Below, piece by piece: positions 1 to 64,000 of a stretch of DNA of 64,000 nucleotides (position 1 is its first letter; the number at the start of each line of letters is the position of its first letter). A program made the position numbers and the translations under genes. Source of the DNA: Duganella zoogloeoides (GTDB lineage: Bacteria; Pseudomonadota; Gammaproteobacteria; Burkholderiales; Burkholderiaceae_D); contig NZ_CP140152.1 of NCBI RefSeq assembly GCF_034479515.1, positions 6,014,001 to 6,078,000 on the forward strand, in the 5' to 3' direction. Under the pieces are notes generated by a model. That model was not told the origin of the DNA, did no database searches, and was given only the letters and a program-made list of their open reading frames with translations.

Positions 1-1101
1 GGCCATGAACGCGGTCAGCAGGTAGTTCTGCTTGTTACGGCCGTAGCGCGTGGTGTTCTGCAGCTTGATGCCGCCGGCGGTGTCATGCTCGATGCGCGCG
101 GTGAACTGGTCGGCGGTGACGTTGTCGTGGTCGAGCACGGAACCGTAGAAGTTGCGCGAGCGTACCGGCGCAGCGGTTTCCAGCGGCGCCAGGCGCAAGC
201 GGTCGAGCCGCGCCGCTTCGCGCGAGGCGGCGGTGGTGCCCACCGCCAGGTACGGCGGAGTGTAGCCGGGCAGGCCGATGGTCAGCACGCCGCCGTCGGG
301 AATATTGTCTTGCTTGACGTGCAAGAAGTTCAGGTAGAAGCGGGTAGGACCGTTCAGGCCGAACGCGGCCGATGGCGCCACGGCCCAGCGCTTGTTCTTG
401 ATCATGTCGCGGGCCGGGTTTTCGCTATCCTGGTCCAGCACGTTGAGGCGGAAGGCGATGCCGCTGTCGGCGTCGATCACTTTGTTCAGGTCGGCGGTAC
501 CACGGCGTTGCTTGCCGCTGCCTACGGTGACGGAACCGAGGTACGCGTCTTCCAGCTGCGGACGCTTGCTGACCAGGTTGATCGAACCGGTCGGCGCGCT
601 GCGGCCGTTGTCGGTGCCGGCCGGGCCCTTGAGGACGTCGATCTGCTCGATGTTGAAGATGTCGCGGGTGATCGAACCGACGTCGCGCACGCCGTCCACG
701 TAGATGCTGCCCGAGGTGTCGAAGCCGCGCATGAAGATGGCGTCGCCGGTGTTGGTGTTGCCGTTTTCACCGAGGAAGAACGCGCCCACGCCCGGGGTGT
801 TGCGCAGCGCTTCGGTCAGCGAGACTGCGCCTTGCTGTTCGATCAGTTCCTTCTTGATCACGGTGATGGTCTGGGCGGTATCGACCAGCTTTTCGGTGTA
901 CTTGGCCGAGACGGCGCGGTCAGCCTTGAAGGTGTCTTCGGCCGCGCCTTGCACCTTGACTTCGGACAGGGTTTGCGGGGTCTGGGCTTGCTCATCGGCG
1001 GCGGCAACGGCGTGCGCTGCCACCGGCAGCAGCATCGCGGCCAGGGCGGCGCTCATGTGTTGGTTGAAACGGGACTGCGCGTGCTTGCGGCTCTTGATCA
1101 T
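1..1101 (-). CDS. TonB-dependent catecholate siderophore receptor, partial
   Basis: The first 367 codons of an outer-membrane receptor are present; the C-terminal barrel runs off the left edge. The N-terminus has a basic stretch and an Ala-rich signal peptide (about residues 1-40). A plug domain follows, with a TonB-box-like region near SEVKV, then LVDTAQTITVI and a stretch around EALRNTPGVGAFFLGE typical of Fiu/FiuA-type catecholate receptors. The likely role is TonB/ExbBD-powered uptake of ferric catechol siderophores. The ATG at 1099-1101 is chosen because the signal peptide starts there. A Fur-like box about 100 bp upstream supports iron repression. The Fiu-like subclass is a recognition call; the substrate is inferred. 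Confidence 0.88.
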   Translation of the reverse strand, partial: MIKSRKHAQSRFNQHMSAALAAMLLPVAAHAVAAADEQAQTPQTLSEVKVQGAAEDTFKADRAVSAKYTEKLVDTAQTITVIKKELIEQQGAVSLTEALRNTPGVGAFFLGENGNTNTGDAIFMRGFDTSGSIYVDGVRDVGSITRDIFNIEQIDVLKGPAGTDNGRSAPTGSINLVSKRPQLEDAYLGSVTVGSGKQRRGTADLNKVIDADSGIAFRLNVLDQDSENPARDMIKNKRWAVAPSAAFGLNGPTRFYLNFLHVKQDNIPDGGVLTIGLPGYTPPYLAVGTTAASREAARLDRLRLAPLETAAPVRSRNFYGSVLDHDNVTADQFTARIEHDTAGGIKLQNTTRYGRNKQNYLLTAFMA

Positions 1102-1198
1102 TACGGTATCTCTCGTTCGGATAGGTAGGACGGCTCGAATGCCGGTTGTTATTCGATTAATCCGTGAGATTGTAACGATGGCGCCGCACTTCGTAAAT

Positions 1199-1217
1199 GC
1201 GAATTGTTATCAATATC
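1199..1217 (-). promoter_or_regulatory. Fur-like box upstream of the siderophore receptor
   Basis: Read on the minus strand this 19-mer, GATATTGATAACAATTCGC, matches the classical Fur consensus at about 14 of 19 positions, including GATA and TGATAA. It lies about 98 bp upstream of the receptor start, in an AT-richer patch. Binding by Fur is inferred from the match and from the iron-uptake gene it precedes. Confidence 0.6.
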
Positions 1218-1262
1218 GTTTACGTGTGGTATTTCTGCAAATGCAGGTGCGTTTTCTTTCTG

Positions 1263-4200
1263 TCAATCCGGTTGAAGGGCGAGCCATGCCCCGGCCTGGT
1301 CGAGCGTGGCTTGCAGTTCGGCGCGCACGGCCTGGTAGCCGGCGGCGATCGCCGCGCTGTCTTCCTTGACGATCGCGTCTTCCGCGTCCATGGTGGCCTG
1401 GATCAGGCGCCGCGCACCGAGCACCCCCACCGCGCCGCGCAGGCCGTGGAACTGGCGGGCGGCATCGCGCAGGCGCCCCTCGGCGATGGCAGTGCCGGCT
1501 TCGTCGGCCGGCGCCATGCCCCCCTCGATGGCGCCGCGCACCATCTTGAGCATCACCGCCCTGCCCTTGGCGTCCTTGCCCATCACCCGCATCAGCTTGT
1601 CCACGTTGAAGATGTCGGCTGCGCTGCCGGGACCAGAGCTGGGTACCGGTCCCGTTGCCGGCACCGGTGTCGCCACCAGCCTGACGGTGGCGGGAGGCCG
1701 CGCCGGTGGCGGCAGCGCAGCAGGAGCAGGCACCGGCGCGGCTGCCGCTTTTTTAGGCAGGTGACGCAGCAGCACTGCCAGCATTTCCTCGACCTCGATC
1801 GGTTTCGGGATGAAGTCGGTCACGCCCACCGTTACGCTGCGCTCGCGCTCCGCTTCGAGCACGCCGGCCGTCATTGCCACGATGGGCAAGGTGAGCTTGA
1901 GTTCCTGGCGCAGGATGCGGGTGGCGGTGAAGCCGTCCATGACCGGCATCTGCATGTCCATCAGTACCGCGTCATATTCTCCCTGGCGCGTGCTCATGCG
2001 GTCCACCGCCTGCTGGCCGTTATCCACCACGTCCACCGTGGCTCCGGCCAGTTCGAGCATGCCGCAGGCCACCGCCTGGTTGGCCACGTTGTCTTCCACC
2101 AGCAGCAGGCGGCAACCGGCCAGCATCCCCTCGATGCCCTGGCCGGCCGCCATTTGCAGCCCGGTCTCGCCGTTGGTCACCAGCGCCTCGTGCAGGGCGT
2201 CGAACAGGTTGGAGCTGGTGATGGGTTTCACGAGTACCACGTCCACCTCGGGCGCGGCGGAAATTTCCTCCAGGCGGTCGCGGGCGAAGGCGTTGACCAT
2301 CACCACCACCGGCTGGCCGCCCTCGGGCGCGGCGGCGCGGATGCCCTTGGCCGTGGCCAGCCCATCCATGCCGGGCATGTGCCAGTCGGCCAGCACCACG
2401 TCGTACGGCTGCTGCGCATCGAGGCTGGCGCGGAACAGGGCCAGCGCCTCGGTGCCGGAAGCCACTTCGTCGGCTTGCCAGCCCCAGGCGCGGATCATCT
2501 GGGCGATCAGGGTGCGGCTGGTGTCGCTGTCGTCGGCCACCAGCATGCGCAGCTCGCCAATCGCAGGGCGGCGCCGCTCCTCTCCCTTCTCGGGCAGCAC
2601 TTCGAACGGCAACTCGAACCAGAAGCGCGAGCCGTGGCCCTCGCTGCTGCTGACCGCGATTTCGCCGCCCATCAGCTCGATCAGGCGGCGCGTGATCGCC
2701 AGGCCCAGGCCGGTGCCGCCGAAGCGCCGGGTGATGCTCTGGTCGCCCTGCGAAAACGCGTGGAACAGCTGGCCCAGCTGCTGTTCGGTCATGCCCATGC
2801 CGGTATCGCGCACTTCGAAATGCAGCCGCGCCTGCGAAGCGGACGATAATTCCGCCAGGCCGATCGACACCACCACCTCGCCAGCGGCGGTGAACTTGAT
2901 GGCGTTGCCGGCCAGGTTGACCAGGATTTGCTGCAGCCGCAGGGCGTCGCCGCGCAAATTCTTCGGCACGGCCGCATCGACCGCGATGGCCAGCTCGATT
3001 TCCTTGTCGCCGGCATTCATGGTCATGGTGGTGGCCAGCGAATTCATGGTGTCGTCGAGGTTGAACTCGACCGGTGACAGCGCCATGTGGCGCGCCTCGA
3101 TCTTGGAGTAGTCGAGCACGTCGTTGAGGATGCCCAGCAGCGACTGGCCCGACACCCGCACCATGTTCAGGTACTTGCGCTGCTGCGGCGTCAGCTGGGT
3201 GTTGCCGAGCAAATAGACCATGCCCAGCACCGCGTTCATCGGGGTGCGGATCTCGTGGCTCATGTTGGCGACGAATTCGCTCTTGGCCCGGTTGGCGGCC
3301 TCGGCGCGGTCGCGCTCGCGTTCGAGTTCCTCGGTGCGCGCGGCCGCTTCCACCCGCAGCCGGTGCGGCTCGGTCACGTCGGAAATCACGGCCAGCACCT
3401 TGGTGCCCTGGTCGGTGCGCACCGCGCTCAGGTTGATTTCGACCGGGAATTCGGTGCCGTCCTGGCGCAGTCCGTGCAGCACGGCGCCGCGTCCCATGCG
3501 CACCGCCTCGGCGCTGAGGCGCTCGGCAAAAAAATGTTCGCGGTGGCTGGTGTGGCGCTCGCGCAAGGGCGCCGGCACCAGCATCTCGATCGCGCGGCCC
3601 AGCAACTGGTCGCGCGGGTAGCCGAAGCAGCGTTCGCACTCGCGGTTGGCGGTTTCGATGCGGCCATCCATGCCCACCACCAGGATGGCGTTGGGCGCGT
3701 ACTCGAGCACGCTTTGCAGGCGCGTGTCGGCGGCTTGCCGTTCGCGCATCAGGTTGTTGAACGCGGTGGTCAGCTGGCCGACCTCGTCGTTGGCGTGGAC
3801 CGGCAGCGGCACAAACTCGGCGGTGGAGCCACGCAGCGCGCCGATGGCGTTGCGCAGCTTGACCAGGGGCGCCAGCAGGCGCGCGGCCAGGCCGCCCACC
3901 AGCAGCGCCGTCAGCAGCGAGGCCAGGCCGCCCCACAGCAGCAGGCGCGCAAGCACGCCGTCGAACGCCTCGTAGGCTTCGGCGGCCGGCAGCGACGTGC
4001 CCAGCACCCAGTCCACCGATTTCAGCGTCTTGTAGCTGTTGAGCACTTCATGGCCCTCGGTATCGACGCTATCGACCGTGCCCTCGAAGCCGTCGGCCAG
4101 TGCCAGCGTGGTGGCGCCATTGAGCTGGCCGCCGCGCGGCTGCAGCAGGCGGTTGGGGTCCGGGTGCAGCACGTACACCGGCTTGGGACCGCGTGTTAGG

Positions 4201-4802
4201 GCAAAATAATAGCCGCTGGCGCCCACGGTGGCGTGGCGCAGGTGGCCGAGAAAGTTGTTCTTGTACAGCCGCAGCACGCCGGACAGGATGCACACCACCT
4301 CGCCGCGCGCGTCGAGCACGGGCGCGATCACCTGCACGAGCGGCTCGCGTCCGTACTTGCCCAGCACCGGCTCGGTAATCATCGGCTTGCGCGTGTACAT
4401 CACCTGCTTGAAATAGGCGCGGTCGGACACGTCCATGCCCACCCGGCCCGGCACCGCCGGCAGGTCGGCGATGGCCTTGCCGTCGGCGCTATACACCACC
4501 AGCTCGTCGAACAGCGACAGGATGGCGCGGTCCTGGTAGTAGGCGCGCAGGCGTTCGGGCGAGTTGCCGAGCTCGAGCGGCTGCTTGCGGGCGGAAAAGG
4601 CGACGATCTCGAGCAGCGCGGTCAGCTTGTCGTCGAGTTCCTCGGCGGTGCGGGCCACCAGCGCGGTTTGCTGGGTAAACAGCACCCGGGAGAAATCGTG
4701 CTTGACTCGTTGCATCTGAACCACGGTCACCAGGGCGATCATCAGGATCGAGGTGATACTGGTTGCCAATGCAACTTTCGCCTTGATCCCAAGTGGTTTC
4801 AT
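1263..4802 (-). CDS. Hybrid sensor histidine kinase (Cache-HAMP-PAS-HisKA-HATPase-REC-REC-Hpt)
   Basis: This is a 1179-residue inner-membrane phosphorelay kinase. A first membrane segment (about residues 10-28) and a second (about 290-312) bracket a roughly 260-residue periplasmic sensor of the double-Cache type. HAMP follows, then a PAS domain (about 355-480) and HisKA with phospho-acceptor His516 in SHEIRTPMNAVL. The HATPase domain has its N box near LVNLAGNAIKF. Two receiver domains carry Asp806 (ADWHMPG) and Asp949 (MDMQMP), and a C-terminal Hpt domain carries His1119 (HGLRG). All relay residues are present. No separate output regulator lies beside it, so its target is unknown. It is divergent from the second large kinase at 5022. 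Confidence 0.93.
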   Translation of the reverse strand: MKPLGIKAKVALATSITSILMIALVTVVQMQRVKHDFSRVLFTQQTALVARTAEELDDKLTALLEIVAFSARKQPLELGNSPERLRAYYQDRAILSLFDELVVYSADGKAIADLPAVPGRVGMDVSDRAYFKQVMYTRKPMITEPVLGKYGREPLVQVIAPVLDARGEVVCILSGVLRLYKNNFLGHLRHATVGASGYYFALTRGPKPVYVLHPDPNRLLQPRGGQLNGATTLALADGFEGTVDSVDTEGHEVLNSYKTLKSVDWVLGTSLPAAEAYEAFDGVLARLLLWGGLASLLTALLVGGLAARLLAPLVKLRNAIGALRGSTAEFVPLPVHANDEVGQLTTAFNNLMRERQAADTRLQSVLEYAPNAILVVGMDGRIETANRECERCFGYPRDQLLGRAIEMLVPAPLRERHTSHREHFFAERLSAEAVRMGRGAVLHGLRQDGTEFPVEINLSAVRTDQGTKVLAVISDVTEPHRLRVEAAARTEELERERDRAEAANRAKSEFVANMSHEIRTPMNAVLGMVYLLGNTQLTPQQRKYLNMVRVSGQSLLGILNDVLDYSKIEARHMALSPVEFNLDDTMNSLATTMTMNAGDKEIELAIAVDAAVPKNLRGDALRLQQILVNLAGNAIKFTAAGEVVVSIGLAELSSASQARLHFEVRDTGMGMTEQQLGQLFHAFSQGDQSITRRFGGTGLGLAITRRLIELMGGEIAVSSSEGHGSRFWFELPFEVLPEKGEERRRPAIGELRMLVADDSDTSRTLIAQMIRAWGWQADEVASGTEALALFRASLDAQQPYDVVLADWHMPGMDGLATAKGIRAAAPEGGQPVVVMVNAFARDRLEEISAAPEVDVVLVKPITSSNLFDALHEALVTNGETGLQMAAGQGIEGMLAGCRLLLVEDNVANQAVACGMLELAGATVDVVDNGQQAVDRMSTRQGEYDAVLMDMQMPVMDGFTATRILRQELKLTLPIVAMTAGVLEAERERSVTVGVTDFIPKPIEVEEMLAVLLRHLPKKAAAAPVPAPAALPPPARPPATVRLVATPVPATGPVPSSGPGSAADIFNVDKLMRVMGKDAKGRAVMLKMVRGAIEGGMAPADEAGTAIAEGRLRDAARQFHGLRGAVGVLGARRLIQATMDAEDAIVKEDSAAIAAGYQAVRAELQATLDQAGAWLALQPD

Positions 4803-5021
4803 GTCGTCCTTGTGCGGGGGCTGCGAGGGAGAAAACCAGGAGTAACAGGAATTTTCCTATCAAAGTTCAATAATGGCAACAGGATTGCGATGGACACACA
4901 ATTGAATCGCGCGTGACTTGTAACCTGTACTTGCAATGGCGCAAGTGCGGGCTTTGCTTTACGATGCATTACCCTGGGCACGTTGGCGTCGGGGAAACTC
5001 ACAGTACTCTGGCCTTGATTT

Positions 5022-9980
<4,959 letters not shown>

Positions 9981-10058
9981 ACTCGTTGTAAATTCACCAA
10001 GTTCGGCGTAGGATGGCCTGGCAGTGCACTGTTTTTATCCACCTTGAGGGAGTACACG

Positions 10059-10331
10059 ATGATTAAACAGACTTTCGATCAGCTCAGCGCCATGCTCGCC
10101 AAACTGGCCACCGACGATGGTTTCCGCGACCGCATGCAAAGCGACCCGGTACGCGCCCTGAGCGCACTCGGCATCGAACTCGATCCGGCCAAGGTGCCGG
10201 CCGTGCGCAGCCTGCCGTCCAAGCAGGTGAGCGCCGCCGACCATGCCACGTTCGAAAGCAAGGAAGCCGGCGAACGGACCATGGTGCTGTTCATGCTCTC
10301 GGGCGTGTCGGCATCGCGCCTGGCCACCTGA
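10059..10331 (+). CDS. NHLP-like leader peptide, putative modified (RiPP) precursor
   Basis: This 90-residue peptide has an N-terminal half with the nitrile-hydratase-like leader pattern: a DDGFRDRM helix, then DPVRALSALGIEL and a Pro break at about residue 44. The C-terminal half is the presumed core. It has no Cys but several Ser and Thr residues, and ends in a hydrophobic stretch (about 75-90). The ATG at 10059 is chosen because GAGGGAG lies about 7 bases before it; the in-frame TTG at 10044 overlaps that site. A SagB-like dehydrogenase ends 29 bp away on the opposite strand. From memory, NCBI families of putative modified peptides paired with a peptide-maturation dehydrogenase look like this. 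The product and its modification are unknown. Confidence 0.75.
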   Translation: MIKQTFDQLSAMLAKLATDDGFRDRMQSDPVRALSALGIELDPAKVPAVRSLPSKQVSAADHATFESKEAGERTMVLFMLSGVSASRLAT

Positions 10332-10359
10332 TCGCCTGATCACTTGACCGGCTAACCGG

Positions 10360-11556
10360 CTATCCGGCCACCTGGCCGAGGCCGGTTTCGCCGTAGCGCA
10401 GTTCCACCATCTCGCGCGCGCCGGTCGCAGCCACGCCGCAGCCGCACACGGCAATCACCGCGTGGCGCAGATGGTCCAGCCCCAGCATGGTTTCGATATC
10501 GATGTCGTTGATGGCGGCGGTGATAAACGCCGGCAAGCCCGCTTCCGACGCCAGCAGATAAAACGTCTGCGACAGGTGGCCGGCATCGAGCGACATCGCG
10601 CGGTACGCCTTCTGGTGGTTGCGGTATTTCCAGAACGAGCGCTCCACCCGTCCCACCATTACCACCTGCATCGCCGCGCCGGCCAGCCAGTACTGGTCCG
10701 CCACCATTTGCAGCGCCAGCGCCGCCGCTTCGTCCTGCGTGGTTGCGCGCAGCGGCACCAGCGTGTTGTCGAGCGGATGGTAGTGGTACAAGCCCGGCGC
10801 CAGGCCGTCCACCCGTTGCACCAGCACGAACGCTTCGACCGGATGCAGGCCGCCGCCCGACGGGCTGGTCTTTTTCAGGACGTTGGCGTGCGGGCCGATG
10901 TGGCGCAGTTCCTGGGCGCCGAACGTGCGTTGCAGCAGGCGCGCCGCCACCGCCAGCGGCAGGCTGGCGCTGGTATCGTAGTTGCGGCCCGTGTAGCGGC
11001 GCAGCAGTACCTCGTCGAGCATGCCGGCGGGCGCCGGCAGCGGCACCGCCGCGCCGATGCTGGCCACCTGCTGCACCGGCGGCGGCGGATTGCCGTGGCG
11101 TTCGAGCAGTTCCTCGAAGCTGGGCGCCTCCATGCCGGTGTCGCTGCGCACGTCGTGCCAGCGCGAGAACGTGTGCGCCAGCGCCGCCAGCGGCCGCCAG
11201 TGCAGCGTGCGCAAGGTGTCGTCGCGCTCGCGCAGGGCGTCCTGCGCGGTGGCCTGCTCTGGCTGCTGGCCCCGGGCCTCGGCCAGCAGCAGGCCGTGCG
11301 CGAGCAGCCGGTCCACGACCGCCGCGCCATGGCGTTCGGCGACCTCATCGCGCGCGGTCCAGACCGATGAACCGACTGCGGCCAGTGCCGCCAGGTCGGC
11401 CGCATCGACCTCGATCTCGCGGTCCAGGTGCGGCGCCAGCGCCAGCCAGCGGGTGCTGGCCGCCAGGGTGCTGGTGCCGGCAAACAGCGCGGCCCAGTCG
11501 ATGTCCAGTTCTTCGCGGGGTTCGAGGTACAACACGGCGCAGCGGCGTAGATTCAT
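10360..11556 (-). CDS. SagB-like peptide maturation dehydrogenase (nitroreductase fold)
   Basis: This 398-residue protein has a C-terminal nitroreductase-fold, FMN-dependent dehydrogenase domain (about 180-395). Signature stretches are YTGRNYDTS, TSPSGGGLHPVEAFV (flavin site) and YHYHPLDN. SagB enzymes oxidise azoline rings to azoles in modified peptides. The first 170 residues are a separate region; about residues 50-95 could be a winged-helix, leader-binding module, but that is inference. A clear AGGAGAG site lies 9-10 bases before the ATG. The gene converges on the leader-peptide gene at 10059-10331. No YcaO cyclodehydratase, protease or exporter is adjacent, which is unusual for a SagB system. 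Confidence 0.8.
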   Translation of the reverse strand: MNLRRCAVLYLEPREELDIDWAALFAGTSTLAASTRWLALAPHLDREIEVDAADLAALAAVGSSVWTARDEVAERHGAAVVDRLLAHGLLLAEARGQQPEQATAQDALRERDDTLRTLHWRPLAALAHTFSRWHDVRSDTGMEAPSFEELLERHGNPPPPVQQVASIGAAVPLPAPAGMLDEVLLRRYTGRNYDTSASLPLAVAARLLQRTFGAQELRHIGPHANVLKKTSPSGGGLHPVEAFVLVQRVDGLAPGLYHYHPLDNTLVPLRATTQDEAAALALQMVADQYWLAGAAMQVVMVGRVERSFWKYRNHQKAYRAMSLDAGHLSQTFYLLASEAGLPAFITAAINDIDIETMLGLDHLRHAVIAVCGCGVAATGAREMVELRYGETGLGQVAG

Positions 11557-11760
11557 GGTCTTTATCTCTCCTGCTCAAGTTGAGAAATCGGCAATAACGA
11601 AGACCAGTCTAGCGCATCCTTCGCCAGCGGGAAAGTGGCGGCGGACGGAATTTTCAGCGGCCATTACTTGTACAATGAAAGTAAAAAGCGCGTTGCAATA
11701 CCTGATGGTGGCAGTGCGGCATCGCACCATTCTGGCGCATGATGGTCTACACTAGCGGAC

Positions 11761-12519
11761 ATGATCAAAGACCTGCCATCGCTGGTGCTGCCCGGCGCCA
11801 CAATCGACATCCTCAAAGCCAGCTGCGCCACGTGCAGCATGCACCAGCTGTGTTTGCCCATGGGACTGGGCAACGAAGACATGGACCGGCTCGACCAGAT
11901 CATCGGCCGCCGTCGCAAGGTCGCGCGCGGCAATACCTTGTTCCGCATTGGCGATTCGTTCCAGAACCTGTACGCGATCCGCCTCGGCCACTTCAAGACC
12001 TACCAGGTCAACCGCGAAGGCGCGGAGCAGATCACCGGCTTCCAGATGGCCGGCGAGCTGCTCGGCATGGACGCCATCAGCACCGACCTGCACCATTGCA
12101 CGGCGGTGGCGCTGGAAGACAGCGAGGTGTGCGAAATTCCGTTCGCCACCTTGCAGCAACTGCTGGCCGAAATGCCGACCCTGCTGCGCCACTTCCACCG
12201 CATGATGAGCCAGGAAATCACGCGCGAGCAAAGCGTGATGCTCTTGCTCGGCAATATGCAGGCCACCCAGCGCTTCGCCGCCTTCCTGGTCAACCTGTCG
12301 TCGCGCTACGAAGCGCGCGGCTACTCGCCCAACGCCTTCCAGCTGCGCATGTCGCGCGAAGAGATCGGCAACTACCTGGGCCTGACCATCGAAAGCATCA
12401 GCCGCCTGCTGTCGAAGTTCAAGAAAGAAGGACTGGTCCGGGTGAGCAACCGCGAAATCGAACTGCTCAAGCCGCTGACACTCAAGGCGATTACGGCCGG
12501 TACCGAAACCTGCGGTTAA
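11761..12519 (+). CDS. fnr: FNR/ANR-type oxygen-sensing transcriptional regulator
   Basis: This 252-residue Crp/Fnr family activator has an N-terminal cysteine cluster (SCATCSMHQLC, about residues 21-30) and a further Cys in the central helix region. Together these supply the four ligands for an oxygen-labile [4Fe-4S] cluster. A cyclic-nucleotide-binding-like beta roll follows, then a C-terminal helix-turn-helix with the FNR recognition helix near ESISRLLSKF, which reads TTGAT-N4-ATCAA. It lies just downstream of the cco operon, as fnr often does in betaproteobacteria. Three FNR-type boxes elsewhere in the window (17799, 40605, 51112) are likely targets. It probably activates microaerobic genes when oxygen falls. 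Confidence 0.93.
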   Translation: MIKDLPSLVLPGATIDILKASCATCSMHQLCLPMGLGNEDMDRLDQIIGRRRKVARGNTLFRIGDSFQNLYAIRLGHFKTYQVNREGAEQITGFQMAGELLGMDAISTDLHHCTAVALEDSEVCEIPFATLQQLLAEMPTLLRHFHRMMSQEITREQSVMLLLGNMQATQRFAAFLVNLSSRYEARGYSPNAFQLRMSREEIGNYLGLTIESISRLLSKFKKEGLVRVSNREIELLKPLTLKAITAGTETCG

Positions 12520-12532
12520 TGCGGCTAATTGG

Positions 12533-12552
12533 ATGCCCGCCTGCGCGGGCAT
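12533..12552. repeat. Short extragenic palindrome between fnr and ccoH
   Basis: A perfect 8-bp inverted repeat (ATGCCCGC / GCGGGCAT) with a CTGC loop sits between two convergent genes. There is no T-run, so it is a poor intrinsic terminator. The GCCCGCCTGCGCGGGCATGA form resembles a common short extragenic repeat of betaproteobacteria. Confidence 0.5.
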
Positions 12553-12597
12553 GACGGAGTAAAAGTTAACGGTATGAACGCATAACCATCCGGGCCG

Positions 12598-13140
12598 TCA
12601 TTGCGCACCGGCGATAGACGCCGCCGGCGCCACATCCGCTACCAACGTCACACCGCGCTCCTTCGGCCACGTCCACGCGCCGGCCAGGCGCCAGTCGCGT
12701 TTTTCGCCTTCCACCAGCACCACCCAGCGGCTGCGTTCGAGCATGGCCAGTGGCAGTTCGAAGCGGCCGGCCGCATCGGGTTGCACGGTCGCTTCGATAT
12801 CCTTGTCGGGCAAGGTCGCGTGCGCGAGGCGCAGCCGCAGCCGCTCGGTGATGCCGTCGCCGCTGGCGCGCTGCACCTGGCCCGTCAGCGCGCCGCGATT
12901 GGCGTCGTACCCGATCGTCATCGACAGGCCCATGGCGCTGGCCACGCGGTCGCGGCTCAGGTCCTGGTTGATGGCCTTGCCCTGCTTGTAGTAGTCGCCG
13001 ACCACCACCGGGTCGGGCGTCGAAAACGCCAGCCAGGCGGTAAACACGCTGCCGGCCACCACGATGGCCGGGCCCAGCATCAGGAACCACGGCCAGCGCT
13101 GCTTGTACCACGGTGTGACCGTGCTGTGTAAATGGTGCAT
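12598..13140 (-). CDS. ccoH: FixH/CcoH-like cbb3 oxidase assembly protein
   Basis: This 180-residue membrane protein has one N-terminal transmembrane helix (about 13-37) and a periplasmic beta-rich domain, typical of the FixH family. CcoH binds the cbb3 oxidase and is needed for its assembly and stability. It follows ccoG by 9 bp as the last gene of ccoNOQPGH. The N-terminal context (HSTVTPWYKQRWPWFLMLGP) is standard. Family membership is by recognition; the sequence is divergent, as FixH proteins are. Confidence 0.85.
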   Translation of the reverse strand: MHHLHSTVTPWYKQRWPWFLMLGPAIVVAGSVFTAWLAFSTPDPVVVGDYYKQGKAINQDLSRDRVASAMGLSMTIGYDANRGALTGQVQRASGDGITERLRLRLAHATLPDKDIEATVQPDAAGRFELPLAMLERSRWVVLVEGEKRDWRLAGAWTWPKERGVTLVADVAPAASIAGAQ

Positions 13141-13149
13141 GGTGATCTC

Positions 13150-14544
13150 CTAGCGCGGCACGATGAAGACCGCAGTTTCTTTCACATGCAGCGCCGGATC
13201 ATCCACCGATGTCAGCGCCACTTCGATCTTGTTCGAGCCCTTGTGTGCGGCGCCGTGCGCGGTGCGCAGGCGGATCGGCACGCCGCGCGTTTCGGTCGCC
13301 TCCAACTGCACGGTAGCGGGCGTGACCAGGGCCAGCGTGTCGATGCCGGACACGCTGATGCGATACGTGTGGGCGCGCTCGGTCGTGTTCATGATCTGCA
13401 GCCGATAGACGTTTTCGATCATGCCGTCTTCGACCTCGCGACCCATGGCGCCACGGTCGCGGATCACGTCCATTTTCAGTGGCACGCGCAGGTACAGGGC
13501 GGCGCCGGCGCCGGCCACGATCAGGCACAGCACGGCGGTGTAGATGCGCACCCGGGGACGCCAGGTGCGGCGGCGGATTTCGCTGGGCGTTAAATGCTCG
13601 TCGAGCGCGCGCTCGGTGGCGTAGCGGATCAGGCCGCGCGGCGCATCGATCTTGTCCATCACGCCGTTGCAGGCATCCACGCACGCGGCGCAGCCGATGC
13701 ACTCGTATTGCAGGCCGTTGCGAATGTCGATGCCGGTGGGGCACACCTGCACGCACATCGAGCAGTCGATGCAGGCGCCGCCGGTGTTGGCTGTTTGCTT
13801 GTGGCGTGGAACCAGTGGACCACGCGGTTCGCCGCGCCTGGCATCGTAGGTGATGATCAGGGTGTCGCGGTCGAACATCGAGCTCTGGAAGCGGGCGTAC
13901 GGGCACATGTACTTGCACACCTGCTCGCGCATCCAGCCGGCATTGCCGTAGGTGGCAAAGGCGTAGAACAGCACCCAGAACCATTCCCACGGGCCGAAGT
14001 CGAAGGTCTGCACCTCGACCATCAGCTCGCGGATCGGCGTGAAGTAGCCAACAAAGGTAAAGCCGGTCCACAGGGCCACCGCGCCCCAGGCCAGGTGCTT
14101 GGCGGTTTTTTTACCGAGCTTGCCGGCGGACCAGGGCTGGCGGTCGAGCAGCATGCGCGCGCTGCGCTTGCCTTCGATGCGGCGTTCGATCCACAGGAAA
14201 ATTTCGGTATAAACAGTTTGCGGGCAGGTGAAGCCGCACCAGACGCGCCCGGCCACGGCGGTGGCCAGGAACAGCAAATACGCGCTGATGATCAGCAGTA
14301 CCGCCAGGTAAATGAAATCCTGAGGCCACAAGACCATGCCGAAGATGTAGAACTTGCGCGTGGTCAGGTCGAACAGCAAGGCCTGGCGGTCGTTCCAGAG
14401 CAGCCACGGGGTGCCGTAAAACGCCAGCTGCGTCAGCCACACGAACAGCCAGCGCAGGCGGGCGTAGCGGCCCGAGGTTTCGCGCGGGTAGATTTCCTCG
14501 CGCGCCGCATACATCTTGATGACTTGTGTCTCGGGGGCACTCAT
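13150..14544 (-). CDS. ccoG: Cytochrome c oxidase accessory protein CcoG (FixG/RdxA)
   Basis: This 464-residue polytopic membrane protein has several helices in the first 210 residues, including the FTCPQ motif. Two ferredoxin-type [4Fe-4S] motifs (CIDCSMCVQVCP and CIGCAACVDACN) follow, with a C-terminal Ig-like periplasmic domain. CcoG is a cupric reductase that supplies Cu(I) for cbb3 oxidase maturation. Its start overlaps the ccoP stop by 4 bp (14541-14544), so the two are translationally coupled. It is part of the FNR-box-led cco operon. Confidence 0.95.
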   Translation of the reverse strand: MSAPETQVIKMYAAREEIYPRETSGRYARLRWLFVWLTQLAFYGTPWLLWNDRQALLFDLTTRKFYIFGMVLWPQDFIYLAVLLIISAYLLFLATAVAGRVWCGFTCPQTVYTEIFLWIERRIEGKRSARMLLDRQPWSAGKLGKKTAKHLAWGAVALWTGFTFVGYFTPIRELMVEVQTFDFGPWEWFWVLFYAFATYGNAGWMREQVCKYMCPYARFQSSMFDRDTLIITYDARRGEPRGPLVPRHKQTANTGGACIDCSMCVQVCPTGIDIRNGLQYECIGCAACVDACNGVMDKIDAPRGLIRYATERALDEHLTPSEIRRRTWRPRVRIYTAVLCLIVAGAGAALYLRVPLKMDVIRDRGAMGREVEDGMIENVYRLQIMNTTERAHTYRISVSGIDTLALVTPATVQLEATETRGVPIRLRTAHGAAHKGSNKIEVALTSVDDPALHVKETAVFIVPR

Positions 14545-15503
14545 TTTGCTGGTTCCGGTTCCGGATTGGCAGCCGGCGCTGGCGCCGGCTGCGTCACATC
14601 ATTGGACAAGCTCCAGATGTAGGCAGCCAGCACGTGCACCTTGGCGTCGCCGAGGAAGTCGCCAAACGCCGGCATGGTGGCAGCGCGGCCGTTGCGGATG
14701 GTTTCCATGATGGTGTCGGCGCTGCCGCCGAACAGCCAGACCTTGTCGGTCAGGTTCGGTGCGCCGAGCGCGGCGTTGCCCTTGGCGTCGGCGCCGTGGC
14801 AGGCCATGCAGGCGCCGAATTTCGCTTTGCCGAACACCGCCTTGATCGGATCGGATGTCGAACCGGACAGGCTCAGCACGTAATGGGCGACGTTCTCGAT
14901 ATCCTTCTCGCTGCCCACGGCCGCGCCCATCGGCGGCATCACGCCGGTACGCCCGTGCAGGATGGTCTGCTTGATGATCTCGGGCGTGCCGCCGAACAGC
15001 CAGTCCTTGTCGGCCAAGTTTGGAAAGCCCTTGTTGCCGCGCGCGTCGGACCCGTGGCACTGGGCGCAATAGGTGAGGAACAGCCGCTCGCCGATGGCGC
15101 GCGCCTTCGGATCGGCCGCCACCGCTTTCAAATCCTGCTGCTGGTACTGGGCGAACAGCGGACCATATTCCGCCTCGGCCTGTTTCAGTTCGGTCTGGTA
15201 GTTGCCGGTGGAGCTCCAGCCCAGCTTGCCTGCATAACTGCCCAGGCCCGGGTACAGCACCAGGTACACCAGCGCGAAGACGATGGTGATGTAGAACAGC
15301 CACATCCACCAGCGCGGCATCGGCGTGTTCAGCTCGGTCAAATCCTGGTCCCAGATGTGGCCGGTCGTATCGACATTGATGTCGCTGCGCTTGCCCACCC
15401 GCGCCTTCGATTGCGCCCACAGCAGGATGCCGCAACCGATGATGCCGAGCAGAGTGATGGCGGCGATGTAGTAATCCCAGAAGCCGCTGGTAAAGTCAGC
15501 CAT
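14541..15503 (-). CDS. ccoP: cbb3 cytochrome c oxidase subunit III (dihaem CcoP)
   Basis: This 320-residue protein has two N-terminal membrane helices (about 8-30 and 65-86) and two periplasmic cytochrome c domains with haem motifs CAQCH and CMACH. It passes electrons from soluble cytochrome c to CcoO and the catalytic subunit. The C-terminus is Pro/Ala/Glu-rich. Its start overlaps ccoQ by 8 bp and its stop overlaps ccoG by 4 bp. Having two N-terminal helices rather than one is common in betaproteobacteria. Confidence 0.96.
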   Translation of the reverse strand: MADFTSGFWDYYIAAITLLGIIGCGILLWAQSKARVGKRSDINVDTTGHIWDQDLTELNTPMPRWWMWLFYITIVFALVYLVLYPGLGSYAGKLGWSSTGNYQTELKQAEAEYGPLFAQYQQQDLKAVAADPKARAIGERLFLTYCAQCHGSDARGNKGFPNLADKDWLFGGTPEIIKQTILHGRTGVMPPMGAAVGSEKDIENVAHYVLSLSGSTSDPIKAVFGKAKFGACMACHGADAKGNAALGAPNLTDKVWLFGGSADTIMETIRNGRAATMPAFGDFLGDAKVHVLAAYIWSLSNDVTQPAPAPAANPEPEPAK

Positions 15504-15678
15504 GATGCACCTCGCGCTCGCTTTTCAGCGGCTCGTCGGCAAACGGGGCAAGTGCTGCCTGGGTAAAATCGGTTTCCTTGTGGTGGATATACGCCCACCA
15601 CACGATGCCGATGAACGTGACAAACGACACCACCGTCATCACGCTGCTGGCCTGGTCAAACAGGTTCTCGATAGCCAT
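15496..15678 (-). CDS. ccoQ: cbb3 oxidase subunit CcoQ
   Basis: This 60-residue single-pass membrane protein has one helix at about residues 12-32, followed by a charged tail containing HHKETDF and PLKSE. CcoQ stabilises the cbb3 complex. It begins 1 bp after the ccoO stop and overlaps ccoP by 8 bp. Confidence 0.92.
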   Translation of the reverse strand: MAIENLFDQASSVMTVVSFVTFIGIVWWAYIHHKETDFTQAALAPFADEPLKSEREVHHG

Positions 15679-15679
15679 G

Positions 15680-16294
15680 TCAGTTCCTTGCTTTGATTAA
15701 CGTGCCCAGGCCTTGCAGATAGGCGATCAGGGCGTCTTCCTCGGTCTTGTCCTTCAGTTCTTCCGGCGCGGCGGCGATCTCGGCATCGGTGTACGGGTCG
15801 CCCAGGCGCTGCAGCGCGCGCAGCTTCGGCACCACGTCCTGCGGCACCAGTTTGGTCTTGGCCAGCCACGGGTAGTTGGGCATATTCGATTCCGGCACCA
15901 CGTCGCGCGGGTTGGCCAGGTGGGTGCGGTGCCATTCGTCGCTGTAGCGGCCGCCTACGCGCGCCAGATCGGGGCCGGTGCGCTTGGAGCCCCACTGGAA
16001 CGGCCGGTCATAGACGAACTCGCCGGCAACGGAATAGTGGCCGTAGCGCTCGGTCTCGGCGCGCAGCGGCCGCACCATCTGCGAGTGGCAGTTGTAGCAG
16101 CCTTCGCGTACATAGATGTCGCGGCCGGTCAGCCGCAGCGGGCTGTACGGTTTAAGGCCGGCCACCGGTTCGGTGGTGGACTTCTGGAAGAACAGCGGCA
16201 CGATTTCCACGGCGCCGCCTACGCTGATCACCAGGGTGACCAGGGCGATCAGCAGCCAGGGATTTTTTTCGATCCATTCATGTGAGAATTTCAT
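15680..16294 (-). CDS. ccoO: cbb3 cytochrome c oxidase subunit II (monohaem CcoO)
   Basis: This 204-residue protein has one N-terminal membrane anchor (about 11-33) and one haem c site in [13 protein letters not shown], with Met ligands further on. It carries electrons from CcoP to CcoN. The ATG at 16294 is preferred because GGAG lies 5 bases upstream; a GTG at 16300 would overlap that site. It lies 13 bp after ccoN in the same operon. Confidence 0.95.
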
Positions 16295-16307
16295 GGGCAC
16301 TCCGGGT

Positions 16308-17732
16308 TCAATGGGCCGCAGCCAGGGCAGGGATGGGGGCGATGACGGTGGCGCGGCGGCGCAAGGTCATCCAGGTGTTGTAGCCCATCACGCACATGCC
16401 GCTGAAATACATGAAGCCGCCCAGCACCCGTACCGCATAGTACGGATACGTGGCCTTCACGCCTTCGACAAAGGTGTAGGTGAGGGTGCCGTCGGGGTTG
16501 ACCGCGCGCCACATCAGGCCCTGCATCACGCCGGCGATCCACATCGCGGCGATGTACAGCACCACGCCGATGGTGGCCACCCAGAAGTGCAGGTCGATCA
16601 GCTTGACGCTGTACATTTTCTGTTCGCCCACCAGGCGCGGAATCAGGTAATAGATCGAGCCCATGGTGATGAAGCCGACCCAGCCGAGCGCGCCGCCGTG
16701 CACGTGGGCCACGGTCCAGTCGGTGTAGTGGGAGAGGGCGTTGATGGTCTTGATCGACATCATCGGGCCCTCGAAGGTGGCGATGCCGTAGAACGACAGC
16801 GAGACGATCATGAATTTCAGGATCGGGTCGGTGCGCAGCTTGTGCCAGGCGCCCGATAACGTCATCATGCCGTTGATCATGCCGCCCCACGACGGCGCCA
16901 GCAGCACCAGCGAGAACACCATGCCCACCGACTGGGTCCAGTCGGGCAGCGCCGTGTAGTGCAGGTGGTGCGGGCCGGCCCACATGTACGTGAAGATCAG
17001 CGCCCAGAAGTGGACGATCGACAGCCGGTACGAGTACACGGGGCGTTCGGCCTGCTTGGGGATGAAGTAATACACCATGCCCAGGTAGCCGGCGGTGAGG
17101 ATGAAGCCCACCGCGTTATGGCCGTACCACCACTGGATCATGGCGTCCTGCACGCCGGTGTAGGCGGAATAGGACTTGGTCAGGCTGGCCGGCATGCTGG
17201 CGCCCTGCACCACGTGCAGGATGGTCACGGCCAGGATGTAGGCGCCGAAGAACCAGTTGGCCACATAGATGTGCTTGACCTTGCGGGTGATGAGCGTGCC
17301 GAAGAACACGACCGCGTAGGCGATCCACACCAGCGCGATCAGGATCGTGATCGGCCATTCGAGTTCGGCGTATTCCTTGCCGCGCGTATAACCCATCGGC
17401 AGCGTGACCACTGCCAGCAGGATCACGGCCTGCCAGCCCCAGAACGTAAATGATGCCAGCTTGTCGGAAAACAGCCGTACCTGGCAGGTGCGCTGCACCA
17501 CGTAGTACGACGTGGCGAACAGGCCGCAGATGCCGAATGCGAAAATCACCGCGTTGGTATGCAGTGGGCGCAGGCGGCCATAGGTCAGCCATGGAATGTC
17601 GAGGTTCAGCGCCGGCCATGCCAGTTGGGCGGCGATGATCACCCCCACCAGCATGCCGACGATGCCCCAGATCACGGTGGCGATCGCGAACTGCTTCACG
17701 ACCTTGTAGTTGTAATTCGATGCTAGCTCCAC
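16308..17732 (-). CDS. ccoN: cbb3 cytochrome c oxidase catalytic subunit I
   Basis: This 474-residue integral membrane haem-copper oxidase subunit has about 12 helices. It carries conserved His ligands for haem b and the b3-CuB centre, for example in YGHNAVGF, the [15 protein letters not shown] region and [13 protein letters not shown]. It reduces oxygen to water with very high affinity, supporting growth at low oxygen. It is the first gene of ccoNOQPGH. A perfect FNR box lies 67 bp upstream of the ATG, so expression is probably induced in microaerobic conditions. Confidence 0.97.
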
Positions 17733-17770
17733 ACAAGCTCTCCCCGGGTAATGTCAAGTTGATAGCCCGA

Positions 17771-17812
17771 AGGGTAAGCGTCTGAAACTCAAAAATCCTT
17801 GATGTGAATCAA
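17771..17812 (-). promoter_or_regulatory. FNR-dependent promoter of the cco operon
   Basis: TTGATTCACATCAA (17799-17812, minus strand) is a perfect TTGAT-N4-ATCAA palindrome. A -10-like TACCCT lies at 17771-17776, centred 32 bp downstream, the spacing of a class II promoter with FNR at -41.5. The box and spacing are read from the sequence; use by FNR is inferred. Confidence 0.85.
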
Positions 17813-17915
17813 AATTGCCCGGATGAATTAAGTACAGTGGCGAGCGCGTCACACCGCGCTGGGCATGAATATTGCAAACAATTGGCGGCCCCTATTGCCG
17901 ATCACTGGATGCACC

Positions 17916-18944
17916 ATGCACACGCTCGTCGAATCGCTGAACTTGTCCAAACTGTACCAAGGCTGCGTGTTTCACTCCGATGAGAAGGTGGCCACGCACC
18001 AGCATGTGGCAAGCGCGCTGGCCGACCACGACCTGCAATGGCGGCGCGGCACCGTCAATACCGCGCTTTACCAGGCGCGCATCAACCGCCTGCAGATGAT
18101 GGCGCTGCGCTACGGCGCCGAGGTGGAGGTGACGCCGCGCCCGTTCGAGGATTTCGCGCTGGTGCACACGTCGCTCAAGGGCTGTACCGAGTTCGACTGC
18201 GATGGTCACCGGGTGGCCGTACCGCAGGGACGCACCGCGATCATTGCACCGAAAAAGCACATCCGCATGGTGTGGGGCGAGGGTTCCGAGCAGCTGATCG
18301 TCAAGCTGCCGCACGCGCTGCTGCGCGAGATGCAGGGACAGGCGACGCGCGGCGCCGGTGCCCCGGGCGCGCTGCGCGGCCTGGCGCCGGGCCTGCTGCT
18401 GGCGCCAGCCCTCGGGCAGCACTGGGAAATGATGTTGCATTCGCTGCTCAGCATCCTGGCGCTGCCGGCCACCGAATCCGGCCACACGGCGTGGATCGAT
18501 CACTACGAGCGCAACGTGGCGCTGTTCCTGCTGGCGCAGCAGGGGCAGGGCGCGCCGAAGGTGGCTGCCGATGCGCAGGCGGCGGCAGCGGGCCAGGGCT
18601 TGACCGACGGCAGCGCCGGCAAGCGGCTCGATGCGCTCGAGCGCTATATGCGCAGCAAGCTGTGTGCACCGGTGGCGCTGGCCGACCTGGCGCTGGCAGC
18701 GGGCATGAGCGTGCGCAGCCTCAATCAGCTGTGCCAGCGCCACCATGGCGTCTCGCCGATGGAGCTGCTGCGCAATATGCGGCTCGACGCCGCCCACGCC
18801 CATTTGCAGATGCATGCCGAAGCCGGCGTGGCCGACACCGCGCTCGCATTCGGCTTCGGCCACGCGGGCCGGTTTGCCGCGTACTACCGCGCGCGCCATG
18901 GCCATTTGCCACGTAGCCAGAAACGGATGGCGCCTGCTTCATGA
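17916..18944 (+). CDS. AraC-family regulator, probable activator of the anthranilate dioxygenase operon
   Basis: This protein is about 342 residues. The N-terminal half is a cupin-like effector domain of the AraC_binding_2 type, found in regulators of aromatic catabolism. The C-terminal 100 residues hold two helix-turn-helix motifs (ALAAGMSVRSLNQLCQRHHG and DTALAFGFGHAGRFAAYYR). It lies 76 bp upstream of, and points toward, the dioxygenase operon, matching the andR-andA arrangement of Burkholderia. A longer start at 17865 is possible; 17916 has the better-placed GGA. The effector (anthranilate or a product) is inferred. Confidence 0.87.
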   Translation: MHTLVESLNLSKLYQGCVFHSDEKVATHQHVASALADHDLQWRRGTVNTALYQARINRLQMMALRYGAEVEVTPRPFEDFALVHTSLKGCTEFDCDGHRVAVPQGRTAIIAPKKHIRMVWGEGSEQLIVKLPHALLREMQGQATRGAGAPGALRGLAPGLLLAPALGQHWEMMLHSLLSILALPATESGHTAWIDHYERNVALFLLAQQGQGAPKVAADAQAAAAGQGLTDGSAGKRLDALERYMRSKLCAPVALADLALAAGMSVRSLNQLCQRHHGVSPMELLRNMRLDAAHAHLQMHAEAGVADTALAFGFGHAGRFAAYYRARHGHLPRSQKRMAPAS

Positions 18945-19020
18945 TTGCCAGATCCGGCTAGCAGCGCAGGGGCCTCTTCCCTAGACTCGATTCATCGAGT
19001 CCACCACACGGAGAGGTCCC

Positions 19021-20289
19021 ATGTCCCATCTAGACGAAGCAGCTGCCGCACCGGCCACGGTGCATCCCCTGGTGCAGTTCCCGCGCACCGACGGTTCGCG
19101 CACGCCGTATAAAGTGTTCAGTTCGCAGGAAGTATACGAGCGCGAACAGGAAAAGATTTTTCGCGGTCCGGTCTGGAATTTCCTGGCGCTGGAAGCGGAA
19201 ATCGAGAAGCCAGGCGATTTCAAATCGACGTTTGTCGGCGACACCCCGGTGGTGGTCACCCGCACCGACGACGGCAGCCTGGCCGCGTGGGTCAACAAAT
19301 GTTCGCACCGGGGCGCCACCGTGTGCCGCGAGCAGCGCGGCAACGCCAGTTCGCACAGCTGCGCCTACCACCAGTGGAGTTTCGACCAGCGCGGCAACCT
19401 GCTCGGTGTACCGTTCCGCCGCGGCCAGAATGGCATGGCCGGCATGCCCAAGGATTTCGATCCGAAGTGCCACGGCCTGCGCCAGCTGCGCGTGGACAGC
19501 TACAAGGGCCTGGTCTTTGCCACCTTCAGCGAGACGGTGGAACCGCTGGTCGATTACCTGGGCGCCGAGATGACGCCGTGGCTCGACCGCATTTTTCATA
19601 AGCCGATCGTGTACCTCGGCTGCACCCGCCAGTACTCGAAATCGAACTGGAAGCTGTACCTGGAAAACGTCAAGGATCCGTACCACGCCAGCCTGCTGCA
19701 CCTGTTCCACACGACCTTTAATATCTTCCGGGTGGGCATGAAGGCGCGGTCGATTGCCGACAAGCGCCACGGCCTGCACAGCATCATCACCGCCACCAAG
19801 AACCAGGAAGAAACCTCGGACGCCTACAAGCAGCAGGCGATCCGCTCGTTCGACGAAGGTTTTCAACTGGAAGACCCGTCGGTGCTGGGCCAGATCCAGG
19901 AATTCGAAGAGAACACCACCAACCACATCCAGCCGATCTTCCCGCAACTGGTGGTGCAGCAGATCCACAACACCCTGGTGGCGCGCCAGCTGCTGACCAA
20001 GGGCCCGGACAATTTCGAGCTGATTTTCCACTTCTTCGGCTACGCCGACGACACGCCCGAACTGCGCGCGCTGCGCATCAAGCAGGCCAACCTGGTGGGG
20101 CCGGCCGGCTATATCTCGATGGAAGACACGGAAGCGACGGAAATGGTCCAGCGCGGCACCCGGCGCGACCCGGATGCGTGCTCGGTGATCGAAATGTCGA
20201 AGGACAAGCCCGACCAGGAAGACACGCTGATCACCGAAAGCCTGATCCGCAAGTTCTGGCAGGGCTACCAGAAGCTGATGGCGTTTTAA
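19021..20289 (+). CDS. andAc: Anthranilate 1,2-dioxygenase large (Rieske) subunit
   Basis: This 422-residue aromatic-ring-hydroxylating dioxygenase alpha subunit has a Rieske [2Fe-2S] site with Cys94/His96 (CSHRG) and Cys114/His117 (CAYH). The mononuclear iron site follows, with His222 and His227 in DPYHASLLH. The overall sequence looks like AndAc of the three-component Burkholderia enzyme, which converts anthranilate to catechol with release of CO2 and ammonia. A GGAGAGG site precedes the ATG. The small subunit and an electron-transfer fusion follow. The AraC gene upstream and the kynurenine genes about 11 kb away support anthranilate as substrate; a related benzoate-type substrate cannot be excluded. 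Confidence 0.88.
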   Translation: MSHLDEAAAAPATVHPLVQFPRTDGSRTPYKVFSSQEVYEREQEKIFRGPVWNFLALEAEIEKPGDFKSTFVGDTPVVVTRTDDGSLAAWVNKCSHRGATVCREQRGNASSHSCAYHQWSFDQRGNLLGVPFRRGQNGMAGMPKDFDPKCHGLRQLRVDSYKGLVFATFSETVEPLVDYLGAEMTPWLDRIFHKPIVYLGCTRQYSKSNWKLYLENVKDPYHASLLHLFHTTFNIFRVGMKARSIADKRHGLHSIITATKNQEETSDAYKQQAIRSFDEGFQLEDPSVLGQIQEFEENTTNHIQPIFPQLVVQQIHNTLVARQLLTKGPDNFELIFHFFGYADDTPELRALRIKQANLVGPAGYISMEDTEATEMVQRGTRRDPDACSVIEMSKDKPDQEDTLITESLIRKFWQGYQKLMAF

Positions 20290-20301
20290 GGAGGAATGAA
20301 C

Positions 20302-20775
20302 ATGGAACAAATGATCTTGTGGTTCGAGTTGCACCAGTTGCAGCAACAATACATCAGCGCGCTCGACAACGACCGCCTCGAGCAGTGGGCCGACTTCTTC
20401 ACCGAAGAGTGTGTCTATGAAATCGTCCCGCGCGAAAACGAAGACGCCGGCCTGCCGATCGGCATCATCTACTGCGACAGCAAGCGCATGCTGCGCGACC
20501 GCGTACTGTCGCTGCGCCACGCCAATATCTACGAGGTGCACAGCTACCGCCACATGACGTCGGGCATGCAGATCCGCGTGATCGATGCCGACACCGTGGA
20601 AACCGAATCGAGCTACGTGGTGGTGCAAACCTTGCAGGACGGCGAATCGTTCGTGTACCAGGCCGGCCGCTACCTGGACGTGGTGGTGCGCACGCCGGAC
20701 GGCTGGCGCTACAAAGCCAAGCGCGTGATCTACGACACCTCGCGCGTGGCCACCCTGCTGGCCACGCCGATCTGA
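20302..20775 (+). CDS. andAd: Anthranilate 1,2-dioxygenase small subunit
   Basis: This 157-residue ring-hydroxylating dioxygenase beta subunit has an NTF2/cystatin-like fold. It has the usual N-terminal helix ending in an LDNDRLEQWADFF-type stretch and an R-H-x-x-S core (YRHMTSG). It has a structural role in the alpha3beta3 oxygenase. AAGGAGGA at 20288-20295 sits 6 bases before the ATG at 20302, so that start is chosen over the ATG at 20296. It lies 12 bp after andAc and 7 bp before the reductase fusion. Confidence 0.9.
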   Translation: MEQMILWFELHQLQQQYISALDNDRLEQWADFFTEECVYEIVPRENEDAGLPIGIIYCDSKRMLRDRVLSLRHANIYEVHSYRHMTSGMQIRVIDADTVETESSYVVVQTLQDGESFVYQAGRYLDVVVRTPDGWRYKAKRVIYDTSRVATLLATPI

Positions 20776-20782
20776 GGCCGCC

Positions 20783-22003
20783 ATGACGACCTGGATCGAT
20801 CTCGGCGCGGCCGACGAATTTTGCGAAGACACGCCGGTGGCGAAACAGGCCGGCGGCCAGCCGCTGGCCGTGTTCCGTCTCGGCGACGACGTGTACGCGC
20901 TGCGCGACAAGTGCAGCCACGGCAATGCGCGGCTGTCCGATGGCTACGTGGAAGACGGCTGCGTCGAATGCCCGCTGCACCAGGGACTGATCGACATCCG
21001 CAGCGGCGCCGCCCGCTCGGCGCCGATTACCACAGCGGTGCGCAGCTTCCCGGTGCGGGTGGTGGCGGGCAGGGTGGAGGTCGATGTGGCCGAGCCGGCT
21101 GGTGCCGATGCCGGTGCTGCCTGCAGTAGCGCGACAGAGTTTGCTGGCGCTGGTGCCAGTACTGGTGCGGCCGCTGCTGCCGTTGGCGCCCCGGCTGCGG
21201 CCGGCGGCTGTGGCGGTGCGTATTCGGGCGCGGCTCCCGCTGCATCACCGGCAGCACCCGCAGCGCTGCTACCGGAAAGCCGCACGTTCTCGGTACGCAT
21301 CGCCAGCATCGAAAAAGCCGGCGCCGATGTCGCCATACTGCGCCTGCACCAGGACAGCGGCGCGCCGCTGGACTACCTGCCCGGGCAGTACCTCGACGTG
21401 CTGCTCGATGGCGGCGTGCGCCGCAGCTATTCGATGGCAAGCATGGGCGGCGGCGACACGCTGGAACTGCACATCCGCCACCTGCCGGGTGGGCATTTTA
21501 CCGATCACGTCTTCGGCGCACTACAGGCAGGCGAACGGCTGGCGCTGGAAGGCCCTGCCGGCGATTTTTATCTGCGCAGTGGCGAGGCGCCGGTGATCCT
21601 GCTGGCCAGCGGCACCGGCTTCGCACCGGTCAAAGCCATCATGCAGCAGGCGATCGCGCAAGGTAATTCGCGCAAAGTAAAGTTGTACTGGGGCGGCAGA
21701 AAGGCAGCGGACCTGTACCAGCACACGCTGTGCCTGCAATGGGCGGCCGAACTCTCATGGTTCGAGTACATCCCGGTGATTTCGGAACCGGCCGAAAGTG
21801 ATTGGCAAGGCCGCACCGGCTTCGTCCACCAGGCGGTGCTCGACGACCATGCCGACCTGGCCCTACACCAGGTCTATGCCTGCGGCGCCCCGCCCATGGT
21901 AGCCGCCGCCCGCACCAGCTTCAGCCTTGAACGCAGCCTGCCGGCAACGCAATTCTTTGCCGACGCCTTCCTCTCGCTGGCCGACCTCCCGGCCAAGCGC
22001 TAA
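20783..22003 (+). CDS. Fused Rieske ferredoxin and FAD/NAD ferredoxin reductase
   Basis: This 406-residue protein joins the two electron-transfer parts that are separate in the AndA system. Residues 1-104 are a Rieske ferredoxin with Cys44/His46 and Cys63/His66. Residues about 105-165 are an Ala/Gly-rich linker. Residues about 170-400 are a ferredoxin-NADP-reductase-type module with the flavin motif RRSYS (about 212) and the nucleotide motif GTGFAP (about 276). There is no plant-type [2Fe-2S] domain as in AntC or BenC. It should pass electrons from NADH through FAD and the Rieske centre to the oxygenase. The linker is continuous in frame, so it is a true fusion. The stop lies just before a palindromic repeat. 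Confidence 0.9.
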   Translation: MTTWIDLGAADEFCEDTPVAKQAGGQPLAVFRLGDDVYALRDKCSHGNARLSDGYVEDGCVECPLHQGLIDIRSGAARSAPITTAVRSFPVRVVAGRVEVDVAEPAGADAGAACSSATEFAGAGASTGAAAAAVGAPAAAGGCGGAYSGAAPAASPAAPAALLPESRTFSVRIASIEKAGADVAILRLHQDSGAPLDYLPGQYLDVLLDGGVRRSYSMASMGGGDTLELHIRHLPGGHFTDHVFGALQAGERLALEGPAGDFYLRSGEAPVILLASGTGFAPVKAIMQQAIAQGNSRKVKLYWGGRKAADLYQHTLCLQWAAELSWFEYIPVISEPAESDWQGRTGFVHQAVLDDHADLALHQVYACGAPPMVAAARTSFSLERSLPATQFFADAFLSLADLPAKR

Positions 22004-22008
22004 AACAA

Positions 22009-22119
22009 CTTCGGGGTCAGTGCCGACATTCGGACACAAACTCGACCGTAGCAGCTACTACAGTTGAGCTCGTGTCTAAATGTCGGCACTGACCCCGAAG
22101 CTTACTGACCCCGAAGCTT
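22009..22119. repeat. REP/MITE-like palindromic element with tandem tail
   Basis: A perfect 22-bp inverted repeat (22009-22030 and 22079-22100) encloses a 48-base centre. The centre is itself an imperfect palindrome around GTAGCAGCTAC. The right arm runs into a 16-bp tandem duplication (22088-22103 and 22104-22119) that ends at the stop codon of the permease gene. It lies between convergent genes and could form a very long RNA hairpin. It is probably a genome-wide extragenic palindrome, which cannot be confirmed from one copy. Confidence 0.8.
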
Positions 22120-23455
22120 ATTTCTGTTTGATCTTGTAGCAAATCGCCAGCACCGCCACCCACGCCGGCATCATGTACACCGCGATCCGCGTATCGGGCG
22201 TCAGGTACATGATCACCACGATGCCGGCCATGAAGGCCAGGCACAGGTAGTTGGTCCACGGCTGGCCCCAGCTGCGGAAGCTGGTCCGTTCGCCGGCAGC
22301 CGCCTTGCTCTTGCTGAACTTCAAATGCGTGATGCTGATCATGGCCCAGTTGATCATCAAGGCCGCCACCACCAGCATCATCAACATGCCGAACGCCTTG
22401 CCCGGCATGACGTAGTTGACCACCACGCACAAGGCGGTGGCGGCCGCCGAGACGCCCAGCGCGTGCACCGGAATCCCGCGATTATTCACATGCGCCAGCG
22501 TCTTCGGCGCATGGCCTTGCAGCGCCAGACCGAGCAGCATGCGGCTGTTGCTGTACACGCAGCTGTTGTACACCGACAGCGCGGCCGTCAGCACCACCAC
22601 GTTCAGGGCCGAGGCCACCCAGCCGTTGTCGAGCGCCTGGAAGATCAGCACGAACGGGCTGCCGCCTTGCTGGACGTCGCTCCACGGGTACAGCGACAAC
22701 AGCACCGCCAGCGCGCCCACGTAAAAAATCAGGATGCGATAGACGACCTGGTTGGTGGCCTTGGGAATGGTCTTTTCCGGCGACTCCGCTTCGGCCGCCG
22801 TGATACCGACCAGTTCCAGCCCGCCGAACGAAAACATGATGATCGCCATCGCCATCACCATGCCGCCCACGCCGTGCGGGAAGAAGCCGCCCAGCGCCCA
22901 CAGGTTGGTGATGCTGGCCTGCGGACCGCCGCTGCCGCTGATCAGCAGGTAGCCGCCGAAGCCGATCATGCCGATGATGGCCGCGACCTTGATGATGGCG
23001 AACCAGAACTCCATCTCGCCGAACAGTTTGACGTGCAGCAGGTTGACCGCGTTAATCAGCAGGAAGAAGCCCAGCGCCGACGCCCACATCGGCACGCCCG
23101 GCCACCAGTACTGCACGTAGATGCCGACGGCAGTCAGCTCGGCCATGCTGACCAGCACGTACAGGATCCAGTAATTCCAGCCCGAGGCGAAACCGGCAAA
23201 CGAGCCCCAGTAGCGGTTGGCGAAGTGGCTGAAGGATCCGGCCACCGGCTGGTCCACTACCATTTCGCTCAGCTGGCGCATGATGAAGAAGGCCATGATG
23301 CCGGCGATCGCGTAGCCGAGGATCACCGACGGGCCAGCCAGCTTGATGGTCTGGGCCACGCCGAGGAACAAGCCGGTGCCGACGGCGCCGCCCAGCGCGA
23401 TCAGCTGGATGTGGCGGTTGCTCAAGCCGCGCTTGAGCGTGTTGTCATTTTTCAT
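22118..23455 (-). CDS. aroP: Aromatic amino acid permease, AroP-like (APC superfamily)
   Basis: This 445-residue transporter has about 12 membrane helices. It is very like E. coli AroP over its length: LSNRHIQLIALGGAVGTGLFLG at the start, PVAGSFSHFANRYWGSFAGFASGWNYW, FGEMEFWFAIIKV, SFGGLELVGITAAEA and ALSVYNSCVYSNSRML. It should import Trp, Tyr or Phe with protons. The location between anthranilate and kynurenine genes fits tryptophan uptake. PheP- or GABA-type specificity cannot be excluded. The stop codon lies in the repeat element at 22009-22119. Confidence 0.88.
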   Translation of the reverse strand: MKNDNTLKRGLSNRHIQLIALGGAVGTGLFLGVAQTIKLAGPSVILGYAIAGIMAFFIMRQLSEMVVDQPVAGSFSHFANRYWGSFAGFASGWNYWILYVLVSMAELTAVGIYVQYWWPGVPMWASALGFFLLINAVNLLHVKLFGEMEFWFAIIKVAAIIGMIGFGGYLLISGSGGPQASITNLWALGGFFPHGVGGMVMAMAIIMFSFGGLELVGITAAEAESPEKTIPKATNQVVYRILIFYVGALAVLLSLYPWSDVQQGGSPFVLIFQALDNGWVASALNVVVLTAALSVYNSCVYSNSRMLLGLALQGHAPKTLAHVNNRGIPVHALGVSAAATALCVVVNYVMPGKAFGMLMMLVVAALMINWAMISITHLKFSKSKAAAGERTSFRSWGQPWTNYLCLAFMAGIVVIMYLTPDTRIAVYMMPAWVAVLAICYKIKQK

Positions 23456-23483
23456 GAGAATTTTGATGGGTTGACAGGGCGGT

Positions 23484-24878
23484 TCAACGCGTCAGACGCT
23501 TGACCAGCTGGTACAGAAATTCACGTCCATCATACAGTTCCTTCACGCCGATGCGCTCGTTTAAACCATGGGCATTGACGGTGGCCGGATCGACAAACAA
23601 GCCGGACACGCCATACATCGGTATGCCCACCGCGCGGAACAGCCGGCTGTCGGTCGTCGATACGCCCATGGTCGGCACCACCGGCACGCCGGGCCACATT
23701 TGCGCGGTCAGCGCTTCCACCGCTGCCATCACGTCCGGACGCAACGGCGACGATGGCGCCTGCTCGCTCTCGGCGCGCACCGTCACCTTGACCTTGTCGC
23801 CGCCCAGGGCTTTCAATTGCGCCTCGACAAACGCGAATTGTTCGTCGGGCAGCAGGCGGCAGTTGACGATGGCCTTGGCGCTTTGCGCCAGCGCGTTCGG
23901 CGCGTGGCCGGCGTTGACCATGGTGGCCACGCACGTGGTGCGCAGCAGGCCCACCAGGTTTGGATCCTGCGACAGCCGCGCGAACACGGCCGCATCCTGC
24001 GTGCCCTGCGCTACCGCGCGCATGTCGGCGGCCACGGCACCCTGCTGCAACGGCGCGCTGCGCTCGAAGTACATGCGCGCCGCGTCGTTCAGGCGCACCG
24101 GGAACTGGTACTGTTGCAGCCGGCCCAGTGCAGCGGTCAAGTCGTAGATCACGTTGTCCGGGGTAGGACGGGCGCTGTGGCCGCCGGGACCGCTGGTCTC
24201 GAACTCGGCCTGCACAAAGCTTTTTTCACCGATCTGCAAGATCTGCACGAACGGCTTGCCGTTTTTCAGCTCGCCCCGGCCGCCTTCGTTGATGCCGAAC
24301 TCGGCGTCCACCAGGTCGCGCCGGTTTTCCAGCAGCCAGCGCCCGCCATTGCTGGGCACGCCACCGCGTTCTTCGTCGCCGGTCAGCGCCACGATGATGT
24401 CGCGCTCGGGTTTGAAGCCTTCGGTCTTCAGCTGCGCCAGGATGGAAATGAACGCGGCTGCCATGGCTTTGTCATCGACCGCACCCCGGGCCGTGAAGTA
24501 ACCGTCTTTTTCCTGCAGGATGAACGGGTCGGTGGTCCAGTCGCTGCGTTTGGCTTCCACCACGTCGATGTGCGCCAGCAGCAGCAACGGTTTCTTCTTG
24601 CCCGTGCCCTTGAAACGCGCCACCAGGTTGCCCTTGCGCTCGAACGGGGCGATCACTTGCACGTCGTCGGCGTTGAAGCCGGCCGCCAGCAGCCGCTCGC
24701 GCATCGCCTGTGCTGCCTTGGTGGTATCGCCTGCGGAGTGGGTGGTGTTGATTTCCACCAGTTGCTGGTAGATGGCGCGGAAGGTTTGCTGTTGCGCGGT
24801 GAGGGAGGCGGGAGCTGCTTGGGCGGCGGTGGCCAGCAGGCCGGCCAGCAGCAAGCTGGCGACGAGTTTTTTCTTCAT
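23484..24878 (-). CDS. Secreted M20-family metallopeptidase
   Basis: This 464-residue protein has a clear signal peptide (about 1-22, ending ATAAQA). The peptidase domain has metal-site motifs LLLAHIDVVEA, GAVDDKAMAAA, ALTGDEERGG and INEGGRG, then the dimerisation domain (GPGGHSARP). It likely hydrolyses dipeptides or N-acyl amino acids in the periplasm. The ATG at 24878 with AGGA 7 bases upstream is used rather than the TTG one codon earlier. It sits between a TonB receptor gene and an aromatic amino acid permease on the same strand, suggesting uptake, cleavage and import of peptides. The substrate is unknown. Confidence 0.88.
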   Translation of the reverse strand: MKKKLVASLLLAGLLATAAQAAPASLTAQQQTFRAIYQQLVEINTTHSAGDTTKAAQAMRERLLAAGFNADDVQVIAPFERKGNLVARFKGTGKKKPLLLLAHIDVVEAKRSDWTTDPFILQEKDGYFTARGAVDDKAMAAAFISILAQLKTEGFKPERDIIVALTGDEERGGVPSNGGRWLLENRRDLVDAEFGINEGGRGELKNGKPFVQILQIGEKSFVQAEFETSGPGGHSARPTPDNVIYDLTAALGRLQQYQFPVRLNDAARMYFERSAPLQQGAVAADMRAVAQGTQDAAVFARLSQDPNLVGLLRTTCVATMVNAGHAPNALAQSAKAIVNCRLLPDEQFAFVEAQLKALGGDKVKVTVRAESEQAPSSPLRPDVMAAVEALTAQMWPGVPVVPTMGVSTTDSRLFRAVGIPMYGVSGLFVDPATVNAHGLNERIGVKELYDGREFLYQLVKRLTR

Positions 24879-24938
24879 CAATGATTCCTGTACGCTGACA
24901 TGACAAAGCGCGTCCCCGGGGGACGCGCACTGGTGCGA

Positions 24939-27908
24939 TTAAAACTTGGCGCGCAGGCCGAGGCTGAAGCTGCGGCCCAGTACGTCATAGTAGACGCCAT
25001 TGGCCGGCAGCGGCGGCGCCCGGTCGAACACATTGTTGACGGCCACGAACACCTCGGGCGAACCTTTGCCGCCGAGCTCATAGCTGCCGCGCCAGTTGAA
25101 GTAGGTTACCGACGGCACGATGTTGTTGTCGATGCTGTTGGCCAGCGTGGCGGCGTAGTTGGCATCGTCCGGGCCGATCATGGCGTTGTTGTAGTGGCCC
25201 CGGCTGATGTAGCGCAGCTGGCCGGTGGTGGACAGCGGGCCCAGCTTATAGGTGGCGCTGACGTTCCACGACCATTCCGGGATGCCGCCGGTCACGCCGG
25301 TCTGGCCGGCGCGGTTGACGCCGTTGGGCGTGGCCGGGGTCACGTCGCCCGACGACCACAGCTCGAACACCTTGGTGCCCTGCACCGCGACGTTGACGGT
25401 GCCGTTCAGCTTGTCGCTGAGGTCGCGCAATGGCTGGGCATACGCCAGTTGCAGATCGACACCGTGGGTGCGCAGCTCGCCCACGTTGGCGTTCACGCCG
25501 GACACGGCCGCGATCGAGTTGTCGGCAGCGAAGGTGATGTACTGGCAGTCGCTGGTCTTGCCGTCGCGCAGGCAGTTGTTGATCAGGGTCTGGAACGCGA
25601 CCGTGGTGATCGCGCTTTTGACGTCGATCTTGTAGTAGTCGGCCGACATGCTCAGGCGTTTCAGCCTGGCCGGCTCGAACACGATGCCCAGCGTGGTGGT
25701 GTCCGATTTTTCCGGTTGCAGCGCGGTGTTGCCGCCGGTGTAGGCCGTCATCACGTAGCTGCTGTTGAAGGCGGCGCGTGGATCGAACAGCGATTGCGTC
25801 GCCGAGTTGCGCGAGCTGAACAGTTCGGACAGGTTCGGTGCGCGGATATCGCGCGAGCGGGCGCCGCGCAGGCGGAAGTCGGCGGTCGGCGAATAGCTGA
25901 GGCCAGCCTTCCAGGTCGTGACGTCGCCGGACGTGGAATAACTAGTGCGGCGCACGGCGCCGTTGAAGTCGAGTGCGTGGATGCCGGGCAGTTTTGCCGC
26001 CAGCGGCACCAGCGTCTCCAGGTACACCTCTTTCACGCTGAGGTCGCCATTGATCGGCTGGACGTTGTTGATGTTGAAGGCGCCGGCGGACGACAGCGCA
26101 TCGGCCGACGACGACAGTTTTTCCTTGCGATATTCAAAACCGCCGGCAATCGACACCGGACCGGCCCAGGTGGAAAACGGTTCGCCCTGGATATTAGCCG
26201 ACGCCTCTTCCAGTTCCGATACCTGCTTGAAGCGCGCCTGGCCTAGGATGTAGGCGGCCGCTGCCGCTGATGGGGTGCTGCTGCCCAGCAGGTTGACCGG
26301 TGCGCAGCCATTGGTGGGCGCGGTGAGCGTGGAACGGCAGGCGATCGAACCGAGCGCCAGGCCCGACGTGCCGACGTTGGCGGCGGTCACCGTCACGGCA
26401 TCGATGGCGCGCAGCATATTGGCGTTGATCACCACGTTGGACGTGGTTTTTTCAAAATTGCTGCGCGCCTTTTGCAGGTTGACGTCCCACTTCCAGGTGT
26501 CGCCAAACGATCCCTGCAAGCCGGTGGCCAGGCGCGCCGCTTCGTTGAGGTTTTCCAGTTGCGGCGCGCCGAGATTGTTGCCCGAGTAACCCACGCGCAG
26601 CGCCGTGCTGCCCATTTGCGCCGCCACCGCAGCGGGCAGGTAGGCGTTGTCGCGCGCGATCGAGACTGCGGGATTGAAATAGATCTGGCTGGTGCCGCCG
26701 CCCTTGCTGCGCGCATACGACGGTTCGACATAGAAGGTGATGTCGGGCGTGATGTCGTACGACAGCTTGCTCATGAACGATGCGCGCTCGACCGGCGTGC
26801 GCAGTGCGAACGGGCCGTAGATGCTGTTGCCGTAAGCGCCGCCGCCGATCATGGTGGTGCCGGTCGCGTACTGGCCGTAGGCGAACGGAGCAATGCCCAC
26901 GGTGCCATCGGCGTTGGTGACGAACTGCTGGCCGCGCAGGGCGGCCGGGTTGGTGGCCACGTTCTGGATCAGGCCGCCGGAAGTCATGTTACCGATGCGC
27001 ACGCCGCTGGCAATCAGGTTGGCCGGCACGCCCGCTGCACGGGTGCCGGGCACGGCAAAGGCGGACACTTCCTCGCGGCCCCAGTCGCGCTCGTAGTAAT
27101 TGCGCACGCCGCTGTTGTCGTTGTACTCGCCGCCGGCAATGATGCGGCCGCGGCCGTCGGCAAACGTGGTGCCACCGGCCAGGCTGACGGTCTTGTCGCG
27201 GGCATCGCCCTGGCCGGTCTGGCCGTACTGGACCGAGCCCTGCACGCCGTCGATGCGATCCTTCAGGCGGATATTGACCACGCCTGCGACCGCGTCGGAG
27301 CCGTAGGCGGCGGAGGCGCCGCCGGTCACCACGTCCACGCTCTGGATCAGCGACGTCGGCACCATGTTCAGGTCCACCCCGGCGGCGCCGGCGATGTTGC
27401 CGTTGTAGGTCAGCGGCAGGCGGTTGCGGCCCAGCAGCACCAGGGTGCGGTTGGAGCCGAGGCCGCGCAGGTCGGTAAAGCTGACGCCGGTGCTGGTGGT
27501 GCCGCTGGTGGCGGAATTGGTGGCGCGGAACGCCGGCACTTCATTGAGCACATCGGCCACGTTGACCGCCGCGCGCTGGGCGATGGCCGCCCCGCCGATC
27601 ACGGTGGTGGGGGTAGGGGCCTTGAAGCCGGCACGGTCGATGCGCGAGGCGCTCACCACCACGCTGGCGCCGGTGTCGATCACGGCGTCCACCGCGGCAG
27701 GTTCTGCCGTGGTCGCTGCTTCTGCCGCTGCCGCAGTGGTGGCGGGCACAGCCTGCGGCGCAGCCGCCTGGGCATAGCCGTAACCGCTGCCGGACAGCAG
27801 CAGCAGGCCGGTGGCCACGCGCAGGGAGCCGGACAGCTTCCTGGGCAGCGGTGCGGCTGGTGGCGTGGAGCGCGGTCGTGGCGCCTTGCGTTTTCCTGAT
27901 TTGCTCAT
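24939..27908 (-). CDS. Large TonB-dependent outer-membrane receptor
   Basis: This protein is about 989 residues. A basic N-terminus is followed by a hydrophobic export segment (about 30-48), an Ala/Thr-rich spacer, and a plug domain with ASRIDRAGF, FTDLRGLGSNRTLVLLGRNR, VDVVTGGASAAYGSDAVAGVVN. A long beta barrel ends in the terminal aromatic pattern GLRAKF. The plug pattern is that of the large peptide/carbohydrate-type receptors, not siderophore receptors. The ATG at 27908 has GGGGGAA upstream. A secreted peptidase is 60 bp downstream and a divergent Lrp-type regulator is upstream, so peptide uptake is likely but unproven. Confidence 0.9.
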   Translation of the reverse strand: MSKSGKRKAPRPRSTPPAAPLPRKLSGSLRVATGLLLLSGSGYGYAQAAAPQAVPATTAAAAEAATTAEPAAVDAVIDTGASVVVSASRIDRAGFKAPTPTTVIGGAAIAQRAAVNVADVLNEVPAFRATNSATSGTTSTGVSFTDLRGLGSNRTLVLLGRNRLPLTYNGNIAGAAGVDLNMVPTSLIQSVDVVTGGASAAYGSDAVAGVVNIRLKDRIDGVQGSVQYGQTGQGDARDKTVSLAGGTTFADGRGRIIAGGEYNDNSGVRNYYERDWGREEVSAFAVPGTRAAGVPANLIASGVRIGNMTSGGLIQNVATNPAALRGQQFVTNADGTVGIAPFAYGQYATGTTMIGGGAYGNSIYGPFALRTPVERASFMSKLSYDITPDITFYVEPSYARSKGGGTSQIYFNPAVSIARDNAYLPAAVAAQMGSTALRVGYSGNNLGAPQLENLNEAARLATGLQGSFGDTWKWDVNLQKARSNFEKTTSNVVINANMLRAIDAVTVTAANVGTSGLALGSIACRSTLTAPTNGCAPVNLLGSSTPSAAAAAYILGQARFKQVSELEEASANIQGEPFSTWAGPVSIAGGFEYRKEKLSSSADALSSAGAFNINNVQPINGDLSVKEVYLETLVPLAAKLPGIHALDFNGAVRRTSYSTSGDVTTWKAGLSYSPTADFRLRGARSRDIRAPNLSELFSSRNSATQSLFDPRAAFNSSYVMTAYTGGNTALQPEKSDTTTLGIVFEPARLKRLSMSADYYKIDVKSAITTVAFQTLINNCLRDGKTSDCQYITFAADNSIAAVSGVNANVGELRTHGVDLQLAYAQPLRDLSDKLNGTVNVAVQGTKVFELWSSGDVTPATPNGVNRAGQTGVTGGIPEWSWNVSATYKLGPLSTTGQLRYISRGHYNNAMIGPDDANYAATLANSIDNNIVPSVTYFNWRGSYELGGKGSPEVFVAVNNVFDRAPPLPANGVYYDVLGRSFSLGLRAKF

Positions 27909-28216
27909 GAGGTTCCCCCGGTTAGTAACGTCTTTGATGCGAACGTGTGGTTTATTTCCGGATGGCACCTGGTCGTTGTGGCGATCGTTGTCCCTCACCC
28001 CGGGGCCCGCTGGTGGCGGATCGGGCGGATCGTTTGTTGCGGCTCGCGATATGGAAATACATGATATCGATATGCAAGCAATTTTTATTCTTTTAAGCCG
28101 GGAAAAATCAGAAATTTTGGAATATTGTTCTGATTTAGTTGTATATTTGGATCATCATCCCGTGCCGCATCAATGGCACAGGAAGCCTGCTTGTTTTTCA
28201 ACATTTTGGAGAACCC
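27909..28216. other. AT-rich divergent regulatory region, TonB receptor / Lrp-type gene
   Basis: A 308-bp gene-free stretch between divergent genes. The part at about 28055-28200 is much more AT-rich than its surroundings. An 8-bp inverted repeat, AATCAGAA (28106-28113) and TTCTGATT (28128-28135), has half-sites 22 bp apart, about two helical turns. That suits an Lrp-type dimer, so it may be an operator for the adjacent regulator. No gene is seen in it. Confidence 0.5.
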
Positions 28217-28687
28217 TTGGACAAATACGACCTGGCCATCCTGGCTTCCCTTGAACGCGATGGAAGGCAATCGTTCGTTGACCTGGCCGAGGAGGTGGGC
28301 CTGTCGAAAACCCCGTGCTGGACCCGCGTGCAGGCGCTGGAAAAGAATGGCACCATCCGCGGCTACCACGCCGACATCGCACCCCAGCTGCTGCAACTGA
28401 AACTGACTGCCTATATCCAGGTGATGATCGATTTCGGCCGCCGCGCCGAGTTCGAAGCGGCCGCACTGGCCAACCCGGCCGTGATCGAGTGCCTGTCGAT
28501 GGCGGGCGAGGCCGACTACCTGCTCAAGGTCGTGTGCGAGGGCGTCGATACGCTGGACGACCTGTTGCGCTACAACCTGTCGCTGCTGCCCGGCTTGCAG
28601 CGCTCCACCACCATGATCTGCCTCAAGACCATCAAGTCGCGTTCGTCACTGACGGCGGCGGCTCACTGGCGCGCCAAAGCGGTCTGA
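28217..28687 (+). CDS. Lrp/AsnC-family transcriptional regulator
   Basis: This protein is about 156 residues, with an N-terminal helix-turn-helix (FVDLAEEVGLSKTPCWTRVQALE) and a C-terminal RAM/AsnC ligand domain (about 65-145) that binds amino acids. The start is probably the TTG at 28217, after GGAG at 28208-28211, because the family usually begins with LDKYDLAIL-type residues. An upstream ATG at 28139 would add 26 unrelated residues. It is divergent from the TonB-receptor gene and probably controls it; it could also act on the peptidase and permease. The effector is unknown. Confidence 0.85.
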   Translation: MDKYDLAILASLERDGRQSFVDLAEEVGLSKTPCWTRVQALEKNGTIRGYHADIAPQLLQLKLTAYIQVMIDFGRRAEFEAAALANPAVIECLSMAGEADYLLKVVCEGVDTLDDLLRYNLSLLPGLQRSTTMICLKTIKSRSSLTAAAHWRAKAV

Positions 28688-29026
28688 CAGGTATAACTGT
28701 TCTGTCAACCGCGACGGATTCGGACCAATGTTCCGAATCTGCGCGCTTCGTCGGAAAAATAAGAACACTATTTTTCTGCTAGCCAAGTAAAATTTCTTAC
28801 ACCAGCGGAAGTCATCGCGTCGTGCAGCGTAAGCCGCCGTCACGCCGAAGCCGTCAACCGCAGAATTGTCATCCTTGCGCACGCGGGGATCCATAGACCG
28901 CGTGATCTGAGGCTCAGTATGGATCCCCGCTTTCGCGAGGATGACGGATTGTCGGCTAACGGCTGCGGTTGCAATCGGTACTTCCGCTACCAGGTTTTTC
29001 CAGTTCTTCCACTTAAGGACCCACCG
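28688..29026. other. Intergenic region with an extragenic repeat
   Basis: A 339-bp gap between the Lrp-type gene and the amidohydrolase gene. It holds the inverted repeat at 28868-28945, described separately. The rest shows no convincing gene, terminator or promoter; an AAGGAC site lies about 10 bases before the amidohydrolase ATG. Confidence 0.6.
28868..28945. repeat. Imperfect 28-bp inverted repeat of the GGGGATCCATA type
   Basis: Arm 1 (28868-28895) and arm 2 (28918-28945) are inverted copies matching at 24 of 28 positions. The loop is 22 bases. The arms carry the GTCATCCTCGCGAAAGCGGG-type core known as an abundant extragenic repeat in many proteobacteria. It lies in the 5' gap of the amidohydrolase gene. 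Confidence 0.75.
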
Positions 29027-30322
29027 ATGAAATCGAAGTCGCTCCCTCTTACCGCCCTTGCTGCTGCCCTGTTGTGCTGGTCTTGCGCCGCTGCCGCGAA
29101 GGACGTGGTCATCCACGCCGGCCACCTGATCGACGCCGTCTCCGGCAAGGTGGCCGACAAGATGTCCATCCTGGTCACCGATGACCGCATCACCGCCGTG
29201 CAGAGCGGCTTCGTCACCCCGGCCGGCGCCGAGATCGTCGATCTGTCGCAGGCGACCGTGCTGCCGGGGCTGATCGACTGCCATGTGCACATGAGCTTTG
29301 GCGTGATCGGCGAAGGCGGCGGACTGGCGCAGCGCTTCACCACCACGTCCAGCGACACCGCGTTCCGCACTGCGGCGGCCGCGACGCGCATGCTGGACCT
29401 GGGCTTCACGTCGTTGCGCGACCTGGGCACGGAAACCGAGGTGATCGTGGGCCTCAAGCGCGCCATCAACAGCGGCGTGATCCCGGGACCACGGATGTAT
29501 GTGTCCGGCATGTACCTTGGCCCCACGGGTGGGCACAGCGACAAGCGCAACGGCCTCGATCCCGAGCTCGACCATGCGCATTGGGACGCGTCGGTGATCG
29601 ACGGCCCGGACGAGGCGGTCAAGGCCGTGCGCCGCCTGCACCGCGAAGGCGCCGACCTGGTCAAGATCATGCCCAGCGGCGGCGTACTCAGCATTAACGA
29701 CGATCCCAAGCGCACCACCATGACCGACGCCGAAGTGTCCGCCGTGGTGACCACCGCGCATGCGCTGGGCATGAAGGTGGCCGCGCACGCGCACGGCAAG
29801 GGCGCCATCGATCAGGCCAGCCGGCTCGGCGCCGATTCGGTCGAGCATGTCACCTTTGGCGAGCCCGACAGCTACCAGTTGATGAAGAAAAACGGTACCT
29901 ATTTCGTGCCGACCCTGCTGGTGGCAAATCGCGGCCTGAAGTTGGCGATCGAGCATCCGGAACGGCTGCCGCCGTCGTCAGCCGCCAAGGCGAAGATCGT
30001 GGCACCGGGCACCATCAAGAACGCGGGAGTGGCCTACCGGGCCGGCGTGAAAATGGCATTCGGCACCGACCAGACCGGCGGCAACGGCGAGGAATTCGCG
30101 CTACTGGTACAGGCCGGTATCACGCCGATGGATGCGATCCTGATGGCCACCCGTAACGCCGCCGATTTGATCGGCGCAGCACAGGACATCGGCAGCATCG
30201 CACCGGGCCGCTATGCCGACATCATTGCCGTCAAGGGCGACCCGATCGCCAACATCCGCACGCTGGAAAAAGTCTCGTTCGTGATGAAGGGCGGCAAGGT
30301 GGTCAAGCCGCTGGCCGACTAA
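29027..30322 (+). CDS. Secreted amidohydrolase-family protein (Xaa-Pro-dipeptidase-like)
   Basis: This 431-residue protein has a signal peptide (about 1-25, ending CAAAAK). The amidohydrolase barrel has metal ligands in PGLIDCHVHM, a likely carboxylated Lys in LVKIMPSGG, His in AAHAHG and VEHVTFG, and the catalytic Asp in GTDQTGG. Related proteins are imidazolonepropionase-like dipeptidases that cleave Xaa-Pro, Xaa-Arg or acylated amino acids. The ATG at 29027 starts the signal peptide. Its stop overlaps the convergent kynR stop by 4 bp. It may belong with the peptide-scavenging genes upstream. The substrate is unknown. Confidence 0.87.
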   Translation: MKSKSLPLTALAAALLCWSCAAAAKDVVIHAGHLIDAVSGKVADKMSILVTDDRITAVQSGFVTPAGAEIVDLSQATVLPGLIDCHVHMSFGVIGEGGGLAQRFTTTSSDTAFRTAAAATRMLDLGFTSLRDLGTETEVIVGLKRAINSGVIPGPRMYVSGMYLGPTGGHSDKRNGLDPELDHAHWDASVIDGPDEAVKAVRRLHREGADLVKIMPSGGVLSINDDPKRTTMTDAEVSAVVTTAHALGMKVAAHAHGKGAIDQASRLGADSVEHVTFGEPDSYQLMKKNGTYFVPTLLVANRGLKLAIEHPERLPPSSAAKAKIVAPGTIKNAGVAYRAGVKMAFGTDQTGGNGEEFALLVQAGITPMDAILMATRNAADLIGAAQDIGSIAPGRYADIIAVKGDPIANIRTLEKVSFVMKGGKVVKPLAD

Positions 30323-30801
30323 CGGTCGTCCTGCTGCAGCAGGCTGGTGCCCAGCACGCCCGATTCGCCGAGATTGCGCAGCACCATGTGCGAGCGGATG
30401 TCGAGCACGCCGGGTACCTTGTAGAGCTTGTTCATCACGAAGTCGGAATAGTGTTTCAAATTGCGCGCGCGTACCCGCAGCATGTAGTTGGCTTCGCCGG
30501 TTACCACGAACGAGCCCACCACCTCTTCCCACTGCGGCAGGGCGGCGACGAACTGCTCGTGCCACTGGTCGGTGTCGCGCCGCATGGTGATGATGACGAA
30601 CGCTTCCACGTCCAGTCCCAGCAGTTCGGCGTCGAGGCGGGCGGTGTAGCCCTGGATGATGCCGGCTTCCTCGAGCAGGCCGACGCGGCGCAGGCAGGCC
30701 GACGGCGACAGGAACACCAGCTCGGCCAGCCGGGCGTTGCTGATGCGGCCGTCCTGCTGCAGGGCCCGTAATATGTTTATATCGACAAGGTCCAGTTTCA
30801 T
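30319..30801 (-). CDS. kynR: Lrp/AsnC-family regulator of kynurenine genes
   Basis: This 160-residue protein has an N-terminal helix-turn-helix (ISNARLAELVFLSPSACLRRV) and a C-terminal RAM domain (about 65-150). It is divergent from kynB with a 138-bp gap, the same layout as kynR-kynBU in Pseudomonas, where the Lrp-type KynR activates in response to kynurenine. An inverted repeat in the gap (30850-30870) is a possible operator. The role is inferred from position and family. Confidence 0.85.
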   Translation of the reverse strand: MKLDLVDINILRALQQDGRISNARLAELVFLSPSACLRRVGLLEEAGIIQGYTARLDAELLGLDVEAFVIITMRRDTDQWHEQFVAALPQWEEVVGSFVVTGEANYMLRVRARNLKHYSDFVMNKLYKVPGVLDIRSHMVLRNLGESGVLGTSLLQQDDR

Positions 30802-30849
30802 TGAAATATTTTGCGGTTTTTAAGTAGATAAATCGAATAATAGATCAAT

Positions 30850-30870
30850 ATCGGCGTTTTTTGCGCCGAT
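30850..30870. promoter_or_regulatory. Inverted repeat in the kynR-kynB intergenic region
   Basis: ATCGGCG (30850-30856) and CGCCGAT (30864-30870) form a perfect 7-bp inverted repeat with a T-rich 7-base spacer. It is the only clear dyad between the divergent genes and is a candidate KynR operator. A -10-like TAGAAT at 30901-30906 precedes kynB. The dyad could also act as a hairpin. Confidence 0.4.
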
Positions 30871-30939
30871 CTTTGCAGAAAAAAAAGTTCTTTCGTGCTC
30901 TAGAATATATCTGTCGCAGCCCTTCACCACCACGCTCTC

Positions 30940-31626
30940 ATGACCACTACGCACCGCATCTGGGACATCAGTCCCACGCTGTCACCGGCCATTCCCGTCT
31001 GGCCCGGCGACAGCCCGTTCAGCGCCCGCACCACCTGGCAGATGGACGAGCAATGCCCGGTGCAGGTGAGCCAGATTACGCTGTCCACCCACACCGGCGC
31101 CCATTGCGACGCGCCGTCGCACTACGACAGCGCTGGCGCGGCCATCGACGCCGTGGCGCTCGACCCTTACCTGGGGCCGTGCCGCGTGATCGATTGCAGC
31201 ATGCTGGGTATCGCTGCCGGCGGCGTGGTGGAAGCGCGCCACATTGCTTCCATGCTGCATAACACGCCGGCGCGGGTGCTGCTCAAGACCACGGCTACCG
31301 CGCCGCAGTTGGCGTGGGACGCGCAGTTCATTGCCGTCGCCGCTGGCGCCATCGACCTGATGGCCTGGCACGGCGTGCGCCTGGTGGGCATCGATACGCC
31401 GTCGATCGATCCGCAAACCTCGAAGACCATGGCCAGCCACAACGCCGTGCGGCGCCACGCCATGGCCATCCTGGAAGGCGTGGTGCTCGACGAGATTGCG
31501 GCCGGCGATTACGAACTGATCGCGCTGCCGCTCAAATTGCGCGGGCTCGACGCCAGCCCGGTGCGCGCGGTGTTGCGTGCGCTGCCCGGTGACGTATCGC
31601 CCCCATCCTTTGCCTTTACCCGATAA
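30940..31626 (+). CDS. kynB: Kynurenine formamidase
   Basis: This 228-residue member of the cyclase family has a metal-binding motif [14 protein letters not shown] (about 46-59), preceded by the typical [16 protein letters not shown] start. It hydrolyses N-formylkynurenine to kynurenine and formate, the second step of tryptophan breakdown. It is the first gene of kynBUA. The kynU start follows the stop by 19 bp. Confidence 0.95.
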
Positions 31627-31645
31627 CTTCAACCACGAGACTTCC

Positions 31646-32908
31646 ATGACCACCGAACAAGATTGCCTGGCGCTCGACGCCGCCGACCCGCTGGCCGCCC
31701 AGCGCGCCCAGTTTGCACTGCCTGACGGCGTGATTTACCTCGACGGCAATTCGCTGGGCGCGCGGCCCAAGGCCTCCCTGCAACGCGCGCAGCAGGTGAT
31801 TGCTGCCGAGTGGGGCGACGACCTGATCCGCAGCTGGAACACGGCCGGCTGGTACGACCTGCCGCGTCGCCTTGGCTCACTGTTGGCGCCGCTGGTGGGC
31901 GCTGCCGAGGACGAGGTGGTGGTCACCGATTCGACGTCGGTCAACCTGTTCAAGGCGCTGGCCGCCGCCATCAAGATGCAGGCGGCCGATCCAGTCCGTG
32001 CCAGTCGGCGCGTGATCATCACCGAGCGCGACAATTTTCCCAGCGATATCTACATGGCCGAAGGCCTGCTGGGCTGGCTCGAACGCGGCTATGAACTGAA
32101 ACTGCTCGACTCGTGGGCCGACCTGCCGGCCGCGCTCGGCGGCGACGCCGGCGCGCAAGTGGCGGTGGTCATGCTCACCCACGTCAACTACCGCACCGGC
32201 CGCATGTTCGACATGGCTGCCACCACGGCGCAGATCCATGCCGCCGGCGCGCTGGCGATCTGGGACCTGGCCCATTCTGCCGGCGCGGTGCCGGTGGAAC
32301 TGAACGCCGCCAACGCCGACTTCGCGGTCGGTTGCACCTACAAGTACCTCAACGGCGGCCCCGGTTCGCCGGCGTTCATCTGGGTGCCCAAGCGCCACCA
32401 TGAACAGTTCTCGCAGCCGCTCACCGGCTGGTGGACCCATCGCCAGCCGTTTGCCATGCAGCCGTCGTATGCGCCGGTGGCCGGCATCGGCCGCGCGCTG
32501 TGCGGTACCCAGCCGGTGGTGTCGCTGGCGCTGGTGGAATGCGGCCTGGAGATTTTCCACCAGGTGCCGATGGCGGCGCTGCGCGCCAAGTCGCTGGCGC
32601 TGTCCGACCTGTTTATCGCGCTGCTCGAAGAACATTGCGCCGACCATCCTTTGGCGCTGATCACGCCGCGCACCCACGCCGAGCGTGGCAGCCAGGTGAG
32701 CGTGATGCATCCGCACGGTTACGCGGTGATGCAGGCCCTGATCGCGCGCGGCGTGATCGGCGACTACCGCGAACCGCAGGTGATGCGCTTCGGTTTCACG
32801 CCGCTGTACACCACGTACCAGGACGTGTGGCGTGCGGTGATGGTATTGAAGGATATCCTCGACCGCCGCGATTACCAGGTCGATGCCAAGCGCGATGCGG
32901 TAACCTGA
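31646..32908 (+). CDS. kynU: Kynureninase
   Basis: This 420-residue PLP-dependent enzyme of aminotransferase fold I cleaves kynurenine to anthranilate and alanine. Hallmarks are [13 protein letters not shown] near the N-terminus, the PLP-Lys233 in [15 protein letters not shown] and GWWTHRQPF. The ATG at 31646 gives the usual family length; upstream in-frame sequence overlaps kynB. It lies between kynB and kynA in one operon. Confidence 0.96.
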
Positions 32909-32933
32909 TTTTTACGACATACGAAAGCACACC

Positions 32934-33803
32934 ATGAAATGTCCGGTATCCCACGGCGCCGCAACGCCAGCCCCGAGCCAGCCAGCCGATTACCACGGCG
33001 CCCAGCTCGATTTTTCAAAAGACATGAGTTACGGCGACTACCTGTCGCTCGACACCATCCTGTCGGCCCAGCACCCGCTCTCGCCCGAGCACAACGAGCT
33101 TCTGTTCATCATCCAGCACCAGACCAGCGAGCTGTGGATGAAGCTCATGCTGCATGAGCTGCACGGCGCGCGCGACAATATCGCGGCAGGCCAGCTGCCG
33201 GCCGCGATGAAAATGCTGGCGCGCGTGGCGGCCATCATGAACCAGCTGGTGCATGCATGGGATGTGCTGTCCACCATGACGCCGCCCGAGTACACGGCGA
33301 TCCGCCCGTACCTGGGCGCGTCGTCGGGCTTCCAGTCGCACCAGTACCGCGAAATCGAATTCCTGCTCGGAAACAAGAACGCCACCCACCTGCAAGTGCA
33401 CCAGCACAAGCCGGAAGCGTACGCGGTGCTCAAGCGCGCGCTCGAGGCGCCGTCGATCTACGACCAGGCCATCATGGTGATGGCCAACAGCGGCCTGGCC
33501 GTCGATGCCGCGCGCCTGGCGGGGCCGTGGGACCAGCCGGTCAAATCCGACAACTCGGTGAAGGCTGCGTGGACCACCGTGTATCAAAACACGGGTGAGT
33601 ACTGGCCGCTGTACGAGCTGGCCGAAAAGCTGGTGGACCTGGAGACCGCGTTCCGGCTGTGGCGCTTCCGCCATGTCACCACGGTGCAGCGCGTGATCGG
33701 CTTCAAGATGGGCACCGGCGGCACCGATGGCGTCAACTACTTGCGCAAGATGCTCGACGTGGTGTTGTTTCCAGAACTGTTCGAGTTACGTACAGAACTT
33801 TGA
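32934..33803 (+). CDS. kynA: Tryptophan 2,3-dioxygenase
   Basis: This 289-residue haem enzyme opens the indole ring of tryptophan to give N-formylkynurenine. Conserved blocks include [52 protein letters not shown] and [15 protein letters not shown]. It is the last gene of kynBUA. Its 3' end overlaps the convergent ccoS gene by 67 bp. Confidence 0.97.
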
Positions 33804-33966
33804 TCTTCCGGGGCGGCTTGGTGCGGGCGGTCGTCATCCTGCAGCACCCGCAGGCCGGGCCCCACCAGGTCGTCGAACTGGCCGTCGTCGGACGCGCGGA
33901 AAAAAATCCACAGGGCGACGAACACCAGCAGCACGCTCAGGGGAATCAACAGCAGCAGCGCCTCCA

Positions 33967-33967
<1 letters not shown>
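33737..33967 (-). CDS. ccoS: cbb3 oxidase assembly protein CcoS, C-terminally extended
   Basis: This 76-residue protein has an N-terminal membrane helix (about 1-22) and the CcoS signature [23 protein letters not shown]. CcoS is required for cofactor insertion into cbb3 oxidase. Its ATG overlaps the ccoI stop by one base (TGATG), so they are coupled. About 25 residues after the DDD signature form an unusual Asn/Ser-rich tail encoded antisense to the end of kynA. Confidence 0.88.
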
Positions 33968-36633
<2,666 letters not shown>

Positions 36634-37441
36634 TCCGGCGTAATGCCGTCACCGCCGCCGGCGCGCAGCAGTCCCAGCAAACCAAATCCCAGCACCGCCA
36701 CGCCGCAGGCGATGCGCACCAGCGGCCGGCGCATGGCGCGCTGCACGCGCGCGCCGATCAACCCCAGGCCGACCAGCATCGGCAAGGTGCCGAGGCCAAA
36801 GGCCAGCATCACGGTGGCGCCGTCGAAGGCGTCGCCGCTGAGCATGGCGGTGAGCAGCACGCTGTACACCATGCCACATGGCAGCCAGCCCCACAGTGCG
36901 CCGAGCGCCAGCGCCTGCTGCGGCTTCTGCACCGGCAGCAGGGTTGTCATCCACGGCGCGATGACGGGCTGCGCGCGCTGCCACAGCAGGCGGCCGCCCT
37001 GTTCCAGCCACGCCAGGCCGCGCCAGGCGTTCATCAGGTGTAATCCGAGGGCGACCAGCATCAGGTTGGCCAGCCAGTAAAAGCCCAACTGCACGCCGGC
37101 CAGACCGGCCAGGCTTTGCGCGCCGCCGGCCAGGCCGCCCGCGATGGCGCCGGCCAGCATGTAGCTGGCAATGCGGCCGGTGTTATAGGCCAGTACCCGC
37201 GTCAGCGCTGCGGCAGTGCCGTTACTGGCAGCAGCACCAGCGGTGGAAGCACCGGCAGGACCGGCAGTGGCACTGGCGCCGGGGGCCGCTATCGGAATCA
37301 TCGTTCTTACCGGCGCGCGCGCGGCGCCCGTGCTGGCGCTGGCCGACAACGCGCCGACAATGCCGCCACACATGCCCACGCAATGAATGCTGCCGGCCAG
37401 GCCGACCAGGAACACGGGAAGCAGCTGGACGGCCATGGCGG

Positions 37442-38872
37442 TCAGATGGTTTTCGAGTAGCGCAGCGGTTGCGCGCTATCGAGTCTTGCCGTGGCCAGGT
37501 AGCGGTCGAACACCATGCAGATATTGCGTATCAACAGCCGGCCCTTGGGCGTGACGCTGATCCACTCGTGGTCGACCGTGAGCAGGCCGTCCTGCGCAAA
37601 CGCCTCCAGTTGTTCCAGTTCGGCGGCAAAATAATGGCGGAACGTGATCGGGAACGATTGCTCGAGCGAGGCCAGCGACAGTTCGAAATTGCACATCAGC
37701 TTCTGGATCACGATGCGGCGCAGCAGGTCGTCGTTGTCGAGCTTGACGCCACGCGTGATCGGCAGCACGCCGGCGTCGAGCTTTTCGTAGTAGGCGTCGA
37801 GCGTCTTTTCGTTCTGGCTGTAGGTGGCGCCAATCGCGCTGATGGCCGAGACGCCGCACGAGATCAGGTCCGCTTCGGCGCGGGTGGAATAACCCTGGAA
37901 ATTGCGCTGCAGGCGGCCCTGGCGCTGGGCCACGGCCAGCTCGTCGTCGGGCTTGGCGAAATGGTCCATGCCGATGTACACGTAGCCGGCCGCGCACAGG
38001 CGGCGGATGCACAGCGCCAGCAGGTCGAGCTTGACGGCGGCGGTGGGCAGGTCGGCGTCCGCAATCCGGCGCTGCGGCTTGAACAAATGCGGCAGGTGGG
38101 CGTAGTTGTACAGGGCGATGCGGTCGGGGCTGGCGTCGATCACCTTGTCGAGCGTGCGCTCCATGGTGGCCATGGTCTGCCTGGGCAGGCCGTAAATCAG
38201 GTCGATGCTGATCGAGCGGAAGCCGGCGTCGCGCGCGGCCGCCATCACGGCCCGGGTTTCCGCTTCGGGCTGGATGCGGTTGACCGCCTGCTGCACCTCG
38301 GGATCGAAATCCTGCACGCCCAGGCTGACGCGATTGAAACCTTGCGCGCGCAGCGAGTGGATGCGTTCCGGTGTCACGGTGCGCGGGTCGATCTCGATCG
38401 AGTATTCGCCCAGCGCATCGGGTGCGAAGTCGAAGTTCTCGCGCAAGTAGGCCATCAGGTCGCCCATCTGGCGGTCGCTCAGGTAGGTGGGCGTGCCGCC
38501 GCCGAAGTGCAGCTGCTCGATCTGGCCGATGCCGGCGAACAGCCGGCCCTGCATGTCGAGTTCCTGCTTGAGGTAGCCGAGGTAGGTAGCGGCCTTGCCG
38601 TGATCCTTGGTGACGATCTTGTTGCAGCCGCAGTAGTAGCAGATGGTGTCGCAGAACGGCACGTGGATGTACAGCGACAGCGGGCGCTGGCTGCGGCGCA
38701 GGCGCAGGCCCGCCACCGCTTCCAGGAACTGGCCATAGCCGAAGTCCGGGACGAAGCGGTCGGCGGTCGGGTACGAGGTGTAGCGCGGACCGGACTGGCT
38801 CAGTTTGCTGATGATGGCGGCGTCGAATTCGACCGCATCGATGGCCGACGCGGTAATGCTGGAGGTAGACAT
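37442..38872 (-). CDS. hemN: Oxygen-independent coproporphyrinogen III oxidase
   Basis: This 476-residue radical-SAM enzyme makes protoporphyrinogen IX precursors for haem without oxygen. The cluster motif is HVPFCDTICYYCGCNK; other conserved stretches are GGGTPTYLS, VSLGVQDF and the PRYTSYPTADRF N-terminus. The ATG at 38872 lies 11 bp after the upstream receptor gene. The next gene starts 5 bp after its stop. The FNR box before the receptor gene would place hemN under low-oxygen control, as is usual. Confidence 0.96.
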   Translation of the reverse strand: MSTSSITASAIDAVEFDAAIISKLSQSGPRYTSYPTADRFVPDFGYGQFLEAVAGLRLRRSQRPLSLYIHVPFCDTICYYCGCNKIVTKDHGKAATYLGYLKQELDMQGRLFAGIGQIEQLHFGGGTPTYLSDRQMGDLMAYLRENFDFAPDALGEYSIEIDPRTVTPERIHSLRAQGFNRVSLGVQDFDPEVQQAVNRIQPEAETRAVMAAARDAGFRSISIDLIYGLPRQTMATMERTLDKVIDASPDRIALYNYAHLPHLFKPQRRIADADLPTAAVKLDLLALCIRRLCAAGYVYIGMDHFAKPDDELAVAQRQGRLQRNFQGYSTRAEADLISCGVSAISAIGATYSQNEKTLDAYYEKLDAGVLPITRGVKLDNDDLLRRIVIQKLMCNFELSLASLEQSFPITFRHYFAAELEQLEAFAQDGLLTVDHEWISVTPKGRLLIRNICMVFDRYLATARLDSAQPLRYSKTI

Positions 38873-38883
38873 GATGGTGGCTC

Positions 38884-40533
38884 TCAGGCTGCCAGGCGGC
38901 GGGGTTCCGTCTTGGCGGCCGGGCGGGCCGCCTTGTTGCCACCGCTGCTGGCCCTGGCCCGCGATGGTGCGCGGCCGAACTTGAACAGGCTGACCGCCTG
39001 CGTCAGGCCGCCCGCTTCCACGGCCAGGCTGGCGGTGGCCGCTGCCGCTTCTTCGACCAGCGCGGCGTTCTGCTGCGTGACCTGGTCCATGTGGGCGATG
39101 GCCGAATTGACCTGGTCGACGCCGATGCTCTGCTCGTGCGAGGCGACCGAGATTTCGCGCATGATGGCGGTGACCTGCTGTACCGACGACACCACCTGCT
39201 TCATGGTGGCGCCGGCGCGGTCCACCTGCACCATGCCGGCGCTGACCTTGCCGACCGAGACGTCGATCAGGTTCTTGATGTCCTTGGCGGCGGTGGCGCT
39301 GCGCTGCGCCAGGTTGCGCACTTCGCCGGCCACGACCGCAAAGCCGCGACCCTGTTCGCCGGCACGGGCTGCTTCCACGGCCGCGTTGAGCGCCAGGATA
39401 TTGGTCTGGAAAGCAATGCCTTCGATCAGGCCGATGATGTCGACGATCTTGCGCGACGAGGCGTTGATTTCGTCCATGGTGGCAATGACGTCGGCGACAA
39501 TTTCGCCGCCCTGCACGGCAACATGCGAGGCGCTCACGGCCAGGTCGTTGGCTTGAGCCGAGTTGTCGGCATTCTGCTTGACGGTGGCCGAGAACTGTTC
39601 GACCGACGATGCCGTCTCTTCCAGGCTGGCGGCCTGCGCCTCGGTGCGGCCCGACAGGTCGGCGTTGCCGGCGGCGATCTGGCGCGTGGCCACGGCCATG
39701 GTTTCCACGTTGATGCGCACGTCGCGGATGGTGGCGATCAGGTTGCTGTTCATCTGCTGCAGCGCGCGCAGCAGCTGGCCCACCTCGTCGGTGGCATGGG
39801 TGTCGAACGATGCGGTCAGGTCGCCGGCGGCGATCGACCGGGCGCCCTCGAGCGCCTGCCTGAGCGGCGCCAGCATCGAGACCCGCAAGGTGTACCACAG
39901 GAAGATGTTGATCAACAGGCCGAGGAAGGTGGCGCCGAAGATGGCGTAGCGGTGACCTTCGTTGCCCATCAGCGCGGCCACGCACACGCCCAGTTGCAGC
40001 ACGTTGACCACGCTGGTGGCGAGCCAGATGCGCATGCCCAGCGAGACGTGGGACAGGCGCGCCAGCAGCCGCAATGTTCCGGGACGGATCAACTGGCCGT
40101 TCTTGATGCGGATGCCGTGGCCGTCGCCGGCGCGGATGGCCTTGTATGCTTCTTCGGCTTCGGCCACCTGGTGGCGTTCGGCCTTGACCCGCACCGACAT
40201 GTAGCCGATGGTCTTGCCATGTTCGCGGATCGGGGTGATGTTGGCGCGCACCCAGTAGTGGTCGCCGTTCTTGCAACGGTTCTTGACGATGCCGGTCCAC
40301 GGCGTGCCGCCCTTGATCGATTCCCACAGGTCGGCAAACGCTTCGGCCGGCATGTCGGGATGGCGCACAATGTTCTGCGGTGCGCCGATCAGTTCTTCTT
40401 CCGTAAAACCGCTGATCTGGGTGAAATACGGGTTCACATAGACGATGTTGCCATTCATATCGGTCTTGGAAACAATCGCCTGGTCGTCCAGGACTTCCAC
40501 TTCGCGGTTGCTGACGGGTTGGTTGTTGCGCAT
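38884..40533 (-). CDS. aer: Aer-like PAS methyl-accepting chemotaxis receptor
   Basis: This 549-residue receptor has an N-terminal PAS domain (about 15-120) of the Aer type, likely FAD-binding, with NPYFTQISGFTEEELIG and RCKNGDHYWVRANITP. Two closely spaced membrane helices (about 155-200), HAMP and a long methyl-accepting domain with the EQSIGVDQVNSAIAHMDQ hairpin follow. It senses redox or energy state and signals to CheA. The ATG at 40533 has GGAGAG upstream. An FNR promoter 72 bp upstream suggests microaerobic induction together with hemN. No NWETF-type methylase tether is seen. Confidence 0.9.
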   Translation of the reverse strand: MRNNQPVSNREVEVLDDQAIVSKTDMNGNIVYVNPYFTQISGFTEEELIGAPQNIVRHPDMPAEAFADLWESIKGGTPWTGIVKNRCKNGDHYWVRANITPIREHGKTIGYMSVRVKAERHQVAEAEEAYKAIRAGDGHGIRIKNGQLIRPGTLRLLARLSHVSLGMRIWLATSVVNVLQLGVCVAALMGNEGHRYAIFGATFLGLLINIFLWYTLRVSMLAPLRQALEGARSIAAGDLTASFDTHATDEVGQLLRALQQMNSNLIATIRDVRINVETMAVATRQIAAGNADLSGRTEAQAASLEETASSVEQFSATVKQNADNSAQANDLAVSASHVAVQGGEIVADVIATMDEINASSRKIVDIIGLIEGIAFQTNILALNAAVEAARAGEQGRGFAVVAGEVRNLAQRSATAAKDIKNLIDVSVGKVSAGMVQVDRAGATMKQVVSSVQQVTAIMREISVASHEQSIGVDQVNSAIAHMDQVTQQNAALVEEAAAATASLAVEAGGLTQAVSLFKFGRAPSRARASSGGNKAARPAAKTEPRRLAA

Positions 40534-40576
40534 CGCACTCTCCGGCTGTTGTTGCTTTATCACAATAGGTGTGACC

Positions 40577-40618
40577 AGTGTACGGAGTCCGTCAGGCAAT
40601 TTTATTGATGTAGATCAA
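40577..40618 (-). promoter_or_regulatory. FNR-dependent promoter of aer-hemN-tauE-ccoI-ccoS
   Basis: TTGATCTACATCAA (40605-40618, minus strand) is a perfect FNR palindrome. A -10-like TACACT at 40577-40582 is centred 32 bp downstream, the class II spacing. Downstream genes are tightly packed to ccoS, so one transcript is likely. FNR use is inferred. Confidence 0.82.
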
Positions 40619-40658
40619 AATTTCCGGGATTGTGGCAGGTGGCGTTATCTGTATTGCA

Positions 40659-42776
40659 TCAACTTTGCAGGGGCTGCAATGTGCCTACCGCGTAGCCCTG
40701 GGCGTAGTCGAGCCCGAGCTGGCGCACCACGGCCAGCGTGGTGTCGTCTTCCACGTATTCGGCCACGGTGCGCAGGCCCATCACGTGACCCACCTCGTTG
40801 ATGGCCTTGACCATGGCGCGGTTGATGGAATTGGTGGCGATGTCGCGGATGAACACGCCGTCGATCTTGAGAAAATCGACCGGCAGCGCTTTGAGATAGG
40901 CAAACGACGACAGGCCGCTGCCGAAGTCGTCGAGCGAGAAGCGGCAGCCGAGCGCCTTCAGTTTGGCCATGAATTCCTGCGCCCGGATCAGGTTGGCGAT
41001 CACGGCCGTTTCGGTGATCTCGAAGCAGATGTGCTGCGGCGCCACGTTGAATTCGCGGAACTGCTCGACGATGTAGTCGTGCAGGCTGTCGTCGCCGAGC
41101 GAGGTGCCGGAGAGGTTGATCGAATACTCGATGGGAGCGATCGGGGCAATGGCGGCGGTAGGCGCTCCGGCCGGGGCCGCCGCAGCGGCAGCAGCAGCAG
41201 CAGCAGCAGCAGCAGCGCCGGCATGGCGGCACACGGCGCGGATCACCCAGCGGTCGATGGCGGTCATCAGGTCGTAACGTTCGGCGGCGGGAATGAAGGC
41301 GCCGGGCAGGATCAGGTCGCCCTTGGCGGGCTGGATGCGGATCAGCACCTCGAGGTGTTCGCTGCCGGTCTGGCCCAGGCCGACGATGGGTTGCGTATAC
41401 AGGCGGAAGTATTGCTGCTCGAACGCTTCGTTCAGGCGCGATACCCATTGCATCTCGCCGAGCCGGCGCGCCAGCCGCTGGTCGGCGTCGCGGTACACGT
41501 GCACGCGGTTGCGGCCGCGCTCCTTGGCCAGGTAGCAGGCCTGGTCGGCCGCCATCAAGAGCTCGGTCATCGACTTGCTGTGGCGCGTGACCTCGACCAT
41601 GCCGATGGAGACGCCGAGTTCGAAGGTGCGCTCCTGCCAGACGAAGCGGAAATTGCGGATCGACTGCCGCAAGCTCTCGGCGATCAGGCGCGCCTGGTCG
41701 GTGGGGCAGCGCGGCAGCAGCACGCCGAGCTCGTCGCCGCCAAGGCGCGCCAGCACGTCGGAGTCGCGCATCTGGGTTTGCAGCATGCGTGCCAGCAGCT
41801 GTAGCAGCTGGTCGCCGGCAGCGTGGCCGCAGGTGTCGTTGACGATCTTGAACTGGTCGAGGTCCATGTACAGCATGGCGTGCACATGGCCTTCTTCCTT
41901 GGCGCTGTGCAGGGCCTCGGCGATGCGTACTTCGAATTCGCGCCGGTTGATCAGGCCGGTGAGGGTGTCGTGGGTGGCGTTCCACGACAATTGCCGGGTA
42001 AGCTTGCGCTCGTGGCTCACGTCACGGAATACCACCACCACGCCCAGCAGGGCACCGTTGTCGGACCAGATCGGCGAGGCCGATTCCTCGACCGCGATGT
42101 GACGCCCTTCGCGCGTAACGAGCTGGTTGTCGGACGCCGGCGCTACTGTTTGCCGCAGGCGCAGGCATTGCAATGCCACGTGTTCGGCAATGGGCTCGCC
42201 GGCCTCGTTGGTCAGCCGCAGGATGCTGGCGATATCCTGGCCGCGCGCCTTGTCGCTGCGCCAGCCGGTCAGTTGCTCGGCGGTGTGGTTCAGGTACTCG
42301 GTCTTACCGTGCGGGTCGATGGTGATCACGCCCTCGCCGATGGCGCGCAGCGTCACCGCGGCCATCTCGCGGTCGCGCGCCGTAGCCTGTTCGTTCAGCT
42401 TGCGTTCGGTGATGTCCCAGATGATGCCCAGGGTGCCGGTAGGGGCGCCGTGGGCGTTGCACAGCATGTGGGCCTTGGCGGCCAGCCAGTGCAGGCTGGC
42501 GTCGTCCCACACCACGCGGTACTCGACCTCGTAGCCGGTGCACATGTCCACGGCCTCCTGCATGGTATGGACCAGGGCGTCGCGGTCGTCCACATGGACA
42601 TAGCTGAGAAAGTCGGTAAACGGTTGCGCCAGCTGGCCCGGTGGCAGGCCGAGCAGGCGCTGGCCGCCGCCCTGCCAGTTGACGGTGCTGCTTGCCACCG
42701 TGCCGTCGTGAATGAAAGTGTCCCAGATCGTCATGCGCGCCGCGTCCAGCGCCATCCTTAAATGCCGAAAATCCAT
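40659..42776 (-). CDS. PAS-GGDEF-EAL cyclic-di-GMP signalling protein
   Basis: This 705-residue cytosolic protein has two PAS-type domains (about 10-125 and 140-255). Its GGDEF-family domain has the active site GGDEL (about 345) and an inhibitory-site RDSD just upstream. The EAL domain has LEVLIRI (about 475), DDFGSGLSSFAYLK and the KID motif. It may make, break or sense c-di-GMP; the degenerate GGDEL and EVL motifs leave activity open. A run of 14 Ala residues (about 520-533), partly encoded by (AGC)9 at 41190-41216, interrupts the EAL domain. ATG 42776 is preferred because GGAG lies 6 bases upstream. Confidence 0.92.
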   Translation of the reverse strand: MDFRHLRMALDAARMTIWDTFIHDGTVASSTVNWQGGGQRLLGLPPGQLAQPFTDFLSYVHVDDRDALVHTMQEAVDMCTGYEVEYRVVWDDASLHWLAAKAHMLCNAHGAPTGTLGIIWDITERKLNEQATARDREMAAVTLRAIGEGVITIDPHGKTEYLNHTAEQLTGWRSDKARGQDIASILRLTNEAGEPIAEHVALQCLRLRQTVAPASDNQLVTREGRHIAVEESASPIWSDNGALLGVVVVFRDVSHERKLTRQLSWNATHDTLTGLINRREFEVRIAEALHSAKEEGHVHAMLYMDLDQFKIVNDTCGHAAGDQLLQLLARMLQTQMRDSDVLARLGGDELGVLLPRCPTDQARLIAESLRQSIRNFRFVWQERTFELGVSIGMVEVTRHSKSMTELLMAADQACYLAKERGRNRVHVYRDADQRLARRLGEMQWVSRLNEAFEQQYFRLYTQPIVGLGQTGSEHLEVLIRIQPAKGDLILPGAFIPAAERYDLMTAIDRWVIRAVCRHAGAAAAAAAAAAAAAAPAGAPTAAIAPIAPIEYSINLSGTSLGDDSLHDYIVEQFREFNVAPQHICFEITETAVIANLIRAQEFMAKLKALGCRFSLDDFGSGLSSFAYLKALPVDFLKIDGVFIRDIATNSINRAMVKAINEVGHVMGLRTVAEYVEDDTTLAVVRQLGLDYAQGYAVGTLQPLQS
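41190..41216. repeat. (AGC)9 microsatellite inside the EAL-domain gene
   Basis: Nine perfect AGC triplets (GCT Ala codons on the coding strand) sit within a 14-codon Ala run. Changes in copy number would keep the frame and alter only the loop length. Confidence 0.95.
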
Positions 42777-42851
42777 GTGCCGCTCCAAAAGCCGATTATT
42801 TTGGTCTTGGAGTGGCTAGCAGCCGGGAAGTTCCGCAGGAAGTCCGATTTT

Positions 42852-43787
42852 TTAAGACTTCTTGGTTGTGCGCCAGAGCTTGCCAACCACGGTCACCACC
42901 GCCAGCGCCAGCGCGCCCGCCACCAGGCCGGTGACGGCGCCGATCACGCTTTCGGTGATAAAGGACAGCACCGGGCCGAGCGTCGGCACGCCGGCCATGA
43001 CTTCTTGCGCGTGGTGCACCACGTCGTGGCTGCCGGGAATGCCGTGCACCAGGATGCCGCCGCCGACCATGAACATGGCGGCCGTGCCCACCACCGACAG
43101 GAATTTCATCAGCACCGGCGCCGCGGCCAGCAGGAAGCGGCCAAACCCGCGCACGATGGCGTTGCCCAGCTTGCTCAAGTACAGGCCGGCATCGTCCATC
43201 TTGACGATGCCGGCCACCAGGCCATAGACCCCCACCGTCATCACCAGCGCGATCAGGATGACCACCAGCGCCTGTTCCATGAACGGCTTGCCTTCCACGC
43301 TGCCGAGCGAGATGACGATGATCTCGGCCGACAGGATGAAGTCGGTGCGCACGGCGCCCTTGATCTTTTCCTTTTCCAGCGCCACCAGGTCGGCGTCGGG
43401 ATCGGCCACGGCAGCCACCAGTTCCTGCTTGCGCTGGGCTTTTTCTTCCTTGTGCAGCACGCTGTGGGCGATTTTCTCGAAGCCCTCGAAGCACAGGTAC
43501 AGGCCGCCGATCATCAGGAGCGGCGTGATGGCCTGCGGCAGGAAGGCGCTGATCGCCAGCGCTGCCGGCACCAGGATCGCCTTGTTCTTGAGCGAACCGA
43601 CCGCCACCGCCCACACCACGGGAATTTCGCGCGCGGCGCGCACGCCGGATACCTGCTGCGCATTGAGCGCCAGGTCGTCGCCGAGCACGCCGGCGGTTTT
43701 CTTGGCCGCGACCTTGGTCATCACGGTGACGTCGTCGAGGATGGTCGCGATATCGTCGATCAGCGCCAACAGGCTGGTGCCGGCCAT
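42852..43787 (-). CDS. DUF808 (YedI-like) inner-membrane protein
   Basis: This 311-residue protein has several membrane helices. Its N-terminus (LLALIDDIATILDDVTVMTKVAAKKTAG) and the stretch GGLYLCFEGFEKIAH are diagnostic of the DUF808/YedI family. The function is unknown. It stands alone between the c-di-GMP protein and a divergent LysE-type exporter; no shared operon is evident. Confidence 0.88.
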   Translation of the reverse strand: MAGTSLLALIDDIATILDDVTVMTKVAAKKTAGVLGDDLALNAQQVSGVRAAREIPVVWAVAVGSLKNKAILVPAALAISAFLPQAITPLLMIGGLYLCFEGFEKIAHSVLHKEEKAQRKQELVAAVADPDADLVALEKEKIKGAVRTDFILSAEIIVISLGSVEGKPFMEQALVVILIALVMTVGVYGLVAGIVKMDDAGLYLSKLGNAIVRGFGRFLLAAAPVLMKFLSVVGTAAMFMVGGGILVHGIPGSHDVVHHAQEVMAGVPTLGPVLSFITESVIGAVTGLVAGALALAVVTVVGKLWRTTKKS

Positions 43788-43947
43788 TAGCGGCTCCCTC
43801 GGGTGGTGAAAGTGGTCATGGTGGTCCTTATTATAGAAGCAGCAAGTTTAACCCAAGCTGAGCCGGCGGCGATATGGCGACGCGGCTACAATGTGCGTTA
43901 CCGCGCAGCATTTCGCTGACGCCGGAGTCAACCATGGGATGTACATC

Positions 43948-44586
43948 ATGAGCTTTGCCGTCTGGCTGGGATTTTTCGTCGCCGCCTGCATTATTGCCGT
44001 TTCGCCCGGTTCGGGCGCGGTGCTGTCGATGTCGCATGGCTTGTCCTATGGCGTGCGGCGCGCCAGCGCCACCATCCTCGGTCTGCAAACGGGCCTGCTG
44101 CTGATCTTTTTCATCGCCGGCGCTGGCGTCGGCTCGCTGCTGCTGGCGTCCGAGCTGGCGTTCAACGTGGTCAAGACCGTTGGCGCGCTGTACCTGATTT
44201 ACCTGGGCCTGTCGCAGTGGCGCGCCAGGGTGGCCATTGGCGCGCAGCACGCGCAGCTGGAAGTGGTGGTGCCGTCAGCGCGCAAGCGCTACCTGACCGG
44301 CTTTTTGACCAATGCCACCAATCCCAAGGGCATCATTTTCATGGTGGCCGTGCTGCCGCAGTTCATTACGCAAGGTTCGCCGCTGCTGCCGCAACTGCTG
44401 ATCCTGGCCGCCACCATGTGCGCCATCGACCTGGTGGTGATGCATGGCTATGCCTTGCTGGCCTCGTCGATGCAGCGCTTCTTCCGCGACCCGCGCGCGG
44501 TCAAGCAGCAGAACCGCGTGTTTGGCGGGTTGCTGATGGGCGTGGGGGCGGCGCTCTTTTTCGTCAAACGTGGCTCGGCAACTTGA
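43948..44586 (+). CDS. LysE/RhtB-family amino acid exporter
   Basis: This 212-residue protein has about six membrane helices and the family signature SPGSGAVLSMSHGLSYG near the N-terminus, then GALYLIYLGLSQWR and GFLTNATNPKGIIFM. LysE/RhtB proteins export amino acids such as homoserine, threonine or lysine. The ATG at 43948 with GGGA upstream is chosen; ATG 43939 is an alternative. The substrate is not predictable. Confidence 0.9.
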   Translation: MSFAVWLGFFVAACIIAVSPGSGAVLSMSHGLSYGVRRASATILGLQTGLLLIFFIAGAGVGSLLLASELAFNVVKTVGALYLIYLGLSQWRARVAIGAQHAQLEVVVPSARKRYLTGFLTNATNPKGIIFMVAVLPQFITQGSPLLPQLLILAATMCAIDLVVMHGYALLASSMQRFFRDPRAVKQQNRVFGGLLMGVGAALFFVKRGSAT

Positions 44587-44655
44587 AATTATTTGTAACC
44601 CGTGTAGGCGAACCGTCTGTTGCCGCGTTAAATCCCCATTACTAACGGAGACGCC

Positions 44656-46929
44656 ATGAACATCATCCCCACCGTCCTGCTGGCCGCCCTGGCCGGTTTG
44701 AGCACCCTGGCCCAGGCCCAATCCGACCTGCCGGCGGCAGTGGGGCGCATTTCAGCGGTGCAGGGCCAGGTTACCCTGAGCGGGGACGATGAACCGGTGG
44801 CCGCCAGCCTCAACTGGCCGGTGACGGCCAACAGCCACCTGGTCACTGCCAGCGGCGCCCGCACCGAGTTTCGCATCGGCTCCACGGCGGTACGGCTCGA
44901 TGGCGACTCCGATCTCGAAATCACCGAGCTCGATGACGACCTGCTGCGCCTGCGCCTCAACTACGGCAGCGCCAGCATCCGGGTGCGCAGTGCCGACCTG
45001 CTGCGCGACTTCGAACTGACCACGCCGCAGGCGCGCATCACCATGATCGAGCCGGGCCTGCTGCGGGTGGACGTGGAACGGGTGCCCGACACCAGCCAGA
45101 TCAGCGTGCTGGCCGGCACCGCGCGCGTCGATGGCGCCGGTTCGTCGGTGACGGTCAATCCGGGCCGCCAGGTGGACGTCACCACCGAGGACGTGCGCAC
45201 GACGGTGGCGCGGCGCGACGGTTTCGATGTCTGGGCCGACGAGCGCGACCGCCTGGCCGACGTCGTGGTCACCACCCAATATGTGTCCACCGGCATGACC
45301 GGCTACGAAGAACTGGACCGTCACGGCAGCTGGACCGAGAACGTCGAGTACGGCCCCTTGTGGGCGCCGCGCAATGTGGCCGCCGACTGGGCGCCGTACC
45401 GCGACGGCCGCTGGACCTGGCTGGCGCCGTGGGGCTGGACCTGGGTCGATAACGCTCCCTGGGGTTACGCGCCATCGCACTACGGCCGCTGGGTGACGGT
45501 GCGCCAGCGCTGGCACTGGGCGCCGGGCCGCCCGGCCGGCCGTCCCGTGTGGGCGCCGGCGCTGGTGGGCTGGGTGGGCGGCGTCAACCGTCCGAACCAG
45601 GGGCCCGGCCTTGGCTGGTACCCGCTGACGCCGCGCGATCGCTTCGTGCCCGGCTACCGGGTGTCGTCCAGCTACGAACAGCGCCTGAGCTGGAGCTACA
45701 AGGGCAAGTCGTTTGCGCCCCGTGGCGATCATGACGTTGGGCGAAACGGCGGTCGCGACGGCCTGACCGTGCTGCCGCGCGCGCAGTTCGAGGGACGCAA
45801 CATTATCCGCGTCAATCGCGGCGACCATTTCGTGCCGCGTCCGCAGCAGGGCAACCTGGTCACGCCGGCAACGCCGCCGCGTCCGGCCGGCGGCCCGGGC
45901 CGCATCGAGACCAACCGCAACTGGCAGGACCGCGACGGCAACGGTCGCCCGGACCGCTTCGACAACAATCCGCGCAGCGGCAGCAACCCGCGCGCTGACA
46001 ATAATCTACGCAACGATAACCCACGCACGGTCAATAATCCGCGCAACGGTAACAATCCACGCGCGGACAATAATCCGCGCAATGACAATAATCCGCGTGG
46101 TGACAGTAATCCGCGTAACGATAACAACCCGCGCTTTGGTAACAACCCGCGCATCGATAACAATCCACGCAACGACAACAACCCGAATAATCCGCGCAAC
46201 GATGACAATCCGCGCGCTGGCACCAACCCGCGCAATGATTTGCCGCGTAACGACAGCCGGCCGCAAACCATCAGTACCTTGCCGCCGAACCAGATCGGTA
46301 CGCCGGACGCACCGGCGCAGACCATCAATCCGCGCGACGGGGGCGTCGAGATCCATACGCGTCCCTATGGCGGCCGTGCCGGCAATGGCGCGCTGATGCC
46401 GGCGCCGGTACTGCAGATCGGTAACACTCGCGACCGTTTCCAGCGCGACGACAATGATCGTCGCCAGCGCGACGAGGACGAGCGGCGCCAGCGTGAGCGA
46501 GACAGGCAATCGCAACAGCAGCCGCAGGCTCAACAGCCGTCGCAGCAGCCACGGCCACAGCAGCCACAGTCGCAACTGCAACCTCAGCAGTCTGAGCAAC
46601 CACGTTTCCAGCCACAGCAGGAGCGGCCACAGCAGGTTGAACGTCCACGCTTCCAGCCGCAGCAGGAACGCCCGCAGCAGCAGGAGCGGCCACAGCAAGC
46701 TGAACGCCCTCGCTTCCAGCCCCAGCAGGAACGCCCGCAACAGCAAGAGCGGCCCCGTTTCCAGCCGCAGCAGGAGCGTCCACAACAACAGGAGCGGCCC
46801 CAGCAAGAACGTCCGCAGCCCCAGGCACAGCCGGCGCCGCGACCTGCGCCGGCGGCCCAGCCGCAGCAACGGCCCGATCCGGGCCAGAGCCGCCAGCACC
46901 GCGACCGGCCTGCCCACGATCAAAACTAG
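44656..46929 (+). CDS. Secreted DUF6600/FecR-like protein with Asn-Pro-Arg and Gln-rich repeats
   Basis: This 757-residue protein has a signal peptide (about 1-21), a FecR-like beta domain (about 30-165) and a Trp/Tyr-rich DUF6600 region (about 210-330, with [19 protein letters not shown]). A long disordered tail follows. It has about 15 imperfect NNPR-type units (nucleotides 45961-46260), then a Gln/Pro/Arg-rich region of [16 protein letters not shown] repeats (46504-46890). It is probably periplasmic or surface-exposed and nucleic-acid- or wall-binding because the tail is basic, but its function is unknown. No sigma factor lies nearby, so it is unlikely to be a classical FecR. Confidence 0.85.
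45961..46262 (+). repeat. NNPR-type coding tandem repeats
   Basis: Degenerate 12-21-base units encode N-N-P-R with small variable spacers (ND, AD, GD, FG, ID). About 15 units lie in tandem within the DUF6600 gene. Confidence 0.85.
46504..46890 (+). repeat. Gln/Pro-rich coding repeats
   Basis: CAG-rich sequence encodes repeated [10 protein letters not shown] units near the C-terminus of the DUF6600 protein. Several 30-45-base copies are nearly identical at the DNA level. Confidence 0.85.
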
Positions 46930-47324
46930 CCAGGAGGCACGCAAGAGGGGGAGGGCCTGTTCCGTCAACGGCAGGTTCGGTCCCGCTCCTGCGCATTTCA
47001 GCTCCCTTAAACTGCAGTCCGTCACATTCGCGTGGCTTCCGGGTAAGCCTTTGCTTACAGTTGCCACATTGCAGATACGGGTGGTAGCGTCAGAGCAGCG
47101 GACCAATCCGCACCGCGCAACGCCATCCAGACCCCACCACTTTGCCCCAACTATTTTCGATATTCCCGAGAGAATAGTTTTTGCCAGCCTACCAGGCTGG
47201 CTTTTTTTTGGGCGTGGCGACCCCATATTGGTCTCTGGCCTCGTATCCGGCAACTTTGGCTACAATGCAGGCTGGCGGCGTCACGTCGATGTCCGCCGGT
47301 TTTTCTTAATAGATTGGAATGATT
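46930..47324. other. Gene-free region with terminator, upstream of the DUF493 gene
   Basis: A 395-bp gap. It contains the intrinsic terminator at 47183-47209 and a possible -10 (TACAAT, 47261-47266) for the DUF493 gene. No coding sequence is supported in the first 250 bp; open frames there are shadows with no start signal. Confidence 0.6.
47183..47209 (+). terminator. Rho-independent terminator
   Basis: An 8-bp perfect stem, GCCAGCCT / AGGCTGGC, with an ACC loop is followed directly by eight T residues. It lies about 250 bp after the DUF6600 stop and before the DUF493 gene. Confidence 0.88.
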
Positions 47325-47600
47325 ATGCAAGCGATCCCACCGACCGAGTCCCTCATCGAATACCCGAGCGACTTTCCGATCAAGGTGATGGGGCCGACTC
47401 ATATCGACTTCGCACCGACCATCGTGCTGGTCGTGCAAAAACACGACCAGGATTTCCACGAAGGCAAAATGGAAGTGCGTCCTTCGTCCAAGGGCAACTT
47501 CACCGGCCTGACCGTGACCGTGCGCGCCACCAGCCGCGAACAGCTCGACGCGCTCTACTCCGAGCTGTCGGCGCACCCGATGGTCAAGATCGTCATGTAA
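47325..47600 (+). CDS. DUF493 (YbeD-like) family protein
   Basis: This 91-residue protein has the ferredoxin-like fold pattern of the YbeD/DUF493 family: SLIEYPSDFPIKVMG, then VEVR-type strands (KMEVRPSSKGNFTGLTVTVRA) and SREQLDALYSELSAHP. In many proteobacteria this gene is next to lipB and lipA; here a LysR gene lies in between. The ATG at 47325 has GGA 6 bases upstream. The molecular function is unknown, possibly an ACT-like regulatory protein. Confidence 0.88.
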   Translation: MQAIPPTESLIEYPSDFPIKVMGPTHIDFAPTIVLVVQKHDQDFHEGKMEVRPSSKGNFTGLTVTVRATSREQLDALYSELSAHPMVKIVM

Positions 47601-47637
47601 GAACCTAGCTCGGCAGGGATGCGGCGCAAGCAGCGCC

Positions 47638-48468
47638 TCATTCCCTGCCGGGATAGGTTCCAGACTGCTGGCGCTGGAAGGCGGCGATCTCGTCGTGCAA
47701 CCAGCGCCGCAGCGCCGCCACCTGCGGCCGCTCCGCCATTCCCGGCGGCGACACCAGGTAATACGCCTCCGCGCACGCCTGCTCCGCACCGGGCCGCCGC
47801 ACCAGGCGTCCGGCGGCAATCTCGGGCGCTGCCACCACATGGTGCAATAGCGCTTCGCCTGCGCCCGCCAGCACGGCGCGCAACAACTCCCCCCCTTGCA
47901 ATTCCGAGGAAAGCAGCACCGGATCGTGCGCACCAGAGCTATAGTGGGCGCTCACTACGAGATAGCATTTCTCATCCATCAACCGCTCCACCACCATGCC
48001 TGGATGACGTCCCAGGTCGAACACGATTGCTGCGTCCACGCCCGCGCGTGCCAGGTCCGCCGGCGGCGTCCGCGTGTGCAGCACCAGGTCGATGCCGGGA
48101 TGCAGTTCGATGAATCCGCCCAGGCGGGGCGTGAGCCAGCGCGCGGCAAACCACGCTGGTGCGGCGAGGATCAATGGCGCGGTGGCAGCGGCGGCCGGGC
48201 GCAGGGCGTCGGCAGCGGTGCCGATGGCATCGAAAGTTTTGCCCAGGAACTGCGCGAACTGTTGCGCCTCGTGAGTTATTTTCACTTGCCGGCCATGGCG
48301 CACGAACAGCGGCCGGCCCAGGTCCTCTTCCAGCGCCCGCACCTGGTGGCTGATTGCCCCGTGCGTCAGGCGCAACTCTTCCGCCGCGCGCGAGAAATTC
48401 TCGTGGCGGGCCGCCGCCTCGAAGGCGCGCAGGGCGGAAAAATTCGGCAGGCGGCGGCTCGCGCTCAT
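47638..48468 (-). CDS. LysR-family transcriptional regulator (GcvA-like)
   Basis: This 276-residue protein has an N-terminal winged helix (LRAFEAAARHENFSRAAEELRLTHGAISHQVRALEEDLGRPLFVR), the pattern of the GcvA/AmpR subgroup. A C-terminal periplasmic-binding-like effector domain follows (about 90-265). It interrupts the usual DUF493-lipB neighbourhood on the opposite strand, so it may be a local insertion. The target and effector are unknown. Confidence 0.9.
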   Translation of the reverse strand: MSASRRLPNFSALRAFEAAARHENFSRAAEELRLTHGAISHQVRALEEDLGRPLFVRHGRQVKITHEAQQFAQFLGKTFDAIGTAADALRPAAAATAPLILAAPAWFAARWLTPRLGGFIELHPGIDLVLHTRTPPADLARAGVDAAIVFDLGRHPGMVVERLMDEKCYLVVSAHYSSGAHDPVLLSSELQGGELLRAVLAGAGEALLHHVVAAPEIAAGRLVRRPGAEQACAEAYYLVSPPGMAERPQVAALRRWLHDEIAAFQRQQSGTYPGRE

Positions 48469-48632
48469 CTGGGTCTGTGGATAACTTTGTGAATAAAACT
48501 GGCAAGAAAAGCGGAATATACCGCACCTACAGGCGATACGGCAATGTTTACCATGTGAATAAAACTAACCAATAACCGACATCGACCCGGTGCCACCCAA
48601 GCCGGAGCCGGTTGCCGCCACGCCGGCTGATT

Positions 48633-48638
48633 TATAAT
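48633..48638 (+). promoter_or_regulatory. -10 box immediately before lipB
   Basis: A perfect TATAAT lies 7 bases from the lipB ATG. No good ribosome-binding site separates them. If used, transcription would begin at or next to the start codon, giving a leaderless mRNA. A weak -35 (TTGCCG, 48612-48617) is 15 bp upstream. Confidence 0.45.
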
Positions 48639-48644
48639 GGCGCC

Positions 48645-49346
48645 ATGACGTCCCCCACCACTCCCGAGATCCGCCACCTCGGCGTTGCCGATTACGACAG
48701 CACGTTTGCCGCCATGCGCGCGTTCACCGACGCCCGCACGCCCGACACGCGCGACCAGCTATGGATCGTCGAGCACGCACCGGTATTCACGCTGGGCCTG
48801 GCCGCCGACCGTGGCCACCTGCTGGCCGGCGCCACCGCCATCCCCGTGGTGCAGACCGACCGCGGCGGCGAAGTGACCTATCACGGCCCCGGCCAGGTGG
48901 TGATTTACCTGCTGATGGACCTGCGCCGCAACAAGCCGGGCGGCAAGCTGTATGCGCGCCAGTTTGTGCATAAAATCGAGCAGGCGATCATCAATGTATT
49001 AGGGGCGTATAATCTCGTCGGTGAGCGGATTGACGGCGCGCCCGGCATTTATATGGCGGACGGCCCCAAGCGCGGCGCCAAGATTGCCGCGCTGGGCTTG
49101 AAAGTGCGCGGCAACGGCTGCACGTATCACGGCCTGTCGCTCAATGTCGCAATGGACCTGGCGCCGTTTTCCTGGATCAACCCGTGCGGTTACGCCGGCC
49201 TCGAAACCGTCGACATGCGCACTGTCGGCGCCCAGGCGCAGTTGGCCGATGTGCAGCAGCAACTGGCCGAGGAATTGATACGGGTGCTTGCTGCGTCGGC
49301 AGACGCGCCGGTTCCCGTTCCGCAACCAGCCGTACAACCTGAATAA
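48645..49346 (+). CDS. lipB: Octanoyl-[acyl carrier protein]:protein octanoyltransferase
   Basis: This 233-residue enzyme transfers octanoate from ACP to lipoyl domains. Hallmarks are [12 protein letters not shown], the catalytic Lys in [12 protein letters not shown] and the acyl-accepting Cys in [11 protein letters not shown]. The ATG at 48645 gives the family N-terminus ([13 protein letters not shown]). lipA follows 30 bp downstream. Confidence 0.96.
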
Positions 49347-49376
49347 CCAAACCAGCCCGCGAGGGCATGCAGCCAA

Positions 49377-50366
49377 ATGACCACTGAGATCACCTCCAGC
49401 ACTCCCGCTTACAACCCGAGCGAAAAGCAAAAAGGCGCCAGCAAGACGTCGCGCATCCCGATCAAGATCGTGCCGGTCGAGCAGGTGGAGCGGCTGAAAA
49501 AGCCGGAGTGGATCCGCGTCAAGGGCGCTTCGGCATCGAGCCGCTTCTACGAAATCAAGGACATCCTGCGCGAGAACAAGCTGGTCACCGTGTGCGAAGA
49601 AGCGAGCTGCCCGAACATCGGCGAATGCTTCGGCAAGGGCACGGCCACCTTCATGATCATGGGCGACAAGTGCACGCGCCGCTGCCCGTTCTGCGACGTG
49701 GGCCATGGCCGTCCCGATCCGCTCGACGTCAACGAACCGATGAACCTGGCCAACACCATCGCCAAGCTGCGCCTGAACTACGTGGTGATCACCTCGGTGG
49801 ACCGTGACGACCTGCGCGACGGCGGCGCCGGCCACTTCGTCGAGTGCATCACCAAGACCAAGGACCTGTCGCCCCTGACGCAAATCGAAGTGCTGGTGCC
49901 CGACTTCCGTGGTCGCCTCGACAAAGCCCTGGCGATCTTCGCCGACGGCCTGCCCGACGTGATGAACCACAACATGGAAACCGTGCCGCGCCTGTACAAG
50001 GAGGCGCGCCCGGGCGCCGACTACATGCACTCGCTCAAGCTGCTCAAGGACTTCAAGGCCCTGTACCCGAACGTCAAGACCAAGTCCGGCCTGATGGTCG
50101 GCCTGGGCGAAACCGACGAGGAAATCCTGCAAGTGATGCGCGACATGCGCGAGCACGACATCGACATGCTGACCATCGGCCAATACCTGGCGCCATCGAA
50201 CAGCCACCTGCCGGTACGCCGCTACGTGCACCCGGACGTGTTCAAGATGTTCGAAGAAGAAGCTTACAAGATGGGCTTCGGCCACGCCGCCGTCGGCGCC
50301 ATGGTGCGCAGCTCGTACCATGCGGATGAGCAGGCGCATAACGTGCTGGCTGCGGTGAACGGCTGA
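49377..50366 (+). CDS. lipA: Lipoyl synthase
   Basis: This 329-residue radical-SAM enzyme inserts sulphur into octanoyl domains. The auxiliary cluster motif is [12 protein letters not shown], the SAM cluster motif is CTRRCPFC, and the C-terminal RSSYHAD supplies the Ser ligand. It works after LipB in lipoate synthesis for pyruvate and 2-oxoglutarate dehydrogenases and the glycine cleavage system. Confidence 0.97.
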
Positions 50367-50388
50367 TACCGACGGCGAAAGGCTTTCC

Positions 50389-51051
50389 ATGACCGTCCGC
50401 ATCGAACCCTCATGGAAAGCCCACCTGCAAGACCAGTTTGAACAACCATACTGGCAAAGCCTCACCGCCTTTGTGAAGGAAGAATACGCTGCCGGTCCCT
50501 GCTGCCCGGCCGGCAAGGATATCTTCCGGGCTTTCGACCTGACGCCGTTCGATGCCGTCAAGGTCGTCATCCTCGGCCAGGATCCGTACCACACGCCTGG
50601 CGCGGCCATGGGCTTTTGCTTCTCGGTGCCGGACGGCAATCGTCCGCAGCCCAGCCTGCAAAACATCTTCCAGGAATTGCGCGACGATACCGGCGTCGAA
50701 CGGCGCCAGACCGACCTCACCGACTGGGCCGAGCAGGGCGTGTTTTTGCTCAATAGCGTGCTGACCGTGCGTGCACGGCAGGCCGGGTCGCATGCGAACA
50801 AGGGGTGGGAAACTTTTACCGACAGCGCCATCGCGCGGTTGTCCGGCCAGCGCGACGGCCTGGTGTTCATCCTGTGGGGCAGTTACGCGATTGCCAAGTG
50901 CGCATTGATCGATACCAGCAAGCACCTGGTGATTACTTCTCCGCATCCGTCGCCGTTCTCGGCCCACAAGGGATTTTTCGGCAGCAAGCCGTTTTCGCGG
51001 ACCAACGATTACCTGGCCGCCCACGGCAAGGCGCCGATCCGCTGGGCCTGA
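50389..51051 (+). CDS. ung: Uracil-DNA glycosylase (family 1)
   Basis: This 220-residue base-excision repair enzyme removes uracil from DNA. The catalytic Asp lies in VILGQDPYHTPGAAMGFCFS; the active-site His and minor-groove loop are in SPHPSPFSAHKGFFG. It starts 22 bp after lipA on the same strand. Confidence 0.96.
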   Translation: MTVRIEPSWKAHLQDQFEQPYWQSLTAFVKEEYAAGPCCPAGKDIFRAFDLTPFDAVKVVILGQDPYHTPGAAMGFCFSVPDGNRPQPSLQNIFQELRDDTGVERRQTDLTDWAEQGVFLLNSVLTVRARQAGSHANKGWETFTDSAIARLSGQRDGLVFILWGSYAIAKCALIDTSKHLVITSPHPSPFSAHKGFFGSKPFSRTNDYLAAHGKAPIRWA

Positions 51052-51111
51052 TACCTGCCACACAGACATCGGTGGCGTGTTCAGCAAGCCACAACTGGCA
51101 ATCCGAAAGCG

Positions 51112-51153
51112 TTGATTCAAAGCAAACAAATGGCCGATCGACCGGCGTAAGCT
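51112..51153 (+). promoter_or_regulatory. FNR-type promoter upstream of the exported haemoglobin
   Basis: TTGATTCAAAGCAA (51112-51125) matches TTGAT-N4-ATCAA at 9 of 10 fixed positions. A -10-like TAAGCT at 51148-51153 is centred 32 bp downstream, the same spacing as the two perfect boxes in the window. It lies 78 bp before the haemoglobin ATG. Confidence 0.6.
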
Positions 51154-51202
51154 GATAAATTGTCGGAGGGATATCCCCTTCTTTCCCTGCCGAGGAACCG
51201 AC

Positions 51203-51682
51203 ATGAAACTACTTTCGCGCGTGGCCGCCGTCATGACAGGCTTGCTGCTGGCGTCCTCGCTGGCCGTGGCGCAAACGCCTTATACCGACGACATCGTTTA
51301 CCAGGGCCTCGGTGGCAAGCAAGGCATCAAGAAAATCGTCGATACCTTCATCCCGCTGGTGCTGGCCGATCCGCGCATCAAGGACAACTTTGCCGACTTC
51401 GACATGGACCAGCTGAACGTGCGCCTGCAGGAGCAGATCTGCGAGTTCGCGGGCGGGCCGTGCAAGTACACCGGCAAATACCGCGACAAGACCATGGACG
51501 GCGTGGGCACCGTGCGCGACATGACCACCGTGCACCAGGATCTGAAAATCACCAACGCCATGTTCAACGCGCTGACCGAGGACCTGCAAATCGCCATGGA
51601 ACGCCACAACGTCCCCAACAGCGTCGCCAACAAGCTGGTGGCCAAGCTCGCGCCCATGCAGCGCGCCATCGTCACCAAGTAA
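51203..51682 (+). CDS. Exported group 1 truncated haemoglobin
   Basis: This 159-residue protein has a cleavable signal peptide (about 1-23, ending AVAQ), followed by a truncated-globin fold (about 28-155). It has LGGKQGIKKIVDTF (helix A/B), a Gly-rich GGPCKYTGK turn and the proximal-His region MTTVHQDLKITNAMFNAL. Group 1 globins bind O2 and NO; export to the periplasm is unusual for the group. A likely FNR site lies upstream and a DUF3034 gene 21 bp downstream, so they are probably co-transcribed. The role could be NO scavenging or oxygen handling near the oxidase; this is inference. Confidence 0.87.
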   Translation: MKLLSRVAAVMTGLLLASSLAVAQTPYTDDIVYQGLGGKQGIKKIVDTFIPLVLADPRIKDNFADFDMDQLNVRLQEQICEFAGGPCKYTGKYRDKTMDGVGTVRDMTTVHQDLKITNAMFNALTEDLQIAMERHNVPNSVANKLVAKLAPMQRAIVTK

Positions 51683-51703
51683 GCAGCCGCCAGGAGCATC
51701 ACC

Positions 51704-52603
51704 ATGACATTTCCGATCACCAGGCTCACGCTCGCAATCCTGATGGCGTCAAGCGCTGGCAGCGCCGCTGCCCAATCCCAGGCCTCGCCCGACATGGGCA
51801 AGCTGCTGGCCACCGGCGGCGTCAGCCAGGTGGAAGGCGCCGGTGGTGGCGGCATCGTGCCGTGGGCCCTGATCACCGGCTACGGCACTCGCGACAGCTG
51901 GGGCGCCAACGCCCATTACACGTATATCAGCACCCAGGACTACAAGCTCGACACCTATGGCGTGGCGATCGGCCTGGCCGACCGCGTGGAATTGTCGGTG
52001 GCCAGCCAGTCCTTCAAGGGCAGCCTGGCGCCGCTCGACAACCTCATCCTCAAGCAGGACATCCTCGGCATCAAGGTCAAGCTGACCGGCGACGCCGTGT
52101 ACGAACAGGACAGCTGGCTGCCGCAAATTGCGGTGGGGGCCATGTACAAGGACAACAAGGGCGTCAAGGGACTCGGCGCGCTGGGCGTCACCAGCGTTAC
52201 CCAGCTCGGTGCGAAGGACGACAGCGGCTACGACTATTACGTGGCGGCCACCAAGATCCTGCTCGAGCAGAGTCTGCTACTGAACCTGACCCTGCGCGCC
52301 ACCAAGGCCAACCAGATGGGTTTATTGGGCTTCGGCGGCGACCTGGGCGACAGCCGCAAGGTGATGCCGGAAGTGTCGGCCGCATACCTGATCAACCGCC
52401 ACCTGGCGGTGGGCGCGGAGTACCGGCGCAAGCCGCACAACCTCGGCGTCGATCCGGAAAAGGCGTATTACGATGCGTTCGTGGCGTGGTTCCCGAGCAA
52501 GCATGTGTCGGTGACGGCAGCGTATGCGAATCTGGGCAAGATCACGGTCTTCAATCCGAAGACCCAGCGCGGCCTTTACCTCTCGGTACAGGCCGGCTTT
52601 TAA
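51704..52603 (+). CDS. DUF3034 family outer-membrane-like protein
   Basis: This 299-residue protein has a signal peptide (about 1-23). The mature part is rich in alternating hydrophobic strands and Gly (LLATGGVSQVEGAGGGGIVPWALITGYG), typical of DUF3034 and suggesting a small beta barrel. The C-terminal YLSVQAGF ends in Phe like many outer-membrane proteins. It follows the exported globin gene by 21 bp. The function is unknown. The convergent thioredoxin-like gene ends 3 bp after its stop. Confidence 0.87.
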   Translation: MTFPITRLTLAILMASSAGSAAAQSQASPDMGKLLATGGVSQVEGAGGGGIVPWALITGYGTRDSWGANAHYTYISTQDYKLDTYGVAIGLADRVELSVASQSFKGSLAPLDNLILKQDILGIKVKLTGDAVYEQDSWLPQIAVGAMYKDNKGVKGLGALGVTSVTQLGAKDDSGYDYYVAATKILLEQSLLLNLTLRATKANQMGLLGFGGDLGDSRKVMPEVSAAYLINRHLAVGAEYRRKPHNLGVDPEKAYYDAFVAWFPSKHVSVTAAYANLGKITVFNPKTQRGLYLSVQAGF

Positions 52604-52606
52604 GAA

Positions 52607-53146
52607 TTAGCCCTTGAGCGAGGTGGAGAGCAACTGGTGCAGCGCGGGAAAATCGGGCTGCCCCACGTATTTCTTGAGGATTTTGCCATCCTTGGCGATG
52701 ACGAAGGTGGTGGGCGTCATCGAGACGTCGCCGTAGGCCTTGGCGGCCGAGCCGTCGGTGTCGAGCGCCACCTTGAACGGCAGCTTACGCGTATCGGCGT
52801 AGTTGACCACGTAGTTGGGCGGGTCGTAGCTCATGGCCACGGCCACGAATTCCAGGCCGTCGTCCTTGAACTTGTTGTAGGTTTCGACCATCTGCGGCAT
52901 TTCGGCCACGCAGGTGGTGCACGAGGTGGCCCAGAAATTAACCATCACCACCTTGCCTTGCAGGCTTTCGGGCGTGATCTTTTCGCCCTTGATGGTGACG
53001 AACGTGACCTCGGGCGCCACCGGGCGCTTGCTGAGCGTGACGTAGGCTACCGCGCCGATCACGGCCAGCGCCACGGCAGCGATCAGCGGCTTGAGCCAGG
53101 CGCGCGAGGATTCCGGCGATGCGGCGGCGGATGCGGTCGTGCTCAT
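52607..53146 (-). CDS. TlpA-like membrane-anchored thioredoxin
   Basis: This 179-residue protein has one N-terminal membrane anchor (about 18-38) and a periplasmic thioredoxin fold of the TlpA/ResA type, with active-site CTTC in NFWATSCTTCVAEMP and the cis-Pro in VSMTPTTFVI. It reduces disulphides in the periplasm, for example in cytochrome c or copper-site maturation. It starts 4 bp after dolP and ends the lpoA-yraN-diaA-dolP run. Confidence 0.92.
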   Translation of the reverse strand: MSTTASAAASPESSRAWLKPLIAAVALAVIGAVAYVTLSKRPVAPEVTFVTIKGEKITPESLQGKVVMVNFWATSCTTCVAEMPQMVETYNKFKDDGLEFVAVAMSYDPPNYVVNYADTRKLPFKVALDTDGSAAKAYGDVSMTPTTFVIAKDGKILKKYVGQPDFPALHQLLSTSLKG

Positions 53147-53150
53147 GGCA

Positions 53151-53801
53151 TCATTGCGCCGAACCGCTAGGCTTCGGCTGGTACGATTTCCATTCGTCTT
53201 CAGAGATATATTCGAAGACCTTGACCACCTTGCTCACGCCCGAGACGCCGCGTGCGATATCGGCGCCGATCTGGCCTTCGCGCTGGGTCACGCGGCCCAT
53301 CAGGAAGACCACGCCGCGCTCGGTCACCACCTGGTAGGAGTTGGCCGAGATATCCTTGGCGTCCACCAGGCTGGCCTTGACCTTGCCGGTGATAATGGTG
53401 TCGTTCGAGCGCGAGGTGTAGCTGGCGGGGCCGGCCACTTCCAGCTCGTTGATCACCGACAGCACGCCTTCTACCGAAGCCATTTCGCGCTCGGCAGTGG
53501 CCTTGGCGGCATCGTCGGGCACTTCGCCGGACAGCAGCACGCGGCGGTTGAAGCTGTTGATGTTGACGTGGGCATCGCTGCCGAGCACATTGCGCAGCTT
53601 GTTCGCACCCTTGAACTGGATCGACGTATCCTCGGTTTGCGCACCAAACGTGCGGCGGTCGGAGGCGGCCAGCGTGCCGGTGATGGCGCCGCCGGCAACC
53701 AGCGCCACACAACCGGACAGGGTAGCGGCGGTGGCCAGGCACAGCACGCTCATGGCAAGCGGGCGTTTCAGCGTGGTCCAGATGGTGCGGGAATTACTCA
53801 T
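53151..53801 (-). CDS. dolP: BON-domain lipoprotein DolP (YraP)
   Basis: This 216-residue lipoprotein has a signal with lipobox LSGC (Cys at about 31). Two BON domains follow (about 70-135 and 140-205) with ALRNV-type strands. E. coli DolP is an outer-membrane lipoprotein that supports envelope integrity and BAM function. The neighbourhood lpoA-yraN-diaA-dolP is the same as in E. coli. Its start overlaps the diaA stop by 8 bp. Confidence 0.9.
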
Positions 53802-54390
53802 TCACATCTCCTCCGAATAGGGCGACGTCGATGCCGTCGCAAATGCTGTGGATGCAGACCAGGTGCACTTCCTGGATGCGGGCGGTACGGTCGGCCGGAA
53901 CGCAGATATGGACGTCGGCGTCGGTCAGCATCTTGCCGATCTCGCCGCCGCCCTTGCCGGTCAGCGCCACGATGCGCATTTCGCGCTCGAGCGCCGCTTC
54001 GATGGCAGCCACCACGTTGCCCGAATTGCCGGACGTGGAAAACGCCAGCAGGATGTCGCCGGACTGGCCAAACGCCTGCACCTGCTTGGAAAAGATTTCG
54101 CGGTAGCTGTAGTCATTGGCCACTGCCGTCAGGATCGACGTGTCGGTGGTGAGCGCAATGGCGGGCAGCGGGAAGCGTTCGCGTTCGAAGCGCCCCACCA
54201 GTTCGGCAGCGAAATGCTGGGCGTCTGCAGCCGAGCCGCCGTTGCCGCACACCAAAATCTTATTGCCGTTAGACAATGCCGCAAACATCATGTCGATGGC
54301 TTGGGCGATATGGGGCGCCAGCACGGTGGCCGATTGGATTTTCAGTTCGGCACTTTCGTGGAAGTGCGCCAGGATGCGTTGATTTGTCAT
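53794..54390 (-). CDS. diaA: DiaA/GmhA-type SIS-domain protein
   Basis: This 198-residue SIS-domain protein has the sugar-phosphate motif [21 protein letters not shown] and [10 protein letters not shown]. The sequence alone fits either phosphoheptose isomerase (GmhA) or the DnaA-binding DiaA. The position between yraN and dolP supports DiaA, which promotes timely replication initiation. It overlaps dolP by 8 bp. Confidence 0.85.
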
Positions 54391-54470
54391 AGTGTGCTGA
54401 TTATAGTGCAGTCATCCGAAACCCCGGACAAGACCTGTTAAAAATGCTTACATCTGCGCTGAAGAAGCGC

Positions 54471-54845
54471 TTAAAGCGTAATGATATTGCGCAGCCACTC
54501 CAGCTGATCGCCATCAAGGGCGACCAGGTCGAAGCGGCACGGTGGCGGAGTGCGGTGGCGTAGCAGGTAGTACTGGGCGGCGTGGACCAGCCGCTGCTGC
54601 TTGTGATGGGTGACGCTGGCCGCCGCGCCGCCAAAGCTACTCGGGGCCCGGCGCCGCACTTCGACGAACACCAGGTGGGCGCCGTGGCGCATGATCAGGT
54701 CGATCTCGCCGGCCTTGCAGCGAAAATTGCGTTCGACCGGCACCAGGCCCTGCGCCACCAGGTAGGCCAGCGCGCGGTCTTCACCTTGCTGGCCCAGTTG
54801 CTGTTGCGCGGTGCGCCGTCCGCTCGGCGCGCGGGGCGGCGCCAT
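54471..54845 (-). CDS. yraN: YraN (UPF0102) family protein, putative endonuclease
   Basis: This 124-residue protein has the restriction-endonuclease-like core of UPF0102: GEDRALAYLVAQGL, then AGEIDLIMRHGAHLVFVEVR with the likely catalytic Asp and Glu. The function is unresolved; some family members process Holliday-type junctions. It begins 6 bp after the lpoA stop. Confidence 0.92.
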   Translation of the reverse strand: MAPPRAPSGRRTAQQQLGQQGEDRALAYLVAQGLVPVERNFRCKAGEIDLIMRHGAHLVFVEVRRRAPSSFGGAAASVTHHKQQRLVHAAQYYLLRHRTPPPCRFDLVALDGDQLEWLRNIITL

Positions 54846-54851
54846 GGCTGG

Positions 54852-56234
54852 TTACTGCTGGACGGCTTGCGGCACGCCGTGCTGGAACACGGCCGGCTGC
54901 TCCACCCGTTCAAAGCGGGCCGGGCCCTGGCCGAAGTCCACCGTCAGGCGTCCGGTGACACCGTCGATGCTGAAGCGGCCGGCCGGCTTGCGGCTGACTT
55001 CGCGCGCCACGCGGTAGGCATCGATGCCCAGCGCAAACAGGCGTTCCATGTCGGCCGTGCCGGCTTGTACCGGGTGCGGATAGACCATCACCGCCGGATG
55101 GTCGCGCTGCACCTGCCATGGCAGGTCGAGCAGGCGCACGCCGTCGAGTTCGTTGGTGGGCGAATTCATGCCGCCGCCAGCGTTCAGCGCCGAGGTGCCG
55201 TACAGCGGCAGGGCGGCAAAGCCGGTGGGGGCGACCGGTGCGGCAGGACTGGCCGGCAAGCCGTCGGCGGTGCTGATCACCGGCTCGTCCGCTTCATGCA
55301 CCAGGCCGCTGTTCAGCGCGCCGCGCAGTTGGCGCGTCTGGTCGGCGCCCATGGCCGAGAACAGCAAGCCCGGCGGGTCCTGTTGCAGGCGCGCGCGCAA
55401 TTGCACCAGCTCCGGGTCGCTCAGGTAGTTGTTTGGCGCGCTCAGTTCCACCATGCGCACCTGCTGGCCCAGCTGCTGCCAGTGGGCGGCAAACGCTGCC
55501 GCGATGCGGCGCTGCCATGGTGTGCTGGTGGTAATGATCATGGCGCTGGCGCCGGGCTGTTCGGCGGCCGCCCATTGCGCCACCTGGCGCGCTTCTTCCT
55601 CGATCGACAGGCCCATGGCCAGCATTTGCTGTGGTAACGGGGTGGCGTTGGCCGTGCCGAAACCTTCCGGGTGATTGAGGGCGATGGTGGGCTTGGTCAC
55701 CAGCGGGCTGGTCGCCACCGCAGTGACCGCCGAGCGCGCCAGCGGGCCGACCACGAGGTCCACCGCTTCCAGGGTCTGGGCGTAGCTCGATAAAATATCT
55801 TGCGCGACGTCGCCGGTTTCCACCACGGTGATGGTGATGTTGTCGCGGTCGCGTTCCCAGGCCGCCATGAAGCCGGCGCGCAGCGCTTCGGCGGCGGCGC
55901 CCAGGGTCTCCGAGCGCAGCGGCAGGATCAAGCCCATGCGCACCGGCGCGCCGGACGGGCTGGTGGCGTCGTCCGCTGGCCGGTAGCCGGTGGCATTCTC
56001 GGTGCGCAGCTGGTCGGTATCCGGTGCGCGGGTGGGTTGGGCGGCCGCCCCCGGCATCGCGATGGCGAACACTTCCGCTGCCGGCGGTGGTGGTTCCGGC
56101 GGTGGCGGCGGCAGCGGCACGGGAGCGGGCGCCGGTGGCGGGCTTATAATGATGGGCACGGACGAGCCGCACCCGCTCACCAATGCCAGCGCCGCCCATG
56201 CGGCAACTGCCGCGCACAACCTCATTTTTTTCAT
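54852..56234 (-). CDS. lpoA: Penicillin-binding protein activator LpoA-like lipoprotein
   Basis: This 460-residue lipoprotein has lipobox VSGC (Cys about 22) and a Pro-rich spacer (about 30-55). A periplasmic-binding-type LppC domain follows (about 95-450), with LILPLRSETLGAAAEALRAGFMAA and VDLVVGPLARSAV. E. coli LpoA spans the periplasm to activate PBP1a. This version lacks the N-terminal TPR domain of the 678-residue enteric protein. It is divergent from rsmI with only 32 bp between starts. Confidence 0.88.
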   Translation of the reverse strand: MKKMRLCAAVAAWAALALVSGCGSSVPIIISPPPAPAPVPLPPPPPEPPPPAAEVFAIAMPGAAAQPTRAPDTDQLRTENATGYRPADDATSPSGAPVRMGLILPLRSETLGAAAEALRAGFMAAWERDRDNITITVVETGDVAQDILSSYAQTLEAVDLVVGPLARSAVTAVATSPLVTKPTIALNHPEGFGTANATPLPQQMLAMGLSIEEEARQVAQWAAAEQPGASAMIITTSTPWQRRIAAAFAAHWQQLGQQVRMVELSAPNNYLSDPELVQLRARLQQDPPGLLFSAMGADQTRQLRGALNSGLVHEADEPVISTADGLPASPAAPVAPTGFAALPLYGTSALNAGGGMNSPTNELDGVRLLDLPWQVQRDHPAVMVYPHPVQAGTADMERLFALGIDAYRVAREVSRKPAGRFSIDGVTGRLTVDFGQGPARFERVEQPAVFQHGVPQAVQQ

Positions 56235-56266
56235 GCTGCCCCCTCATTCCATTTACTGACCACGAT

Positions 56267-57175
56267 ATGTCTGAACCTACTACCCGCGCCATTTCCGCCC
56301 TTCCTGTCTTGGAAGAAACAGCGCACCAGACCTATCCTAGCGCAACCTTGTACGTCGTGGCGACCCCCATCGGCAATGTCGCTGACATCAGTGTGCGCGC
56401 ATTGCACGTTTTAAGCCTGGTCGATGCGGTCGCGTGCGAGGACACCCGCAACACCGCGCAACTGATGACGCGCTTCGGCCTGCACCGTCCGCTGATCGCC
56501 GCCCACCAGCACAACGAGCGCGAAGTGGCCGAGACCCTGATCGCACGCCTGCAGGCTGGCGAGCGTATCGCGCTGGTCTCCGACGCCGGCACGCCGGCCG
56601 TCTCCGATCCCGGTGCGCGCATTGTCGAGGCCGTGCGCGCGGCCGGCTTGCGCGTGCTGCCGCTGCCTGGCGCCTCGGCGGCGGTGACGGCGCTGTCGGC
56701 CAGCGGCCTGGTCAACGACCAGTTTTATTTTGTCGGCTTTTTACCTGCCAAGGCCAGGCAGCGCGAGAATTTTCTCGCCACCTTGCGCACGGTGACCGCC
56801 ACCATGGTGTTCTACGAGGCGCCGCACCGCATCCTCGACTGCGCCACCGCGCTGGCAGCCGCGTTCGAGCCGGAGCGCGAAGTGGTGTTCGCGCGCGAGC
56901 TGACCAAGATGTTCGAGGAAATCCACCGCTGCCCGCTGTCCGAGGCCGAAGCCTGGATCCGGGCCGACGCCCACCGCGAAAAAGGCGAGTTCGTCGTGCT
57001 GCTGGCCGGCGCGCCTGCGCAGGACGAGGCAGGCAATGCCGATGCGGAAAGGATACTCAAGGTCTTGCTGACCGAGCTGTCGGTCAAGCAGGCGGCCGGG
57101 CTGGCCGCGCAGATCACGGGCAAGAAGAAAAATGCATTGTACGAACTGGCGCTGACATTCAAGCAGGAACAGTAA
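56267..57175 (+). CDS. rsmI: 16S rRNA (cytidine-1402 2'-O) methyltransferase
   Basis: This 302-residue tetrapyrrole-methylase-fold enzyme methylates the ribose of C1402 in 16S rRNA. Conserved stretches are LYVVATPIGNVADIS, CEDTRNTAQL, SDAGTPAVSDPG, PLPGASAAVTALSASG and FYEAPHRI. The ATG at 56267 is chosen at the usual N-terminus; upstream in-frame sequence is the lpoA promoter region. The rsmI/lpoA divergent pair is conserved with E. coli. Confidence 0.95.
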   Translation: MSEPTTRAISALPVLEETAHQTYPSATLYVVATPIGNVADISVRALHVLSLVDAVACEDTRNTAQLMTRFGLHRPLIAAHQHNEREVAETLIARLQAGERIALVSDAGTPAVSDPGARIVEAVRAAGLRVLPLPGASAAVTALSASGLVNDQFYFVGFLPAKARQRENFLATLRTVTATMVFYEAPHRILDCATALAAAFEPEREVVFARELTKMFEEIHRCPLSEAEAWIRADAHREKGEFVVLLAGAPAQDEAGNADAERILKVLLTELSVKQAAGLAAQITGKKKNALYELALTFKQEQ

Positions 57176-57198
57176 GCGGCAGGCAGTACTGCAGCAGC

Positions 57199-57888
57199 TC
57201 AGAGCTTGCAGCCATGGTCTTTCTTGTCGAGCAGCCAGAATAACGGCGTCAGCAGATTGCCGCCGCCCTTCAGGCAGTCGGGCCGGCCGGCCCGCGCCAT
57301 GTCTTTCTCCAGCTTGTTGCGGTCATCTTCCGGATAGAGCGGATGCGCTTGCAACTGGGCGGCCAGGGTGCCGGGCGCCGGCTTTTCCACCGCCACCTTG
57401 CGCGCGGCCTTGCGTGCCGCCTCGATATCGAACGGTTTCGGTTCCGCCGGTGCGCGCAGCGGATCGTCATCGGCGCCGGCCGGCTTGGCGGTGTCGGCTG
57501 CCACGGTGGTGTCGAGCGGGGCGGGCGCCGGCGTGATGGCGGCAATAGCTGCTGGCGTGCGGTCACGGTCGGCAGTGTCGTGCGGTCGCTGGCGGTCCTG
57601 GTGCCGCGCGCCTTGCTCGCGCGCCTTGCGCTCGCGGGCGATGGCTGCCTGCGCTGCCAGTTGGGGTGCCGCTTCTGGAATAGCAGGCGTAACAGGAACA
57701 AAAGCAGGCGCGGGAGCGGGCCTGGGCACCAGCCACACCGTCATGGTCCGGTTGGGCGGCAACTCCGGCGGCGGCACGGGGGCGCCCAGGCGGTAGCCGA
57801 AGATCAGCGCCGCATGCAGCACCAGCGAGACCAGGATGCCCGGCACGATGCGGTGACGCATCGGTTCTGTCGACAGCGCTGCGTTCAT
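57199..57888 (-). CDS. TonB/TolA-like membrane-anchored Pro/Ala-rich protein, unknown function
   Basis: This 229-residue protein has a short cytosolic start and one membrane helix (about 15-35) carrying an S-x3-H pattern (SLVLHAAL) like the TonB and TolA anchors. A Pro/Ala-rich spacer (about 36-160) follows, then a small C-terminal region (about 180-229) with two Cys residues, DCLKGGGNLLTPLFWLLDKKDHGC. It lacks a recognisable TonB C-terminal domain. It may interact with ExbB/ExbD- or TolQ/TolR-type motors, but this is inference. It converges on rsmI with 23 bp between stops and lies beside a tRNA gene. Confidence 0.7.
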   Translation of the reverse strand: MNAALSTEPMRHRIVPGILVSLVLHAALIFGYRLGAPVPPPELPPNRTMTVWLVPRPAPAPAFVPVTPAIPEAAPQLAAQAAIARERKAREQGARHQDRQRPHDTADRDRTPAAIAAITPAPAPLDTTVAADTAKPAGADDDPLRAPAEPKPFDIEAARKAARKVAVEKPAPGTLAAQLQAHPLYPEDDRNKLEKDMARAGRPDCLKGGGNLLTPLFWLLDKKDHGCKL

Positions 57889-58012
57889 GGCCGGTCCAGT
57901 AGTTTGGGTGCATGCATTTTATGTAAGTTCCACCGTCTTGCACCAGTAAATGACATAAATATTTATGACGCCCTTGACGGAGGGGGCGGCAGCTTGTATT
58001 ATCTTGCTTCTT

Positions 58013-58089
58013 CGGAGTGTAGCGCAGCCCGGTAGCGCACCTGGTTTGGGACCAGGGGGTCCAAGGTTCGAATCCTTGTACTCCGACCA
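58013..58089 (+). tRNA. tRNA-Pro (anticodon TGG)
   Basis: A 77-base cloverleaf. The acceptor stem CGGAGTG pairs with TACTCCG, including one G-T pair. The anticodon stem CCTGG/CCAGG holds the loop TTTGGGA, giving anticodon TGG. The T-loop GTTCGAATC is canonical and the 3' CCA is encoded. Confidence 0.97.
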
Positions 58090-58096
58090 AAATTTA

Positions 58097-58134
58097 AAAT
58101 CCCGCCTGACGGCAACGTCAGGCGGGATTTTTCC
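58097..58134 (+). terminator. Rho-independent terminator of tRNA-Pro
   Basis: A 15-bp perfect stem (58097-58111 with 58116-58130) is closed by a GCAA tetraloop, and the T-run extends to 58132. It starts 7 bases after the tRNA CCA end. It is the strongest terminator in the window. Confidence 0.95.
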
Positions 58135-58234
58135 ATTGCGGCGACGGTTCTGTGTTGGACCGTATTCATCGGCTCAAACCGGCCATCCATCGCACGGGCC
58201 GCAGCCGCGCCTGGCGCCGGCGTAGAATTCCGCC

Positions 58235-59470
58235 ATGACGCCATCTTTCACCACTGCGATTCCCATCATCGTTCACGATCCGCGCCTGGTATGGCGCTAT
58301 CACCTGCAAACCTTGTTGCGCCTGCTGCCCGCGTTCGCGCCGGCAATGGTGATATTGCCGGTCCTGTTCGGGCCCTGGCTGTGGCTGGACTGCTTGCTGG
58401 TAGTACTGGTCAGCACCAGCACTAGCTGGCGCTACCTGCATGAGTTGCGCGATGCCGGGATCGCGCTCACGCCGCAGATGATATCGGCCCGTCCGCGCCT
58501 GGCGATCAAGTCGCCGCTCGACCCGCTCACCACCTTCGACGCCTGCGCCGAAACCTTGTCCGGCCTGGCCCTGGGGCGCGCGCTCGGCTACCCCGGTCCC
58601 GCCGCGTTTTCGTACCGGCCGTTCAAAGGGCGCATCATGCTGGCACCGCCGCGTTCAATGTTCCTGTGGCGGCGCACCGAGGTGGTTGTCAGCGGCGAGC
58701 CAGGACAAGTGATCGACATCGAGATTCGTGGCCGCTTCGGTCTCGACTTCTTTCACGTGCAGCGCGGTGAAGCATGGCAAGTGGTGCAGGTCGTGGCCGA
58801 CCACCTGCGTATCGAACTCAAACGCCGCCACGATATCGCGCAACTGCGCAAGCGCGAACGCGATCTGGAGCGCGCCGCGCTGCACGCCAAGCTGGCCGCC
58901 CTGCAGGCGCAGGTGGAGCCGCACTTCCTGTTCAATACCCTGGCCAACCTCAAGTACCTGGTGCGCACAGATAGCGCGCTGGCGCAGCAGATGCTCGACC
59001 ACCTGGTCGGCTACCTGCACAACGCCATGCCCGACATGCGCCGCGTATCGTCCACGCTGGGGCGCGAGCTGGCGCTGGCCGGCGATTATCTCGCCATCAT
59101 GCGCATCCGCATGGGCGAGCGGCTCAGTTTTCGCATCGAGGCCGACGACGCGGCGCGCGTGCTGCCGTTCCCGCCAGCGATGCTGATCTCGCTGGTGGAA
59201 AACGCCATCAAGCACGGCCTCGAAAGCGCCACCCGCCCGGGTGAACTCGTCATTCGCGCCACGCTCGACGATGGTGCCTTGCGGGTGACGGTGGCCGACA
59301 ACGGCGCCGGCCTGTGCGACGAGCCGGGACAGGGCGTGGGCCTGGCCAACATCCACGAGCGCCTGCAACTGCTGTATGGCGCGCGCGCTTCGCTGACGGT
59401 GCTCGCGCCGCAAGCGGGCGGCGTGCAGGCGACGCTGGTGGTGCCGGTGGTGCCGCAGGAGGCGGCATGA
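58235..59470 (+). CDS. LytS-type sensor histidine kinase
   Basis: This 411-residue membrane kinase has two N-terminal helices (about 28-70) with almost no periplasmic loop, then a PF06580-type His kinase domain. The phospho-His is in QVEPHFLFNTLANLKYLV. A HATPase_c domain carries ENAIKHGLE and DNGAGL. It probably phosphorylates the LytTR regulator whose ATG overlaps its stop (ATGA at 59467-59470). The signal is unknown. Confidence 0.92.
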   Translation: MTPSFTTAIPIIVHDPRLVWRYHLQTLLRLLPAFAPAMVILPVLFGPWLWLDCLLVVLVSTSTSWRYLHELRDAGIALTPQMISARPRLAIKSPLDPLTTFDACAETLSGLALGRALGYPGPAAFSYRPFKGRIMLAPPRSMFLWRRTEVVVSGEPGQVIDIEIRGRFGLDFFHVQRGEAWQVVQVVADHLRIELKRRHDIAQLRKRERDLERAALHAKLAALQAQVEPHFLFNTLANLKYLVRTDSALAQQMLDHLVGYLHNAMPDMRRVSSTLGRELALAGDYLAIMRIRMGERLSFRIEADDAARVLPFPPAMLISLVENAIKHGLESATRPGELVIRATLDDGALRVTVADNGAGLCDEPGQGVGLANIHERLQLLYGARASLTVLAPQAGGVQATLVVPVVPQEAA

Positions 59471-60204
59471 TGCGCGCCCTGATCGTCGAAGACGAGCCGC
59501 TGTTGCGCGCCGAACTGGCCGACCAGCTGGCGGCGCTGTGGCCGGAGCTCGAGATTGCCGGCATGGCGGAAAACGGCATCGAAGCGGTGGCGCTGCTCGA
59601 ATCGCTGCGGCCCGACATTGTCTTCCTCGACATCCAGATTCCGGGCCTGACCGGCATCGAGGTGGCGCGCCATGTGCCGCCGTCGGCGCAGATCGTGTTC
59701 GTCACCGCGTATGCGGAACACGCGCTGCATGCGTTCGAGGCCGGCGCGTGCGACTACCTGGTCAAGCCGTTCGACGCCGCGCGCCTGCTGCATACCATCA
59801 AGCGATTGAAATCGCGCGGCGACGGCGTGCAGGCGATCGCGCCCGAGGTGTGGCGGCATGCCATGCCGGCGCCGGCCCCGGTATTCCTCAAATGGATCAA
59901 GGCGTCGTCGGGAGCGTCGGTGCGGCTGTTGCCGGTGGGGGAGGTGCTGTACTTCCAGGCCGAGGACAAGTACACGCGCGTAGTCACCGCCAATGGCGAG
60001 GCGCTGATACGGGCGCCGCTCAAGAACCTGGCCGTGCAACTGGACCCGGCGCAGTTCACCCAGATCCACCGCGCCGCCATCGTCAACCTGCAGGCAGTGG
60101 ACCGCATCGAACGCCAGGGCGCGGCGCTGGAAATCCACCTGCGCGGTCGGCGCGAAACGCTGGCCGTGAGCGAGGCCTATGCGCGCCAATTCAGGCAGAT
60201 GTAG
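59467..60204 (+). CDS. LytTR-family response regulator
   Basis: This 245-residue protein has an N-terminal receiver (about 1-120) with the acidic pair VEDE and phospho-Asp in DIVFLDIQIPG, and a C-terminal LytTR DNA-binding domain (about 135-240). It is translationally coupled to the LytS-type kinase by a 4-bp overlap. Targets are unknown; members control surface polymers, virulence or metabolism. Confidence 0.93.
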   Translation: MMRALIVEDEPLLRAELADQLAALWPELEIAGMAENGIEAVALLESLRPDIVFLDIQIPGLTGIEVARHVPPSAQIVFVTAYAEHALHAFEAGACDYLVKPFDAARLLHTIKRLKSRGDGVQAIAPEVWRHAMPAPAPVFLKWIKASSGASVRLLPVGEVLYFQAEDKYTRVVTANGEALIRAPLKNLAVQLDPAQFTQIHRAAIVNLQAVDRIERQGAALEIHLRGRRETLAVSEAYARQFRQM

Positions 60205-60294
60205 CGGGAGCCTCGACAAATCTGCTGCGGTCCGTTATCGCCGCTCCGTTGCTCAGCGTACCTCCGTACGTTTCCGCTACTCCCGACGATAATG

Positions 60295-60314
60295 AACCGC
60301 TCGCTGCGGTTTTT
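60295..60314 (+). terminator. Weak hairpin between convergent genes
   Basis: AACCGC / GCGGTT with a 5-base loop, then a short T-run, lies between the response-regulator and HMG-CoA lyase 3' ends. A looser inverted repeat (60204-60214 with 60314-60324) encloses it. It could terminate transcription from the left. Confidence 0.4.
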
Positions 60315-60342
60315 CGAGGTTCCCTAACTGGAACTAATGGGC

Positions 60343-61254
60343 TCAGCCGGCGCGCTTCGCTGCCAGTGCATTGCCCGCGCGGCTGGCGCTTTTGCGGCCC
60401 AGGAATTGCGAGATGAACTGGCCCGCGTCCACCACGATATCGAGGTCGATGCCGGTCTCGATGCCGAGGCCTTCCATCATATACAGCACGTCCTCGGTGG
60501 CGATGTTGCCCGTGGCGCCCTTGGCGTAGGGGCAGCCGCCCAGTCCTGCCACCGACGAATGGTAGATCGAGATGCCCACTTCCAGGCTGGCGTAGATATT
60601 GGCCAGGGCCTGGCCGTAGGTGTCGTGGAAGTGACCGGCCAGCGCGTCGATGGAAAACTCGCGCGCGGCGCGTTCCATCACGGTTTGGGTCTGGCGCGCG
60701 GTGGCCACGCCGATGGTGTCGGCGATGTCGATTTCGTCGCAACCGAGGTCGCGCATGCGGCGCACCACGTCGGCCACCGACTCGGGCGAGACCTCGCCCT
60801 GGTACGGGCAGCCGAACGCGCAGCTGATGCTGCCGCGCAGGCGCAGGCCGTGCTGCTTGGCGGCCTGCGCCACGCTGTCGAAGCGGGCGATCGATTCGGC
60901 GATCGAGCAGTTGATGTTCTTTTGCGAGAAGGCCTCGGAGGCCGAACCGAAGATCACCACCTCGTCCGCGCGCGCCGCCAATGCCGCGTCAAAACCCTGC
61001 ATATTGGGCGTGAGGGCGGAATAGATGGTGCCGGGGCGGCGGTCGATGGCGGCCATCACGTCGGCGCTGGTGGCCATTTGCGGCACCCACTTGGGCGAGA
61101 CAAAGGCGGCGGCTTCGATGTTGCGGAAACCGGCGCCGGACAGGCGGTTGACCAGCGCCGTCTTGACGGCGGCCGGTACGCTTTCCTTTTCGTTTTGCAG
61201 GCCGTCGCGCGGTCCCACTTCGACGATTTTCACTTGTTTTGGCAAGATGGCCAT
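60343..61254 (-). CDS. mvaB: Hydroxymethylglutaryl-CoA lyase
   Basis: This 303-residue TIM-barrel lyase cleaves HMG-CoA to acetyl-CoA and acetoacetate, the last step of leucine breakdown. Signatures are VEVGPRDGLQNEK, AAAFVSPKWVPQMA, DTIGVA, the metal-binding HFHDTYGQALANI and catalytic-Cys loop GLGGCPYAKGATGN. It lies 1 bp after the GhrA-like gene, with the acyl-CoA carboxylase subunit further upstream, so it is probably in one operon. Confidence 0.95.
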   Translation of the reverse strand: MAILPKQVKIVEVGPRDGLQNEKESVPAAVKTALVNRLSGAGFRNIEAAAFVSPKWVPQMATSADVMAAIDRRPGTIYSALTPNMQGFDAALAARADEVVIFGSASEAFSQKNINCSIAESIARFDSVAQAAKQHGLRLRGSISCAFGCPYQGEVSPESVADVVRRMRDLGCDEIDIADTIGVATARQTQTVMERAAREFSIDALAGHFHDTYGQALANIYASLEVGISIYHSSVAGLGGCPYAKGATGNIATEDVLYMMEGLGIETGIDLDIVVDAGQFISQFLGRKSASRAGNALAAKRAG

Positions 61255-61255
61255 A

Positions 61256-62188
61256 TCAGTATCCCAGGTTGCGGTCGACGATGTCGGCGACCGGTTGTCC
61301 GCTTTCGAAACTGCGGATTTTGTCGGCGATCTGCTGGACGCTTTCGCGCCGCAGCGTGAGCGCCGAAATATGCGGCGTGATGGTGATGCGCGGCTCCTGC
61401 CAGAACGGGTGCTGCGCGGGCAGCGGCTCGTTGCGGAACACGTCGAGCGTGGCAGCGGCGATGTGGCCCGACTTGATCAACGACAGCAATTCCGGCTCGG
61501 CGATGTGGGCGCCGCGCGCCACGTTGATCACGTACGCCCCAGCGGGCAGCTTGCCCAGGTTGGAGCGGTCGATCAGGTTATTGGTTTCGGGCGTCAACGG
61601 CAGCATGCACACCAGTACCCGGCTGCCGCGCAGGAAGGTGTCGAGGCCATCGAGGCCCTGGTAGCACTGCACGCCGTCGATGCGCTTCTCGGTGCGGCTC
61701 CAGCCGCGCAGCGGGAAGCCGAACGGCGCCAGCGCTTCGATCACGCGCATGCCCAGCGCACCGAGTCCCAGCACGCCGATGGCGAAGTCTTCGCGGTTGT
61801 ACGGCGGCAGCGCGGCCCAGATGCCGGCGCGCGCCTGCCGCTCGTAGTCATCGAAGCGGCGGAAGTACCGCAGCACCGCGTGCGTGACGTATTCCGCCAT
61901 CTGCAGGCCCATGCCGGCGTCGCCCAGGCGGATGATGGGGATCTCGCGCGGGATCGCGTCGCCAAAGCGCAGCAGCGCATCGACGCCGGCGCCGGTGTTG
62001 AAGATGGCCTTGACCTGGGCCAGCTCTGGCAGCATGGCTTCGGGCGGCGACCACACCACCGCGTAGTCGCACGGCTGGCTTTTTTCGCCGGCATGCCAGA
62101 TCTCGAATTCCGCCTCGGGCAGGTATTTCGAAAAATCCTTGAGCCACGGCTCGGTCCTGCCGTCGGCGCGGTGCAGAAGTATGCGCAT
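61256..62188 (-). CDS. ghrA: Glyoxylate/hydroxypyruvate reductase A-like 2-hydroxyacid dehydrogenase
   Basis: This 310-residue NAD(P)H-dependent reductase has the nucleotide motif GVLGLGALGMRVIEAL and the substrate Arg in INVARGAHI. The catalytic His is in ITPHISALT, and FNTGAGVDAL is typical of GhrA. It reduces glyoxylate or hydroxypyruvate. It sits between leucine-catabolism genes, an arrangement without an obvious pathway reason, so the physiological substrate may differ. Confidence 0.88.
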   Translation of the reverse strand: MRILLHRADGRTEPWLKDFSKYLPEAEFEIWHAGEKSQPCDYAVVWSPPEAMLPELAQVKAIFNTGAGVDALLRFGDAIPREIPIIRLGDAGMGLQMAEYVTHAVLRYFRRFDDYERQARAGIWAALPPYNREDFAIGVLGLGALGMRVIEALAPFGFPLRGWSRTEKRIDGVQCYQGLDGLDTFLRGSRVLVCMLPLTPETNNLIDRSNLGKLPAGAYVINVARGAHIAEPELLSLIKSGHIAAATLDVFRNEPLPAQHPFWQEPRITITPHISALTLRRESVQQIADKIRSFESGQPVADIVDRNLGY

Positions 62189-62203
62189 GGAGTGCTCCCG
62201 TAT

Positions 62204-64000
62204 TTATTCCGTTTTGAACGCCAGCAGCGGCGCGCCGTCGGCCACCTGGTCGCCCACGCCGTACAGGATCTCGTCGATCACGCCGTCGTGCGGCGCGGCG
62301 ATGGTGTGCTCCATCTTCATCGCTTCCATGATCACCAGCGCTTCGCCGCGTTTGACCTGCTTGCCTTTGGCCGCCAGCACCGCCACCACCTTGCCCGGCA
62401 TCGGCGCAGTGAGCCTGCCGGTATCGAGTTCCGCTTCGCCCGCGTGGGCCATCGGATCGTGGAACGTGAGCTGGTGGTGGGCGCCGCCGGTAAACACGTG
62501 CAGCACGTCGCCGTCGCGCCGCACCACGCCGTGGATGGTCTGCTCGCCCAGGCGGATGGCGTAGTCGTCGCCGTGGTGCGCGGTCAATTGCAGCACCTGT
62601 GCGTCCGGTGCGGCGCCGGTGCTGAACAGCCAGCCGTCGGCGCGGTAGCTCAGGTGCGCGGTGTAGTCGAATTCGTCGCTGAACGACAGCGCGCGCAGGT
62701 ACGGCTGGTTCAGGCGCCAGCCGGTGGCGCTGCTCCACGGGTCGCCCGGGTGGTTGCCCTGGCTGGCCGCCTTGCCTTGTTCCGACGCCATCAGCGCGGC
62801 GCAGGCCAGGGCCAGTGCCGCAGCGGGCGCCTCGGGTGCGGCCGTAAACAGGATGTCGTGATTGCGCTCGATCAGGCCCGTATCGAGATCGGCGGTGGCA
62901 AACGCGGTGCTTTGCACCAGGCGCTTGAGGAAGGCGACGTTGGTGGTCAGGCCCACCACCTGGTACTGCGACAGCGCCTGCGCCATGCGCGCGAGCGCCT
63001 GCTGGCGGTTGGCGCCCCATACGATCAGCTTGGCGATCATGGGGTCGTAGAACGGCGAGATGGCGTCGCCCGCGCGCACGCCGGAGTCGATGCGTACCGG
63101 CGCCGGCGCCTTGGCGTCGCCACCGAGTTCGAACATCACCGAGGCCGGTGTGCCCAGGTGGCGCAAGGTGCCGATCGACGGCAGGAATCCTTTATCGGGA
63201 TTTTCGGCGTAGATGCGCGCTTCGATGGCGTGGCCGTGGATCGCCAGTTCGGCTTGGGTTTTGGGCAGCGGCTCGCCGGCGGCCACGCGCAGCTGCCACT
63301 CCACCAGGTCGGTACCGGTGATCATCTCGGTAACCGGGTGCTCCACTTGCAGGCGCGTGTTCATTTCCATGAAGTAGAACGAGCCGTCCTGGTTGGCGAT
63401 GAATTCCACCGTGCCGGCGCCCACGTAGCCGACCGCGCGCGCAGCAGCAACTGCCGCCTCGCCCATGGCGGCGCGGCGTTCCTGCGGCAGGTTCGGTGCG
63501 GGCGCTTCTTCCAGCACTTTCTGGTGGCGGCGCTGCACCGAGCAATCGCGCTCGAACAGATAGATGCAGTTGCCATGGGTATCGGCAAACACCTGGATTT
63601 CGATGTGGCGCGGGCGTTGCAGGTATTTTTCGGCCAGCACCTGGTCGTCGCCGAAGGAGCTGATCGCTTCACGCTTGCACGACGCCAGCGCGTCCTTGAA
63701 TTGCGCCGAGCTGTCCACCACGCGCATGCCCTTGCCGCCGCCGCCGGCCGAAGCCTTGAGCAGGACCGGATAGCCTATGCGGTCGGCCTGTGCGTGCAGG
63801 AAGTCAGGGTCTTGCTGGTCGCCGTGGTAGCCGGGCACCAGCGGCACGTCGGCCTGCTCCATCAGCGTCTTGGCGGCGGACTTGGACCCCATGGCGCGCA
63901 TGGCGGAAGCCGGCGGGCCGATGAACACCAGGCCGGCCGCTGCGCACGCCTCGGCAAAATCGGCGTTCTCGGACAGGAAGCCATAACCGGGGTGGATCGC
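62204..64000 (-). CDS. Methylcrotonoyl-CoA carboxylase biotin-containing subunit, partial
   Basis: The last 599 codons are present; the N-terminus lies beyond the right edge. Biotin carboxylase ATP-grasp (VLLKASAGGGGKGMRVV, EMNTRLQVEHPVTE), the biotin carboxylase C-terminal domain, a linker and the biotinyl domain with EAMKMEH near the end are all visible. The enzyme carboxylates 3-methylcrotonoyl-CoA in leucine breakdown. GFLSENADF and FIGPPASAMRAMGSKSAAK fit the methylcrotonoyl subfamily, and HMG-CoA lyase nearby supports it. A propionyl- or acetyl-CoA carboxylase role is less likely. Confidence 0.9.
   Translation of the reverse strand, partial: AIHPGYGFLSENADFAEACAAAGLVFIGPPASAMRAMGSKSAAKTLMEQADVPLVPGYHGDQQDPDFLHAQADRIGYPVLLKASAGGGGKGMRVVDSSAQFKDALASCKREAISSFGDDQVLAEKYLQRPRHIEIQVFADTHGNCIYLFERDCSVQRRHQKVLEEAPAPNLPQERRAAMGEAAVAAARAVGYVGAGTVEFIANQDGSFYFMEMNTRLQVEHPVTEMITGTDLVEWQLRVAAGEPLPKTQAELAIHGHAIEARIYAENPDKGFLPSIGTLRHLGTPASVMFELGGDAKAPAPVRIDSGVRAGDAISPFYDPMIAKLIVWGANRQQALARMAQALSQYQVVGLTTNVAFLKRLVQSTAFATADLDTGLIERNHDILFTAAPEAPAAALALACAALMASEQGKAASQGNHPGDPWSSATGWRLNQPYLRALSFSDEFDYTAHLSYRADGWLFSTGAAPDAQVLQLTAHHGDDYAIRLGEQTIHGVVRRDGDVLHVFTGGAHHQLTFHDPMAHAGEAELDTGRLTAPMPGKVVAVLAAKGKQVKRGEALVIMEAMKMEHTIAAPHDGVIDEILYGVGDQVADGAPLLAFKTE

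Follow-up and report, generated by a model that had tools for sequence, protein, structure and literature searches.

A candidate modified-peptide signaling module with exchangeable transducers around a SagB-type dehydrogenase in Duganella zoogloeoides

Related systems and the Duganella zoogloeoides locus

The closest tested precedent comes from the pfl and pos clusters of Pseudomonas, which encode a precursor peptide (PflA/PosA) and an MNIO-nitroreductase (PflD/PosD). PflD belongs to a cluster that lacks YcaO, and its nitroreductase domain converts the Phe of LGTAAIFDQ in an NHLP-type peptide to Z-dehydrophenylalanine, as determined by NMR; the authors of this preprint propose that different dehydro residues could arise from further YcaO-free nitroreductases (PMC12636437). 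The pos cluster treated in the preprint comes from Pseudomonas Os17 (PMC12636437), a strain whose antibiotic activity is lowered when the Os1348 peptide gene is lost and whose activity against Bacillus subtilis is reduced when the SagB-type gene Os1351 is deleted (PMC7726476).

The locus discussed here lies in the window, that is, the whole 64,000-nucleotide stretch of Duganella zoogloeoides DNA that was analyzed (GCF_034479515.1, contig NZ_CP140152.1, positions 6,014,001-6,078,000, forward strand). It consists of genes for a precursor peptide, a SagB-type dehydrogenase, and a hybrid histidine kinase. With the pfl and pos clusters it shares an Os1348-family leader, a nitroreductase-fold enzyme without YcaO, and a Phe in the core stretch. 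Unlike in those clusters, the enzyme has no MNIO fusion (Pfam gives the nitroreductase domain alone) and carries a predicted RRE-like domain instead, and signal transducers are linked to the pair. The cores also differ, with Gln repeats and ARMD in pfl/pos and FxLSG in the window. A HEXXH or GNAT partner, as present in the pfl and pos clusters, was not seen among the scanned neighbors.

The SagB, McbC, and ThcOx azoline oxidases differ from the present system in that no RiPP-type YcaO was found here, the peptide has no Cys, and RN is inserted after WKY. The AlbAB cyclodipeptide oxidase is a chemical analogue only; its substrates are free cyclodipeptides, it forms filaments with AlbB, and no leader peptide is involved. 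In NCBIfam, the models TIGR04509, TIGR04510, and TIGR04511 make up a "putative peptide modification system" for which no product is named. Peptide and enzyme match TIGR04509 and TIGR04511 far over their cut-offs, which agrees with a sequence-only reading of this DNA that had pointed to paired NCBI families with no known product. In contrast to the NCBIfam system, TIGR04510 was not found over its cut-off in this genome and a Reg_prop hybrid kinase stands in its place. Already known are therefore the pair, by model name without a product, and YcaO-free dehydrophenylalanine chemistry (PMC12636437). In the literature searched, mostly without subscription papers, we found no report of the RRE-fused two-gene version, of its tie to a Reg_prop kinase, or of an exchange of transducers between lineages.

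The precursor peptide, its dehydrogenase, and the predicted modification

The peptide gene (10059-10331, plus strand) starts with the ATG at 10059, preceded by GAGGGAG (identified by eye), and its stop codon is at 10329-10331. Its 90-aa product scores 74.9 bits on TIGR04509 (cut-off 34) and 46.0 bits on the Os1348-family model NF038399 (cut-off 40), which places it in the NHLP clan; the generic NHLP model TIGR03793 gives 13.3 bits only (cut-off 50.9), and PDB entry 6lk7 is a weak match (E 0.0062). The NHLP-like leader proposed from the sequence alone is borne out by these scores, and the Cys-free core noted there extends to the whole peptide. Among the Oxalobacteraceae peptides, Cys occurs in the last 26 residues of 1/47.

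The enzyme (398 aa; 10360-11556, minus strand) scores 545.5 bits on TIGR04511 (cut-off 240) and 117.9 bits on the SagB domain model TIGR03605 (cut-off 78.4). Pfam places the nitroreductase/SagB catalytic domain at residues 185-374 (10435-11004, minus strand), which leaves an N-terminal extension of ~180 residues, close to the earlier estimate of about 170. In an AlphaFold2 model with a mean pLDDT of 92, residues 1-97 (11266-11556, minus strand) are predicted to fold like leader-binding RREs, i.e., as a PqqD-like winged helix, and on this basis the enzyme probably binds the peptide itself through the RRE-like domain. The description of the enzyme as a SagB-like FMN-type dehydrogenase holds, given the TIGR03605 score and the nitroreductase domain, while the 545 bits on a peptide-maturation model together with the predicted RRE argue against a generic nitroreductase with no link to the peptide. 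Moreover, the sequence WKYRNH (residues 309-314; 10615-10632, minus strand) is invariant across the 54 sequences of alignment A2 and, in the alignment to 5lq4/8pz5, corresponds to WKY--H of the cyanobactin oxidase ThcOx with a two-residue (RN) insertion.

Peptide and enzyme occur together. Counting each over its model cut-off in a family sample of 245 genomes, the enzyme is present in 17 genomes and the peptide in the same 17, with two peptides and two enzymes in one genome (G166). An enzyme-alignment search of named genomes gave 186 matching places, and a peptide was detected in 78 of the best 80 that were kept (74 initially and four more without the length filter). In one of the two other loci (L116) the contig ends 183 bp after the enzyme match, with no peptide, and none was detected in L121. 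The conservation of the pairing, on which the sequence-only reading had staked its proposal, thus held in both samples, in counts that take relatives as independent, with no correction for relatedness. In all 78 loci with a peptide among these best 80 of 186, peptide and enzyme genes are on opposite strands. That the genes converge is correct for the window, but as a conserved trait it does not stand: among the Oxalobacteraceae three-gene loci, 26/45 are convergent and 19/45 divergent.

Two YcaO matches were found in the 6.32-Mb genome, a single contig; they lie at 1.36 and 3.77 Mb, both outside the window at 6.014-6.078 Mb; the absence of an adjacent YcaO therefore extends to the full 64 kb. 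Both proteins are 30S ribosomal protein S12 methylthiotransferase accessory factors (NF040716, 879.5 and 816.2 bits; cut-off 700), one of them in an OsmC-fused form, and no RiPP-type YcaO cyclodehydratase was found in the whole one-contig genome. The sequence-only reading had offered two options, use of a distant cyclase and direct action of the dehydrogenase with new chemistry. The former is unsupported, as both YcaO proteins are of the S12 accessory type. Direct action on the peptide is the better option and, in our view, very probably correct, although its novelty would be confined to details, given the YcaO-free precedent (PMC12636437) and the earlier genetic study (PMC7726476).

The motif [PLIY]F[FLM][LM] is found within the last 26 residues of all 47 Oxalobacteraceae peptides, and the stricter F[FLM][LM] followed by SG or GA in 45/47 (exceptions, L120 and L134). 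The Phe of this motif in the window is Phe78 (codon 10290-10292, plus strand), in the core stretch TMVLFMLSG. Judging from the reaction demonstrated for PflD and from the conservation of the core Phe, Phe78 is the predicted, most likely modified residue, and dehydrophenylalanine is the product that we slightly favor. Xanthomonadales-type peptides have a Phe within the last 25 residues in 23/38 cases (none in 15/38) and a Cys in 17/38. With such cores, some members of the family must have a different target.

The C-terminal third of the peptide is strongly constrained in group 2 (16 peptides; pN/pS 0.15, with 0.19 in the leader third and 0.47 in the middle) and in group 3 (5 peptides; 0.14, with 0.07 in the leader and 0.23 in the middle). 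In group 1 (15 peptides; C-terminal third 0.65, leader 0.39, middle 0.58) it is not strongly constrained; PFLLSG is nevertheless invariant in the group-1 peptides. Five Xanthomonadales-type loci (L136, L138, L143, L144, and L161) each encode two or three distinct precursor peptides, whose leaders are related and whose cores have diverged, and two enzyme genes are present in L136 and L139.

Signal transducers linked to the pair

The pair had been regarded as a minimal locus. This view was not borne out, as a gene for a 1652-aa hybrid histidine kinase (5022-9980, plus strand) ends 78 bp upstream of the peptide gene on the same strand. Taken as a whole, the earlier interpretation is partly supported, having missed the kinase linkage, the RRE-like domain, and the reported YcaO-free nitroreductase chemistry. 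The Pfam scan of the kinase gives Reg_prop propeller repeats, Y_Y_Y, HisKA, HATPase_c, two receiver domains, and Hpt. Hydropathy marks hydrophobic segments at residues 1-19 and 858-876, and the part that they enclose may be a periplasmic sensor. Another large hybrid-kinase-like gene (1263-4802, minus strand) lies just before the module kinase on the opposite strand, with ~41% identity in the kinase part.

The sensor part of the kinase (5109-7541) was searched in the 245 family genomes. Among the matches listed, 23 exceed 600 bits, a line drawn afterwards, and all of these belong to the 17 pair-carrying genomes; outside them, the top match reaches 550 bits. On one contig and within ~6 kb of the peptide or enzyme, the kinase is found in 15/17 genomes; in G120 and G188 it is on a different contig. 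There are 23 kinase matches vs 18 enzymes, and five kinase matches are without an adjoining enzyme. The D. zoogloeoides genome itself has a solo Reg_prop hybrid kinase beside terminal-oxidase genes (locus L172, 2,734,000-2,753,900; gene at 7299-12557 of the locus, ~2.74 Mb). This kinase is ~66% identical to the group-2 module kinases and occupies the site where related Duganella carry the complete module, with no peptide or enzyme match at the locus. Hence, a locus may hold the kinase without the pair, yet in the sample this was not seen in any genome lacking the pair.

Of the 49 Oxalobacteraceae loci, among them the window, 45 have calls for all three genes, a count that takes in the GGDEF form in L104 and the kinases of L084 and L096, which are truncated by contig ends. 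The remainder comprise L100, with the start of a Reg_prop protein at the contig end, L121, with a kinase fragment, L093, without a kinase, and L116, which is cut. The gene order is enzyme-peptide-kinase in 26 of the 45 loci, peptide-enzyme-kinase in 18, and kinase-peptide-enzyme in one. In L104 (6451-9615), the single case, a GGDEF output replaces the kinase and the Reg_prop propeller sensor is kept. Several named genomes have two modules, each with its own kinase (e.g., D. sacchari L089/L115 and D. radicis L087/L117). Kinase and enzyme distances agree closely (Mantel r 0.953; 0/2000 permutations; 42 loci), indicating that the two travel together, an agreement that shared descent could also give. 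By the gene calls, enzyme and kinase overlap tail-to-tail by an identical 25 bp in 15 of the 18 peptide-enzyme-kinase loci (L087, L089-L092, L094-L099, L102, L103, L120, and L135). That the kinase belongs to the system we consider likely; that it senses the modified product is doubtful. Reg_prop kinases of other bacteria are known as glycan sensors. Within 10 kb of the enzyme, the group-1 Duganella loci (L086-L099, L102, and L135) carry sugar-degradation genes (DUF4861 in 14, GH88 in 13, and GH16 in 11; one member of each family scanned). Together with the glycan-sensor background, these neighbors weigh against a peptide-sensing kinase.

In the Xanthomonadales-type loci, the place of the kinase is taken, as judged from their gene content, by a TIGR04510-type cyclase and a cNMP-binding/GGDEF protein. 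The cyclase is present in 31 of the 32 loci and the cNMP-binding/GGDEF protein in 28, and three cyclases that were scanned score 706 to 854 bits on TIGR04510 (cut-off 400). In the D. zoogloeoides genome the best TIGR04510 score is 23.5 bits, below this cut-off, and at 1e-30 no match was found in any of the 245 family genomes (up to three candidates scored per genome listed). As a positive control, TIGR04510 was present in both of the other two class-sample genomes that have the enzyme over its cut-off (2/2). Hydropathy gives one segment near 230-272 in each of the three cyclases and none above threshold in L104, and the sensor parts of cyclase and kinase would face the periplasm.

Proposed mechanism, competing explanations, and neighboring genes

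Collectively, these data suggest a modified-peptide signaling module with exchangeable transducers, in which the signaling role is conjectural and the kinase may sense something else. In the proposed mechanism, the NHLP-type leader would dock on the predicted RRE-like domain of the enzyme, and the nitroreductase/SagB domain would, without YcaO, take two hydrogens from the core and so form an alpha,beta-dehydro residue, with dehydrophenylalanine at Phe78 as the likeliest outcome if the PflD analogy and the conserved core Phe are a guide. Peptide and enzyme would serve, or be governed by, the genetically linked membrane transducer, here the Reg_prop hybrid histidine kinase and in other loci either a Reg_prop-GGDEF protein or a cyclase of the TIGR04510 type accompanied by a cNMP-binding/GGDEF protein. 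The role that we favor is that the transducer reads the released peptide as a signal. The three-gene module is the best explanation of the family scores, the 17/245 co-occurrence, the linkage of the kinase and other transducers, the RRE-like fold, the ThcOx-like WKY, the S12-type YcaO proteins, the PflD precedent, the Os1348-family leader, and the core Phe in 47/47 peptides; as a whole, we give it a probability of roughly 0.55. A more specific version is decidedly tentative. In it, the desaturated peptide from one RRE-fused flavin desaturase is the dedicated ligand of a membrane sensor, and the transducer (a phosphorelay, a diguanylate cyclase, or a nucleotide cyclase with a cNMP-binding/GGDEF protein) is swapped while the pair is kept. 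Export is the weakest point of the proposed working, as no shared exporter or protease was seen. The same holds for an immunity gene among the annotated neighbors; one C39-peptidase domain protein is encoded elsewhere in the genome, and the PflA cluster is likewise without a protease (PMC12636437).

The strongest rival is that the pair makes an antimicrobial RiPP, i.e., a competition factor, and that the kinase or cyclase senses another cue (glycans or stress) and only switches the genes on. The Os17 data, where antibiotic activity depends on Os1348 and Os1351 (PMC7726476), and the sugar-degradation genes beside the kinase in group-1 loci speak for this explanation, which has a substantial chance of being right even if we would not bet on it. 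Against it stand the lack of a shared exporter or immunity gene among the annotated Oxalobacteraceae neighbors and the sensor search in the 245 genomes, in which no listed match above 600 bits fell in a genome lacking the pair. Another possibility leaves direct oxidation of the peptide in place and changes the product, by desaturation of the conserved Leu/Met or another two-electron oxidation. The Leu/Met two positions after Phe is as constant in the motif as Phe itself, SG or GA follows in 45/47 Oxalobacteraceae peptides, and 15/38 Xanthomonadales-type peptides lack Phe in the last 25 residues. Phe is, however, the one aromatic residue at the motif place in 47/47 Oxalobacteraceae cores, and its sequence surroundings are of the same kind as those of the Phe that is modified in PflA (LGTAAIFDQ; PMC12636437), so we regard another product as rather unlikely.

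The constrained core of groups 2 and 3 (C-terminal pN/pS 0.15 and 0.14) and the terminal-oxidase genes and regulators that flank the module in two groups would suit a peptide-derived redox or enzyme cofactor used inside the cell, comparable to PQQ or mycofactocin. Other groups have different flanks, however, the group-1 C-terminal pN/pS is 0.65, and five Xanthomonadales-type loci have two or three different peptides, which together make a cofactor improbable. Least probable, and very improbable, is a classical thiazole/oxazole (TOMM) pathway whose cyclodehydratase would be encoded at another site. The SagB family score and the WKY motif shared with an azoline oxidase speak for it; against it, both YcaO proteins of the genome score as S12 accessory proteins, and the peptide has no Cys and does not show the Cys/Ser/Thr-rich core of TOMM peptides.

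With the favored module, an uncharacterized pair of NCBI families gains a testable reaction, an enzyme architecture, and a target residue, and a single peptide with a single enzyme may be all that the pathway requires. Should the enzyme work without a partner, it might also serve as a simple tool for introducing dehydro-amino acids into peptides. The tie of the pair to transducers whose domain build differs by lineage suggests that some Gram-negative RiPPs take part in signaling; if true, this would be a previously undescribed modular desaturated-peptide signaling system, carried by soil and water bacteria.

Beyond peptide, enzyme, and kinase, no family among the most frequent annotated ones has a fixed place across the Oxalobacteraceae groups. 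Neighbor families recur within groups only (e.g., a tail-specific protease and an NHL-repeat protein, each in 16 and each with one member scanned, within 10 kb of the enzyme in the group-1 Duganella loci). The exception is a methyl-accepting chemotaxis protein, which is present in 21 loci but not at a constant position. In the window, a Crp/Fnr-type regulator (11761-12519) and a FixG-type protein with apparent cbb3-oxidase genes (13150-16300) lie beside the enzyme. In the Duganella/Rugamonas group-2 loci, the module instead adjoins a different terminal oxidase operon (COX1, COX2) together with a kinase/response regulator pair, and the two respiratory neighborhoods are unrelated. In many Xanthomonadales-type loci (L141, L144, L146, L148, and others), the region upstream of the cNMP-binding/GGDEF gene, ahead of the module, holds genes for malate synthase (scanned in L148) and an apparent isocitrate lyase.
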